64,000 bases of DNA from contig KV919020.1 of NCBI GenBank assembly GCA_002049455.2, positions 1 through 64,000 of the forward strand, in the 5' to 3' direction. The DNA is from Porphyra umbilicalis. Taxonomy: Eukaryota > Rhodophyta > Bangiophyceae > Bangiales > Bangiaceae. Below the pieces are notes generated by a model. That model did no database searches, was not told the origin of the DNA, and saw only the letters and a list, made by a program, of their open reading frames with translations. The translations under genes and the position numbers were made by a program. This document shows positions 1 through 64,000 of the stretch, piece by piece; position 1 is the stretch's first letter, and each line of letters opens with the position of its first letter.

Positions 1-2
1 GG

Positions 3-2075
3 GCGACGCTGACGGGGCCCCGCCCCGCGTCCGAGGTGGACGACAGCCACAACGAGGCCGTCCTTGCGTTTGACGGCGGCTTTGCCGTCGTCGTCCGCGT
101 GTACGATGACGGGTTTGCGGTGCGGTTTGACCTCCGCCTCGGCGGTGGGCGCGTCTTTGTCGTTGATGAGGCGGTGGAGTTTACGTTTGCCAAGCCCGGC
201 GTGGCCGCCTATGGGTCGGTGGGGATGGCCGACTATGCCATGTTCGGAGACCCCTACTACTCGGACGGGGAGGACCCCATCATCCCGCGGCGGCTCGACG
301 ACGTGTCCCCGTTTTCCCCCGAGTTCAACCTGATCAACAACCCGCAGTTGTTTCGGGACGAGGCGGGCACCTTTTTCCTGACCGCCTTTGACGTGCTCCC
401 GGTCGACTACCCGCGCGCCTTTTACCTCCGCTCCCCGTCGGCGGCGCTCAGCTTCCGCACCGCCTTTGACCGGGTACACGTGCGGACGCCCGGGGCGCTG
501 TATTGGGGGCGCCAATCGGGCGGCCGCCGCGACTATACGGCCACGGCCAAGGAGCCGTACATTGCGCACACGGCGGCGACGCGGGCACTCCCGTGGCGCG
601 CCTATGGGGTGACGACCTCGGCGGTGGCGCAGGCGGGGCTGATGCTGTCCCTCAAGCTCGCCCCCCCCCCGGATCCGGCCGTCGACTACTCATTTGCGCC
701 GACGCACTTGCGGTCGCTGTGGGATTGGGGCAACCACTTTCTCTACCGTGACCCGACGTCCCGCAACGTGACGCCCGAGGGGCTCCCAACCACGCGCCTG
801 TACGAGGCGCAGGCAGAGTATGCAGAGGCGGCGGGCGTTGGCTACCTGACCGTCGACGAGGGGTGGAATTTCCCGACGCGGGAGGCGTTTGACGCGGTCA
901 AGGACCGCCTCGACCCTGCCGTCGTGGCTCAATTCAATGTGACCGGCGAGTGGACGCGGGAGGGGGGCAACAACATGCCCTTCCACTCCCCCTTTGCGCC
1001 CAACTTTGACATGCCCGCCGTCGTGGCCGCAGCGCGCCGCCGCGGCGTCGGCGTCCTCGCGTGGGTCGTCCGCTACGCCCTCATGCCCGGCTACTACCAG
1101 ACCGAAGCGCAAGTCGAGGCGACCTTTCAGCGCGCCGCCGAGTGGGGCGTGGCGGGGCTGAAAATCGACAGCGGGGCGGCCAACGACCAGCTGGCGGTCG
1201 CCGCCTACCACGCGACCGCCCGCCGCTGCGCGCGGTACCGCCTCGTGTGTTTTTGGCACGGGCCGTCGCTGCATGGGGAGTCCCGCACGTACCCCCACTT
1301 TTTGGCGGCGGAGAGCGCCGACACGGGGGAGTCCCGCAAGTTTGGCCTCGGCCTCGGCACGCCCGTGCAGCACATGACGTTGCCGCTCCTGCGGGCGCCA
1401 CTCAACCCCCTCGACTACCAAGTCGGCCTGACGACCACCGTGCCGCGGTCGGCGGCGACCGCGGCGCGCGTCGCGCCGCTCTTTTGGACGTGGGAGGACC
1501 CACTCGCGGCCAACACGCGCACGCACGAAGCGGCGCTGACGGTGCTCTACTGGACGGGCGTAACGACGCTCTTTGACGCCTACTACCGGTACGCCGACTT
1601 GGCGGCGTCGGCCGACGCGGGCGACCGCGCGTTTGTGCGCATCCTGACGACCGCGCCGGGCTCGTGGGAGGAAACCCACTGGCTGTCGGCGGCGGTGCCG
1701 GCGGAGCTCGCCTACTTTGCCGACGACGTGCACCGGCCGTGGGCGGACGACGCCATGCCGCCTGCCCGCACCGCGGTGCGGGAGGCGGCGGTCGTGGCGC
1801 GCCGCTCGGGCCGCGCGTGGTGGTTTGCGGGCATCACGGGGTGGGCGGGCTACAATGGGACCGTCGGCGGGACATCCTTTTTGGCCGCCGGCACCGCGTA
1901 CGCGTGCACCGAGTATGGGGATGTGGGGGTGGTGGCGGGCAAGCCGGCGGCCGCCTACACGGCGGCCGAGTACCAGCGCATGCGCGTGTCCACCCGCCGC
2001 CTGCGTCGGGGCGACGAGGTGCCCGTCGTCATGGCGCCCGCGGGGGGGTGGGTGATGGAGTGCGTGCCGGCGTGA
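3..2075 (+). CDS. GH97-family glycoside hydrolase, 5' partial
   Basis: The reading frame is open from the left edge to a TGA at 2073-2075 (about 690 codons), so the true start lies outside the window; the GTG at 36 is only the first alternative codon. The N-terminal part resembles a beta-sandwich lid, followed by a TIM-barrel. Visible GH97-like blocks are LWDWGNHF (about 717-740), YLTVDEGWNF (about 841-870), a helix-rich stretch ending GLKIDSG (about 1156-1176), WHGPSLHGESRTYPHF (about 1254-1300) and LNPLDYQVGL (about 1402-1430). GH97 enzymes hydrolyse alpha-glucosides or alpha-galactosides; the Asp in GLKID is where retaining members carry their nucleophile, so a retaining alpha-galactosidase-like activity is possible but inferred. 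It converges on the neighbouring minus-strand gene. Family assignment is fairly secure, substrate is not. Confidence 0.78.
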   Translation, partial: ATLTGPRPASEVDDSHNEAVLAFDGGFAVVVRVYDDGFAVRFDLRLGGGRVFVVDEAVEFTFAKPGVAAYGSVGMADYAMFGDPYYSDGEDPIIPRRLDDVSPFSPEFNLINNPQLFRDEAGTFFLTAFDVLPVDYPRAFYLRSPSAALSFRTAFDRVHVRTPGALYWGRQSGGRRDYTATAKEPYIAHTAATRALPWRAYGVTTSAVAQAGLMLSLKLAPPPDPAVDYSFAPTHLRSLWDWGNHFLYRDPTSRNVTPEGLPTTRLYEAQAEYAEAAGVGYLTVDEGWNFPTREAFDAVKDRLDPAVVAQFNVTGEWTREGGNNMPFHSPFAPNFDMPAVVAAARRRGVGVLAWVVRYALMPGYYQTEAQVEATFQRAAEWGVAGLKIDSGAANDQLAVAAYHATARRCARYRLVCFWHGPSLHGESRTYPHFLAAESADTGESRKFGLGLGTPVQHMTLPLLRAPLNPLDYQVGLTTTVPRSAATAARVAPLFWTWEDPLAANTRTHEAALTVLYWTGVTTLFDAYYRYADLAASADAGDRAFVRILTTAPGSWEETHWLSAAVPAELAYFADDVHRPWADDAMPPARTAVREAAVVARRSGRAWWFAGITGWAGYNGTVGGTSFLAAGTAYACTEYGDVGVVAGKPAAAYTAAEYQRMRVSTRRLRRGDEVPVVMAPAGGWVMECVPA

Positions 2076-2745
2076 GGGGGACCGGGTGAGGAGTGCGTGC
2101 CGAGGGCGGTAGCGCCAGTGCTGTCCCGTGTTGGACAGGTTGCTATATAGTCACAACAACCGATGCTTCGTGTGTTGGACGGTGCTGGCTGCGGGCCCAG
2201 ACGGACGGTAGGGCAGTCGATGGTGGCGGGGCCCCGCCGCCCCGGGGCGGGTGCGGGTGGGGCGCCTGTGGGCTTGCGCCCGCCCGGCATGCTTTGCGCA
2301 TGGTTTCCCGCGCTCGGCTCTGGGCGCGTGGCCTGCTGCCCCTTGCCCCGCACGCCGTCGATTCTGACGCGCACGGCCGCGGGTCGGCCTCTGCCGCCGC
2401 GCCGCCGCTGCCCGCGTCGGCAGCAGCGGGTGTGCAGCAGCGACGCGCGACCGAGCGGTGGGCGTCGCGGGGGCGGACGAGGTCGTCGCGGGGCAGAGGC
2501 GGTTGGCCGCCCCAGCAACTGACGGCGGTGAGGGTTGGGGGGGGGGTGCACGAACGGGCGCCAGCCCACGGCCCACGGCCGAGGGCATCCGACAGCAAAA
2601 CACCGACCAAAAGGAGTCGCACGGGGCTCCTCTGGAAAATCTTGACGGCACCCGGTACCGCCAGTGGGCGGCGGGCGTGGCGACTCCCTGTACAATGCCA
2701 GCCCGCTGCCAAGTCCCTCCCCCCCCACCCAAGAAAACGCAACCC
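2076..2745. other. Convergent intergenic region
   Basis: This 670-bp stretch lies between the stop codons of two convergent genes. It is GC-rich with C runs and has open frames on both strands that match nothing I recognise. No RNA gene, repeat or clear polyadenylation signal is apparent. Confidence 0.5.
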
Positions 2746-5700
2746 TTACAGGACCAGCGGCCCGCGCGGCAGCAGCCCCGCCAGGCGCGACGACTCGGTG
2801 AGCAGCCCCCCCACCCACCCGCCCCCGACCGCGTACAGCGCGCGCAGCGGCGCGAGCGCAGCGTGCGCGAGCCGCGGCTCCACCGCCGTCGTGTACGTCG
2901 AGGTAACAATGCCATCGACGAGGATGGCGCCGTCCACCGTCTGGGGGTTGTACAAGCCCGCCCGGCGGGCGGCGCTGACCTGGGTGACGACTGCCGCCGA
3001 CCCGTCGGCGCGCACCAGCCGGTCGCCGACGACCACCGTCGACGCCGCCGCCAGACCGCCGTTGACCGACAGGTAGTGGCCGGGTGTCAGGCGCAGCGAC
3101 GTAGGGTGCGCGGCGCACGCGTCGGCGGGTGACGCGACGGTCAGCTCCACAAAAGCCGACACGGCCGCCGCGTCGGCGTGCGTAAAGGCAAACACTTCGG
3201 AGAAGCGGCCGCCGCCGACGGCGACCGCGTCGCCAACGGCGAGCGCGTCCATCCGCACCGCCGCGCCCGACGCGAGCGTCACCGTCGCGTCGGCGGGGAA
3301 GCACGCGGCGGTCGCGTTGGAGAGGATTTCGGCCACCTGCGTCGCCGCGTCGGCAATGTCGGTGACCGTGTCGTTGCCGAGGGGGCTCGTCCCCACCGGC
3401 GCCTCTGCCGCCCCCGTCACGGGGGTCGGCGTCGGCGTTGCGCGCACGCCAAACAGGTTCACAATCCCAGACTCGGCCAGCGTGTGCCCCGGCAGCTCCG
3501 TCAGCGACGGCGCCACCTCCCCAATCGACCAAATCGCGTTGGTCATCGGCCCCCCAATCCCCGGCACCGCCGACAGCGGCCGCTCAAAGTACGTCTTGAT
3601 CAGCTCCCCGTCCCGCTCCGCCGACACGTTGATGTACGCCCCGTCAATCTGCTCATCCGTCGCCGGCTGCACGCCCGCCGGCGTCCGCGCCGCAATCGAG
3701 TACACCGCCGCCGTTGTCGCCCCGTCGTCCGTCGTTACCCCAATCACAGCCAGCTTGTTCGGGTTGCCCAGCATCAGCTGGTCGGCGCCGCTAAAGCTAA
3801 ACGCCTCCCACCCGGGCGTCACCGCCGTGAAAAGCATGATGAGCGTGTCGTTGGCCTCGTTGGTCTGCCACAGCAGCCGCATCCCAATGTCGCCGGCGAG
3901 CGTGCGGCACGACCGGAACTGCATCGGGCGACCGCCATAGTCGATCAGACAGTCGGGGTTGGGCGTCGGCGTCGGGACAGCCGGCACCACAGGCGCAGCA
4001 GGCGCCAGCACGGGCGCGCCACCAATCACGTCCGGCACCGGCGTAGGCGTCACACGCACGCCAAACAGGTTCACAATCCCAGACTCGGCCAGCGTGTGCC
4101 CCGGCAGCTCCGTCAGCGACGGCGCCACCTCCCCAATCGACCAAATCGCGTTGGTCATCGGCCCCCCAATCCCCGGCACCGCCGACAGCGGCCGCTCAAA
4201 GTACGTCTTGATCAGCTCCCCGTCCCGCTCCGCCGACACGTTGATGTACGCCCCGTCAATCTGCTCATCCGTCGCCGGCTGCACGCCCGCCGGCGTCCGC
4301 GCCGCAATCGAGTACACCGCCGCCGTCGTCGCACCGTCGTCAGTCGTCACCCCAATCACAGCCAGCTTGTTCGGGTTGCCAAGCATCAGCTGGTCGGCGC
4401 CGCTAAAGCTAAACGCCTCCCACCCGGGTGTCACTGCCGTAAACAGCATGATGAGCGTGTCGTTGGCCTCGTTGGTCTGCCACAGCAGCCGCATCCCAAT
4501 GTCGCCGGCGAGCGTGCGGCACGACCGGAACTGCATCGGGCGACCGCCATAGTCGATCAGACAGTCGGGGTTTGGCGTCGGCGTCGGGGCGGCAAATGCC
4601 GGCGCGGGCGTCTCGGCGGAGCCGAGCGCCGGCGGGTCGGCCGTCGCCAGGGGCAACTCTGCGAGTGCAGCCGGCGTGTCGGCTGGCGACGAGGAGGGCG
4701 TGTAGTCGGCCGCCTGCCCCATTGGCGAGTAGGCCGGCGCCGCCTCGGGCGTGTAGGCGGGGGTGTACTCGGGAGCGTAGACGGGCTGCTCCATCTCAGC
4801 CTCGACCGTTGGGGTGTAGGCTGGCGACGGGGAGGGTGTGTAGTCGGCCGCCTGCCCCATTGGCGAGTAGGCCGGCGCCGCCTCGGGCGTGTAGGCGGGG
4901 GTGTACTCGGGAGCGTAGACGGGCTGCTCCATCTCAGCCTCGACCGTTGGGGTGTAGGCTGGCGACGGGGGGGGTGTGTAGTCGGCCGCCTGCGCCATGG
5001 GCGTGTAGGCCGGCGCCGCCTCGGGCGTGTAGGCGGGGGTGTACTCGGGAGCGTAGACGGGCTGCTCCATCTCAGCCTCGACCATTGGGGTGTAGACAGG
5101 CGCCGGCGTGTACGCGGCAGCGGGCGTGTACGTCGGCGTGGCGGCTTGCACCATGGGCGTGTACATCGGGTCGTAGACTGGCTCGGGAGCGGGCGTCTCT
5201 GCTTGCACCATGGGCGTGTACACGGGGGTGTAGACCGGCGCCGGCGAGTAGACAACCTCGGGTGTATAGACCGGCGCCGGCGCCAGCGTTTCGGCCTGCA
5301 CCGCGGGTGTGTACACCGGCGCGTAGGCGGGATCGGGCACCGGCATTTCGGCCAGCACCATCGGCGTATACGCCGGGGTGTAGACGGGCTCGGGCGCCAG
5401 CGACTCCGCCTGCACCCCCGGTGTGTACACTGGCGTGTAGACGGGCTCGGGCGGGAGCGTCACAGCCCCCACCGCAGGCGCGTAGGCGGGCTCGTACAGC
5501 GGCGCGGGTGCCACCCCCACCTCGGGCACGACCACCGGCGCGGGCGTGGCCGTCACTTGGACGACCGCCGCGCCGTGCACAAACGCTGGCGGGTACCCCG
5601 GCTGGGGCGCCGCCGCCACCACCGGCACGGCCGGCATGTCGGCGGCGGTGGGGGGGTAGGCCGGCGCCGCCGCCACCGCCTCCACGGCCGGAGCGTAGGC

Positions 5701-5811
5701 GGCGGCGGGGGGGTAGGCGCCCGCATCAGCGGCGGCGGGGGTGGTGGTGGCCGCACACCAGACGGCCAGCGCCGCCGCGGCGGCGGCGACGGTGCGGGCA
5801 GAGGGCGCCAT
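2746..5811 (-). CDS. Secreted DOMON-DOMON-Hint (hedgehog/intein-type) protein
   Basis: 1021 aa, start ATG at 5809-5811, chosen because it opens a signal peptide (MAPSARTV then an Ala-rich core to about residue 28); the frame upstream is low-complexity. Residues about 29-410 are Tyr/Pro/Thr/Ala-rich repeats (YTPxYTP, 46-residue units repeated three times) typical of wall or matrix proteins. Two almost identical DOMON-like domains follow at about 417-585 and 613-785, each beginning CLIDYGG and containing MRLLWQTNEAND and an AFSFSG strand. The C-terminal 185 residues are a Hint domain: nucleophile Cys in CFPADATVTL (about 836), the TPGHY motif with its His, and a terminal VDGIVTSTYTT block. Family knowledge: Hint domains self-cleave at that Cys, and DOMON domains bind haem or sugar. 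Whether this one cleaves or adds a lipid is unknown. A Val-Leu-terminated tail of about 45 residues follows. Confidence 0.8.
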   Translation of the reverse strand: MAPSARTVAAAAAALAVWCAATTTPAAADAGAYPPAAAYAPAVEAVAAAPAYPPTAADMPAVPVVAAAPQPGYPPAFVHGAAVVQVTATPAPVVVPEVGVAPAPLYEPAYAPAVGAVTLPPEPVYTPVYTPGVQAESLAPEPVYTPAYTPMVLAEMPVPDPAYAPVYTPAVQAETLAPAPVYTPEVVYSPAPVYTPVYTPMVQAETPAPEPVYDPMYTPMVQAATPTYTPAAAYTPAPVYTPMVEAEMEQPVYAPEYTPAYTPEAAPAYTPMAQAADYTPPPSPAYTPTVEAEMEQPVYAPEYTPAYTPEAAPAYSPMGQAADYTPSPSPAYTPTVEAEMEQPVYAPEYTPAYTPEAAPAYSPMGQAADYTPSSSPADTPAALAELPLATADPPALGSAETPAPAFAAPTPTPNPDCLIDYGGRPMQFRSCRTLAGDIGMRLLWQTNEANDTLIMLFTAVTPGWEAFSFSGADQLMLGNPNKLAVIGVTTDDGATTAAVYSIAARTPAGVQPATDEQIDGAYINVSAERDGELIKTYFERPLSAVPGIGGPMTNAIWSIGEVAPSLTELPGHTLAESGIVNLFGVRVTPTPVPDVIGGAPVLAPAAPVVPAVPTPTPNPDCLIDYGGRPMQFRSCRTLAGDIGMRLLWQTNEANDTLIMLFTAVTPGWEAFSFSGADQLMLGNPNKLAVIGVTTDDGATTAAVYSIAARTPAGVQPATDEQIDGAYINVSAERDGELIKTYFERPLSAVPGIGGPMTNAIWSIGEVAPSLTELPGHTLAESGIVNLFGVRATPTPTPVTGAAEAPVGTSPLGNDTVTDIADAATQVAEILSNATAACFPADATVTLASGAAVRMDALAVGDAVAVGGGRFSEVFAFTHADAAAVSAFVELTVASPADACAAHPTSLRLTPGHYLSVNGGLAAASTVVVGDRLVRADGSAAVVTQVSAARRAGLYNPQTVDGAILVDGIVTSTYTTAVEPRLAHAALAPLRALYAVGGGWVGGLLTESSRLAGLLPRGPLVL
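3445..4575 (-). repeat. Tandem duplication of the DOMON-encoding segment
   Basis: Two copies of about 520 bp (roughly 3445-3967 and 4055-4575) differ at only a handful of positions, for example gttgtcgccccg versus gtcgtcgcaccg near 3713 and 4325. Each encodes one DOMON-like domain of the secreted protein. The low divergence, including at third codon positions, points to a recent duplication or gene conversion. Confidence 0.85.
4660..5095 (-). repeat. 138-bp (46-codon) tandem repeats in coding sequence
   Basis: Three units with period 138 bp (anchors at 4721, 4859 and 4997) encode a PVYAPEYTPAYTPEAAPAYxPM-like block. The period is a multiple of three, so copy-number change keeps the frame. 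The two left units are closest to each other. Shorter YTP-type repeats continue to about 5500. Confidence 0.85.
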
Positions 5812-7580
5812 GGCGGGGGCAATACGCACACCGCAAAGGGGGGGGGGGGGGGGGGGGAGGGCAAGGAGGACGTGCGGCTCGCCCGCAGCGGCGCAAGCGC
5901 GACGCCAACGCCGCTTGCGTCTGCGACGACGGCACCCAAAGCCGGCCGCTGCTGCACCGCCGCCACTTGCCAATGTGATGGCCGGCAGACGGCGGCACGA
6001 CCCACCACCGGCCGCGCGCCTATGTACCCGCCAACGGACGCAGGGGAAGGCCCCAGGGATCACCGCTGACGCCCGAGTGCGCGGTTTGCCGCCGCCGCGC
6101 AGAGGCGACTCGCTGGTGCCGGCCGCCCAGCCGCCGCGCCGTCGGCGGCCGGCACCCCGTGCGGTGGCCGCCGCGCGAGCGGCGACCGGCCCCTCCTGCG
6201 CGCGCCGCCGCTGCCGACCGCTGCCACGACGCGGCACGACGCGGCATGGACGAGCCCCGCAGCGGCCGACGGCGGCCCAAGCGGCCACCCGCCAGCGACC
6301 GACGGGGGCGTGGAAACCGCGCCGCCGCGCGCCGCCATGGCCGGCGGACCGCGGGAGGACCGACGGGGCGCCGCTGCGCCCGCCCCGTTCGCCGCGTCTG
6401 CCCCGGCAGGCGGGTGGAAGAAACAACGGGGGCACCGTCACCGACCCACCGGCGGTCACGCGGGCAGCGGGGCGCCCCACACGCGGTGGCGCGGCGGCGG
6501 GCGCGCCACGGGCGACGCGCGGCGGGGGCGGGCCGCCCGCCACGCGCCCGCCGCCACACCAAGTACAGACATGGCGGGCGGGGTCAGCGGCCGAAAACGT
6601 TCAAGCAAAGCCAGACACTGCAGGAGCGGCGGACAGCGGCGCAAGGCAGCGCGCGGCGGCGGGTGGGGGATACAGTAGGGCTACCCCACCCGGGTGGGGA
6701 GATCGTGGACGCGCGCTGATGGCGGGGCGCCCCGCGCTGCCCGGGCGGCGTGCGACGGCCGTCGATGGGGACGCGGGGGTCCGACACGTTTGGGGTTTTG
6801 CGTGGCCGCCCACCGCGGCCGCGTCTCGGGGCAGGATCGTGGCGGAGGAGTTGATCCGACCAAGAGGATTCACAATCTCGTTCTCAAGTACGACCACATT
6901 ACTTGCTTACATCCGCGAGGGCGGTGCGCGGGCCATCTCGGGGGCGCCAATCCGCCACCAGCCGCCCGCCGGCGGCGGAAGGTGCCCCGTGGCTGGCGCG
7001 CCGTCAACCACGAGCTGCGCTCGCACCAGCGCACCAGCGGCGCGGGCGGGAGCCATCAGGGCTCCCGCCCGCGCCGCCGAATTGGGCGGGGGGGCCCCCA
7101 CCCCCCGCGCGAGGCGATGCGCCGAGGCACCGCGTCTGTCGGGCCACGGCGGGTCCCAAAGGCCGCAGATTGGGTGGCCAGCGGGGCACCGCGCGCCGGG
7201 CCCGCCGCCGTGGACCGCACCCGGCCACAGACAGACGCAATCTGGGAGGTTGCCAATATGGCAGCAGAAGGGGGATCCGGGTGGGGGGGGGGGTGTGCCC
7301 CGCGAGTCACCCCCGGCGGCACCACTGCGGCCGCATCGCCGTGACGCGATCACCGGCTTGTGTGTCGAGGGCAGCGCGGTGGCCCCCCAACCTCCCACCA
7401 CCCGCCTGTTGCGGCACGGTGTTTCCCGTCGTAGGCGCTGCACCCGCATCCCCACTTTCCCCCCCGCCCCCCGCAGACCGTACGTGGCGGTCACGCCTCG
7501 TCGCCGCTGCCCTTGTTGTTTCTGCCTTTTCCCCCTTGCCTGCCGTCGCGCTCGCCTTTTTCCGAGGGCCCGCCGCGGTC
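5812..7580. other. Divergent intergenic region
   Basis: About 1.8 kb between the divergent Hint-protein gene and the sigma-factor gene. It should hold both promoters. It contains a 20-G run at 5838-5857 and a strong hairpin at 7037-7077. Long open frames occur in all registers simply because stop codons are rare at this GC content; none shows a recognisable domain. Confidence 0.5.
7037..7077. repeat. Perfect 18-bp inverted repeat with 5-nt loop
   Basis: Arms at 7037-7054 and 7060-7077 are perfectly complementary and almost all G/C, with loop ATCAG. It lies about 500 bp upstream of the sigma-factor ATG. It could be a regulatory hairpin or a remnant of a small mobile element; nothing distinguishes these. 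Confidence 0.7.
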
Positions 7581-9161
7581 ATGGCACCCCCCGACACCCG
7601 GCGGTCGGCGTTTGTCACGCCCACCCCCCTGCGGTCGTCCCCTCCCCGCCGCCTGCGGGCCGTCGGCCGGGTCGTTGTGGCGGTCGTCGCCCCCCCGTCT
7701 GCCGCGCGCGTGTCGGCCGGCGCTCCCCCGCGGCGGCGGGCGCGCCGCGCCGCGCCGACGTCGCCGCCGCCGCTGCCGCCACCGCGGCCAGAGGGTGCCC
7801 CCCCCCCCACGACGGCTGCCGAGGTGGCGGCGGTCACCGCCGCCGCCGCCACGGCGGCGGCGTCCCAGGCGGCGACCGCCGCACCGGCAGCCACCCCCGC
7901 CCACCGCCGCCACCGCCGCGCCCCGTCGTCGATCAACCCCCCGCCGTCGTCGACGACGTCGGCAGACCACTCCCTCTCCGCCTACTACCGGGAGATTGGG
8001 GCGGTGCGGCTGCTGACGCAGGCCGAAGTCAACGCCCTCTCCGCGTCCATTGCGCACGCGGCGGCGCTTGAGCGGATCGCCTCGGAGGTTACGGCCCGCC
8101 TCGGGCGGCCGCCGAGCCGCGTCGAGTGGGCGGCTGCCGCCGCCCTGACGCCCGGTGCGCTCGACGCGGCGCTGACCGAGGGGCGGGACGCCAAGGAGCG
8201 GCTCGTCGTCGCCAACCTCCGCCTCGTCGTGTCGATTGCGCGGCGGTTTGCCGCGTCGGCGGGGCGGGGCAGCAGCGCAGGCGGGCCGACGCTCGGCCTC
8301 GGCGCGGGCAATGGGTATGGGGGCGCCCGCGGGCGGGGCGCCCGCGGCGGCGGCGGCGGCGGGGGTGGTCGGAGCCCCATGGGCGCCGCCGGCAGTGGCG
8401 GCGGCGGCGGCGGCGGCAGCGGCGGCAGCGGCGGCGCGGGTGCCGGCGGGGTGGCGGTTGGGGACCTCATCCAAGAGGGCACCATCGGCCTCATCCGGGG
8501 GGCGGAAAAGTACGACGCCACCCGCGGCTACGCGTTTAGCACGTACGCGAGTTGGTGGATCCGGCAGGCCATCCAGCGGGCGCTGCCCCACACCGCCCGC
8601 GCCATCCGCCTCCCCGTGTCGGTGGCGGCGACGGCGCGGCGCGCCGGCCGCGTCGCGGCCGCCCTCGAAGCGGAGCGCGGCGCGGCGCCGCCAGAGGCGG
8701 AGGTTGCCGCCGCCGTCGGCATGCCGCCCGACCGCCTGCGGTGGCTCCTCACGCGCACCGCCGATACGGCGACGCTGAGCTTGGACGTGCCCCTCAATGG
8801 CAGCGGTGTCGGCAGCAACACCGGCGGCGGCGGCTTGTCGAGCGCCCGCACGTCGGGCTTTACGCTCGGCGACTGCATTGAGGGGCAGGTTGGGGATTCC
8901 CCCGAAGCCGCCGTCGCCGAGCGAATGCTGCGAGAGGATATGGATGCGGTCCTCCGCTGCGTCCTCCCCGAAGACGAGCGCGCGGTCGTCGTTGCACGCT
9001 ACGGGCTGGACGGGGGGGGGGGGGGGGGGGTGGCGGAGATTGCGCGCCGCTGGCAAATACCCAGCGCCCGCGTGCGGCAGGCGGAGGACCGCGCGCTGCG
9101 GCGGCTGCGCAAGGCGGGGGGGACCGCCGCGTTTGTGCTGCGGGACTATGTGGAGGTGTAG
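7581..9161 (+). CDS. Plastid RNA polymerase sigma-70 factor, nuclear-encoded
   Basis: 526 aa from the first in-frame ATG (7581). The first ~125 residues are Arg/Ala/Pro/Ser-rich, as in a transit peptide, so plastid targeting is inferred. Sigma regions follow in order: region 1.2 ([20 protein letters not shown], from residue 130), region 2.1 ([20 protein letters not shown], from 205), an inserted Gly-rich loop (about 225-290), regions 2.2-2.4 ([14 protein letters not shown] then [17 protein letters not shown]), region 3 (about 355-400) and region 4 ([15 protein letters not shown] and the helix-turn-helix [21 protein letters not shown]). Such factors direct the bacterial-type plastid polymerase to promoters. 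The Gly insertion between 2.1 and 2.2 is unusual because these usually abut. A run of G at about 9009-9030 lies in region 4 but does not break the frame. Confidence 0.92.
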
Positions 9162-9916
9162 GCGACGGGGGGTGGGGGGGGGGGGGCAGATGGAGGTGGG
9201 GCCTCGGGTGTAGGGGGCGGGCGGGGGTGACCCCGAGTTGGCAAGCGCGTGCGGCGGCGGCCGAGCTGTGGCGTGCGTTCCTTTTTGCACTGCCTATTCT
9301 ATTTTGTGGCCGTGTGACACGGCCGCCTTTTTACTTATCTCGGCGGCGCTACTGCGCCCGTCATTCTTTATCGTCTTCCGTTTACGCTTTCTAATGCGCA
9401 ATTGTAGGGCGCCGCCGCTTCACTTCGATTCCTGGGGTAGGTCTTTTCCGGTCCAGTCGTGGGACGGGCGCTCCTCAACGCCTCACCAAACGGAGCGGTC
9501 GGCTACCCCTGCAAAAGGGAGTGCATGACCTGTTCCTTGATGTCACCCCAGGTACCGATGCCACATAGGCGTTGGCAAGGACGGGGGCGGTGAGTGCCAC
9601 CACCGCGAAGACAGTCTGGACGGCAGTCAGCCGCAGGATAGACTGCGCGCCACGCCGGGTCTGGCGAAGCCACCACCCGTCATTGCACTGAGATTCAGAC
9701 CACCAAGACCAACACCAAGACCACTGTCAATCGCTGCGCGGCCGCCCGCGTCCGAGAACCGCCCGCGCCGCCCACTCCTGTGCGTCGTGTGACAGATGAC
9801 GGATCCGTCGGAGACACAAGCTCCGTGGGGCTCGGCCTGTCTTCAAAGCGCCTCGATCAACCGCACACACCGCCCGAGACTCGTTTCCAGCAACGCCAGC
9901 ACACCCCCCCGGTCAC
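9162..9916. other. Intergenic region downstream of the sigma factor
   Basis: No gene recognised. GC content drops sharply after about 9280 (T-rich 9290-9410), consistent with a 3' UTR or terminator followed by intergenic DNA. A short minus-strand stretch around 9540-9720 has a hydrophobic segment but no start codon and no recognisable domain. Confidence 0.45.
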
Positions 9917-10706
9917 TAAGGTTGGCATATCGGTAAATTTGGGCGATAAACGAAATCGGTAAGGGTCGGTATCCCGATCGATAATCGGTATGGGCCATTC
10001 GCTCAACGGACGGTACATGTCGGTATGGTACTTATGTTAGTATTTAAGATTGGGAGGAACTCGACCGATGCCACACAACGAGCGAGGCACGTGACAGACC
10101 CACTATATTTTGTCACCGACCAGACAGACCAGCAAACTAGCCGCGATAAATATGATAGTCAGCGCACAAGGCACCAGTGTCTGGCAAACAGACCCTCCCG
10201 CGCCAGTCCAGGTGGCCCGCTCTGCCCGAGAAAGGGTGCCCACTGCCATCTCATGACGTGCCTGGGTATCTCCAGAAGGTAGTGTGGCGGTTGCGTAACT
10301 TTTGCGCCACCAAGCTTCCTTTGCGTCATACTCTTGGCAGCAGAGTGGGCGAGCGGTTTGCTATCGACATGTGTGCATTGATGCATGAGGAAAAAAGTGC
10401 GTGGCTTGGCATGCAAGAGAATCATTGACGGGGGGGCGAAGGAACGGGTCCAAGCTAGCCCAGGTCAGTCACAGTCGAGGTCGTGGCGCTGGTTGGGTGG
10501 AGTGCAGAGGCGAGCAATTGGTACGGTCCGGCCATGTGAGTTCTATGAGAGAGGGCGAACGCGAGTGGTGCTCCAACTACACATCCCAAAAAATTGGAGG
10601 TATCAAAGAACTTAAAATACCGAGATATCGGTACGAAATCGATAAATCGGTATACCGATCGGGAAACGGTATCCAGAATCGCAACGTTCGGTAAATGCCA
10701 ACCTTA
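9917..10706. mobile_element. Non-autonomous hAT-like DNA transposon, copy 1
   Basis: A 790-bp element with inverted ends TAAGGTTGGCAT (9917-9928) and ATGCCAACCTTA (10695-10706). Subterminal ATCGGTA/CGGTATACCG motifs occur at both ends in opposite orientation. Flanks CCGGTCAC and CGGGCCAC agree at 6 of 8 positions, compatible with a decayed 8-bp hAT target duplication. An internal remnant (about 10290-10430) encodes PLRHTLGSRVGERFAIDM, matching a stretch in the copy at 21262. AT-richer than the host genes. Confidence 0.75.
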
Positions 10707-11317
10707 CGGGCCACCGGGGGCCGGTGTGTGCCGCCATGGTGAGGGGAACAGGTCAAACTGACCTGCGTGCAGCAATGCGGCGCACGAGCCAGCGGCGGCG
10801 GCGCAGCTGCAAGCGCTCATCTGGGGATTCTCCCCAGTGGGGAGCCGACCAACGGCAACCGGTCGACGCCAGCCTGTGCAAGCGGCGGCCACCACGAGGC
10901 TTGGCAGGGCGCCCCCCCAACGGTCCAGCCGGCCAACTTGGGCCACCCACATCGCTGGTCACACCAGGGCTGTGGCTGTCGCGTCACGGTTAGGGGGCGG
11001 CCGAATGTGCGCGACGGGACGGGCGCGGGCAGCGCTCTGCGTTCTGAGAGCGCGGTGTCGGTCTGCTGGCCACAATCTTGTTGAGATGCTCAGGTGGAGC
11101 TGGGCGTCGACGCGTGTGGTACCTGTACAATCCACCCCGAAACCGAGAGCCGAGACGACCGGCGGGAAAGCGTCGGTAGTGACGGCGGTCGCCTCCCTAC
11201 TCGTTGCCGTCTTTTGACCGCCGTGCCCCGGGTTTTGCATCTGCCCCTCTGCTGGGACGATCACCCCGGCACTGCGTTGCGCCTTAGCTGCCACTGCAAC
11301 CGCGGCGGGCGATCGCC
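10707..11317. other. Intergenic region upstream of the protease gene
   Basis: About 600 bp between the transposon and the protease ATG. No gene, RNA or repeat recognised. It presumably includes the protease promoter. Confidence 0.45.
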
Positions 11318-13340
11318 ATGGCCCCGGGCGGCACTAGCAGCGGATTGGGTTCCGTACCACGGTTGCGCCGACTGAACCGACGCCTCGCCGGGACGACCGT
11401 GGCGGCGCTGTCGGCCGCCGCCGCCACGCTGCTCGCGTGGGCGGCCTCGGTAGCTGCGACGCGGCCGCCGTCGGCGGCAACCTTCCCGCCCGTCGTCGCG
11501 GGTGACGCGTCCCCGCCAAGCCCCCTCACCGCCCTGACGTCGCCGCCGCCGCCGACGGGCCTCCACCCCACGTCGCGGGTGCCCGTCTTTACCTTTGGCG
11601 TTTGTAAATCAGGCGTCGTTGCGCGGCGAAGTGCCGCGGTGTGCCCCTGCTACTTTTACTACGCGCTGGCGGTGGCGGCGGCGGGCCCGACCTTCAACGT
11701 CACCCTCAGCCTCTCACCCACGTCGGTCAACGACCTGACGACCGAGCAGCTGGCTGCCGCGCAGACGGCGCTCGCCGCCGCCTCGGCGGTCAATGTCGCG
11801 CCGGCCACGCCAGCGACTGCCGCGGGCGGCGGGCAGGTGCTCACCACCGCGTCGCGATGGGTGCGCCTCGACCTCCAAGTGACCGTGGACATGACCGTCG
11901 AGGCCGCCGGGGTGCCGACGTCACAGCCTCCGTGTCCCGTGGCGGTACGCATCATTTTTGACCCCGTCGAGCCGAAGTGCCCGCGGCGGGACATTGGGGT
12001 GGAGGGAGACGGCCAGGTCGTGGGCGACGGCGGCGGTGACGCCGCCCGTTGGCTGACGGGCGCGGCTCCCCGGCGACGGCGCCGCGCAGCAGGCGCCGCC
12101 GCCGGGGAGGTGGTACCGCGCGGGCCCCCACGGCGCCACCTGCCCGCCCCCCCGACCGCACGCGTCGTCGGTGGCACGCCGCTGACCGACCCCGCCGCCC
12201 GCGACTTTGTCGTCCGTATCCGCTCGCCGCCGACGGCGGTCTGGTCTCGCACGTGCACCGGCAGCCTGCTCTCCCGCCGCCACGTCCTCACCGCCGCCCA
12301 CTGCAACGTGACGGCCACCGACGTGGTGTCGGTGCTGCCAGCGGTGGCGCACCCGGCCCCACGCTCCCCCGCCGCCGAGGCGGCCATGACGGCGCTGCCG
12401 ATTGCGCGGGTGCTCGTGCACCCGCAGTGGGGCACCGACGGCGTCGTCGCGGACGTGGCTATCGTCGTACTCGCCGCCGACGTGCCGGACGCGGCCGCCA
12501 ACGTCACCCGCCTCTTCCCGAGCGTCAATGGCAACGCGTCACGGCCGGTTGATGGGTCTGGCGGCCGCGTCGCGGGCTTTGGCTACCCCCCCCAGGGGTG
12601 GGCGGCGAGCGCCACGGAGGAGCTGTCGGTCGACGTGCGGGTCGTGCCGACCGCCGCTTGCCGCACGGCGCTTGGCGCCGTTGGCACCCCGCCCGGGGGC
12701 CTCGCCGACCGCATCGTTCCCGCCGTGCACGTGTGTGCGGGCATCCCCGCCGGCGGCTGTGACAACTGCCACGGTGACAGCGGCGGGGCTTTATACCAGA
12801 CCATCACCGCCCAGGGGGGGGGGTCCGCTACGTGCTCGTCGGCTTGACGAGCTTTGGGGTGGGCTGCGGGCAGCCGGGCCGCCCGAGCGTGTACGTGCGG
12901 CTGTCCGCGTACGCCGCCTGGATCGCCGGCGTGGTGGCGGGGGGGGGGGGGGAGCGCCCCCGGAGGGGGAAGGACCGGAGGGGGGGACGCCAACCACGCC
13001 GCCGCCGCCCAGCAGCACGACGCCGCCGCCGGCGGTGGTGGGGGGCTCGACGCCCCCGCCGCCGTCGGGGGACGCGGCGCCCGCGGGGGGGGGCGCCGGG
13101 GACGGGGCGGCGCTCGGGGCGGCGGATGACGATGGCGGCCTCTCGCCGGTCGCGCGTACCACGCTCATCGCGCTCGGCGCCGTGGCCGCTGCGGCGGCCG
13201 CTGCCGCGGCAGCCGGCACCGTTTTCTTACAGCGGCGGCGGCGGGGAGCCACGGCGGTCGGTGCGCTGTCGGCAGAGGCGGCGGCAGAGCCACCACCGCC
13301 GCTGGAACCACTGCCAGCGGGGGGCGGTGAGGGCGTCTGA
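11318..13340 (+). CDS. Trypsin-family (S1) serine protease with C-terminal membrane segment; frame broken at G runs
   Basis: Starts at ATG 11318. An N-terminal hydrophobic stretch (VAALSAAAATLLAWAASVAA, about residues 27-48) suggests a signal peptide or anchor. A pro-region of about 250 residues is followed by the protease domain starting RVVGGTPL (about 285). The catalytic triad is visible: His328 in LTAAHC, Asp379 in ADVAIVVL, Ser488 in GDSGG. The first frame ends at 12844-12846, right after a 10-G run (12814-12823). The missing end of the fold (LVGLTSFGVGCGQPGRPSVYVRLSAY) continues in the next frame to about 12938. A second G run (12939-12952) again shifts frame, into a Pro/Gly linker, a transmembrane helix ([19 protein letters not shown]) and a basic tail ending at 13340. 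The gene is probably intact with miscounted G runs. A secretory or plasma-membrane location is inferred. Confidence 0.82.
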
Positions 13341-13556
13341 GGCTTGCTTCCTGGCGTTGGGAGACAAGCCAAGCCCCAGACTCTTGCTTTGTAGCGTTGA
13401 GGGACTGGCAGTGAGCGAAAAGATATTGACTTTGGGCACCGTGTGGACTCGTGGCGGTGGTACTGTACATACTGCAGCATAAGCTGACGGTGCATTGCTC
13501 GAGTCTTGTTGCTCTTCGAGAGACACTCCGGACCTTCTCGGATACGAATATACTAC
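13341..13556. other. Short intergenic region before the tRNA
   Basis: No gene seen. Less GC-rich than the protease gene; contains the 3' flank of the protease and the upstream region of the tRNA. Confidence 0.4.
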
Positions 13557-13562
13557 TATAAA
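13557..13562 (+). promoter_or_regulatory. TATA-like element upstream of tRNA-Ser
   Basis: TATAAA sits 33-38 nt upstream of the predicted first tRNA base in an otherwise AT-rich patch. Because the internal B box is split by an intron (see the tRNA), an upstream TATA element would be a plausible aid to polymerase III recruitment. The function is inferred from position. Confidence 0.4.
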
Positions 13563-13614
13563 CTATTTGAGACCTGCAGGCACAACGAGCACGAGTGTCT
13601 GTGGCCGAGTGGTT

Positions 13615-13638
13615 CCAGAGATTTAGCCTCGAACACGC
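13615..13638 (+). other. D-loop intron of tRNA-Ser(AGA)
   Basis: Removing these 24 nt joins GTGGTT to AAGGC, giving the canonical serine D-loop. Weak bulge-helix-bulge-like pairing is possible (GTG at 13609-13611 with CAC at 13634-13636; inner GAG/CTC stem). The exact boundaries are uncertain by a few nucleotides. Confidence 0.72.
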
Positions 13639-13686
13639 AAGGCGATCGACTAGAAATTGATTTCGGTTCCCGAGCGCAGGTTCGAA

Positions 13687-13712
13687 CGACAGATCCCGCT
13701 CTGACCCGAATG
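13687..13712 (+). other. T-loop intron of tRNA-Ser(AGA) with bulge-helix-bulge motif
   Basis: The junctions form a textbook bulge-helix-bulge. The exon-exon stem is GCAGG/CCTGC. The central 4-bp helix is TTCG (13681-13684) with CGAA (13707-13710). The 5' bulge is AAC (13685-13687), the 3' bulge TGT (13711-13713). An inner intron stem is CAGA/TCTG (13690-13693/13700-13703). Cutting after the second base of each bulge removes 26 nt and leaves T-loop TTCGAAT, restoring a consensus B box. Confidence 0.82.
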
Positions 13713-13734
13713 TCCTGCCAGACACGCTCAGCTG

Positions 13735-13739
13735 TTTTT
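13735..13739 (+). terminator. RNA polymerase III T-run terminator
   Basis: Five T residues begin 9 nt after the tRNA discriminator base, the usual polymerase III stop signal. Confidence 0.7.
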
Positions 13740-14215
13740 GCTTCTGCTCGGGTTGGGTGACACAGGCAAGCGCTGGATAGCTACAAGCAACGCAAACAAC
13801 GGCACACCATGCGTATGTATACCATGAAAGACTGCTCATTGACGCTTACGCTCATTTCAACAATTTGCCACGGGCATCCGTCCCAGTTGGTCTGCGCTTA
13901 TGGCCGCGGAACGCGAAGCGCGCTCTCGCGGGAGACACCCCCCTGAAGCCCTCTCCAGGACGGCACCATGGCTGCGACGGGCGCTATGGTTCTTTACAAA
14001 AAGCGCGACAGCGCTATCCTCCCCCCACTGTGACATGCACCCATCGACGACAGGGACAGGGGGGCATCTACAAAAATTGAGCGAGCATGAAATGGTCGGA
14101 CGTCCCAGAGGAAAAAAAAAGCACCTCCCCGTACGACAACGGCCCAGCCCGACAGTCCCTCCAAGTGCCCACCAGATGGTCACCAAACCCACCCGCCGCC
14201 CCCGCAGGCGCCTGT
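13740..14215. other. Intergenic region between tRNA and NPL4
   Basis: About 475 bp with no recognisable gene or repeat. It includes the 3' flank of the convergent NPL4 gene. Confidence 0.45.
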
Positions 14216-15832
14216 CTACTGCCCTGATGGGCTCGCAAACGCCTCAATCATCAGGCGGTACCCGTCCTCGTCCGCGGTCAGCTCCCGCTGTTGCGCCACC
14301 GCCGCGGCCAGGCGCGGCATATCCACGTCCATGTCCAACATATTGGATAAGAACAGCAACAGGTGAAAGTCCGACACCCGCCGGTAAAAGGGCATCCCCG
14401 TGTCGAGCGCCGCCGCCATGTGGCCGACCGTCTGGGGCGCCAGTTCCCGGCTCTCCACCGGGAAGGCCGACCGGAGCCACCCCTCGTGCGCGCGGATGGG
14501 CACGTTGACGAGGAAAAACTCAGTGTGTACCGCCGTCACCTCCTTACCCTCAACAAAGACCGGCTCGGAGGTGAGGAGCTTGCCCGAGTTGGGTTTTTGC
14601 TCGGCTGGCGGCTTGACGACGCCCGCCCGCACCATGGCGACGGCTTGCTCACTGATTTGGTACGCCTCAAAGAGCGTCTGCCCGTCCTCCGCGAGCGTGA
14701 CGACGACGGCCACAAACGAGGCGGCCGCGGCGGCGCCGTACCGTCGTTCCACCGACAGCACCGCTTCGGCAACAATGGCAACGTCGCGGCCGCTGAGCAG
14801 GCACCGCCGTGGGCGGGCGGAGAAGATAATGCCGACTTGGCGGAGGCCGAGCCACCCCGCCAGCCGCTCCGCCCGCGAGTCCATGTCCACGCCCGCACTG
14901 CCGCCGCCACCGCCCGCGCCATTGCCGTTGCTCGCGCCATCGGCGCCGCCGTCGTCGTCGCTGCCGTCGCCCTTTAGCTGGTAGGCCTCCCCGTCGCCCA
15001 TCTGTGGTGGCTCGTAAATCACGTCCACCTTGACGTCCTCGGGGCGGACGTCGCCCTCGGCAGCTTCAGCGTCGGCGCCACCCGCCCCATCCGCCGACGT
15101 GTCCATCCCCGCCCCCCCCCCGTCGTCCTCCCCGTCGGCCTCGGACTTGGGCGGCGCCGGCGCCACGGACCCGTACAACACCCCGTAGCGCTGCTGCCCA
15201 AAGCCCGTCGACGCGAGGTACTGTTGAAAGGATTGGGCGGCCGCGCTGTCGAGCGACGCCGACGCTGCCGGGGCGACGCCCTCTGGCGCCTTGATTTTAA
15301 ACTTGAGCGCCTCGAGCGCCTCGAGCACCGCAATGCTCATCCCCCGGCCGCGCCACTTGGACAGCTCCGCCTTGTACCGCGCGCGCGCGTCTTCGATGGG
15401 GGCACACCGCTCACACATGCCCCGCGGGCCGTGGAGGCAGCGGCCGGGTTTGCCGGCGGCCGCGTCAACCGCCGCGTCGGCGCCACCGGCCGCTGTCGCC
15501 GCCGCAGACGCCGACGACGGCGCGCCGCCCGCTGCCGCTATTCCGTTGGTGGTTGCCTGGGCGGCGGCGGCGGGGGGCGGCACCATGGAGCCGGCCACAT
15601 ACACCCAGTCGCCGTGGCCGACGCCGAGCGCCCGCAGCGCCGCCGCCTCCTCCGATGGCATGTACGGGGTGTTGCACTTGGGGTCCCGCGCAAACGCAAA
15701 CGGTGGGGAGGACACCACTCGGCCATCCGCAGCGACGGCGGCGCGCACCGCCGCCAGCGTCGGCAGCGCGCCGCGGTCATCGAGGCGGACGCGGAGGGGC
15801 GATCCGTCGGGGAGGCGCACGCGGATGATCAT
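14216..15832 (-). CDS. NPL4: NPL4 homologue, cofactor of CDC48/p97
   Basis: 538 aa, uninterrupted, ATG at 15830-15832. The N-terminal ~85 residues form a ubiquitin-like (UBX-like) domain (MIIRVRLPDG then NTPYMPSEEAAALRALGVGHGDWVYV). A short linker precedes a zinc-binding motif CLHGPRGMCERC and helix IEDARARYKAELSKWRGRG. Then comes the NPL4/MPN-like core: SFQQYLASTGFGQQRYGVLYG, VIYEPPQ, RAERLAGWLGLRQVGIIFSA and FVEGKEVTAVHTEFFLVNVPI, and a C-terminal helical part ending SNMLDMDV. In yeast and animals NPL4 pairs with UFD1 to bring ubiquitinated clients to the CDC48 ATPase in the cytosol and at the ER. Asp/Gly/Ala-rich loops are inserted between blocks, typical of this genome. No C-terminal NZF finger is seen. 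Confidence 0.93.
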   Translation of the reverse strand: MIIRVRLPDGSPLRVRLDDRGALPTLAAVRAAVAADGRVVSSPPFAFARDPKCNTPYMPSEEAAALRALGVGHGDWVYVAGSMVPPPAAAAQATTNGIAAAGGAPSSASAAATAAGGADAAVDAAAGKPGRCLHGPRGMCERCAPIEDARARYKAELSKWRGRGMSIAVLEALEALKFKIKAPEGVAPAASASLDSAAAQSFQQYLASTGFGQQRYGVLYGSVAPAPPKSEADGEDDGGGAGMDTSADGAGGADAEAAEGDVRPEDVKVDVIYEPPQMGDGEAYQLKGDGSDDDGGADGASNGNGAGGGGGSAGVDMDSRAERLAGWLGLRQVGIIFSARPRRCLLSGRDVAIVAEAVLSVERRYGAAAAASFVAVVVTLAEDGQTLFEAYQISEQAVAMVRAGVVKPPAEQKPNSGKLLTSEPVFVEGKEVTAVHTEFFLVNVPIRAHEGWLRSAFPVESRELAPQTVGHMAAALDTGMPFYRRVSDFHLLLFLSNMLDMDVDMPRLAAAVAQQRELTADEDGYRLMIEAFASPSGQ

Positions 15833-16157
15833 GGCGGCGGGGCGGTGGCGCAGCGGAGCACAGCAGAAAGGGAGGCAGTCAAGGTGTCAAGGGCAGGGAC
15901 GAATGAAGCAATGGAGGCTTGGAGAGGGACAGGTATACAAAACTCGTCCAACCTGCTGGCCGCCGGGCAAGACGCCAGCGCCAAGAGGCCGGGTGGGGGA
16001 GTGACAGCACCGACCGTTGCCAGTGTGAACGCAGAGGCGAATCAATGTCCCCAGCACCTTGCAGTGCTGTCTCCCATTCCCATCAAGTCCTCCACGGATC
16101 TGGTCTAAAAGAGGATGGCATCGAAACCAAGGCAGCGTCCGCGGGCGAGAGGTCAGG
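15833..16157. other. NPL4 upstream region
   Basis: About 325 bp up to a small transposon. It presumably contains the NPL4 promoter; no motif stands out. Confidence 0.4.
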
Positions 16158-16615
16158 TTCAAGCGTACTTTCCAGCCAGCAAAGGACAAGCGTACATTTT
16201 CCAAGTATTTTTTAACTGTATCTTGTCCAAGCATATTGGCGAATCTGGGTACTGTTTGGGTACCAGAGGTAGTTAATGGTTGGCAAAATGGACTTTTGGT
16301 GTAAATTTACACGTGAAATCGAAATGAAAAGTACCACCTCAAGTTCGATTAGCTGTCAGATAAGTCGGCCTTTTCTTGACTGTGGACTGTGCGTGAGCAA
16401 ACACGCGCTCGAATGTCCAAGTCGCACATAACTTCCTTGTCGACATTCGGGTTAGCGTGTGTCAGAAAATACCGGGTTAAATTCACCTCAAGCGTACCTT
16501 CGAATGGGCCAAATCACCGGGTAGCGTACATCCTTGTGTGCTGCGAAAATCAAGCGTTCGGGTGTATACCCGAAAAAAGTACGCGCAAATACCCTTGAGA
16601 AAAAGTACGCTTGAA
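16158..16615. mobile_element. MITE with 14-bp perfect terminal inverted repeats
   Basis: TTCAAGCGTACTTT at 16158-16171 is the exact reverse complement of 16602-16615. Further CAAGCGTAC motifs occur inside at about 16189 and 16491. The segment is markedly AT-richer than its neighbours and has no coding potential. A target duplication is not obvious. Superfamily unknown. Confidence 0.65.
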
Positions 16616-16975
16616 GACCCCTGATCGAAACACAATGATATCGTAATGAAATTCTTGCACTAGGTGGTGTTCTCTGTAACCACGCCCTGACTTGAGCCAG
16701 CAGGCTGCCAGCACAAAATGGCTCGACCTGCAGCCATTTGGCAGACTGTGGTGATCCTGCAACAACCTGCAACACGGAATCAGCAGATCCGTAAGGTACA
16801 CCGTCTAAGCCCCACTGCGCAGGGAGTGCGCGCAGCACCCGCGGGCGCAGCGTACGCGCCAGCCTTCCCCCCCCTCCCCCACTCCATCCCGTTGGCATCC
16901 GCCGCCTTGATCGCGTGCAGCATCTCCCCGTCGGGGACGCCCGCACTGTTGCGCCCCGGCCGGGTGGGGTGGGCC
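16616..16975. other. Region upstream of the PTAR1-like gene
   Basis: About 360 bp between the MITE and the ATG at 16976. No gene recognised; likely promoter. Confidence 0.4.
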
Positions 16976-17756
16976 ATGGCGCGCTCCCTGCCCCCCCCCG
17001 ACGCTGCCGCGGCCCTCCCCGACGCTGCCGCGGCCCTCCCCGACGCTGTCGCGGCCCCCCCCGACGCTGCCGCGGCCCCCCCCGACGCTGCCGCGGCCCC
17101 CCCCGACGCTGCCGCGGCGCCCGACGATGCGCAGCTGCCCTTTGGCCTCCGCCTCGTGCGCCACGTGGGCGCCCTCGTGTCGGCGCCCCCCCCCGCCGCC
17201 CCGTACGTGCCGCCCGCCGCCGCGCCCGCCCGCCCGCCGCCGCCCGCCCGCCCCCCGCCGCCCGCCGCGCACCCGCCGCCGTCGCCGCCGCGCCGCGCCG
17301 CCTACCGCTCCGCGTGCCCGCTCTGACACACCCGCGGTCGGGCGCCCGCTCGCGCCCGCGCCCCCCGCCGCGCCGCGTGTGCCCCGCGTCTGGTCTGCTG
17401 GTCTCGACGCGCGGGGACGCGCTTTGGCCGCCCCCTTCCCTCTGCCCCCCCCTCCCCGCCCTCCCCCACCCCAGGTTTGAGGCGGGCGTCTACCCGTCGG
17501 CCGACGCCCCCCCGACGGCCGCCGCGCCCGCCGACCACCCGTCGGCGTACGTGGCGACGCCGCCGGGGCGGATTGCCATTGCGTCGGCGGCGCGCCGCCT
17601 GCTCTTCACCGCCGCGCGCGGGGAGGTGCGGCGGTTGGCCGCCGCCGCGCCGCCTGTCGGCGCTCGCGGCGGCGGCGGCGGTAGTGGCGGCGGCGGTAGT
17701 GGCGGCGACGGCGGCGGCGGCGGCGGCGGTAGTGGCGTCGGCGGCGGCGACGGCGG

Positions 17757-17791
<35 letters not shown>

Positions 17792-18103
17792 GTGGGGACT
17801 GGGCGTCGGCGGTGCGGGTGGCCACCGGCGCCTGCCTGCTCGCCGTCGGTGACTACCCGCCGGCGTGGGCGCTCCGCCGGCGGCTGCTGCCGCCGTGGCG
17901 GTGGTCGTCTGACGGTGGCGGCGGCGGCGGGGGCGCCACCGTCGCCGCCACCGCCGCAGACGACGCGGGCAACGCGCGCGTCGCGAGCGCCGCGGCTGAC
18001 GCGGCCGTCGACCGCGAGCGCGCCTTTGTCGCCCTCATCCTCTCGGCGTGGCCGTCGGCAGCGGCGGCGTGGGCACACCTGGGTACCCTCGCTGCCGCCG
18101 CGC

Positions 18104-18141
<38 letters not shown>

Positions 18142-18532
18142 GGCACGTGCAGCGACGGCGGCGGGGCGTGGGCGGCCTGCGACCGCGCGGCGCGTGCCAA
18201 GGTCGCCAACTACTACGCGTGGGCGCACCGGGGGCGCCTGTTGGAGGCGGCGACGGGGGCGTGGTGCGGCGGCGGCAGCGGCGGCGGCGGTGGCCGGCCA
18301 GTGGCGGCGGCGGCGGGGGGCGAGGCGGTCGCCCCGCCGGCGGCGGCGGCCGCCGCCGTTGCCACGCGGGAAGTGGCGTACGCGCGGGCGTTTGTGGAGC
18401 GCCACGTCGGCGACAGCTCCGCGTGGTACTACCTGCGGCGCGCGCTGGTCGCCGCTGCCGTTGCGGGGGTGGCGGGGGGGGGGGGGGGGGGCGGCGGCGG
18501 GGGGGGGGGTGGTGGCGGCGGCGGCGACGGCG

Positions 18533-18564
<32 letters not shown>

Positions 18565-18849
18565 GACAGCGGCGGCGGGGCAGGCGCGTGGGTGGCGGAG
18601 GAGCGGGCGTGGCTCGCCGCCCTCCGCTGCCGGGTGGGCGCGTACGAGTGTATGGCCGTCCACGAGCGCTTCCTCGACGGGGACGTTGTGCGGGCGCTGG
18701 GGGGGGGGGGGGGGGGGGGGGAGGTGCCCCACCGGCATGAGAGCGTGCTCGCGCCAAGGCCCGGGGGTGCGGAACCGCCCCCCCGAGGTGGGGCGTGCGT
18801 CCTTGACCAGGGGCTGCCTGGTGGCCGCGTCGATGGGGTTGGCCGCTGA
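16976..18849 (+). CDS. PTAR1-like protein (prenyltransferase alpha-subunit repeats), one intron
   Basis: Proposed model: exon 1 16976-17202, intron 17203-17474, exon 2 17475 to about 18849. The intron has 5' GTACGT and a long pyrimidine tract ending CCCCAG, and it joins the two frames in phase 2. Exon 1 encodes six DAAAAPP-type 7-residue repeats then QLPFGLRLVRHVGALVS. Exon 2 carries alpha-helical pairs of the prenyltransferase alpha type: FVALILSAWPSAAAAWAHLGTL, VANYYAWAHRGRLLEAATGAW and FVERHVGDSSAWYYLRRALVA, separated by long Gly or Ala runs. PTAR1/TEMPO-type proteins pair with a Rab geranylgeranyltransferase beta subunit; that role here is inferred from the repeats only. A long G run near 18700 makes the last ~45 residues unreliable. 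Confidence 0.6.
17000..17125 (+). repeat. 21-bp tandem repeats in coding sequence
   Basis: About six copies of a GACGCTGCCGCGGCCCYCCCC-type unit, period 21 bp, encode DAAAAPP/DAAAALP. The period keeps the frame, so copy-number variation would be tolerated. Confidence 0.85.
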
Positions 18850-20485
18850 CCTCTTGCCTATGGACGTCCCCGCTGCCGGATCCATGACTGACGGCGATTG
18901 GCAGTCACGGTCGGCGCCGTGTGGGGTGACGCCGCGGCGGGTGGCGCGGCCGCGTCCGCCACCACTCGACCGCCGCCGCCCTCTCCATGGTCGTCGTGCG
19001 ACGGCGCTCGCGCCCGACCCCGTGGGGGGTGAACCCGTTCTTGCCCTCGTCCCGCTTCTCGCCGACGCGGGTGTGGAATCCGTGGTGTGCTGACGATCCT
19101 GACCGCCTCGGCCTGGGCGCCGATCCAGATCGCACGCGGTGGTGGCACGGACGGCCCCGCCCGTGGCGGCAGGGCGCGTCGGGTCGACCGTACACCTCTG
19201 CCTGCTGGGGTGTCTGCGCGGCAGCGGGCGCAACCCTTTTTCACCTTTGTGAACGGTCTGGTGGTGGCTCGGGCGCAACGTGACGGGGGTGGGGGGGGCG
19301 CCCGCTGACGGCCGACGCTATTGTCCACACCGACCACCGCCCGTGGGCGCCGGCACTCGGCCGCGCCGCAGGACCGGTCGTCTCTCGCCCCTACCGCGAT
19401 ACAGCGGCCGTGGCGTCGGGCGCGCCCGCCGCTCTACCCAACGTCGGTACCCTTGTCGCCGACGCGTCTGGCCGGGCGCGCCGCCGACCGTCCCGGCGCT
19501 GCACACGTGGGCGCCGGCGGGTGCCGTCGGCGTGGCGGTCCCTGCGGCGCACGGCGCTGCGCGACTGCGCGGCTGCCGCGTTTGGGGGCGCCGCCGCGGC
19601 GGCGGCGGAGCGGGGCGGCCGCTGCCGTGGCACCGGTGGCACTGGCTGCCTCTGGGGCGAAGAGACGGTCCTGGACAGGCCCTTTCTGTTTCCGGCGCGT
19701 GCGGGCAGGTCGGGTCTGGGTGGGGGCAGCGGTCCCGCCGCCGCCCATGTGGACGTGGTGACGGTCACCGGGACGACCGCCGACGGGGCTGACGGCTTTT
19801 TTGGCCGCCGCTCGTGGGAGTACAGCCCCCTCTTTTGTGGCGGCGGCGCCCGCGTCGGCACCGCACGGTGGTCGGACGTCTCGGCGGCAGCCGCACCCGC
19901 AACGACGGGCGGTGCGGTTGGCCGAGGCGCCGCCCGCCCGCGCGGCGCTCGCCGTCCAGGGGCCGGCGGGCCGATGTGCCGCGCTGCTCGTGGCCAGCAG
20001 CACATGGGGTGGGGAGGGGGGGGGTGAAGTGGGAAGGGCGCTCAAGGGATGGGTGTGGTGGCCCCCCATGGGGTCGAACAGAGGTGGTCTCTGCCACCAT
20101 TGCTGCAACGGCCATGGATGGCGGACATCCTGTGGCACCCCGCTCTCGTTTTCTCTGCTCCACCGAGTGTCACACGGGTGGCCCGCGGCAGCTGCGAGCG
20201 CTGGTAGGAGGCCTCGCGCAGTGCCTTCTGCAGAGGGGGGGGAACGTTTGTGAGGGTGTACCGTTTTTTTGTTGTTGGTCTTGCGGAGTGATGGCGTCAG
20301 GAATGCAGTGTTGGCGCCTCTGGGACGCAGCAGACTTGTGCTACAGCTGTGGCACGTCCTCCGTTGCCTGTTTTCTTCGCCCTGCGACCCTTGTCGATTG
20401 CATGCAGATTCTGCGAGTACCACTCCATCGACGAGGCTCCACCAGACAGGAGCTGTGACGCACAGTACATTGCGTCTCGACCATG
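18850..20485. other. Gene-poor region, nothing recognised
   Basis: About 1.6 kb of mostly very GC-rich DNA with open frames in several registers but no domain, codon-phase bias or start context that I can defend. It becomes AT-richer after about 20240. Confidence 0.4.
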
Positions 20486-20536
20486 GTAGGACGACTTCCG
20501 TTTCTCGTCTGCGAGAGGAAACGGAAGGTCGACCTA
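20486..20536. repeat. Imperfect inverted repeat
   Basis: Arms at about 20486-20507 and 20512-20536 share GTAGG, CGAC, TTCCGTTT and CTCG blocks in inverted order with small indels around a 4-nt loop. Possibly the core of a small degraded element. Confidence 0.5.
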
Positions 20537-20780
20537 CTGTATCCAAACAGCTGTTTGCATCTCGAGAGTGCTGGGTCGCCCGCGAGATCGTGATCATGCG
20601 CACCTGAGGCTGTCAACACACGCGAGTGGCATAGAAAAGAGGCGACGCCAAAAAGCTGATGCTTGCTAGACAGACGACAGTAACTGTCGCCACAGTGGAG
20701 AACTATTGTCCACTGCGGTGTCAGAAAAAAGCGACCGGGAACGCGGCGAATACCCGCCCCGAGAGCGATCGGCGTCATGG

Positions 20781-20823
20781 CGGTGTCATCCTTGGGGGGA
20801 TGATCCCCACAAGGATGACACCG
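20781..20823. repeat. 43-bp near-perfect palindrome
   Basis: Outer arms CGGTGTCATCCTTG (20781-20794) and CAAGGATGACACCG (20810-20823) are exact reverse complements. The 15-nt centre contains a further GGGG/CCCC pair. No coding context. Confidence 0.75.
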
Positions 20824-21261
20824 TCCCCTTGCGAGAGAAGGCCCACTTGTGTGCCGAGTGCGCCGCTGTTTGCCTATCCCCCCTCGCGCCAGCCGCCTGT
20901 CAAGTCCCCCACCGGCCGCGGGTGACGGAAACCATTGCAGACGCCTGGGGCCGTCGGCGCCTGTCAAGAAGGAGCTACATGACACGCCGCGTCGGCACCA
21001 GGTGGCAGCACCGTTGTGCCTCTCGTGACAACGTATTAATATTGACGGGGGGCTCGCCCGACCCGCCCGGTGGGGGCAAGACGAGGAAGGGCGGTGGGCT
21101 GGCGTCGACACCATCCGCAGGCCCCTCGTCCCGCGCCGTCACCCGCGCGGGGCCGCCGCAGGACAGCGACGTGCGACTCGTGGCCCGCCGCAGCACGCGG
21201 CCGCGCCGTGCCGTGACCGGCGCACCGCGCGGCCGCCGCACACGGCAGCGACCGGTGTGTG
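20824..21261. other. Gene-poor region left of hAT-like copy 2
   Basis: About 440 bp. No gene, RNA or repeat recognised. Confidence 0.35.
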
Positions 21262-22243
21262 TAAGGTTGGCAGATCGGTAAACTCGGTCGGTACACGAAA
21301 TCGGTAACGGTCGGTATCCCGATCGGTAAACGGTATTTTCCACATGCTCACACGTCGGTATGATTCGGTACGGTAATGATAAAGTATTTAATGCTTGGCG
21401 ACCTCCCCCCCCCCTGCCGACTGACCTGTCCCCGACTGGCAACAGGCCACCTACGTTCGTCGGCGCATCGGGTACCACAGCCTGGCATACCACCCCAGTC
21501 CACCTGGCCCCGTGGCCACACCTGCTCACAGTCACTGGCCAAGCAGCCTTGCTTTGGCTCAGCTGGGCCTGCGGCGCAGACGCCAGGCACCGGATCGATG
21601 CGGCACCAGTCCGGACAGCTCCGCGCAACGGCCGCTCGCCGCGCTCTGCCTCGCACAGCGGCAGGTGCACGGCGCTCTCCCGTTTCCCCACCCATACCAT
21701 TGAGCGCCCTGTCTCCGTGCGCGCACTCCTCTGCACTCCTCTGCCTGCCCTTTTGCTTTTCCCTTCCTCTGCTTGTATCCCTCCGTACCCCCTCCCCTGC
21801 ATGACGATGCAGGCCACGACAATGTCCGTGTGGAAGGCGCTTCGACGGACGGGCGAGCGCTACAAGCGGGGCGATGGTAGCGCGTCGAACTACTGGGTCG
21901 CCTACTGCATTGGGTTTCCCCTGCGTCACTTGGTTGGGAGCAGGACGGAGGAGCAGTTTGCTGTGGACATGCTTGCCCTGGTGCGTGATGATTAAACGGT
22001 GCGGTTTGGCGTGCGTTGGAAAACATGGGCGTGAGGGTGAAGGGATGGGGTCGAGTGGGCCTGGGAAGGGCTTGGTTTGTGTGGTTCCGCTGGTTGGGGG
22101 ACAGTGGGCAGCCCGGTCGAGTGCCGAGAATCGGAATTATTTAAGAAATTATGATACCGAGATACCGATACGATATCGGTATACCGGTATACCGCCCGGT
22201 AAACGGTACAGAAAATCGTACCGATCGGTAAATGACAACCTTA
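21262..22243. mobile_element. Non-autonomous hAT-like DNA transposon, copy 2
   Basis: A 982-bp element with ends TAAGGTTG (21262) and CAACCTTA (22243), the same terminal and subterminal CGGTA-rich design as the copy at 9917. It is flanked on both sides by GTGTGTG (21255-21261 and 22244-22250), a probable 7-bp direct duplication (the dinucleotide nature leaves one base of slack). An internal frame (about 21801-21995, +) encodes VWKALRRTGERYKR then NYWVAYCIGFPLRHLVG and AVDMLAL, similar to a hAT or BED-type transposase N-terminus and to the remnant in copy 1. It is therefore an internally deleted relative of an autonomous element elsewhere. Confidence 0.78.
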
Positions 22244-22250
22244 GTGTGTG

Positions 22251-22655
22251 AGGGCGTGCGGCCGCCCCGCCGCCGTGCGAGGCGGGGCGGCGCCCCGCGG
22301 CCCGTGCGGGCGATTGCTGACGGTGCAGCGCGGCGCCGCGCTGTGCGCGCGCTACCCGCGGGGGCCCGCGCGAATCGGTCGCGCTTGACAGCGTCACAAA
22401 AGCGGAACATCCTGGACGAGGATCGGAAATGTCCTGGCCCGGTCCATGGACCGGTACCTGGACGAGGACCATTTTGTTACAGGCCAGTACAGATGCGCAG
22501 TTCCAGTCACGAGACCTCCGTTAGACCTGGTCCTTGCATCACTCGAGCCTCAGATCTGCGATGGATATCAGACACTAGTTTGGAATACATTTCATGGTTA
22601 ACAGTGCTACTGTCCACGACTAAACCTAATCAACTACGCGATCCCCCGGACATAC
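22251..22655. other. Region between transposons
   Basis: About 400 bp, GC-rich then mixed. It may contain the left end of the following large DNA transposon; I could not find its terminal repeats. Confidence 0.35.
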
Positions 22656-22973
22656 TCAATCCAGCTCGAGGCGTTCCTCCTCTGCAGCCAGCCATGCACG
22701 ATGCTGTGCACCGGCCTCACCGCTCAGCAGTGCGGCCGCTGCCATGCGCAGAACCTCGTCGCGCTCGTCATCCTCATTGTCATCGTCATCGTCATCAGTC
22801 GCCTCGCCTCGGCTGCCGGCGCCCCCGCCTCCAGGATTCGCCGCTGCCATGCCCCCGTCATCATCACCACGAGCATGATGACGAAGCTCATCGCCGTCGC
22901 GCAGCGCAGCATCGTCTGCGACATCGTCGCTGTCCGACCCGACCGCAGCAGCGGGCGCGCCCGGAGTCCCAGT

Positions 22974-25657
22974 TCAAGTTCCAGCACCATTCGCCGTCCC
23001 CGCCCCCGCCCCCGCCCCCGCCCCCGCCCCCGCCCCCGCCCCAGCCCCAGCCCCTGCTCCCGCTCCTGCCCCGGCCCCCGCCCCCGCCCCTGCCCCCGCC
23101 CCCGCCCCCGCCCCCGCACCGGCCTCAGCGCCAACACCAGTTCCAACCCCAGACCCAGACCCGGCCGCCATTCCTGCTGCGGCTCCAGCCCAAGTCCCGG
23201 ACCCAGAACCAGCGCCAGCGCCGGCACCAGCGACAGCCCCAGCCGCAAAGGCTGCTGTAGCTGCAGAAAACGGCGAAGTGTGAGCTACCGCCGTGGCCGC
23301 AGCGCGGCTGGCCGCTGCAATGTCCGCCGGGAGCGCGTGACGCATGGCAGCGAGCCCGCCTTCAGCAGCAGCCATAGCGACAAGCTCATCGACCATGCGG
23401 GTCGGGTAGGGTGGCTCCACGCTTCCGCTGCTGCGTCCCGCAACCGCACGCCTCGGACAATCGCCGTCTTTTACGCGCAAGCCATTGCTCTTCGTGGATC
23501 CTTGCACGGCCAGGAGGTGCTTCATGGTCATGAGCTCCGCCTCCCATGCAGTCCGATGACCGACGTTGAGACCTGGCGCAGGGGCACCACCGGGAACAAT
23601 CGACCGAAGCTTAAGGTGCTCGCGTACCTTGGTTACGACGACGGTGATGTGCGCGTGGAGGCACACGACAACGGGCGGGCTGCCGGGAACCACGGACGGC
23701 TCCGTGTAGACGCCAGCGGCACCTAAACGCGAGAAGGTCGTTGACAACGCTTTCAGGAGCGCAGCTCTGTGGGTTGCCTCAGTGAAGAAGCGGTTGTTGC
23801 TCAGCATCTCGGTCGCTTCTCCGGGCGACAAGAACACCTCCATGCGGTTGCGATACCCGCGCTTGGGCCTCAACGATCCAATTCGCAGCTCTTCGTGAAG
23901 CGTCGTAGTGTACACATCCACTGCCGCGTCGCCAATGCGTTGGTAGAAGTGGGAGACACGGCGATGCAGGTGGCGGTACGCGTACGTGTCGCGGCTTCTC
24001 ATGATTTCAATGCCGTCGTTGTTACCGTTGGAGCGTCTGTCACGACGAGGTAGGCACCACTTCATCTGCAACATGTCCGCGGCGCGCAGCCCGTTGGTCG
24101 CCAGACGCCGCGCTGTCCACTCTTGCAGCTTCTGGTTGATCTCCACCTTGCTAGGCCATGCGTCGGCCGAGCAGCGCGCGTTCACGTAGCGATACTCAAG
24201 CCAGTTGTCAGCCACCTTCTGCATCAATCAATCACGTGCCGATGACCAGGTCAGATGCCCAGAACGTATCCATTGGCGACAAAGCAGGTCAAAAAGGCGA
24301 GTAAGAATATGTAGTCCCATGTCGCGTTTTCCGTCGTTACCACGCCACGCAAGCTCCGCCGCTCTCAGCACCTCTTTTCAAGGGCGGGCACACTTCACAG
24401 CCCCCTCCACACATGACCAAGGTTCTGACATTCACAACCTCGCATAAGTCACACCCGACATACCCCAACATCGAGGACCCACCTCGCCTCCTGCTCCTTC
24501 GAAAGGACGCGTCGCTCCTCCGGGCCGGATGTACGCCGTCTCATGCTCACCGCCAGATCGAAATTCCTGTTGAGCATCAGCATAGATGCTTCAAAATCAC
24601 GATGTGCGGTGGTTGCAGAGTCAGACTGCACCGCCAGAGCGTCCATCTTCCCAGAAGCATGTACCTGCTGCGTGGCGATGGTATTGCACAGCGCCTCCAA
24701 CCGCGTGACCGAGCGTGACACTTTGTTGGCGGTCGTCGTCACGTAGTAAATTAGGTCCGTGATACGGGCGTACGGGACGACCTCCCCGTCATTGATGTCC
24801 GAAGCGTGCGGAGTACGACCCGCCGCGGCCGTGGCGAGCGTGGCACAGCCGGAGCCAGGCGTTCCATCAGCGAGCCGCTGGCGCGTTGGGGAGCGGCTTC
24901 CTGTTGACGCATTGGACGTTGCGCGAGGACGGCGTGAAGACCGCGACCGTGCGCGCACCTGATCCGACGCTCGCTCGCGTCCAGCATTTGACGCCCACGC
25001 CGGGAGTGCGCCGTAACGCGACCCGGAGCGACGCACTTCGAGCCCACTAGGTCCCGCCGGTGGACGCATTGGCGTCCCAGCACGGTAGGGCGTCACAGGT
25101 GCGACTGGAGCTTGGGAGGCTCGGCCGCCAGCCGCCGACGCCGGAGTTGAACGAAAGCCCTGGCTAGCCGCCGCGGCCATGTGGCTGCTGGTCGGAGGAA
25201 GAGGAGCCAAGCCAGTAGGGGGACCGAGGAACATTTGCCCAGGCAACTGCTGCGATGCTGCACCCAAGTGTTGGTCCCGGTTGTCAAGATGAAGCCCACT
25301 GTGACGTAGGCGCCCCTCAGGCGCATTCGCCAGGCTACCTCCCGCCAGCCCCGCGCTCGCGGAAGAAGAGCAGCCGGCCCAAGGCCCACTGGCAGGTCTG
25401 TACGTGGGCGGTGAGGGGCCTGGAATTCCACCAGGGGCGGTTTCGACGTTGGGAACCATCGTAGACAACGGGCCAACGTGACCGCCGAGATGAGCCATAG
25501 GGCCAAGAGAAGCTGGCGAACCGACGTTGACCGACGTGTTGTTGACCGTCGGCTGGGTGACCCATGGGAACGCGCTGCTGTGCGGCCCATTGTTGGCGTT
25601 GATGAAGGCAAACATAGCAACGGAGGTGACGTGCGTGGAGAAAGGGCGGGCGTCCAC
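22974..25657 (-). CDS. Uncharacterised transposon accessory protein, two exons (C-terminus uncertain)
   Basis: Exon 1 25657-24464 (ATG at 25655-25657) and exon 2 24218 to about 22974. The intron (24463-24219, 245 nt) has 5' GTATGT and 3' TTGATGCAG and joins phase 0 to phase 0. Exon 1 encodes a Pro/Ser/Ala-rich region and then a helical coiled-coil-like segment (ITDLIYYVTTTANKVSRSV, TRLEALCNTIATQQVHASG). Exon 2 begins KVADNWLEYRYVNARCSADAW, an ordered domain of about 250 residues with no family I recognise, then a long Ala-Gly repeat (period 2, GC-dinucleotide-like DNA, 22980-23110). A further frame at 22656-22850 ending DDDDDDNEDDERDEVL and ERLELD could be a last exon. Function unknown; it may be the DNA-binding partner of the transposase. 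Confidence 0.55.
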
Positions 25658-27916
25658 TCACAGGTGATGTGCGAGGAGTAGATCAGAGAGAAGGTGGTGA
25701 GACAAGTGGAGAGCTCACGGTAGTCGTGCGTGCAAGAGCGTCATAGCTGACCCATTTGGCAACCCGCTTATATAAGACCTCATTCCAGCAGCTCTCGCTG
25801 CCTGCGGCAGGGATAGTCCTGCCAGAGCACGATACAGCGCCCTCAGAGTCTGCATACCCAATGGTCTTCCAGGTCGCGCCAGACAATGTTCAGGGCGACT
25901 GCGGCCTAGCAATCAATGGAACTACCACCAGTACCGCAACTCGAGCAGCCAAGCGGCGCGAAGTCCAGGACAGCGGGGAAAAGGAGCGAACAGAGAATGC
26001 ACGACATAGACCCATCGTCACACATGTCAGAAAGGCTCAAGGGGTGCTCCTACAACCACTCCATCAGGCTTTTGCTTTGCCAGTCGAGAAGGCGCAGAAG
26101 ATTGAGGCGATGAGCCTCGTCTCCTCAGTTGCGCACGACGGTTAGCACGCAGCTGAAGCTTGGTCGCAAAGAACCCCACCAGCTCACGAGAAGGATCAAT
26201 ACAAGTGATAGGCATGTGCCCCTTCACTCTGTCACAGGTTGCTGGTCAGCACGCGAATGGCCCGTCCGCGTCTGCCCCCTGTCCCACTGCACGCCCGTCC
26301 TCGCGCCCTAACCGCGCACAGACATTCCGCTGGCTGGAGACAGCGGGAGAAGCGCGCATGCATTGTAGTACGCTAGGACATGCAAGGAACGGAAACAAGT
26401 GAGTTATGGCCTGCCGTGAATGGGCACTTGATCAGCCATGATGCGGGAGGCAAGACGCGTTGTACGGCATGCGATCAGTCGGTCGGTACCCGGCTCATTC
26501 TCACTGATCCTCTCAAATCAGGCTACGGGGCTGCCGCCCCTCCGTGATGAGCCTTTCCCCCACGTCGGACTCATGACCACGTACAATCAATGCCCTATGA
26601 GGCGGAGCAAGTACGTAGGTGGCGCATGGCCACGCCGTCGGCCCAGGGGCACCAACAGACACCGTTCATGACACGGCACGCCAAGGAACGCGGTACAGGA
26701 TGTAGGGAGGCACATCACCAGCAGCGTTGGTCGGCCAAGACGATCTCAGCGAAGAGGGGGTAAGGGTGCTGCAGCCAAGGAGTAGCTTCGTTGGAGAACA
26801 ACGCGGCGCCTGCTGGTACTCGAGCAAGAGGCAACAGAGCACAGAGGAGGGCTCGTTCGAAACGGCGAAGTCTCAGAGAGAAAGCTCATTGGCAATTGTC
26901 GAGAAAGCATGGGAAATGCCGATAAAAAAACTTCAGGGGGCTACGTGGTGCTCGATGCGCCGCTGGTGAACGTTTGATTCATGTATTGCTGATGTATATC
27001 GCGGTGGCCTCCTATTGCCGTTCTGCGATGATGCAATTTTTTTGTCATGAAAGGCATTTCAGATGTAAGTACCGTGCTTACTGCCGATTGTCGTGACCGG
27101 CGCCGCCTTCGTCAGCACCATGTCGCACGTCCTTTGGCACTTTGCGCTGTTGGGCAGCTGCGTGAGCCCGTCTCGGGCTGGCCACTTGCCCACTCCCTCC
27201 TTCATGGCTGTTGCTGCTCGCCTTTTGGTTCTGCTTTTACCGTTTCTACGCTCCTTGGTGTGGTCGGCGCCAATGGGGGTTGCCATGCCGCGCCACTGCT
27301 TGCACCTGGAGTGGGCTTGGAGCCCGCCGCCTTCTGGTACGTTTCCTGATTCCGCCGTGGGGCTGCGGCGAGCGGGAGAATGACCGCCAGACCGGTATCC
27401 TGTTCGTGCTGATAGAAACAGGCCGGAAGGGGGTCGGGATGGAAGCTTTCGATATCGTCCGGCACGATTGCGGAGGTTGTGGCCGCCTCATGTCGAGCAG
27501 CACTTTTTTCTTGTCTGTCGTGAGAGGTGCTATGCCACACGGAACGGCAGAGTTTTCTCTAGTACTGTCCTCTTTTTCACCGCATGGGTCGCGCCCCACG
27601 CCGCGTGACTCTCTGCGGCGCCGTGGTTGTCTTATGGCATGGTATTTCAGCCTTCTGCCACTTGCATCTCCTTTATCCGGCCACCTCCGCGTCTGAGACT
27701 CACACAGCCCTGGCCTTGTGGTGTTCTCGCAATCTCCGTGCCTCGTGTGGTCCTGCAGCGTCGGTCGGCTCTTTATCACTCTTCCATGTGCACCTGACGG
27801 CGGGTCCAGCATCCGTCAGCACCGCCGCCCTCCACACCGCGCTCTCCACGAAGCCGTCGACGCGACGACGGCCTGCCTGCGTTTGTCGCTCACGCCGCCC
27901 CGTGGTCAGCATCTCC
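25658..27916. other. Divergent promoter region of the transposon
   Basis: About 2.3 kb between divergently transcribed genes. No domain or RNA recognised. Low-complexity stretches are few and GC content is moderate. Confidence 0.4.
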
Positions 27917-30674
27917 ATGTCGGGCGCCGCGCGCATGACTGCAACACCGGGCACCCGGCCCCTTCCTCCTTACCCCTGCCTGTACTGTCCCTACGCATTC
28001 TACCATGAGATGCGACTCGCCAGGCACATGCAAGCTTGCCATCCGGGAAGAAACCGTCTGCTCGGAATGACGGGGATCGCCGACGCGGGTGGCCACTCCA
28101 GCGCTGGTGGGGCAGCCCAGGCGGCGCGGCGTCCTGCTACCAGGGCTTTTTCTTTGGCTGGCGGTGCCAGTGGTTCGGTGGCCGGCGCTTCTGGCGCTGA
28201 AGACCACAACGAGGGGCGACGCCAAGGTCATGGCGGTGCAGCTGCACGCAGATGAGGCGCTCGTATCGTGGTCGGGCGCCCACCACATCTTCCCAGTGAG
28301 AGTCAAGTATGTCAACGTCCTCGATGGTGGCGGTCGCTGGGTAACCGTCGGGTACATCCAACACGTTCCAAAGGCTGTGACGCAGACAGCTGTTGGGCGT
28401 CTTGCCGTGAGCGATGTACGCAATGACCTGCTGCAACGCTGCCTTGCAATGACGCTTAAGAAGCTGCTCATTGCAAGCGAGACGGATGTGTCATCAGATG
28501 TGGCTAGCTACGGGACGGTGCGGCTATTCCCGCGCATCACTGGTCTGGTGATGGACCACTTTGAAGAGCGCAGTGTGCTTGCGCTAATGGGCAACCAGGC
28601 CAACTTCTACTGTACGCAGTGCTTAGTGAGTCGGGCGGCGGCACCTGGGGGACAACGCGAGGACCAGTGGCCCAGGCGGGACGTCATTACGACGTTGGAG
28701 GCGCAGTTGACGGCAGCGGCTGTCCGAATCGAGGACCCCCGTGCGAGCCGTCGCAAGCACCTCAGCGAGACGCACAGCGCGCTGGCATTCGTGCCTGTCC
28801 TGGGCGCTATGCATGGGCTCAGCACGGGAAACCACTACCTCTACGAAGCTGTTGCGTTTGATCTGTTGCATGTGTGGAAGCTTGGCGTGTTGCGCAACCT
28901 GGCGCAGACCGTGACATCCTTCTTGCGCGCTGTCTGCGGCACCGGCGCCGCCGTTCAGGGCCCTGTGGCGATGACGCTCGACGCCATCAACATGCGTGGC
29001 TTCCATCTTGGTCGCCTTTGCCGCTCCACGCGCGCTTCTCCGGGGTAAGGTTGACCTCGCTTCTCGAACACTGCAGAAGGGGGGCACGGATATTCGTGTG
29101 TGGCCGAGCGGGATGGCACTTTTCCTATTCATGATGCGCTGGTGTCTGGTGGCAGATAACCCTGCAATGCGTGGACCGCTCCGGCACTGACCGCGACCTC
29201 ACATGTCTTTCTGCTCTTTTCTTTTGCCCTCACTTTGCACAGCTGCTTTGTCCCCATGTCAGAGAAGCAGGCCACAATGACTGGAAGGGAGTGGCGGCGC
29301 TTCTGCTCCTACTGGCCATTTATGGTCGCGGGTGCCGTCGGTCCCGCCCGCATGTCCGCGGTTGAAGGCGACCACGAGGTGACAGACGACGCGTCTAACC
29401 AGGCCGCCGGCGATGCAGCGACAGCTGAGGGCGTGGCTGATGTGGAGTCGGAGCGATATGCTGACGGATGGGGAGCTGTCGACCACGATGACCTCGCCGT
29501 CGCGGAGGAGGTCGTTTGCGCCCTTCCCGGCCCCAACCTCGCGAGCACAGCGAAGTACAAGCAGGTGTTCGAGAGCTTGCCCATCGAAGACGCAGTGCTG
29601 AACTTGTTTTCTGAGGCGGCTGCCCTCAACAACGTCCTCTTTGGCGACAACATGGCCAACACGAACCGAATCTCCCCACTCGACATCAAGGAAATGGAGG
29701 AGGATGCCGATTTCTTGACGGTCACCTTTATGCAGTGCCTCTACGGTCCATTGCACACGACCAAGGTTCATCGGCTTGCCCACCATCTTGGGGAGGAGCT
29801 CCGCAACCGCGGTAACTTCTCGGAAGGTGACACGTCGACAAACGAGAAGCTTCACGGCGCCTGCAAGCGGATGTGTCGCCGCAGTAGCAAGCGCGGACCC
29901 CGCATCTCCCTGCAAATGATGCGATGCGAAGAGACTCAGTCTCATGTGCCCAGAGAGCTCGCGGAGGCGGACGCGGCCGAGCTCCCTGTGACTGAGAATG
30001 AAGAAGGTGTTGGGGACGGCGGCAACGAGAGCGCAATGGAGAAGGCCGCTGACGAGGTGCTTGGAGTGCTGGGACGTGGCAAGAGCGCTGCTATTGGGGA
30101 CCTCAAGCTTCTTTGGGGCTTGGACAAGCTGGGCAAGGTGCTGGGGCTTCCTGACAGTGACCCGGTAACCATGCATCAGACGGCACGCATCGACGTCAGC
30201 TTCAGCTGGGATGGGCCGGGCCGCATGCAGTACGTGCGCGCGACCGAGAACTTCCAGAAAGCGCCCTGGTTCTCGTTCGTATGGTGCAAGTGCATGGACA
30301 ACACGAAGCGGTGGGGGCAGGTGCGCCTGGTGTTGAGCTCGACGGGTATCTTGCGCCGCTGCTGTGTCGTCTTGCAGCGCATGCGGCAGGTACAGCCGCG
30401 TGACCAGTGCGTCCTGACAACCTACGGCTGCAAGCGTTTGGCGTGGTCTTTTGGGTTGTGACGCAGCCAGTGGCCTTCCCTCGAGGTCGTTGATATTGAG
30501 GACATCGTTCGCTTGGAGGACGTTCAAGTTGACTGGCAGGAGCTGGCAAGCCGGGCGGGGCTAAAGGCTGACCCTGGGGTTCTGGAGAAGACTGTGGGTG
30601 GCAGGCGGGCTGCCCGCTTCTTCACCAACGTTTTCTACTCGTGGACGTCGCGGGACTTGGTGCCTAGGCTGTGA
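27917..30674 (+). pseudogene. Plavaka/Tnp2-like transposase with C2H2 finger, disrupted
   Basis: Likely start ATG 27917: MSGAARMTATPG then a C2H2 finger (Cys21, Cys24, His37, His42) in CLYCPYAFYHEMRLARHMQACH-like spacing. About 100 residues later, in another frame, comes the catalytic-region block AVQLHADEALVSWSGAHHIFPV (about 28226) and WVTVGYIQHVPKAV, followed by FYCTQCLV (about 28607) and LYEAVAFDLLHVWKLGVLRNLAQ (about 28850). The frame shifts again near 29040 into KVDLASRTLQKGGTDIRVWPSG, then resumes after a possible intron ending TTTGCACAG at about 29241. The conserved end TTKVHRLAHHLGEELRNRGNF and DTSTNEKLHGACK is at 29755-29875. An in-frame TGA at 30459-30461 interrupts a tail that otherwise continues to 30672-30674. 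Frame breaks plus a premature stop suggest an inactive copy, although unrecognised introns could explain some. Confidence 0.65.
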
Positions 30675-33037
30675 GTGTGGCTCTTGGCTTCGATTCGCAG
30701 CGATCTCCCTTGTGTCTAGGCCGGGAGCCAGCAGACCGTTGTGTAGTGGCGGAGGCGATTGGGGTACAGATGGATGCAGATGCTGCTTAGCGTGCGGTTG
30801 TGGGACTATTGTTCGGTGAGTAGCCTGTCGGGGACCACTGGGATAGACGTGCTTGAGGGATAGGTGTTGTTCTTTGTTTGTGGCAGGCAGAAGATCCAGG
30901 CAAACGAGCCACTGGAGCACACGAGCATAAATGCAGGACGCCACCCGCTGGCGGCAGCGAAGAGTCACAGCGACGGCCGCGGCCGTGCACAGCTCCCGCC
31001 GCGTAAGGCGGGCGTCGTCCGCATGGGAGAGAAGTGTTGTCATTTCTTGACTTGGTCGTCAACGCATGGGCGCTCTGCCGCGATGGTCGAAGGTATAACT
31101 CACTCTGTGCTCTTAGCAAGTCGATTTGGATCATATCCGCTGTACCAAGGCTCGCCTACCATCAGAGATATCTCATTGGCCAACACTAGGGAGCTCACGC
31201 GAGACAGATGGCACATGGCTGGCGTCGCAGGCCTGGACTAAATCTTCCTTCGTTCAGCCCGTGGCCATGAACGTACGCCTGGACGGGAGTCGCACAGTTT
31301 AGCAGTTTGCGGACAACAGCTGTAGTCCAGCCACCCGTACAAGTGGTCAATTTCGTGACGAGGGGCGAGATCCACGCCGCTCCTCGTTGTGCTCCGTTGT
31401 CGAGGTGAGGGAGGCGGGGGGGCGCGAGAGGTCTGTCGCGCGGCTGCAGTTGCAAACGACTCGATGAGTGATCTGAAGAGAGGGGATGTGCGAGCAGCAG
31501 GGCCGCACGTTTCTGTTGGGAAAATGCGCCACCATTGTCATTTCCTGCACGGACTACGGGTCAGTGCGGCTCAATGCGTGGTGACGTCAGACCCTGAAAT
31601 GGGTGGCATTTGAGTTGCAGCAAGGGTCTGACGGACCGACCGCCGTGCGCCTGACACCCGCCATGCGCACATCAATGGTTGAGCGCCCCGCCACACGCCT
31701 TCTTTATTCTTTGCTGCGGGTGGCGAGACTCCCTCCCACGGTTTGTGGCAGGTTGCGGGTCGCTGTGGGCACCGCAGGCATGGTCATCCTGGCCGCCACT
31801 CCTCCCACTATTGGGCGGCGCGCGTCGCCTGGTGCCGCCGCCTCAGTGGCGCCGCCAATTCAACGAGCGCCGTCCGCCGCCCGCCGAGGACGCCACGAGG
31901 CCGCGGCGCTGCACTGCCGCTGGTATGATGCCGGGGACGTCAGGGGAATTTGCGAGCGCTTGACGGCAGCTGCCTGTGTCAACCGCTGCCGACAATGACC
32001 GTGCCATTGCCGGTGCGCGTCGCCCCCGCCCGCTGCCAGTGGCTGATGGTCTGTGGGGGGTGGGGCGGCGGACTGCCCTGTCCAACAATGCGCCGACGAG
32101 GTGTGCATTGACTACCTCATGCTCACGGAGGTCCACCGCCCGTGGGCGCTCAAAAAAAAACAGCATACAAAGCCCTGGCGCCGGCAACCTCCCACCCACC
32201 CGTCTGGACCCCACCCGCCATCTCCCGCCGTGAATGGGTGGAGCCGACCGGCGCCCCCTGCGTTGCCCACCTGGCCACCGGCCCCGTGCCTGGCTGTCGT
32301 GGACGATCCGCGTGCCAGCGGGCGCGCAGACGCGGCGGGGCGGCGGGCAAGGTGGCGGTCGCCGCCCCCACCGCCCCGACCGGCGGGATGACTCACGCGG
32401 GCGCGTCGCGCTCGCGAGTGACAACCGTCTGGGGTGCCGCCCAGCCCAGACGGCGCCTTGGAGGCGTGCGCGCCGATGCGGTCCCCCTTGTGGGCCGGGC
32501 AGACGCGCACCTGGGCGGCTGTGCGTTGGGGTGTACGGCGGCGTCCGGCGCGCCTCCCCCCACACAGGCGGGCGCCTACAGAGGGCCGTGGCGAGCCCGC
32601 TGCCGCCTGCCCCCGTGGGGCGCCCCCCAAACACACAGAGTAAGGGGCACACAGAGTAAGGGGCGTGCGCTGGGCGGTGCGCCACCCTGTCGTGGCGGGG
32701 GGGGTGGCGCGACGGCCGCCTGCCGCGGCTGCGCGGCGGTGGCAGGCGCCCGCAGGGGGGCGATCCACCAGAATCGGGCGAGGTGGACGCACGGCGGTGG
32801 CTCGTGCCGACGGGTGGCGCGCCGCCGCGGCGCATAAGGGGGCACGCGCGGGTCGCTGCGTCTGACTCAACGCCCACAACACAACCCGTCGCCGTGCCGC
32901 ACTCTGACACAAGGAGGCGACGCTGCGCCCACGAGCCGCGACCGCGTAGCGCGTCGCGCCCCGACCACAGGCGCCACGCTACGGCCGACCCTTTGTTCCC
33001 TCCTGCCCCACCGGCGGCGCCACAGACCCAAGGCGGC
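30675..33037. other. Intergenic region upstream of the ferric-reductase-like gene
   Basis: About 2.4 kb. Composition switches from moderate to high GC near 31600. Open frames such as 31663-31998 (+) contain hydrophobic stretches but no recognisable domain. The tandem CACAGAGTAAGGGG at about 32634-32660 is a minor direct repeat. Confidence 0.4.
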
Positions 33038-35133
33038 ATGGCCACCTACGCGTCCCCCACCGCCGGCGGGGTGGACAAGCCCGACGGCGGCCCCGCCGAG
33101 AGCCGCCTCAGCGGCCCGTTTTGGGAGCCCACCAGCTCCTTTGACGCAGACGCGGGGGACGTGGAGGTGGCGGCGCCCCCCCCCCCTCCACCAAGGCGGG
33201 GGCCCCCGAGGTGAGCACCCTCCCCCCCTACCGCCGCCCACCCATCCCGTACGGCACCCTGGTGTGGTCGGTGTATGGCGCGTTTACGCTCCTCGCCATT
33301 ATCGACCGGTTCACGACCAACGTGTGGCCGCGGCAGCTCTTCCGCGTCGGTGCCGGCACGGCCGGGTCGGACTTTACGGCGGGCATCAAGCCCGGCCCGT
33401 GGTCGGTCGCCCTCTACGACATCCTCGCGCGCACGTCGGGGCGCTTCTCCATCTGCGCCCTCAACCTCCTCTTTGCGACCATGATGCACACGTCGCTCGC
33501 GGCGGCGGCCGACAGCTGGATCGGGCGGCGGGTTATTGACTTTCGGGGCGCGGCGGCGGCCAACGCGGCGCTGCACAAGTGGAACGGCATTGGGCTGGCC
33601 GTGCTGACGCTCCTGCACGTGTGGACGGTGTTGGCGCCGGCGCTCTTCCACGGCTTTGCCGTCCGCGTGGTCCTCGGCGTGTGGGAGTGGCCGGCGTCGG
33701 AGCGCGGGCCGGCCGGCTTTAAGGACGTGGATCCGGTGGCGCGCCTCGTCATGCTCCAAGGCGACGACGTGTGGCGGCTCGTGCAGATGACGCTGCTCCT
33801 CGGCGTCGCCCTCCCGCTCTCCGTGCGGTGGCTGTCCCGCCGGTGGCACGTCGGCATCCACCTCCACGTCTTGATCGCCGTCGCCTACTTTATCGACATT
33901 GTGCGGCGGCACACGCACCCGCACAGTTGGGTGCTCAACACCCCGTTCTTCGTCGCGTGGCTCGCCGACCTCGCCGTCGGCCTCGCGTGGCGCTTTGGGG
34001 TGCCGACCGTGTCGTACCGCCGCCTCTCCGATGCGTACGCGGTGCTGACGTGGACGGCGCCGGCACGCGCGCCGGCGGGGTGCGTCGGGCCGACCGTCCA
34101 CCTGCGCCTGCCGGGGGCGTCGCTGTGGGAGCGCGCGCACCCCTTCACCGCGTTTATGAACCGGGGGGGGCTGTCTCCGGCGGTCGCCGGCGGGGGGCGC
34201 CCGTGGACCGCGGGCCTCGTCGTGCGCGTCTACCACCGCTCGCGGGTGCCGGCGCTCGGGCGGTCCGAGCGGATGTCCCACACCCACCGCATCGACGCGG
34301 TGGCGACCGAGGCGGCGGGCGCGGCGGCGGCGTTTGGGCCCCCGTCCGCCGCGCGCGCCGCCCGCGCCACGTGGTCGGCGCTCGTGCTGCAAGTGTGGGG
34401 GCCGACGCACGGGGAGGCCACCGCCGCCATTGCCGCGGCGCTCGGGACCGGCGGGGGGGACGTGGTGCTCGTCGCGAGCGGCTCGGCGGTGGCCTACCTC
34501 CTCGACGCGGCGCAGGTGGTCGGGCCGACGCCTGCGGCGGCGTCGGTGCGCCTCCTGTACACGGTGCGGGATGAGGCGCTCTTCCGCTGGGCCGTGGCCG
34601 CGTTTCGGGACGTGGGCGCCGCGGGGGGGGGGTGCGGCGCGGCCGTGACCGTCGCCTACACGGGGCCGGGCGGGCAGGCGACCGTCGACGCGGTCGCCGC
34701 CGCCGGCAAGGGGGTCCATGGGGTGGCGGAGGGCGACGGCGGGGGCGCACCGACGGGGACGACCGCCCTCGTGGCCCGCCGCCCCGCGTCGCTGACGACG
34801 ACGCTCACGGGCACGACTGGCAACGGCGACACGAGCGGCACCGACAGCCTCACCTCCGAGGCGCCCGCCCCGGCGGCGGCGGTCAAGGCGGCAGCGGAGA
34901 CGGCCGGCGGCGGCGGGCTGGTTCTGCAAGCCGGCCGCCTGCGGCTGGCCGACGCCCTCCCGGCGGGCGCCACCGCCTTTTTCCAAGGCTCGGCGGGCCT
35001 CCGCGCCGCCGTGGCGGCCGCCGCCCGCCGCCGCCGAGCGCGCCTCGTTGCCGGCGGCACGTTTGACGGGGAGGGCAGCAGCGCCGCCGGTGCTGACGCG
35101 GGCGCTGACGGGGCCGGCGCGGGGGCGGTGTAG
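33038..35133 (+). CDS. Ferric-reductase/NADPH-oxidase-type transmembrane protein; frame break at a C run
   Basis: The first ATG (33038) opens MATYASPTAGGVDKPDGG in one frame. After a C run (about 33175-33187) the protein continues in the next frame to a TAG at 35131-35133, total about 698 codons; the run is probably miscounted. Several hydrophobic helices follow (YGTLVWSVYGAFTLLAII, FSICALNLLFATMMHTSLA, GIGLAVLTLLHVWTVLAPAL, LVQMTLLLGVALPL, IHLHVLIAVAYFIDIV), with paired His residues (HKW, HVW, HLH, HTHPH) suited to two haems as in the ferric-reductase domain. An FAD-binding-type HPFTAF motif is at about 34138-34155. The C-terminal half is a Rossmann-like region with weak NADP motifs and Ala/Gly-rich inserts. 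Likely role: transmembrane electron transfer to ferric iron or oxygen. The start and substrate are inferences. Confidence 0.75.
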
Positions 35134-35251
35134 GGGGGCGGGGAAGAAGGGCGGGGAGGGGTGGGACCACGGGACCGCGTGGCGCTGCTGCACGTGCCCC
35201 AATAAAACGTAATTCTTGGCCACGCCCCGACTTCAGAAGTCCCGTCCAGCT
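35134..35251. other. 3' flank of the reductase gene
   Basis: Contains AATAAAA at about 35201, a possible polyadenylation signal about 70 bp after the stop codon. Confidence 0.45.
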
Positions 35252-35345
35252 ACAATGCGTTCTCGTTACAAGAGAATCGTCTACAAAGGAATATGGGTCG
35301 CGAGTCTTCCATTCCAGTGCGTGTAGGCCACTTTTATTCCCTGGC
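35252..35345 (+). mobile_element. Partial copy of a mariner-like MITE
   Basis: About 94 bp matching 39081-39176 with few differences (ACAATGCGTTCTCGTTACAAG versus ACAGTGCGTTCTCGTTACAAG at the end). Only the left terminal repeat is present; the right end is missing, so this is a truncated copy. Confidence 0.75.
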
Positions 35346-35522
35346 CTTCATGACAGGGTGCTCTCAAAGTGTAGTGATGCACACATATACTGAAAGCGCG
35401 TACGCGAAAACACCCTGGCCTGGAGTTGTGCTGTGATCGAAGACAATCTATACGAGTAAGTTCTGGAGCATTATTTATGGCGCGTCGCCAAAGAATGATC
35501 GGATCTGAGGCCCAGTCTACAC

Positions 35523-36433
35523 TAGGGTTGTGCATCACGCCCCTTTTTGGGTGGCGGGGTGGGCGATGCACGCCTAATCACGCCCTCCTGCACGCCCCCA
35601 ACATTGGCACGCCCCTCTTCACGCCCCTAATGTAGCCCCCATGTTTTGGCACTTACTTGATAAGCGATTCAGAGTACCCAATATTCTTGCAATTTGGATG
35701 GTTCAAAGGACCACAAAAATGCCAGAGAACATGAAGGAAACAGCTGCATGCGATACACTCTCTTGGCCTCTGCCACTCTGCGTCAAAGATGCTTTGCAGC
35801 ATCACGGGACGTCGGCTCGCCTAGCCTCCACCGGTCGCCCCACCGCCCGCTGTCCCACCCATCTCACCGCGCACAAAGCCGGAGCAGATGGTCATCAAAT
35901 CATTCTCGGTCGTGGCCGCGGGGGCGTCCTCGTCGCCGGGACGACCTCCATCACTGCCGTCGGCCTGGCCGTTGCCGGCGCGCAATGCGTTGCATTCAAC
36001 GTCCTCAATGGCGCCCGTGTCAAGGAGCCCCTCTGCGTCCTCCCTGGCTGATGACAGCAGGTGGCCGTTGCTGTGCCATTCCGCACAGATGGCGTCCGCG
36101 CATCATGGCGTCGAGCACCTTGTTTGTGGGCGCACGACGGAAAAATGGTTCCAACTCCTCATAGCGTCGAGCACCTTGTTTGTGGACGCTCGGCGGAGCA
36201 GGAAGACACCGCGCCCTGAAAAAGTAACGAAGGTGGCACGGAACTGCACCGAAAAATATTCGGTGGACTGGCGCCCCAAGAGCGCATTTGAAATGATGTA
36301 CTTGTTTTATCAAGCACGCCCCAATCACGCCCCTAAAATTCTGGGCGTGCAGGGCGTGACACGCCCAAAACACGTGAAATTGCACGCCCCAGGCGTGCAA
36401 TTTAGCACGCCCCGGGCGTGTTGCACAACCCTA
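35523..36433. mobile_element. hAT MITE, 911 bp, with perfect 8-bp target duplication
   Basis: Ends TAGGGTTGTGCA (35523) and TGCACAACCCTA (to 36433) are classic hAT terminal repeats. The element is flanked by GTCTACAC on both sides (35515-35522 and 36434-36441). Both subterminal regions are packed with CACGCCC/GGGCGTG motifs, as expected for transposase binding sites. No transposase frame is seen inside; the interior (about 35640-36060) has only unremarkable open frames. Confidence 0.9.
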
Positions 36434-36605
36434 GTCTACACGGCGCGTGCACGGCGTGCTCAGACACGTGCTAGCCAATGGGAGCGCTTCGTTCCAATCA
36501 CACCCCAATCACGCTAATACTTTTAGACCCAGTCCGGCCGACCGTGTGATCCCGCACACAAAGGACTTACGAGCCGAAACAGGCTCATTCGGCGCATTCA
36601 AGCCG

Positions 36606-36660
36606 AACACGTTCACGTGCGCGAGACTTTTTTTTTATATCTCGCGCACGTGAACGTGTT
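36606..36660. repeat. Perfect 21-bp hairpin with T-rich loop
   Basis: Arms 36606-36626 and 36640-36660 are exact reverse complements (core CACGTTCACGTGCGCGAG). The 13-nt loop is C, nine T, ATA. It could form a cruciform or be the core of a fold-back element. Confidence 0.85.
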
Positions 36661-37032
36661 TGGAAAGCAATAGGCCGTTTGCGTCTTTTGGCTTTCGCAG
36701 AAATGATTGAACGAGAAGGCTCCTCACGACTGCACCACTCGGATCAAGAGATGGGAGACCCGTCAGTTCTCGAGAGATGCCTGCTTGGTACAGCCACGTA
36801 TGAGCTCTCGCTGCGTCGGTGTCACACGCGTCAGCCAGAGGGGGCATCAGGGGCGGCGGGACACGCGTCCCGCCCCCTGCCAGATCTGACCATAAACTTC
36901 TGGCACAGTGTGTTCGTGCGTGCCGTGAAGAAAGACGGCGCCACATCACGTGCTTTTTGGCGGGCTTATGTTCATATTGGCGCCGAATCACGTTCACATC
37001 GCTCGCCGTGTAGACTGGGCCTGAGAAACGCT

Positions 37033-37195
37033 CACAGCAAGTCACAGCAGTTCACAGCAGCTCACAGCACAGAATTTAAAATTGCTGTGATCGTCCTTGC
37101 CTCCCACAGAGCCATCCAGGAGCCCTCAGCATGCAATTTTATTTCAAAGCACAGTCACAGCACGGTCACAGCATGCTGCAACTTGCTGTGGAACT
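37033..37195. repeat. CACAGC-rich segment with inverted ends
   Basis: At least eight CACAGC or GCTGTG motifs cluster here. The left side reads CTCACAGCAAGTCACAGCAG and the right side contains CAACTTGCTGTGGAACTTGC in opposite orientation, suggesting subterminal motifs of a small TIR element of about 170 bp. No target duplication seen. Confidence 0.4.
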
Positions 37196-37231
37196 TGCTC
37201 GGATCCGATCATTCTTTGGCGACGCGCCATA

Positions 37232-39080
37232 GACTTGAAGCATGCCGCGTCGCGCTTCACTTGGCACGTGGTTATATTTTTCATGCACTGCATTGGTTTT
37301 ATGTCATTGCGGGCGTCCACGGGCAGGCGCGCGCGCCAGAGCCGTCCGCCCCGGAGCGCGCCGGCCCCCCACCCAGGCGACGCCGTGCTTGCGACAGTCC
37401 TAAGCCACGCACGGCTCGCCGACAGCCTCACCCCCCCCAGCCTACCGGCCTCACACCCACGTCCGCCTCCGCCGCCGCTACCGCGCAGTCCACCCGCCCC
37501 CTGGGGCAAACGCCACGCCACTCCCGCCCCCTCGTCCATGATGGCCAGGCTTGTTGCCAGTAGCAAGCCTATCGCAGCAGGGGGCGCGGGCGCAGGGTCC
37601 GCCGCCGCCGCCGTAGGGGCTGCCACCGGCTAGCCAGCGGCGTCTTCAACCCTCCCCCCCTCCAGCCCCACGGCCCCTCAACCCCTCCACAGCCCCCCGA
37701 ACGTACCCCCCTGTCCGTTCTCCTCCCCCCACGACGTACCGCGCGGTCAGTTGTGCGACATCCCGCACGGCCGGATCCGCCACCGCGACACCACCACTCC
37801 CTCGCACGGGCCACACGCACGACGCCGCCCTCTCCTCGTCACAGGTCCGCGCACAGAACCACGCGGGCAGCTGCGTCACGCCACTCGCGACTGCCCGCTT
37901 CAGTCACTGCGCGCCACGGTCACACCATATTCCACGACTCTCGGCCGTCCCCGATCTTGGCCCTCTCCTGCGCGTTCAAAATTTTGAAGAACAAAAACAC
38001 CGTCCAGAGCATCTCAGGGGCATGTTTCACCAATTACGACTTCAATTCCTCACCCGACGCGGTCATATGCAGCACGCATCCTCGTTTCCAGCTCGTCTGA
38101 AGCACAGACCCCCCGTTTCAAGCCATCTGAACGAGAAAAAAACCCTCTTTCTACATGGTTGGACCTCACCAACGCCCAAAGTACGGCCATCGTGCGAAAA
38201 TACATGTACGGATAGTGTGCAAGTTGACGCTTCTAACCATGTCGGACTCAACGTACGGCGACGTCCGCCCGAGCCGTACGAGGTCTCTCCGCGTGCACCC
38301 CGCTTTTTCGCAAGTACTCCCGCAACGTGCACTAGCTCGGAAAAAAATTAGAATGGGGGCCCCTATGCGCATGTTGGATAGTACCCTGTCCTAAAGGCCA
38401 GGGGACTTAGATCAAGGGACTTGCTCTCCGTTTCAGAGGTGGCAGTCTGCATTCGTGTCCTCAGGGATCTGAAGGCGTATCAGGGTCGCGATGACGCTAA
38501 AAGCGAATGAGGTCACGTGGCTGAGAAGGACTGTCCTGCCACAGGGGTCACTGGGCCCGGACGGCGCCTGCCCCCGCGCCCCCCCCACCGCCCCGAGTTG
38601 CGCACGGTGACCACGCGCAGCGACATCCGGGGTTTCACCCGCCCACGATGACCCGCAGGCGATCGTGCCTGCGCGCCGGCTTCTGTTGCGGGTGGTGGTT
38701 GCTGATGCCATCTAGCGGCGCGGTTAGAGGCGCCCCATCGCGCGGCGGTCGGTCCCACCTGCCCTCCCGTGCGCCGTGTCGGCCGCGGCGCCCGCCGTGC
38801 GCAGGTGTGCTGCGTGGCGGAGTGACGGCCCCGCCCGTGGGCGTCGCGCGACGCCGGCGGGCCGCTGCCGCTGCGGTGGCGGAGGCAGCACCCCTTTCCC
38901 CGCCCCACACCCTTCCCACCACGGCAACGTAGCTGTACGTGCCCCCGAGCGCGCTCGCGGCCATCGAGCCGGCCGGCGTGCCCGGTGTCGATGCGCCGCC
39001 GAGCGCGCCACCGCCCTAAAGGCCAGGGTATTGCACGCACGTGCCTGGAATTCATATTGAGCTGAATCAGCTGTCTCTTG
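37232..39080. other. Repeat-derived DNA, no gene recognised
   Basis: About 1.8 kb. A 14-bp direct repeat CCTAAAGGCCAGGG occurs at 38390-38403 and 39015-39028, bracketing a GC-rich insert of about 610 bp that differs from its AT-richer surroundings. Open frames here show no known domain. Confidence 0.4.
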
Positions 39081-39082
39081 TA

Positions 39083-39213
39083 CAGTGCGTTCTCGTTACA
39101 AGAGAATCGTTTACAAAAGAATATGGGTCGCGAGTCTTCCATTCCAGTCCGTATGGGCCACTTTTTCTTCATATTGAGCCGCATCAGCTGTCTCTTATAA
39201 CGAGAACGCACTG
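39083..39213. mobile_element. Tc1/mariner-like MITE, 131 bp
   Basis: Terminal repeats of 22 bp begin CAGTGCGTTCTCGTTA and differ at one position between ends. The element is flanked by TA on both sides (39081-39082 and 39214-39215), the target signature of Tc1/mariner. The right end is followed by a second tandem ACGAGAACGCACTGTA. A partial copy lies at 35252. Confidence 0.85.
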
Positions 39214-39323
39214 TAACGAGAACGCACTGTAGAGGGTCACAGCAGTTCAAATTCTGGGCAAAAGAGCCAATACAAGATATTTCTGGGAGCAGAGGCCAAA
39301 ACAGCTTGTATGGCCTCTGGGTC

Positions 39324-40969
39324 AGATCGTCGGCCCGGCAGGAAATCGCATCGAGCAGGCATCGAGCATGCATCGGGCTGCATCGGCCATCGAAGGCGGC
39401 ATTCGATGGGCGTTTTTGGGTGCATCCGAGCCTCCATCAAAGTACATCGACCGATGCAGAACAACCCCTGACAAGAACCCAACACCACGTGCGTTTCTTT
39501 CCGACAGACTACAGTTCGAGACTCGGCCGCCGCTTCATTGTGCACTGTGCACGGGCTCTTCCGCGAATGATTGGTCCAGCTACTGTACGCTTTGGATAAG
39601 GGCTCCGGCAGCTATGCTGCTTACTGTAGAAGGCACTGGAACTGGAATTCCCAGGGAATGTCATCAGCAGGGTGCGGTATCAACGACGAGCATACCTGCT
39701 GGAGGTCTTTGATTTACGTTGTAAGGTAACGAGCGAGGCCGGAAGTGCGAACCGTCGTGACTTAGATGACTGAGAATCGCTCGCGAAGAGATGGCCGCCA
39801 GCAAGGCCCGGTTTTACACTGTAGCGGGCAGTCCCTTCTCTGCTTGCGCGTCTTTGGCCCTGCCGGGTGGGCATGCTAAGGGGCGGCCCGGCCCCTGGGG
39901 CGCCGTGTCCCCCACCACCCACACCGTCTCCACCCGAGCGGCCGCCGCCGCCCTCGTCGGTGGCGGCGAAGGACTCGGGCGGGAGGAGCTTCCCTTTCCC
40001 CCCCGGGCGTGTGCGGCGGCGGGGTGCCCCACCACCTCCCCGCCGGTACACGCCATGGCCGACAACCGCTTCATTGGTGTGGGCGCGCGCCCTCAAGGCA
40101 TTTCTCCCGTCCGACGTGCGGGTGGTCCGTGCAGCGGTGGCGCGGTCGAGGTGGGACCCCCACCGGGCGGCGGCATAGCTCCGCAGCCGCCACACGCTCG
40201 ACGTGGGGGGGAAGGGGGGTGCGGGTGTTAGTGTGCTTGTGCACTTCTGTTTGTGGCACCTGTCCGGTCCGGCGGGCGGCGGCGGTGGCGCGTCCGCCCC
40301 CTCGTCGGCAGCCGCGCCGGCCCTCGTCTTTTGCTGTCGCCGTCGGCGACGGGCTCACAGGCCGTCTTCGCGGGGAGCGTATCGGGCGGGTAGAGGTCTC
40401 TCGATGGGCGGACCGTTTCCACGAACGGGGCGCCATGCGGCGTAGCGGCGACAGCAGCCCGACCGCCGCCGCCGTATCGCGTGGCAACCCGCCGCCGGCG
40501 TAGCTGGGGCGAAGAAGCGCGCGGGGGTGGTCGCAGACCCCGGTGACAGAGCGGCCGGGGGAGCGTTCCCGCCCCGTGGCGTGGCGCCGGCAACGGTATC
40601 GGGAGGGCGTGCCGGGGTCAGGAGGGCGTGCCGGGGTCGGGTAGTGCCGTGCTGTCGGGGAATGCCCTCTCACTGTCTAAATGCAACAACGCTCGATCGA
40701 TCGTAAGTACACAATACAATCACCCTGGTCAAATAGTTTTAGCGTTCAACTCATGCATAGAACACTCACGCTATTGGACAAGCCTTTTTTGGCGACCGTT
40801 ACGAGCAACGAATTATGAGACTGGAGCTTCCGAGCCGGCTTCCTCGGCGTACAGTCATCGAAGGTCCATCGAAGATCCATCGAAAGCATGCCTCGATGGG
40901 GTTCTCAAGGCCCATCGAAGCCCCATCGAGAATCCTTCTCGATGGAGATTCCTGCCGGGCCGACGATCT
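39324..40969. mobile_element. TIR transposon with CATCGA subterminal motifs
   Basis: 39324-39344 and 40949-40969 are perfect 21-bp inverted repeats (core ATCGTCGGCCCGGCAGG). Inside both ends lie multiple CATCGA/TCGATG motifs (about 39347-39450 and 40856-40945) in mirrored arrangement. The interior (about 39800-40620) is far more GC-rich than the ends and resembles host coding DNA. True termini may extend some bases outward. Superfamily not determined; no transposase is present. Confidence 0.65.
40023..40178 (+). pseudogene. Possible TruA-type pseudouridine synthase fragment
   Basis: The frame ends WARALKAFLPSDVRVVRAAV then ARSRWDPHRAAA before a stop at 40176-40178. This resembles the TruA/PUS segment with consensus RLNxxLPPDIRV..v..V...FHAR.. 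that follows the catalytic Asp region. Only this short piece is recognisable and the catalytic GRTDxGVHA motif is not seen. It sits inside a TIR element, so it may be a captured host gene fragment. The homology is weak and by eye. Confidence 0.3.
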
Positions 40970-41544
40970 TGTCCGGCCTTATTTCAGATTACGCAGGTGC
41001 CAATGACAAATGATCTCTGGTGGACAGGCTCTGGTCAGTTTGTTGGATCGGCAATCCGAGGAAGGCTCGGCTGACAGATCTCTGTCACGCCCGCCACGTG
41101 ACTGGCATCAAGCCGCTGTGTAGCATATCTCTGCTCCCAATTGGTAATTGGCCACAAGTAGCCCCCTTGACTGACCAAAGCCCATGTATTGTGGGCATTG
41201 GCCTGTGGCACGCTCTTTGGGGGGTTACTTCCGCATTGTTCATTTTTTATTGTTTGTTTGCTTACCTGTCTTATCTGTCTGCTGGCACTCATTACGATCG
41301 CTTGTGATCGGACGGTCGATCGACCGGTGCCCTCGTTTGTATTAAATCACCGTGGGTCCGGGGTCGCCGTCGTGGGCGCCACCCGGCTCCCCATCGGATG
41401 CCCTTCAACAAAAGGTCTTCTTCCTCGCCGCGACGGCGATAGAACTCGCTTTATTGCGTGGCTACGGTTGGTCTCAGTACACTGGTAATTGAACTAACGT
41501 TATTAATACCACACGCTGGTCTGTCGGACCCCCTCGCGGGCGCC
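40970..41544. other. Gene-poor region
   Basis: About 575 bp, moderate GC, no gene or repeat recognised. Confidence 0.35.
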
Positions 41545-41637
41545 GGCGGTTGGCGTAGCTGGGGGGTGGAGTGGGCAGATCTGCTGAGCAGAGCAGATCT
41601 GCTGAGCCCACTCCACCCCCCCGCTACGCTAACCGCC
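41545..41637. repeat. 93-bp long palindrome
   Basis: Arms 41545-41576 and 41606-41637 are complementary at 30 of 32 positions (core GGGGGGTGGAGTGGGC). The 29-nt centre itself contains AGATCTGCT/AGCAGATCT. A strong cruciform-forming sequence. Confidence 0.85.
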
Positions 41638-42154
41638 CATCGACCAACCGCCACCACCCCCGCACGTGCTACGGAGGCTCTCTCCCGCACCCCCCCAGTC
41701 GTCGCTGACTGGGCTTCTCCCCCGTTTTGGGATCCCATCGGGTCGGCGCGACCATCATGGTATGATACACACTCTCATGTGCCTGGCTCGCAGCCGTCCA
41801 CCCATCCGTGGTCGCTGCGTGACCACCCCAACCGCTTCGTACCCCTCTTTGTGTACTCCTCGCCCCCTGTCCCCCACCCGCCCACGTTCCCCCCCGCATG
41901 TGTCGCCCAGCAGCTTGCCGACGATCCCCCTCTTAGCCTGCCACCTATTCAGCATCACCGGTCGCTGCCCCCCCCTCGGTCGCTGCCCCCCCCCTTCCCC
42001 CAGTATTCGTCGTCGGCTGCGTACGTCATCCTGCTTACGCCTTCTCTGCACCTGTATGAAGTGAGCCTCTGCTCTGTCGCTGTGTCATGAGAGTGTAAAT
42101 GGTGTGTATGGGTGGGAGTGTTGATTGCATGAGCCGGGTGGATAAAATGCAATA
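41638..42154. other. Region left of the satellite block
   Basis: About 515 bp, C-rich on the plus strand. No gene recognised. Confidence 0.35.
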
Positions 42155-42196
42155 CGGGTTGGGGTTAGGGTAAGGGTTGGGGTTACGGTTAGGATT
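42155..42196 (+). repeat. Interstitial telomere-like repeats
   Basis: Degenerate GGGTT/GGGGTTA/GGGTAA units, roughly six in tandem, resemble TTAGGG- or TTAGGGG-type telomere repeats reading rightward. They directly abut the first satellite unit. The true telomere sequence of this organism cannot be read from the window. Confidence 0.6.
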
Positions 42197-42646
42197 TAAC
42201 TCAGGGCAATGTGTCGACACGATGCAAGCTGCACGACATGCAAGCGCCGCGGCCGAGCGGCCGCAAGAATGCGGGCAAGTCGCGTTTTTGGTTTCTGTTG
42301 ACAGGTGGTGTCTACGGACTTGCGCGGGACGGCCGTGACGGCCCGATACACGGTGGCTGCGCGATTTGCCACGCTCAAGGCAATGTGTCGACACGGTGCA
42401 AGCTGCACGACATGCAAGCGCCGCGGCCGAGCGGCCGCAAGAATGCGGGCAAGTCGCGTTTTTGGTTTCTGTAGACAGGTAGTGTCTACGGACTTGCGTG
42501 ACGGCCCAATACACGGTGGCTGCGCGATTTGCCACGCTCACGGCAATGTGTCGGCACGGTGCAAGCTGCAAGACATGAAAGCGCCGCGGCCGAGCGGTCG
42601 CAAGAATGCGGGCAAGTCGCGTGTTTGGTTTCTGTAGACAGTTGGT
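42197..42646 (+). repeat. 174-bp satellite, left segment (about 2.5 diverged copies)
   Basis: Units share the satellite landmarks GTGTCTACGGACTTGCG, GCCGCGGCCGAGCGGCCGC and GTCGCGTTTTTGGTTTCTG but carry substitutions and a deletion near 42497 (TTGCGTGACGGCCC). The segment ends at GTAGACAG, just left of the Copia insertion, and the array resumes in phase at 47060. Confidence 0.9.
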
Positions 42647-43072
42647 TGTTGAGAGTTCAAAAACCAACTATGCCACATGACCGGTGTGACTGGCCTGGGG
42701 AGCTGAACATCACCAGTTCAACACTCCCCCCAGCTCCTCAGGGCCAGGCTCGTCTGACCCACGACTCGGAATTGCCTCTCCTGCAAATTGTCAATCTTGA
42801 TGCCGCCCATGCCGGCAGCGCCACCGTCCATGATGCCTGCTTGTCGTAGCGCTTCCCGATCTTGCCGAACCTTGCGCCTTGACCGTCACGTCCTTGAACC
42901 ACCTTGCACTCGTCTTCTTCGCACTTGTCGCGACCGCCGCGACGCCGTCTGGCACACCTTGCCCTTGTCACAGCCCCGGCTCTGGGCCCATAACCTGTTG
43001 AGAGGTCAAAAACCAACTACGCCACATGACCGGTGTGACTGGCCTGGGGAGCTGAACATCACCAGTTCAACA
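42647..43072 (+). repeat. Duplicated 76-77-bp TG...CA block
   Basis: 42647-42722 and 42996-43072 are near-identical and each runs from TGTTGAGAG to CAGTTCAACA. They flank 273 bp of other sequence. They could be remnants of LTR ends, or a small terminal-repeat element. The second copy runs directly into gag coding sequence, which is not normal for an LTR. Confidence 0.7.
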
Positions 43073-43074
43073 CT

Positions 43075-44041
43075 GAAAAGTTGACGGAGACGAACTTCCA
43101 CGAGTGGCGCCAGCGGATCAAGATGATCCTGGCGCTGCGCGATCTGGACGACATGCTTGACGAAGACGGCAAGCCGACGGACGCGGAGGACCGCGAGTTG
43201 GCGGTGTGGAAGCGTCGAGACACGAAGGCGAGCGCCATCATCGGGCTCACCCTTGGGTCTGAGCAGCTCGAGCACGTTTCGGGGTGCAAGACGACGGCGT
43301 AAATGTGGTCGTCCCTGCAAGGCGTCTTCCAGCGCAAGAGTTTGATGAACAAGATAAGATGAAGGCGCGACGCGAATTCTACACCGTCGCGATGAACGTC
43401 GGCGAGGGCATGCTGGGCTAAATCAACCGCGTGCGCAACCTCGGCGAGAACCTCAAGGCCATGGGCGGCGAGGTGACGGAGATGGATGTCGCCATGAGCG
43501 TTCTCAACGGGCTGACGTCAAAGTATGAGAACCTGCTGGTGGCTCTAGACGCCAAGGGTGAGAACGAGCTAAGCCTCGACTTTGTCAAGAGCCGCTTGCT
43601 TCAGGAGGAGCGGCGTCAGGCGGACAAGTCACCGGCGATCAAGCGCATTGGTGACATGGCACTCGTCGGCGCCAACTATGGAGGTCAAGGCCGCCGTGGT
43701 GACCTTTCCAAGATCGAGTGCTACTACTGCCACAAGTTTGGGCACATCGCTCATGATTACCCAGAGCTCAAGGCCAAGAAGCAGAGACAGGACAAGGTGG
43801 CCGCGATTGCGGCTGATGACGGTAGCGACAGCGACGACGCCATCTGTCTCGTTGGAAACGTGGATGACAACGATGACATTTCCAAGTCGTGGCTTGTCGA
43901 CTCTGCGGCGTCTGCACACATGTGCTGGATGCGTGCGTGTTTCGATGACTACAAGACGACCACGGGACGGAGCGTCACGATGGGTGACAAGGGGTCCGTG
44001 GCCACGGCGGGCGTCGGAACCGTCGTCCTCAACGTCATCGT
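43075..44041 (+). pseudogene. Copia gag and protease, broken
   Basis: Gag begins EKLTETNFHEWRQRIKM (43075 onward) with the usual LEHVSGCKTTA block. It is interrupted by a TAA at 43300-43302, a frameshift near 43350 and a TAA within LG-INRVRNL at about 43420. The zinc knuckle CYYCHKFGHIAHDYP (about 43720-43763) has Tyr in place of the last Cys, so it cannot bind zinc normally. The protease site reads VDSAASAHM instead of the usual DSGAS. The frame continues to VGTVVLNVI, where the element is broken (about 44041). Confidence 0.85.
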
Positions 44042-46413
44042 TCAAAGCACAGCTGCACACCGGCAACAAGATCAAGGTGCTCCGGTCCGACAACGGCGGC
44101 GAGTACGTGTCGTCCGCATTCAAGGCACTTCACGATGAGAACGGCACAACGCACCAGACGACGGTGCCCGACACGCCGCAGCAGAACGGGGTTGCTGAGC
44201 GACTCAACCGAGTTCTCGTGGAGATGGCACGCACCATGATGCGACACAAGGACGTCGACCAGGATCTTTGGGCGGATGCCATCAAGACGGCGGTCTACAT
44301 CAAGAACCGCGTCACCAGCCGTGCGCTTCCCGTAGGCAAGACGCCTCATGAGCTATGGACCGGGAACAAGCCCGACGTAAGCCACATGCGGGTGTTTGGG
44401 TCAACATGCTGGGTGGTACTGCACAAGAGCCACGTCGATGGCAAGTTCGGAGACAAGGCGGCAAAGGGCATTTTCGTGGGCTATTCCGACGGCAGCAAGG
44501 CGTACAAGGTCATCTCGAAGACGGCAAGGTCGTCAAGGCGCGAAGCGTCGTTTTCTCCGAGAACAACTCAAGCAAGGTTGCAGATGTTCCAGAGGACTCA
44601 CCCGTGGACGAAGTCGTGGAAGGCGAGACGGGCTAGGATGCCGGCAGCGACGACCAAGACATCGACGCTGAAGACGACCAAGACGTCGACGCTGAAGATG
44701 ACGGCGGAGACGACCAGCAAGAAGATGGCTCGGACAAAACCGGCAGACGACAATCAAGGTTCTGCCGGATGTCAAGACACGCTGCGTCGGAGCGGCAGAT
44801 CGCCGAGGCCGCCGGTTGAGTACTGGCGTCCAGTGAGCCTCGTTGCTCACGAGGCTCCCATGATGTATGGGCAAGCAGCTCAAGGACAAGAGTCGACCAA
44901 GTGGCGGGCCGCAATGGACCAGGAGATGGACTCTATCCGCAAGAACAAGACATGGCGTTTGACGGATCGCCCGGTCGGCCGACGCGTGCTCAAGGGCAAG
45001 TGGGTTTACAAGGTCAAGGACGAGCTGGACAAGGTCGGGAACAACACGACGCGGCACAAGGCGCGCCTGTGCTTTATGGGCAATCGGCAGATCAAGGGGC
45101 TTGACTTCAACGAGACGTTTGCGCCGGTGGCCAGGTTCACTACCATCCGATGCATCCTGGCGATGACGGCGGCGAACGGGTGGGAGCTGCATCAGATGGA
45201 CGTCAAGACGGCCTTCCTGAACGGCGACCTTGACGAGGAGGTCTGCATGGAGCAGCCGGAGGGATACGTCGATCCCACGTATCCGGACAAGGTGTGCCGT
45301 CTTCTCCAAGCGCTGTATGGGCTTAAGCAAGCCCCCAAGATGTGGTACGCCAAGCTCGACGCCTTCCTCAAGTCGCAAGAGTTTGACAACATCGACCCGG
45401 ATGCCTGCCTCTACCTCCAGATTGATGACGGTGAGATCATCATCGTCCTGGTGTACGTCGACGATCTTCTTCTGGTCGGGTCAAGCATGGAGGCAATTAA
45501 CAAAATCAAGAAGGCGCTTCGCAAGCGCTTCGAGATGAAGGACCTGGGCGAGGCCAAGGTCATCCTCGGGCTAGAGATCAGCCGTGACAAGACGTTGGGC
45601 ACCCTCAAGCTGTCGCAGGGCAAGTACGCGGGAAAAGTGCTCGAGAAGTTCGGTATGGCGGAGTGCAACCCGATCGCGACACCGTTGGAGGTCGGGCTGC
45701 AGCTGGCTAAGTTGGAGAAGAGCGACGAGTCTCTTCCTTATCGCGAGGCCGTCGGAAGCCTGATGTACCTGATGGTCGGGACGCGTCCTGATCTCGCCTT
45801 TGCCGTCGGCAAGCTAAGCCGTTTCGTGTCGGGCTACGGGAAGGAGCACTGGGCGGCTGTGAAGCGCGTTCTCCGATATGTCAAGGGGTCTGTCGACAAC
45901 GGCCTGGTCTACAGCAAGTCCGCGTCGGGCATCCTCCAAGGTTTCAGCGATGCCGACTGGGCAGGTGACTACGAGACGCGGCGGTCTACGACGGGCTTCA
46001 TGTTCATCTTTGGCGGGGCGGCCGTCAGCTGGGCTTCGAAGTTGTAAAAGACGGTGGCGCTATCTACCATGGAGACGGAGTACATGGCTTTTTGCGAGGC
46101 CAGCAAGGAAGCTGTTTCGCTCGACAAGCTCATCCAACGCGTCACCATGCTCGTGACGCAGTCGAACACCTTGGTTGGGCCGGTTAACATCAAGGTCGAC
46201 AACAGCGGCTGCATCGACTTCGCCAAGAATCCCGTCGAGCACAAGCGCACCAAGCACATCGACATTCGCTACCACTTTGTGCGGGATGCGATCACGACGG
46301 ACAAGGTCATCCTCGCGCACTGCCCAACGGACGAGATGGCGGCAGACCCGATGACGAAGGGGCTCGCCAAGGTCAAGCACGACAAGCATGTCAAGACGAT
46401 GGGGATGTGTTGA
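44042..46413 (+). pseudogene. Copia integrase C-half, reverse transcriptase and RNase H
   Basis: The frame opens with KIKVLRSDNGGEYVSSAF (second catalytic Asp region of integrase) and PQQNGVAERLNR (Glu), ELWTGNKPDVSHMRVFG, then the reverse transcriptase: KARLCFMGNRQIKGLDFNE, WELHQMDVKTAFLNGDL, QPEGYVDP, LYGLKQAPKMWY and the catalytic YVDD at about 45456. RNase H follows with GFSDADWAGDYETRRSTTG. A TAA at 46045-46047 falls in SWASKL-KTVALSTMETEYMA, a likely Gln-to-stop change. The same frame then runs on to a TGA at 46411-46413. The integrase N-terminal half is missing from its normal place. Confidence 0.9.
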
Positions 46414-46577
46414 ATTCAAGTACGCGCCGTAAGTACATCCGGATGTAAGTACATTGCTCTTCCAAGGCGGCCATGACGGGCGGCATCGGATTTGGGACGT
46501 CAAGATTCTAGGCGGATTTACTTCTCGACAAGTACTTCAAGGGCGGTCAGCTGTCAGGCGGCGTCAAGCGAGGGGGA

Positions 46578-46978
46578 GTGGTGGACCGTCATGCTCAACG
46601 CCGCCGTAAGCCCTCTCTGCAGCTATTGCATGAGCGTCTTGGCCACGTGAACGTGGCCGGCGTCAAGAGGATGATCAAGAACAAGGACGTAGACGGACTC
46701 AAGTGCACTTCCATGGTGGTCAAGAACATCTGCGAGCCGTGCGTGTACGGCAAGGCGGCAATGACGCCTATGCCTAGCGCAAGAGGCGTTCGTGTGACCA
46801 AGCGGCTCCAGCTCGTGCACTCGGACCTCGGTGGACCTATGTCAGAACCCTCTCGTGGCGGAGCGCTCTACTTCGGCAGGTTCACCGAGGACTTCTCCCG
46901 CTGGACGGACGTGGTCTTCCTGCACAAGAAGAGCGATCTTCTCGCGGAGTACAAGAAGTGGCTAACCACCAAAGCACG
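46578..46978 (+). pseudogene. Displaced Copia pre-integrase and integrase N-terminal segment
   Basis: This segment, downstream of RNase H, encodes exactly what is missing between protease and integrase: LQLLHERLGHVNVAGVKRM with the HHCC zinc-binding His residues, CEPCVYGKAAMTPMP, then LVHSDLGGPMS (first catalytic Asp) and DFSRWTDVVFLHKKSDLLAEYKKWLTTKA. It ends at AAAGCAC (about 46971), a 7-bp sequence also present where the main frame resumes (AAAGCACAGCTGCACACC, about 44045). The order is therefore permuted relative to every functional Copia. Confidence 0.85.
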
Positions 46979-47059
46979 TTCGCACACATACACACAAGCT
47001 CAAGCGACTCAACCACTTCACCGTGGTCCCCCATCCCCTATCCCCACTGCGTTTCAACA

Positions 47060-49141
47060 GTGGTGTGTACGGACTTGCGCGGGACGGCCGTGACGGCCCA
47101 ATACACGGTGGCTGCGCGATTTGCCACGCTCACGGCAATGTGTCGACACGGTGCAGGCTTCACGACATGCAAGCGCCGCGGCCGAGCGGCCGCAAGAATG
47201 CGGGCAAGTCGCGTTTTTGGTTTCTGTAGACAGGGGGTGTCTACGGACTTGCGCGGGACGACCGTGACGGCCCAATACACGGTGGCTGCGCGATTTGCCC
47301 CGCTTGCGGCAATGTGTCGACACGGTGCAGGCTGCACGACATGCAAGCGCCGCGGCCGAGCGGCCGCAAGAATGCGGGCAAGTCGCGTTTTTGGTTTCTG
47401 TAGACAGGTCGTGTCTACGGACTTGCGCGGGACGGCCGTGACGGCCCAATACACGGTGGCTGCGCGATTTGCCACGCTCACGGCAATGTGTCGACACGGT
47501 GCAGGCTGCACGACATGCAAGCGCCGCGGCCGAGCGGCCGCAAGAATGCGGGCAAGTCGCGTTTTTGGTTTCTGTAGACAGGTCGTGTCTACGGACTTGC
47601 GCGGGACGGCCGTGACGGCCCAATACACGGTGGCTGCGCGATTTGCCACGCTCACGGCAATATGTCGACACGGTGCAGGCTGCACGACATGCAAGCGCCG
47701 CGGCCGAGCGGCCGCAAGAATGCGGGCAAGTCGCGTTTTTGGTTTCTGTAGACAGGTGGTGTCTACGGACTTGCGCGGGACGGCCGTGACGGCCCAATAC
47801 ACGGTGGCTGCGCGATTTGCCACGCTCACGGCAATGTGTCGACACGGTGCAGGCTGCACGACATGCAAGCGCCGCGGCCGAGCGGCCGCAAGAATGCGGG
47901 CAAGTCGCGTTTTTGGTTTCTGTAGACAGGTCGTGTCTACGGACTTGCGCGGGACGGCCGTGACGGCCCAATACACGGTGGCTGCGCGATTTGCCACGCT
48001 CACGGCAATGTGTCAACACGGTGCAGGCTGCACGACATGCAAGCGCCGCGGCCGAGCGGCCGCAAGAATGCGGGCAAGTCGCGTTTTTGGTTTCTGTAAA
48101 CAGGTCGTGTCTACGGACTTGCGCGGGACGGCCGTGACGGCCCAATACACGGTGGCTGCGCGATTTGCCACGCTCACGGCAATGTGTCGACACGGTGCAG
48201 GCTGCACGACATGCAAGCGCCGCGGCCGAGCGGCCGCAAGAATGCGGGCAAGTCGCGTTTTTGGTTTCTGTAGACAGGTGGTGTCTACGGACTTGCGCGG
48301 GACGGCCGTGACGGCCCAATACACGGTGGCTGCGCGATTTGCCACGCTCACGGCAATGTGTCGACACGGTGCAAGCTGCACGACATGCAAGCGCCGCGGC
48401 CGAGCGGCCGCAAGAATGCGGGCAAGTCGCGTTTTTGGTTTCTGTAGACAGGTCGTGTCTACGGACTTGCGCGGGACGGCCGTGACGGCCCAATACACGG
48501 TGGCTGCGCGATTTGCCACGCTCACGGCAATGTGTCGACACGGTGCAAGCTGCACGACATGCAAGCGCCGAGGCCGAGCGGGCGCAAGAATGAAGGAAAG
48601 TCGCGTTTTTGGTTTCTGTAGACAGGTGGTGTCTACGGACTTGCGCGGGACGGCCGTGACGGCCCAATACACGGTGGCTGCGCGATTTGCCACTCTCACG
48701 GCAATGTGTCGACACGGCGCAGGCTGCACGACATGCAAGCGCCGCGGCCGAGCGGCCGCAAGAATGCGGGCAAGTCGCGTTTTTGGTTTCTGTAGACAGG
48801 TCGTGTCTACGGACTTGCGCGGGACGGCCGTGACGGCCCAATACACGGTGGCTGCGCGATTCGCCACGCTCACGGCAATGTGTCGACACGGTGCAAGCTG
48901 CACGACATGCAAGCGCCGCGGCCGAGCGGCCGCAAGAATGCGGGCAAGTCGCGTTTTTGGTTTCTGTAGACAGGTCGTGTCTACGGACTTGCGCGGGACG
49001 GCCGTGACGGCCCAATACACGGTGGCTGCGCGATTTGCCACGCTCACGGCAATGTGTCGACACGGTGCAAGCTGCACGACATGCAAGCGCCGCGGCCGAG
49101 CGGCCGCAAGAATGCGGGAAAGTCGCGTTTTTGGTTTCTGT
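47060..49141 (+). repeat. 174-bp satellite, middle segment (about 12 copies)
   Basis: Head-to-tail units with period 174 bp. Copies vary at recurring positions (GGTCGTGTC versus GGTGGTGTC; GTGCAGGC versus GTGCAAGC), and one unit near 48570-48600 has several changes (GCCGAGGCCGAGCGGGCGC, AATGAAGGAAAG). The array ends at TTTCTGT where the non-LTR element begins. Confidence 0.97.
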
Positions 49142-49206
49142 TTTAATTGGGTGGCTTAGCCTAGGGATAAGCTCCCTCTGACTAACTAGTGCGGTGCTAA
49201 TCGCCG

Positions 49207-50490
49207 CTACTCTCCAATTCGACAAGCAATTGGACTACTGTCAGCATGCCGACCAGTAGCCCCCCTCAGAAAATGTGGCACCCCAAAGTCCCCCCCCCGC
49301 CAAGCCAACGCGTCAGCCGACGTCGAGCCCAGGTCAGCGGTCGCATCCAACGGGCGCTCCGGGGTGGCGCAAGCGGCGTAACCGCCAGCGACCGCCCACG
49401 TAAGGGAACGCCAGAGCATGACCGAGACGTCCAACAGAAGCCCCGCACGAACCGCCGCAAGCTGCGGACCAGCAAGCGCGGCCTTCAGCCACGCGTCGGT
49501 CGCGGGACCAACGCGGCCCAGCGCCTCCCATACCAGAGGGGTGAAGGCGTGGGGGGGGTCCGTCGTGGGCAATGCCGGCACGTAGGCGGCCCGCTTGGCC
49601 GCCTCGCGCTCGGCCGCCGCAACCGCCCGCAGGGGCGACGTGCGGACCCGCGCCGCGACCGCGTCGGGCCACGGCCACGCGACCGAAACGTCACACCAGG
49701 TGACAGCGGCCGTGGCCGCCGCGGTCGCGCGCACGTCCGGCCGCAGGTCCCCACCAGTCCCCTCGAGGCCGACCTCCACGCCCACCTCCCGCCACGCCGG
49801 GGCGCGGCGCAGCGCTGCCGCCATGAGCGCCACAATGTGGTGGTGCACGGCGGTGCGCCGCGCCACCTGGGCGCGGCAGGCGGAGAGGAAGTGTCGGCCA
49901 GCCGGGTCGGCCGCAGCCCCGCAGGCGCAGCGCGGGCGCGGAGGGTCCGGGCGCGGGGGGGCGCCCAGCCAGAGGCGCGCCGCCACGCGCATGGCCGAGC
50001 CGGGGATGTGCCCCCGGCCCCGCGGTCGGACGGGACCGCGGTGAGCCACAGGGCAGCCCGTCCGCCCTGTACCGCCGCCAGCCCCGTCCGCGCCCACCCC
50101 GACAGGCCGGCGTACAGGCGGGCACGCCGAGCGGCGTGGGCGGGGAGGGAGAGCGCCCGCTGCGTGACGGCGGCAGGCGCCGACAGCAGCCGTCGCCACG
50201 TCAGCGCCGCGGGCAGCCCCCCCCCGGTATGGCCGAGGGCCTGTTCTTGGTGGGGGGGGCGGTCCGCCGCGTCCGCGCGGGCGGCAGCAGCCGAGGCAGC
50301 AGGGGCGGAGCTGGCGCAGCCGCGGGGCGCTGGCGCCCACAGCGCCCCCGATGGAGGCGCGGCGGAGTGCGCCGCCACGGCGGCGACCAGGGCGAGTAGG
50401 TCCGTGCGCCAGGAGGCGGCAGCCGCGGGCAGCGGCGTCGGCACGCCTGCGGCGGCGGGCCGAACGGGCGGCGGACCGGGGTCGGCCCAC
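49207..50490 (-). pseudogene. C-terminal zinc knuckle and restriction-like endonuclease domain of the non-LTR element
   Basis: Open frame ending in TAG at 49207. Motifs in order: CACG...GRHFLSAC (about 49940-49885), a Cys/Cys/His/Cys knuckle; RRTAVHHHIVALM (about 49860-49820); LRPDVRA (about 49752-49735); and VTWCDVSVAWPWP (about 49700-49665), the spaced PD and D residues of PD-(D/E)XK-like endonucleases of R2-type elements; then EREAAKRAAYVPALP. The domain would nick target DNA for target-primed reverse transcription. A basic residue expected two positions after the Asp is not evident, so activity is uncertain. The upstream part of the frame merges into the repeat spacer. Confidence 0.7.
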
Positions 50491-50499
50491 TCAGGCCAC

Positions 50500-53400
50500 G
50501 CGTCCGGTGGCGGCGTCCCCTCTGGGCCATCCGGCCCCACCCATACGGTGCGGGTGGCGGCGGCCGCCGGTGCCGCTGCCGCCGCCCCCGCCGCCACCTC
50601 TGCCGCCGCCGCAACGCGCGGCGACCGACGCGGCTGCGTCACCCGGTCGCCGTCTGGCCGGGGCAGGACCGGGGGCGGGGGCGGCGAGCGGTCATCAGCA
50701 GACGCTGAGTCCCAAGGCGCCGCCGCCGCCGCCTCAGCCACCACCGCAGCCGCCGCCGCCGCCACCGTCACCGCGGGCGACGCCCTTGCCGGCGGCGCCG
50801 TCGCCAGGGGCGCCACTGACGCCACCGTCGCCGGCGCCGTCGCCCGCGGCGCCGCCGACGCCATCGCCGTCGCCGCCGTCGACGGCGGCGGCGGCGCCGC
50901 CGCTACTGCGTTTGCCGCCGACGCCGCCGACGCCGCCGCGGGCGACGCCACCGCCGGCGACGCCAGCGTCGGCGAAGGCGCCGGCGGCACGGATGGCGAC
51001 ACGACCAACGCCGCCGCCGCCGCCGCCCGCCGCGGCGGGCGACACCAGCGCCTTTGGCGCCGTCGCCGGCGGCGCCGTCGCCGGCGCGACCGCATCCGCC
51101 ATTGTCACCGCTGCCGCAGCAGCCGGCGACGCCACCGCCGGTGGCGCCATCGTCGGCGGCGCCAGAAGCGGCGCGACTGCCGATACAACCCCCGCCGCCG
51201 TCGACGCCGCCGACGCCGCCGCGGGCGACGCCACCGCCGGCGACGCCATCGTCGGCGAAGCCGACGGCCGCACTGTTGACGAGACGACCAACGCCGCCGC
51301 CGCCGCCGCCGCCGCGGCGGGCGACGCCGTTGCCTTTGGCGCCGTGGCCGGCGGCGCTGTCGCTGCCGCGACCACATCCGCCGCCGCCGCCGCCGCCGCG
51401 GCCGCGGGTGACGCCCCGCCGGTGGCGCCATCATCGGCGGCGCCAGCGGCGCCGTGGCGGCCGACACAACCACCGCCGCCGTCGACGCCGCCGACGCCGC
51501 CGCGGGCGACGCCGCTGCCGGCGGCGCCGTCGCCGGCCAAGCCGCTGGCGGTGCCGTTGTCGACACGTCAACTGCCGCCGCCGCCGCCGCCGCCGCTGCG
51601 GGCGCCGTCACCGCCGCCGGCGCGGTCTCCGGCGGCGCCGTCGCCGCCGCTGATGCTTCCGCGGCCGCCGCCGCCGCCGCAGCGGCGGGCAACGCCACCG
51701 CCGGCGGCACTGTCACCGGCGCCCCCGGTGGCGCGGCGGCCGACACGACCAACGCCACCGTTGGTGCCGCCGCCACCGTCGCGGCCGACGCAACCGCCGG
51801 CGCTGCCGTCGCCGGCGGCGCCGCTGGCGCCACTTCGGCCGACGCGACCGCCGCCGCCGCCGCCGCCTTCGCCACCGGCGCCAACGCTTGCGCCGGCACC
51901 ACGCCGCCTCGTCCGACAACAGGCGCGGCTGCGCCGTGCGCACAGCGTGCGAGAGTAGGGGGGGGGCGGGGGCAGGAGGAAGGGGGGGGGGGGGAAGCTC
52001 GGCCGTCGCGGCGCCGCCGGGCGCCGCGTGCAGCACACACACGTCGGCGGCCGCGCACGGCGACGGCGGTGCCCCCGCCGCAGCGTCCGCCGCGAGCGCC
52101 GGCGCCAAGGCCGGTGCTGCCGCCGCGTTGTACGCGGACGGGGCGTGCCCGCCCAGGCGCCGCGGGAGTAAGCGCCCGGCCGACGTAACAGAAGGGGCGG
52201 GGGGGGGGGGGGGGGCTCAAACGCGGCGGCGGCGGCTGCCGTCGCCGACCACCGCCCCACAACCGCGGGCGCAGCAACAGCGAGAACGGCGTCCGCGGCC
52301 GGTCCGCCGCCGGCACGAGGCGCGGCTGCCGCGGGCTCCGCCAGCGCCAGAGCGCTGGCGGCAGCGCCGGCGACGCCGCCGGTCGTGGGGGGCACCCGGG
52401 CCGCGGCGGCGTCGGCGGCGCCGGCCGGCGGCGCAACAGCCCCGGAAACACCGAAACTGCCCGCACAGGGCGGTGGCGCCGCCGGCGTAACCGCCCGGCT
52501 GGCAGGCGGCCGCTGATTGGGCGGCCGCCGCCGCGATGCCGGACGACGCTGACGTCGTCCGAACCATCGACGGTCGGCGGCCACGCCGCGGCCGGACAAG
52601 TGACCAGCGCCGACGGGGCGGCCGGCCAAAGGCGCCCCCGCGCCGCTGGTCGCGGCCCCAGGCGCCGCAACCGCCACCGCCGCCACCGCCGCCGCCGGCG
52701 CCGGCGCCGGCGCCGCCGCCGCTGTCGCGGGCGACGCCACCGCCGGCGGCGTCGTCGCCGGCGGCGCCGGCGGCCCCACTGCTGCCGATGTGACAACCGC
52801 CACCGCCGGCGCCGCCGCCGGCGGCGCGGGCGACGCCACCGCCTGCGGTGCCTGAACCGGCGCTGGCGGGGGCGCCGCCCGCGCCGGCGGCACCGCCGCC
52901 GCTGCCGTCGCCGCGGAGACGCCAACGCCGGCGGCGCCGGCGCCGGCGGTGCCGCAGCCGTCGCTGCTGTCGACGCGACCGCCGCCGCCGTCGCGGCCGC
53001 CGCCCCCGCGGGCGTCGCCGTGGCTGGCGGCGCCATCGCCGGCAGCGCGCCGCCAAGCCGCCCACGCCGTGCGCCGCGGCGTCGCCGCACACGTTGTCGT
53101 CGAGCAACCCTGCCGGGCCCGCCGCGACGGGCGGCGTGCACGCCGCTGCCCAGGCGCACGCCGGCAGCGCGGCCGTGCCACCGCCTGCTGCGGCGGTTGC
53201 GCCGGCGGCCACGCGAGGCGCCTCTTCCGCCGCCGTCGTGCATCCGGTCCCCGCCGCCGCCACAGCTTGGACAGCCGCCACCCGACCGCCCGGACCAAAG
53301 TCGTCCCGGACCGCAACGCCGCAGGGCCGGCCGCGCGGACCGCGGGGTTGGCGGGGGGGGGGGGGGGGGCAGGGGAAGAGGCGGCGTCGCGCCAACCGGC

Positions 53401-53990
53401 GCGCCGACAGCGGTTGTCGGCAGGCTTGCCGGGCGCCGGGGTCCACCGGCGTCCAAGCGAGCCGAGGCTGCGGCGGCAGCCGCCCCGGGCGCCGGCCGCA
53501 CCACGAACGCCTCGGCGGGCACCGCCGGCAGCGCGCCGGTGGCTGACGCCCCGCCACAGAACCAGGGCGGCAGCGTGGCTGCGCCGCAGCAGAGTGATGG
53601 GCGGCTGTGGCCGCGGCGAGCCGGCCAGGCGGGCTTGAGAAGTCGGCCGTGGTGTCGACGGGGCGGGACGGTAACGCGGGGGCGGCGGCATCCCCGCCGC
53701 CTCGCCGAGAAGCAGCACCCGCCGGGAGACGCACTAGGGATGAGGGGGGGGGGGGGGGACGAGCGTACAGCGGCCCCGGCGGCGCCGGGCCGAGCCGCAG
53801 CAGAAGCAACAGGGGATGCGGGACCGGGCGACGGCCGCCGGCGCTGTGGGGGTGGGGGGTTTGGGGGGGGGGGTGGGGGAAGTTAGCAGACGACGGCAAG
53901 CGAAGCGCGCGCCCGATGCCGGCCGCCGCGATTTGTCGACGGCGGGCGGCCCAAAATCCATTGAATCACTGACCTCGCCCGCCGCCGTCG
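50500..53990 (-). repeat. Alanine-rich GC tandem repeats inside the non-LTR element
   Basis: About 3.4 kb of degenerate GCCGCCGACGCCGCC/GGCGACGCCACCGCC-type repeats with higher-order units of roughly 100-250 bp. On the minus strand they give Ala/Pro/Ser-rich frames (for example ASPAVASPAAASAAS, ATAPPATAPKAT). All six frames stay open for long stretches, so the encoded frame cannot be chosen by inspection. They separate the reverse transcriptase from the endonuclease. Confidence 0.8.
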
Positions 53991-56740
53991 GGGACGCCGC
54001 AGCGGCGGGGAGCGCGGCGGGGACGACTGGAAGCGCCGCGCCGCCGTTAGCCGCCCCCGACGACGCCCCCGGCGCGGCACAAAGGCGGCCACCCCGGGCG
54101 GGCGTGGGGGTGGTCTGGCGGCGGGGGGGGCGGACTGCGACCGCCGCCAGGGCGCAGCCGGTCCAAAGACGGCGGCGCGGGGCGCCGCCGGTGGGGGCGT
54201 CCCCGTCGAGCGCGGCGAGGGAGTCCGCAACCGCCGCAAGCACAGGCGAGTAGAGTCGCCCCGCGCGCAGCGCATCGACGCGGGACGCCAACGCCGCGGC
54301 GGGGACGACCGCCGTCCGACCCCCTATGCCCAGGCCGCCGTGCGACAGCGGCAGCGCCGCGCGGTCCAGGAGGGCGTCCACCGCCGCCGGGGGGTCGCGG
54401 GCGTCTGTGACGAGACGCCGCAGGGCGCCTTGGGCGGCACGGTCGACCGACGCCGCCAGCCGAGCGCCCCACACAAGCGGGAGGGCCCGCAGCCAATAGT
54501 TTGGCTGCGGGCCCGCGCACAGGCGTAGAAGCAAGAGCTGTGCCTGGAGCTCAGCGCGAGGGAGGTCGACAATGGCCGCCGTCAGACGGTCGTGATCGGC
54601 TGCCAACGTGTCGACCGCCGCCGCCACGAAGTCATCCGTTCCAAGAGGGATGGAAAACTGCCGAACACCTTCGGCATTCCACCGGGCCGGCCAACCGGCG
54701 GGGGCGGGCGCGCCGGTGGGGGACCACCCGGCGCACTTGTTGGTGCGAGCTCCGCATCCACCGCCGCGCCCGCCGCAGCCGCGGTCGTAAGCACCGCCGG
54801 CAGGTCCGCGAGCGCGGCGACGACGACGACGTCGTCGTGCACGGCGCGCACGACCGCCGTGGGGTGCGCGGCAGCCAGGCGCAGCACGGCGAGGTGCATC
54901 GCCGCGGCGTGGATAAGCGGGCCGAGCGGGTCGCCTTGCTGCACGCCCCGCTCGACCGCCAACCAACGCCGCGGACGCAGGCCGCCCGCGGCGCCCGGCG
55001 CGAGTCGCCGTCCGACCAACCGTACACGCGCGGCGGGGAGCACCCCGAGTAGATCGACGAGAGGTAGTGCCGCAGCAGGGGGAAGGCGCGCGTCAAATAC
55101 GCCACCGCCGCCGCGAGGGAAACGAGGTTGAAAGCGTTCTTAAAGTCAAGTTGCAGAAAGCGGCAAGCGGGTTGTGCACGAGTTCGGCGTTGACCTCGTG
55201 GACCACCCGCTCACAGGGGTTGGACACCCCCACCCCCATTTGCAGCGGCGCGAGTAAGCGCGCCGCCGCGGCGCGCACAGTGCCGGCAAGCGAAGAAGCG
55301 GCCAATTTCTCAGCACCTCAGGCATCCCAATAGGGCGCAGCCGGGGGAGACCGTCCACGTCAAGCCCCCCCGGCTTGCACAGCAGCAGCAAGTCCGCCCC
55401 CGCCAGCGCATGCGCCGCCAAGGGGGAACCAGACGCTCCGCCTCCTCGCCCGCAAGAAGACGACAACCCCAGCAAGCGCAGCCTGCCCCTCGTCCCCAAG
55501 GGCCCGCAGATGCTCCATGCGGAGGCCCGAGGGACCGGGGGCAGAGCCGCGCGGCGCGCGGCGGATGGCCTCGCCGACGGCCTCGCGGGGGAGCACCCGC
55601 GGCACGCCTGAGATGCGCCCGAAGTTGCCGGCCGCCGCCAATTCGGCGGGGAACGCCTCCTCGACAGACGCGAGGGAGGCGAGGCCCGGCCGGGCGGCGG
55701 GGAAAAGGCTACGCGCCTTGTCCCAAACCGCCGGCGTGCGGGGGGCTACCGGAGCGGCCGTCAGCGCGCGTGCGGCCGCACTCAGCCGGCCGGCACGAAC
55801 AAGGCGCAGGGCGCGCCGCTGCGCCGCCGTCACGCGTGCGGGCGTCCCGGGGGCGCCGCCTCCCGGGTCTTGGGGGGGGATCTTGTCCCGGCCCGTCCGG
55901 GGGCCGACCGCCACACGCCCGCGTCTCGATCCGCGAGCGCCGCGGCAAAATCGCCGTCAAAAATGGCGGCGGCGCGCGCCGCGTACGTCAGCGGCGCGTG
56001 CAAAGCCGCTCCGGCCGGGGCAGGGTGGTGCAGCAGGAGAGTAGGAAGAAGAAGAACCCACAGCCACGCGAGTGGCTGGTCGGGGGCGCGAAGCGCCCAC
56101 GCAAGAGCGTCGGCGCCCAGCAGCCGCCAGGCGCGGCGCAGAGCGGGGGGGGGCGAGGGAAGAGTGCGCGCCGACGACGCGACGAAAGGCGCCCAACCAT
56201 CCGCCGTTGCGGGGACGGCCGCCAAGAAGACGCGGCGCGCTCGCTCCCACGCCGCCCGATCCGACCCGAACAAATTCGGCGTTTCGGCGTGCGCGGACGC
56301 GTCCGCGCCCCCGCCGAGCCGGCGAGGGGGAACGGGGGCGCCCGCCGGCCGGGGTGCGGGGGCGGCAAGACGCAGGTTCCACCGCGGATTTGCCCGGCAA
56401 ACCGCTTCGTGCGCCACCAAGGGGAGCGACCCGTCCGCGGGCGTGCGGTGGGGAAGGGGGCGTCGCACCACCCACACCCCGCCAAGCCCAGATCAGCGAC
56501 CGTCGCCGCGGGCACGTCCGCAATGACGTGCGCGCGGCGAAGGTGCCCAGGCCGGGGGTGTCGCCGATGGCGGAGGGCAGCACGACGCCGCACGCGTCCA
56601 CCGGGCACACCGAGGGCGCGCCCGTGCGCGCTGGCGCGCCGACCTCAGCCCGCTCGCCCGCCGTAGGCCTGCAGCCGGGCGACCGGCTCCGCCAGGGGGC
56701 GGTCGGCGGGGGCAGCCGGCGCCGCAGCACGTCGATTCGG
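53990..56740 (-). pseudogene. Zinc-finger, pre-RT and reverse transcriptase region of the non-LTR element
   Basis: Read leftward. A zinc-finger-like VCPVDACGVVLP and AGCGWC...PFPHRTPADGS with LVAHEAVC (about 56620-56400), then a helical pre-RT domain (ALAWALRAPDQPLAWLWVLL, about 56100). The reverse transcriptase follows: IRRAPRGSAPGPSGLRMEHL (about 55580-55520), LRPIGMPEVLRKLA (about 55340-55300), a GVQQGDPLGPLIHA block (about 54950-54908), and catalytic AVHDDVVVVA (about 54845-54816), where His replaces the usual residue before DD. The thumb contains RQFSIPLGTDD and LPLSHGGLGIGGRTAVV (about 54350-54300). At least five frame changes occur across these motifs, mostly in GC runs. Confidence 0.8.
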
Positions 56741-56954
56741 CCGCGCCGCCATGGAAGGGGAGGGGCGGCGCGGGGGGGAGGAAGAAGCGGGAAGAGGGGT
56801 GGGTAGAAGCGGGGGAGGGGGGGGAGTGCAGCGGGGCAGAGGTGGGTTCCGAGGATCAGAAAAGCGCGCCGCGCCCGGCCAGCCGCCGCTCGGAGGGAGC
56901 GGCGGCGGGGGGGGGGGGGGAAGCGGATTTGTCACTCATTTCGCAGTTGCGTCG

Positions 56955-59249
56955 CTCACGTTAGGGATGAAAGGGCCGCCTCGCCCGCCGCGCCATCCCG
57001 GCCGGGTCCGACGGCCCCAGCGCAGCAGCGGCAGGGGTCAACGAGTCCCGCCGGGCCTCGGCGGCTGCCGCCGCAGCGGCCGCCACCGCGCGCGGGTGCG
57101 CGGCCGCGCCCTCCCCCACCAACAGCGGCGCCGGCGGGCGCCGCTGTCGCGCGGAAGCGCGCGAGGGGCGGGGGCGGAAAAGCAAGCCACCGCCCGGCAG
57201 GGGCACTGCAGCCGCCAGGGCGGTGGCGGCAAGCAACGACCGAGGAAGGTGGGGACGGACGGTGGAAGGGAGGGGGCGGCCGCCCCCTCCAAACCCGCCG
57301 GCTCAGGATCCCACCGCCGCCAGCGGTAGCGACCGCGGGGGTACACGGGGGCGCCACAAGGGCCGCCCAAGGCCCCCGCGGCGCGGCGGCGTCTCGTCCG
57401 CCCCGGTCACAGGGCAAGAACCGCCGCCGAGGGAGTTGCACGCGGCGACGCCGTCGGCCCAGCTGGGGCGGGTCGGCAGGCGGCCGCCGGCAGCAGGGGA
57501 AGCACGGTCCGCGCGAAGCGCGCACACCCGCCGTCGGGCATCCCCCACCAATGGGGAAGCCCACAACAGGTCCACGGCCGCCCGGGGAAGCATCGGAGCC
57601 CCCTCGCACCGGGGCGACCGAGCAGTCGGTCGGCGGCACGCACGCTCGCCAGAGGCGGAGCGCTGCCCGAACGAGCGCGCGCGCCGACGAACGAGGTGAG
57701 CGCGCCGACGCTGCCGGCGCCGCCGCGCCGCCAGGGTGACCGGTGGTCTCGGCGTGCGCCTGCCGCCCCCGCCAACCGCCGTGAAGTGGCGCCCCCGCCG
57801 GTCGTTCGGCACCCCCGCGGAAACGAGCAGCGGGGGTGGGCCGCGGCGTGGCGCGCGCAGCGGCCCGGTTGACGACGACGGCGGCGTGGGCCGGGGCACC
57901 CGTTTGGTCAGCGCACTGCGCGATTTGACCGCCAATATGCGCCCGAAGAGCAGCACGAAGGGGGGGAGGCATCGCCTCCCGCAACGCCAGCTGCTCCAAT
58001 TTGGCGCGCAGCCGGCGTTGGCAAAGCGCCACAGCCTCCGCCGCCGCGGCGGGCCCCGACAGCTGGGCACGCCGGCGGCTCCCCAAAAATTTGGGCGACC
58101 AGGGAACGTCCACCGCGACCTCCCACAGCACGCCAGCGAGGGAGGGATCGTCCAGGCCCGCCCGAAACGCCTCAGTTGCTGACGCCAGAAGCGTCACCGC
58201 CGCCGTCGCGCCGAAGCGGTCGACATCGACGACGGTGGCGGGGGCCACGCCCACGGCGTCCGCCACAAACCGGCGCAGGCTATGCGAGCGGGCGTCCCGA
58301 GAAACGCCCGCAACGTACAGCGTCTGCAGACCGGGTAGCGGGGAGCCGGCGTGTCGGGCACGCGTGAGCGCCGCGACAGCTGCGGCGGCTCGCGCTGGCC
58401 GGCCCGCCGTCCCGGCAGGAGACGAACGCCGCTCCGCGGCCGAGGAGGGCGCGCGAGGGGACGCATCTGCACCAGCGCGGCGAGGGGAGAGGGGCGCCCC
58501 GCCGCGGGGGGCGGCGGCAGAGCGCACCGGGGCAGGGTTCGGGGCCCCGCGGCCCCTGCGGCGTCGGCGCCGGGAGACGAGGGTCCACGCGCCAGCCCGA
58601 TCGCCATCCGCAGCCGCCAGAGCAGCCACCGCGGGGGGCGCACCGCTCGCCGCCGACGAAGAAGGCGCAGAACCCCGGCTGGGCGGGGACGGCCGTCGGT
58701 CACGGCGAAGACGATCCGCCCACGAGGCGATCGGGGGCAGCGTCGCGGCTGGACGCGGCGGGGGGGGGGAAGCGGGAAGGGGAGGGGGGCCGCGTCGCCC
58801 AGCAGGACCCCGCCCCGAGGAGACCCAGCAGTAGAAACGGCACCGACCGCCCGCCGCGCAGCGCCGGCCGTGCCGAGCACCGGGCGCCCGCCGCCACGGG
58901 CAGCGGGGGGGCGCAGCGGCGCCACGACACCGGGCGGGATCACACCCGCAAGGACCGGGGCGCGCACGAGACGTGGCGCAACCGCGGCGGGGGGGGGTGC
59001 AGAAAATTGTCGGGAGCAAGACGGACCGATTAGAGGCGCGCTAACGCGCGCCGACGAGTCCGCAGGCCCAAATTCGGCATTACAGCCGGCAAATGCAGCG
59101 CGGCCATTGGCCCGCACCACAGCCACCGCTGATTCAAACAGTAAGCAGGGATCATCAACCGGAAACCCGGCAATAAACGCGTTAACGGCGAGGGTGACGG
59201 CGCCCGCCAAAGCGGTCACCGCCTCCCCCCCCCCGATCGCGGACGACAT
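56955..59249 (-). pseudogene. ORF1-like region of the non-LTR element
   Basis: A likely start MSSAIGGGEAVTALAGAVTL lies at about 59249, after a C/G run. The frame moves to another register near 58980 and continues with a Pro/Arg-rich region, a compact segment LYVAGVSRDARSHSLRRFVA and VGVAPATVVDVDRFG (about 58320-58215) that could be an RNA-binding (RRM-like) fold, and DVPWSPKFLGSRRRAQLSG then LRAKLEQLALREAMP (about 58110-57960). The remainder is low-complexity. The role as nucleic-acid-binding ORF1 protein is inferred from position. Confidence 0.5.
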
Positions 59250-59337
59250 AGCGCCGACCAAGACCGGGGGGGGGGGAAGAAGGTCGTCGCAAGCACCCGT
59301 AAGAAAAAGAAAAACGAAAAACGTACCTCGCACGACA

Positions 59338-62300
59338 GCAAGCGCCGCGGCCGAGCGGCCGCAAGAATGCGGGCAAGTCGCGTTTTTGGTTTCTGTAGAC
59401 AGGTGGTGTCTACGGACTTGCGCGGGACGGCCGTGACGGCCCAATACACGGTGGCTGCGCGATTTGCCACGCTCACGGCAATGTGTCGACACGGTGCAAG
59501 CTGCACGACATGCAAGCGCCGCGGCCGAGCGGCCGCAAGAATGCGGGCAAGTCGCGTTTTTGGTTTCTGTAGACAGGTGGTGTCTACGGACTTGCGCGGG
59601 ACGGCCGTGACGGCCCAATACACGGTGGCTGCGCGATTTGCCACGCTCACGGCAATGTGTCGACACGGTGCAAGCTGCACGACATGCAAGCGCCGCGGCC
59701 GAGCGGCCGCAAGAATGCGGGCAAGTCGCGTTTTTGGTTTCTGTAGACAGGTGGTGTCTACGGACTTGCGCGGGACGGCCGTGACGGCCCAATACACGGT
59801 GGCTGCGCGATTTGCCACGCTCACGGCAATGTGTCGACACGGTGCAAGCTGCACGACATGCAAGCGCCGCGGCCGAGCGGCCGCAAGAATGCGGGCAAGT
59901 CGCGTTTTTGGTTTCTGTAGACAGGTGGTGTCTACGGACTTGCGCGGGACGGCCGTGACGGCCCAATACACGGTGGCTGCGCGATTTGCCACGCTCACGG
60001 CAATGTGTCGACACGGTGCAAGCTGCACGACATGCAAGCGCCGCGGCCGAGCGGCCGCAAGAATGCGGGCAAGTCGCGTTTTTGGTTTCTGTAGACAGGT
60101 GGTGTCTACGGACTTGCGCGGGACGGCCGTGACGGCCCAATACACGGTGGCTGCGCGATTTGCCACGCTCACGGCAATGTGTCGACACGGTGCAAGCTGC
60201 ACGACATGCAAGCGCCGCGGCCGAGCGGCCGCAAGAATGCGGGCAAGTCGCGTTTTTGGTTTCTGTAGACAGGTGGTGTCTACGGACTTGCGCGGGACGG
60301 CCGTGACGGCCCAATACACGGTGGCTGCGCGATTTGCCACGCTCACGGCAATGTGTCGACACGGTGCAAGCTGCACGACATGCAAGCGCCGCGGCCGAGC
60401 GGCCGCAAGAATGCGGGCAAGTCGCGTTTTTGGTTTCTGTAGACAGGTGGTGTCTACGGACTTGCGCGGGACGGCCGTGACGGCCCAATACACGGTGGCT
60501 GCGCGATTTGCCACGCTCACGGCAATGTGTCGACACGGTGCAAGCTGCACGACATGCAAGCGCCGCGGCCGAGCGGCCGCAAGAATGCGGGCAAGTCGCG
60601 TTTTTGGTTTCTGTAGACAGGTGGTGTCTACGGACTTGCGCGGGACGGCCGTGACGGCCCAATACACGGTGGCTGCGCGATTTGCCACGCTCACGGCAAT
60701 GTGTCGACACGGTGCAAGCTGCACGACATGCAAGCGCCGCGGCCGAGCGGCCGCAAGAATGCGGGCAAGTCGCGTTTTTGGTTTCTGTAGACAGGTGGTG
60801 TCTACGGACTTGCGCGGGACGGCCGTGACGGCCCAATACACGGTGGCTGCGCGATTTGCCACGCTCACGGCAATGTGTCGACACGGTGCAAGCTGCACGA
60901 CATGCAAGCGCCGCGGCCGAGCGGCCGCAAGAATGCGGGCAAGTCGCGTTTTTGGTTTCTGTAGACAGGTGGTGTCTACGGACTTGCGCGGGACGGCCGT
61001 GACGGCCCAATACACGGTGGCTGCGCGATTTGCCACGCTCACGGCAATGTGTCGACACGGTGCAAGCTGCACGACATGCAAGCGCCGCGGCCGAGCGGCC
61101 GCAAGAATGCGGGCAAGTCGCGTTTTTGGTTTCTGTAGACAGGTGGTGTCTACGGACTTGCGCGGGACGGCCGTGACGGCCCAATACACGGTGGCTGCGC
61201 GATTTGCCACGCTCACGGCAATGTGTCGACACGGTGCAAGCTGCACGACATGCAAGCGCCGCGGCCGAGCGGCCGCAAGAATGCGGGCAAGTCGCGTTTT
61301 TGGTTTCTGTAGACAGGTGGTGTCTACGGACTTGCGCGGGACGGCCGTGACGGCCCAATACACGGTGGCTGCGCGATTTGCCACGCTCACGGCAATGTGT
61401 CGACACGGTGCAAGCTGCACGACATGCAAGCGCCGCGGCCGAGCGGCCGCAAGAATGCGGGCAAGTCGCGTTTTTGGTTTCTGTAGACAGGTGGTGTCTA
61501 CGGACTTGCGCGGGACGGCCGTGACGGCCCAATACACGGTGGCTGCGCGATTTGCCACGCTCACGGCAATGTGTCGACACGGTGCAAGCTGCACGACATG
61601 CAAGCGCCGCGGCCGAGCGGCCGCAAGAATGCGGGCAAGTCGCGTTTTTGGTTTCTGTAGACAGGTGGTGTCTACGGACTTGCGCGGGACGGCCGTGACG
61701 GCCCAATACACGGTGGCTGCGCGATTTGCCACGCTCACGGCAATGTGTCGACACGGTGCAAGCTGCACGACATGCAAGCGCCGCGGCCGAGCGGCCGCAA
61801 GAATGCGGGCAAGTCGCGTTTTTGGTTTCTGTAGACAGGTGGTGTCTACGGACTTGCGCGGGACGGCCGTGACGGCCCAATACACGGTGGCTGCGCGATT
61901 TGCCACGCTCACGGCAATGTGTCGACACGGTGCAAGCTGCACGACATGCAAGCGCCGCGGCCGAGCGGCCGCAAGAATGCGGGCAAGTCGCGTTTTTGGT
62001 TTCTGTAGACAGGTGGTGTCTACGGACTTGCGCGGGACGGCCGTGACGGCCCAATACACGGTGGCTGCGCGATTTGCCACGCTCACGGCAATGTGTCGAC
62101 ACGGTGCAAGCTGCACGACATGCAAGCGCCGCGGCCGAGCGGCCGCAAGAATGCGGGCAAGTCGCGTTTTTGGTTTCTGTAGACAGGTGGTGTCTACGGA
62201 CTTGCGCGGGACGGCCGTGACGGCCCAATACACGGTGGCTGCGCGATTTGCCACGCTCACGGCAATGTGTCGACACGGTGCAAGCTGCACGACATGCAAG

Positions 62301-64000
62301 CGCCGCGGCCGAGCGGCCGCAAGAATGCGGGCAAGTCGCGTTTTTGGTTTCTGTAGACAGGTGGTGTCTACGGACTTGCGCGGGACGGCCGTGACGGCCC
62401 AATACACGGTGGCTGCGCGATTTGCCACGCTCACGGCAATGTGTCGACACGGTGCAAGCTGCACGACATGCAAGCGCCGCGGCCGAGCGGCCGCAAGAAT
62501 GCGGGCAAGTCGCGTTTTTGGTTTCTGTAGACAGGTGGTGTCTACGGACTTGCGCGGGACGGCCGTGACGGCCCAATACACGGTGGCTGCGCGATTTGCC
62601 ACGCTCACGGCAATGTGTCGACACGGTGCAAGCTGCACGACATGCAAGCGCCGCGGCCGAGCGGCCGCAAGAATGCGGGCAAGTCGCGTTTTTGGTTTCT
62701 GTAGACAGGTGGTGTCTACGGACTTGCGCGGGACGGCCGTGACGGCCCAATACACGGTGGCTGCGCGATTTGCCACGCTCACGGCAATGTGTCGACACGG
62801 TGCAAGCTGCACGACATGCAAGCGCCGCGGCCGAGCGGCCGCAAGAATGCGGGCAAGTCGCGTTTTTGGTTTCTGTAGACAGGTGGTGTCTACGGACTTG
62901 CGCGGGACGGCCGTGACGGCCCAATACACGGTGGCTGCGCGATTTGCCACGCTCACGGCAATGTGTCGACACGGTGCAAGCTGCACGACATGCAAGCGCC
63001 GCGGCCGAGCGGCCGCAAGAATGCGGGCAAGTCGCGTTTTTGGTTTCTGTAGACAGGTGGTGTCTACGGACTTGCGCGGGACGGCCGTGACGGCCCAATA
63101 CACGGTGGCTGCGCGATTTGCCACGCTCACGGCAATGTGTCGACACGGTGCAAGCTGCACGACATGCAAGCGCCGCGGCCGAGCGGCCGCAAGAATGCGG
63201 GCAAGTCGCGTTTTTGGTTTCTGTAGACAGGTGGTGTCTACGGACTTGCGCGGGACGGCCGTGACGGCCCAATACACGGTGGCTGCGCGATTTGCCACGC
63301 TCACGGCAATGTGTCGACACGGTGCAAGCTGCACGACATGCAAGCGCCGCGGCCGAGCGGCCGCAAGAATGCGGGCAAGTCGCGTTTTTGGTTTCTGTAG
63401 ACAGGTGGTGTCTACGGACTTGCGCGGGACGGCCGTGACGGCCCAATACACGGTGGCTGCGCGATTTGCCACGCTCACGGCAATGTGTCGACACGGTGCA
63501 AGCTGCACGACATGCAAGCGCCGCGGCCGAGCGGCCGCAAGAATGCGGGCAAGTCGCGTTTTTGGTTTCTGTAGACAGGTGGTGTCTACGGACTTGCGCG
63601 GGACGGCCGTGACGGCCCAATACACGGTGGCTGCGCGATTTGCCACGCTCACGGCAATGTGTCGACACGGTGCAAGCTGCACGACATGCAAGCGCCGCGG
63701 CCGAGCGGCCGCAAGAATGCGGGCAAGTCGCGTTTTTGGTTTCTGTAGACAGGTGGTGTCTACGGACTTGCGCGGGACGGCCGTGACGGCCCAATACACG
63801 GTGGCTGCGCGATTTGCCACGCTCACGGCAATGTGTCGACACGGTGCAAGCTGCACGACATGCAAGCGCCGCGGCCGAGCGGCCGCAAGAATGCGGGCAA
63901 GTCGCGTTTTTGGTTTCTGTAGACAGGTGGTGTCTACGGACTTGCGCGGGACGGCCGTGACGGCCCAATACACGGTGGCTGCGCGATTTGCCACGCTCAC
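59338..64000 (+). repeat. 174-bp satellite, right segment (about 27 copies, highly uniform)
   Basis: From 59338 to the window edge the units appear identical by eye, each with GGTGGTGTC and GTGCAAGC, unlike the middle segment. Period checked at 59397, 59571 and 59745 (174 bp). The unit contains the palindrome GCGGCCGAGCGGCCGC. Since 174 is divisible by three and stops are absent in several registers, both strands give spurious frames of more than 1500 codons. Confidence 0.98.

Follow-up and report, generated by a model that had tools for sequence, protein, structure and literature searches.

A tRNA-Ser(AGA) gene with probable ectopic introns in its D and T loops in the red alga Porphyra umbilicalis

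Eukaryotic tRNA introns are normally found at one place, because the enzyme that removes them measures from the body of the tRNA. A short locus of the red alga Porphyra umbilicalis, lying in a stretch of 64,000 nucleotides (contig KV919020.1, positions 1 to 64,000; hereafter the window), raises the question of whether this rule is broken there, as an earlier note had read it as a tRNA-Ser(AGA) gene split in both the D loop and the T loop. Analysis of the window and of the assembly that contains it (83.8 Mb, 665 contigs, with the window on C260) indicates that the locus is very probably a nuclear gene for a functional tRNA-Ser(AGA), interrupted in each of the two loops by an ectopic intron of the type removed by tRNA splicing endonuclease.

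Anatomy and setting of the interrupted gene

The gene occupies positions 13595–13726 of the forward strand and measures 132 nt unspliced, or 82 nt once segments of 24 and 26 nt are taken out. Exon 1 (13595–13614) comprises the 5' acceptor strand, the 5' D stem and the 5' part of the D loop; it reads GTGTCTGTGGCCGAGTGGTT and is the same in two further copies of the gene on contigs C290 and C242. The D-loop intron (24 nt; 13615–13638) lies between GGTT and AAGGC of the D loop, at approximately position 20/21. Exon 2 (48 nt; 13639–13686) holds the 3' D stem, the anticodon arm (AGA), the variable arm, the 5' T stem and the T loop up to position 59, and is followed at site 59/60 by the T-loop intron (26 nt; 13687–13712). 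Exon 3 (14 nt; 13713–13726) begins with T60 and supplies the 3' T stem, the 3' acceptor strand and the discriminator G. Neither intron site of this gene is the canonical 37/38.

ARAGORN named the joined 82 nt as tRNA-Ser(aga) and made no tRNA call on the unspliced 132 nt, and the boundaries given in the earlier note proved exact. Its statement that the stems are good only after removal of the two segments also holds, with all 20 scored acceptor, D, anticodon and T pairs standard in an alignment of the spliced form. A search of positions 13400–13900 against Rfam at E ≤ 10 returned no family match, group I and other described introns included. Neither Rfam nor ARAGORN reported a tRNA in the raw window. 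Using a custom parser, which describes a cloverleaf with optional introns in the D, anticodon and T loops, the gene was the single match scoring at least 38 on both strands of the window (score 51.2), and three dinucleotide-shuffled copies of the window, also read on both strands, gave no match at that threshold. A first covariance model, built from the spliced forms of 20 nuclear tRNAs of this assembly with the window gene among them, found the gene as its sole window match at E ≤ 10 (29.5 bits) but placed the 3' end wrongly, at 13708. A second model, for which 65 unspliced matches, again including the window gene, served as the training set, placed it at exactly 13595–13726 (48.8 bits). ARAGORN and the shuffled controls are independent of the window gene, and the two covariance models are not. 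At the level of sequence, the coordinates and the exon and intron anatomy are confirmed and need no change.

Signals around the gene are consistent with transcription by RNA polymerase III. A run of five T residues on the forward strand (13735–13739) is a likely terminator, TATAAA at 13557–13562 (−38 to −33) is a possible upstream promoter element, and CAA at 13583–13585 (−12 to −10) is a weak initiation-like motif. Comparable signals recur in the genome: TTTT occurs within 60 nt downstream of 42/46 distinct tRNA genes against a background of 11–12%. Among the 43 tRNA genes with enough flank, a TATA-like motif is found at −50 to −15 in 24 (background 3–6%), and CAA is found at −18 to −1 in 23 (background 19–22%). 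The B box is interrupted by an intron at 59/60, which suggests that, if these genes are expressed, Pol III genes can tolerate such a split. The idea that an upstream TATA element compensates for the broken B box was dropped, as 7/11 genes with a T intron and 17/32 others carry one.

The gene is flanked by one frame with a trypsin match and another with an NPL4 match, and because of these neighbours it is most likely nuclear. The GC content of the window ranges from 0.59 to 0.82 per 2 kb. By comparison, a plastid-like contig of 185 kb is tRNA-rich, encodes a tmRNA and has 30% GC (18 stretches measured); its frames presumably resemble red algal plastid genes, including ilvB, argB, hisS, chlB and others. 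The available text of a survey of red algae gives genome sizes of 78–105 Mb for multicellular species and the highest GC3 in P. umbilicalis (PMC10496412). Elsewhere in the window, a frame at 43573–46044 that matches reverse transcriptase (RVT_2), integrase and a retroviral SH3-like domain has the appearance of a Copia-like element, and a weak match to a Plavaka transposase (E 0.0015, below the Pfam cut-off) was seen at 28071–29045. Furthermore, the region 50000–60000 has a very high GC content (0.70–0.82 per 2 kb) with a strong AT skew (+0.15 to +0.34).

Paralogs and uninterrupted relatives

Searching the assembly with the spliced sequence revealed the copies on C290 and C242, giving three Ser(AGA) genes in 83.8 Mb, each with introns at both sites. 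The D introns are 24, 23 and 23 nt long and the T introns 26, 23 and 21 nt. Pairwise exon identity is 80/82, 80/82 and 82/82, with two differences in total: one changes a G-T pair to a G-C pair and the other lies in the loop of the variable arm. The T introns and upstream flanks are about as similar to one another as shuffled sequences, the downstream flanks are slightly above the shuffled level in two of three pairs, and one pair of D introns is slightly alike (0.71 vs. 0.56 ± 0.05 shuffled). A pattern built on the anticodon and T arms of Ser(AGA) recovered the three known genes and one chance-like match (one match in the reversed control). No intact Ser(AGA) gene was found in the assembly by this pattern, which is blind to a changed anticodon arm, or by sequence search.

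These observations bear on the possibility that the locus is a decayed tRNA pseudogene, or a tRNA into which short segments were inserted, and that the genome has normal Ser(AGA) genes at other places. Small inserts in the D or T arm of single copies are usually taken as pseudogenes, according to the accessible part of one review (PMC4090602), and the gene is invisible to both ARAGORN and Rfam. However, every Ser(AGA) gene found carries both introns, the two exon differences are those described above, and identical sites are used in many other isoacceptors. Constraint does not appear relaxed, given that the exons are near-invariant against T introns and upstream flanks at the shuffled level. 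The earlier note had named intact Ser(AGA) genes elsewhere as the finding that would turn this locus into a pseudogene; none came to light by pattern or sequence search, and the pseudogene explanation, which the data contradict, is very improbable. In addition, if no intact copy exists and the introns were left in, the alga would be without a tRNA for UCU and UCC.

Copies that lack introns provide natural controls for the junctions. Lys(CTT) genes occur without introns (twice on C216 and once on C425), with a D intron (C163) and with D and anticodon introns (C85 and twice on C350), and their mature sequence is identical or near-identical among the versions with zero, one and two introns. Leu(CAG) is intact in two genes on C350 and carries T introns in two genes on C382. 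All four Ser(CGA) genes have an anticodon intron, and the copy on C60 alone has a D intron; the other three read GGTTAAGGC without interruption at the D-intron site. The T-intron site is likewise uninterrupted, as TTCGAATCC, in the Ser(CGA) genes and in two genes for Leu(CAG). The uninterrupted D arm (GGTTAAGGC) and T arm (GCAGGTTCGAATCCTGC) of Ser(CGA) are those of spliced Ser(AGA). The versions of Lys(CTT), Leu(CAG) and Ser(CGA) with and without introns therefore define the junctions.

The same comparison weighs on a further alternative, in which the mature tRNA would keep the inserts and its D and T loops would be enlarged by them. With no intact Ser(AGA) copy found, the DNA alone is compatible with retention for this isoacceptor. 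However, the intact copies of Lys(CTT) and Leu(CAG) give the same mature sequence as their interrupted counterparts, and exons are conserved where intron sequence is not. An additional 26 nt in the T loop should also disturb the contact between the D and T loops. Retention accordingly has a negligible probability, and excision of the two segments as introns is the preferred reading. The claim in the earlier note that the inserts are introns is borne out by the different sequences of introns at the same sites in the paralogs, by the intron-free arms of isoacceptors and by the pairing register described below. As copies with and without introns share the same mature sequence, the genome offers a natural system for studying the origin of tRNA introns and the effects of an apparent lack of the Sen15 subunit.

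Pairing at the predicted splice sites and candidate splicing enzymes

Archaeal tRNA introns are described, in the available text of one review, as forming a 4-bp helix with a 3-nt bulge on either side, in which the splice sites lie (PMC4090602). The earlier note had assigned such a bulge-helix-bulge motif to the T-loop intron, with a TTCG/CGAA helix and the bulges AAC and TGT. This motif is recovered when the cloverleaf is forced, with the exon strand TTCG at 13681–13684 and the intron strand CGAA at 13707–13710 forming 4/4 pairs, also at the register tested below. However, the unconstrained minimum is a different fold of about equal energy (−42.7 vs. −42.5 for the cloverleaf-forced fold, a gap of 0.2 kcal/mol), which differs on the variable-arm and T side. 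For the D intron, the proposed central helix joins the exon strand GTGG (13609–13612) to the intron strand ACAC (13633–13636), with 3/4 pairs in the window copy; all four strands lie on the forward strand.

A register test measured the pairing between a 4-nt exon segment that stops 2 nt short of the 5' splice site (b5 2) and a 4-nt intron segment that stops equally short of the 3' splice site (b3 2). At this register, D introns averaged 3.00/4 pairs, compared with 1.96 after shuffling (z 4.8, n = 24), T introns 2.94/4 against 1.60 (z 5.8, n = 17) and anticodon introns 2.33/4 against 1.58 (z 2.4, n = 9), where the z-scores overstate independence, as introns within one family are related. Averaging by family gave 3.11 against 1.97 for D introns (10 families) and 3.19 against 1.62 for T introns (9 families), and none of 5000 shuffles reached values as high. 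The D sample excludes second copies almost identical to the first (C4 and C350), the divergent Val gene of C4 and the Tyr gene of C308, which was found later; the T sample comprises all distinct T introns seen; and the anticodon sample omits Ala, Lys on C85 and Tyr. The test is a second look at the introns of an earlier best-helix test, with D boundaries set by hand; that test, which fixed no register, was weakly significant (Fisher p 0.03 for D and 0.007 for T).

In a looser count, full 4-bp helices were found in 17/24 D introns (7.3 shuffled) and 8/17 T introns (1.3 shuffled), and the anticodon introns, used as positive control, gave a non-significant 2/9 (P 0.23). High z values lie mostly along b5 + b3 = 4, that is, one helix, with a further off-line peak for T introns (b5 3, b3 5, z 4.7). 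Pairing of D introns was stronger with the exon loop of the same gene (3.0) than with differing loops (2.1), in family-specific combinations: GUGG with CCAC or UCAC in Ser, UUGG with CCAA or CCAG in Val, and GUCG with CGAU in Lys. T introns paired equally well with own and foreign loops (2.94 vs. 2.77), the exon loops being too similar for this control. Individual introns vary, as the T introns of the C290 and C242 Ser(AGA) genes form 2/4 pairs each at the register, and five Leu D introns form 1/4 at the exact register and 4/4 only if shifted. Across the intron set, and in the window T intron with its 4/4 pairs, the sequences are consistent with bulge-helix-bulge motifs that occur in strict and relaxed forms.

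Pfam searches of the assembly detected two catalytic endonuclease domains, nearest to solved Sen34 (E 3.7e-16) and solved Sen2 (E 2.5e-10), respectively, together with a Sen54 N-terminal domain (E 4e-11). An RtcB domain was found on C294 (E 2.3e-117), a contig assigned to the alga provisionally, as bacterial contamination may be present. Sen15 gave no match at E ≤ 10 in one six-frame Pfam search, and its absence is provisional, given that such a search can miss short, split or diverged genes.

The introns could also be real and yet be removed by another nuclease or by self-splicing. A well-formed central helix is missing from several of them, the C290 and C242 T introns for example, as such a route would allow. 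However, D, T and canonical anticodon introns have the register b5 2, b3 2 in common, and the domains of Sen2, Sen34 and Sen54 are present. Self-splicing introns, moreover, are far longer than 24 and 26 nt. This alternative is thus very improbable, and removal by tRNA splicing endonuclease is preferred. In the proposed mechanism, RNA polymerase III would transcribe the pre-tRNA using the T-run terminator and the TATA- and CAA-like upstream elements. The 3' end of each intron would then pair with the preceding exon loop to form the central helix, leaving both splice sites in bulges. An endonuclease of Sen2, Sen34 and Sen54 would read this local shape rather than the distance from the anticodon and cut both introns, after which an RtcB-type ligase may link the exons into the 82-nt tRNA. 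For transcription, excision and ligation in the cell, as for the order of the cuts and the agency of the three-subunit enzyme, we infer the process from the gene and domain content.

Ectopic introns across the genome and in other lineages

The window gene is one of many. D and/or T introns were found in 39/64 nuclear tRNA genes (33 parsed and 6 read by eye), a biased fraction, since three of the search patterns were built on chosen D arms, Rfam favours intact genes, and genes with a T intron alone are under-sampled. The 64 genes comprise 53 parsed and 11 read by eye (10 Ala and 1 Gly); besides the 39, eight have an anticodon intron only, 16 are intronless and one (C50) is unclear. Ectopic introns occur in Ser(AGA, CGA, TGA), Leu(AAG, TAG, TAA, CAG), Val(CAC, TAC), Lys(CTT, TTT), Cys(GCA), Asn(GTT), Arg(TCG), Tyr(GTA) and Ala(AGC, CGC). 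The most interrupted gene of the set, Ser(TGA) at C75:70905–71019, gave three introns on parsing (14 nt in the D loop, 10 nt in the anticodon loop and 10 nt in the T loop). Tyr(GTA) at C308:8907–9017, found by the parser, has D and anticodon introns, with an intact Val(AAC) gene at a distance of about 1 kb, and Ala(AGC) occurs with one or two introns. Canonical 37/38 introns are also present, for example in Ser(CGA), Ala(AGC) and Thr(TGT), and are likely cut by the same enzyme as the ectopic ones.

An Rfam tRNA search of the assembly gave 49 matches, 25 of them on the plastid-like contig. The gapped D-arm patterns returned 29, 21 and 23 rows against 3, 1 and 3 in reversed controls, rows that include plastid copies, intact genes and overlaps. 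When spliced, 33/33 parsed genes with ectopic introns were accepted by ARAGORN with the expected anticodon, a partly circular result in that the parser picked the joins, many with D loops one base shorter than at the window-gene join. Three members of the set of 64 are doubtful: the C50 gene, in which the anticodon arm is unclear, a diverged Val(CAC) at C4:227148, and Val(TAC) on C409, for which the covariance model favours another reading. The set leaves out a 5'-truncated Leu copy on C83, a weaker model match near C4:279496 that the parser rejected, an Rfam match without a parse (C60:46546), and organelle-like Leu and Ser on C115 and Glu on C10. The last of these are AT-rich tRNAs on nuclear-size contigs (C115:69079–69567 and C10:363557–364027), possibly nuclear organelle inserts or mis-joined contigs. 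Also left out are two similar intronless Thr(CGT)-like sequences (C62:242774–243247 and C77:242004–242477). Pattern matches on C25, C164 and C189 were inspected and attributed to chance, and those on C512 and C521 were assessed from the matched letters alone.

For tRNA-Ile, a single anticodon-arm pattern gave 37 rows against 36 in the reversed control, and inspection of five places yielded no tRNA. Near-identical matches to this pattern at C1:106320, C56:219400, C153:144630 and C193:127810 are not tRNAs and look like a dispersed repeat. In a default tRNAscan-SE survey of eight red algae, the available text reports tRNA-Ile in two unicellular species only (PMC10496412). Genes for Leu(AAG) and Val(CAC) are paired on opposite strands, with about 330 nt between them, at C34:390375–390893 and in a block on C4 (226723–227242 and the 279071 region), which seems duplicated and in which a Val copy has a diverged D arm.

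Introns of this kind are known from the red alga Cyanidioschyzon merolae. Reviews, in the parts available, list 20/21, 37/38 and 59/60 among its permuted-gene junctions (PMC3978253, PMC4090602, PMC4033280) and report Sen2, Sen34 and Sen54 and not Sen15 (PMC3978253, PMC4090602). To the extent that these sources describe it, C. merolae shares with P. umbilicalis D, anticodon and T-loop introns, several introns per gene, bulge-helix-bulge motifs, the same three sites and the same set of detected subunits. Features of the C. merolae type found here also include a non-canonical intron whose removal restores a standard tRNA. However, C. merolae is described as a unicellular alga of hot acid water with a 16.5-Mb genome, in contrast to the 83.8-Mb GC-rich genome studied here, in which multi-copy tRNA families hold intron-bearing and intron-free copies side by side, unlike in C. 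merolae. Permuted tRNA genes are a feature of C. merolae in the same descriptions, and the present genome was read for unpermuted genes only. Processing has been demonstrated on RNA in C. merolae, as the reviews relate, whereas here it is predicted from the DNA sequence.

The nucleomorph of the cryptophyte Guillardia theta, a nucleus of red-algal derivation, also has genes with as many as three short non-canonical introns, located in the D and T arms in the descriptions available, and their excision was confirmed by RT-PCR (Kawach et al. 2005, as cited in the accessible text of PMC4090602 and PMC3978253). It differs in that the insertions are 3–24 nt long, many without a defined bulge-helix-bulge, and in that it is a reduced remnant genome, unlike the genome examined here. 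Crenarchaeal multi-intron tRNAs share the bulge-helix-bulge with its 4-bp helix and 3-nt bulges, as well as sites 20/21 and 59/60, in the portion of the review available (PMC4090602), but belong to another domain of life with archaeal enzyme types.

On sequence evidence, P. umbilicalis thus appears as a new and extensive example of the known kind seen in C. merolae and the Guillardia nucleomorph. Among the titles and abstracts of the matches listed, with most subscription papers outside coverage, no prior description of ectopic nuclear tRNA introns in Porphyra, Pyropia or other non-cyanidiophyte red algae was found. The earlier note had proposed that the locus extends the phenomenon of multiple ectopic introns; it does so to a large GC-rich genome, but the extension stays inside the red algae and reaches no distant lineage, because the host belongs to the phylum of C. 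merolae. With this narrowing, the earlier interpretation is supported as far as the sequence reaches.

The interrupted genes, 39/64 of those read, suggest that exceptions to the one-place rule reach well past a single minute extremophile and the reduced nucleomorphs, and point to splicing machinery of unusual flexibility. A broader proposal is offered tentatively, with somewhat less than even confidence: in large-genome, probably multicellular red algae, an endonuclease lacking Sen15 may read the local bulge-helix-bulge shape at approximately 20/21, 37/38 and 59/60, and introns at these sites may be gained and lost within living tRNA families, as in Lys(CTT) with zero, one or two, Ala(AGC) with one or two and Ser(TGA) with three. 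This state might then date back to the ancestor of red algae and have given rise to the cryptophyte nucleomorph introns, rather than being a by-product of genome reduction or of life in hot springs. A practical consequence concerns annotation: run with default settings on 31 unspliced loci, ARAGORN made four calls, one with the right anticodon, so that 30/31 were missed or misnamed.
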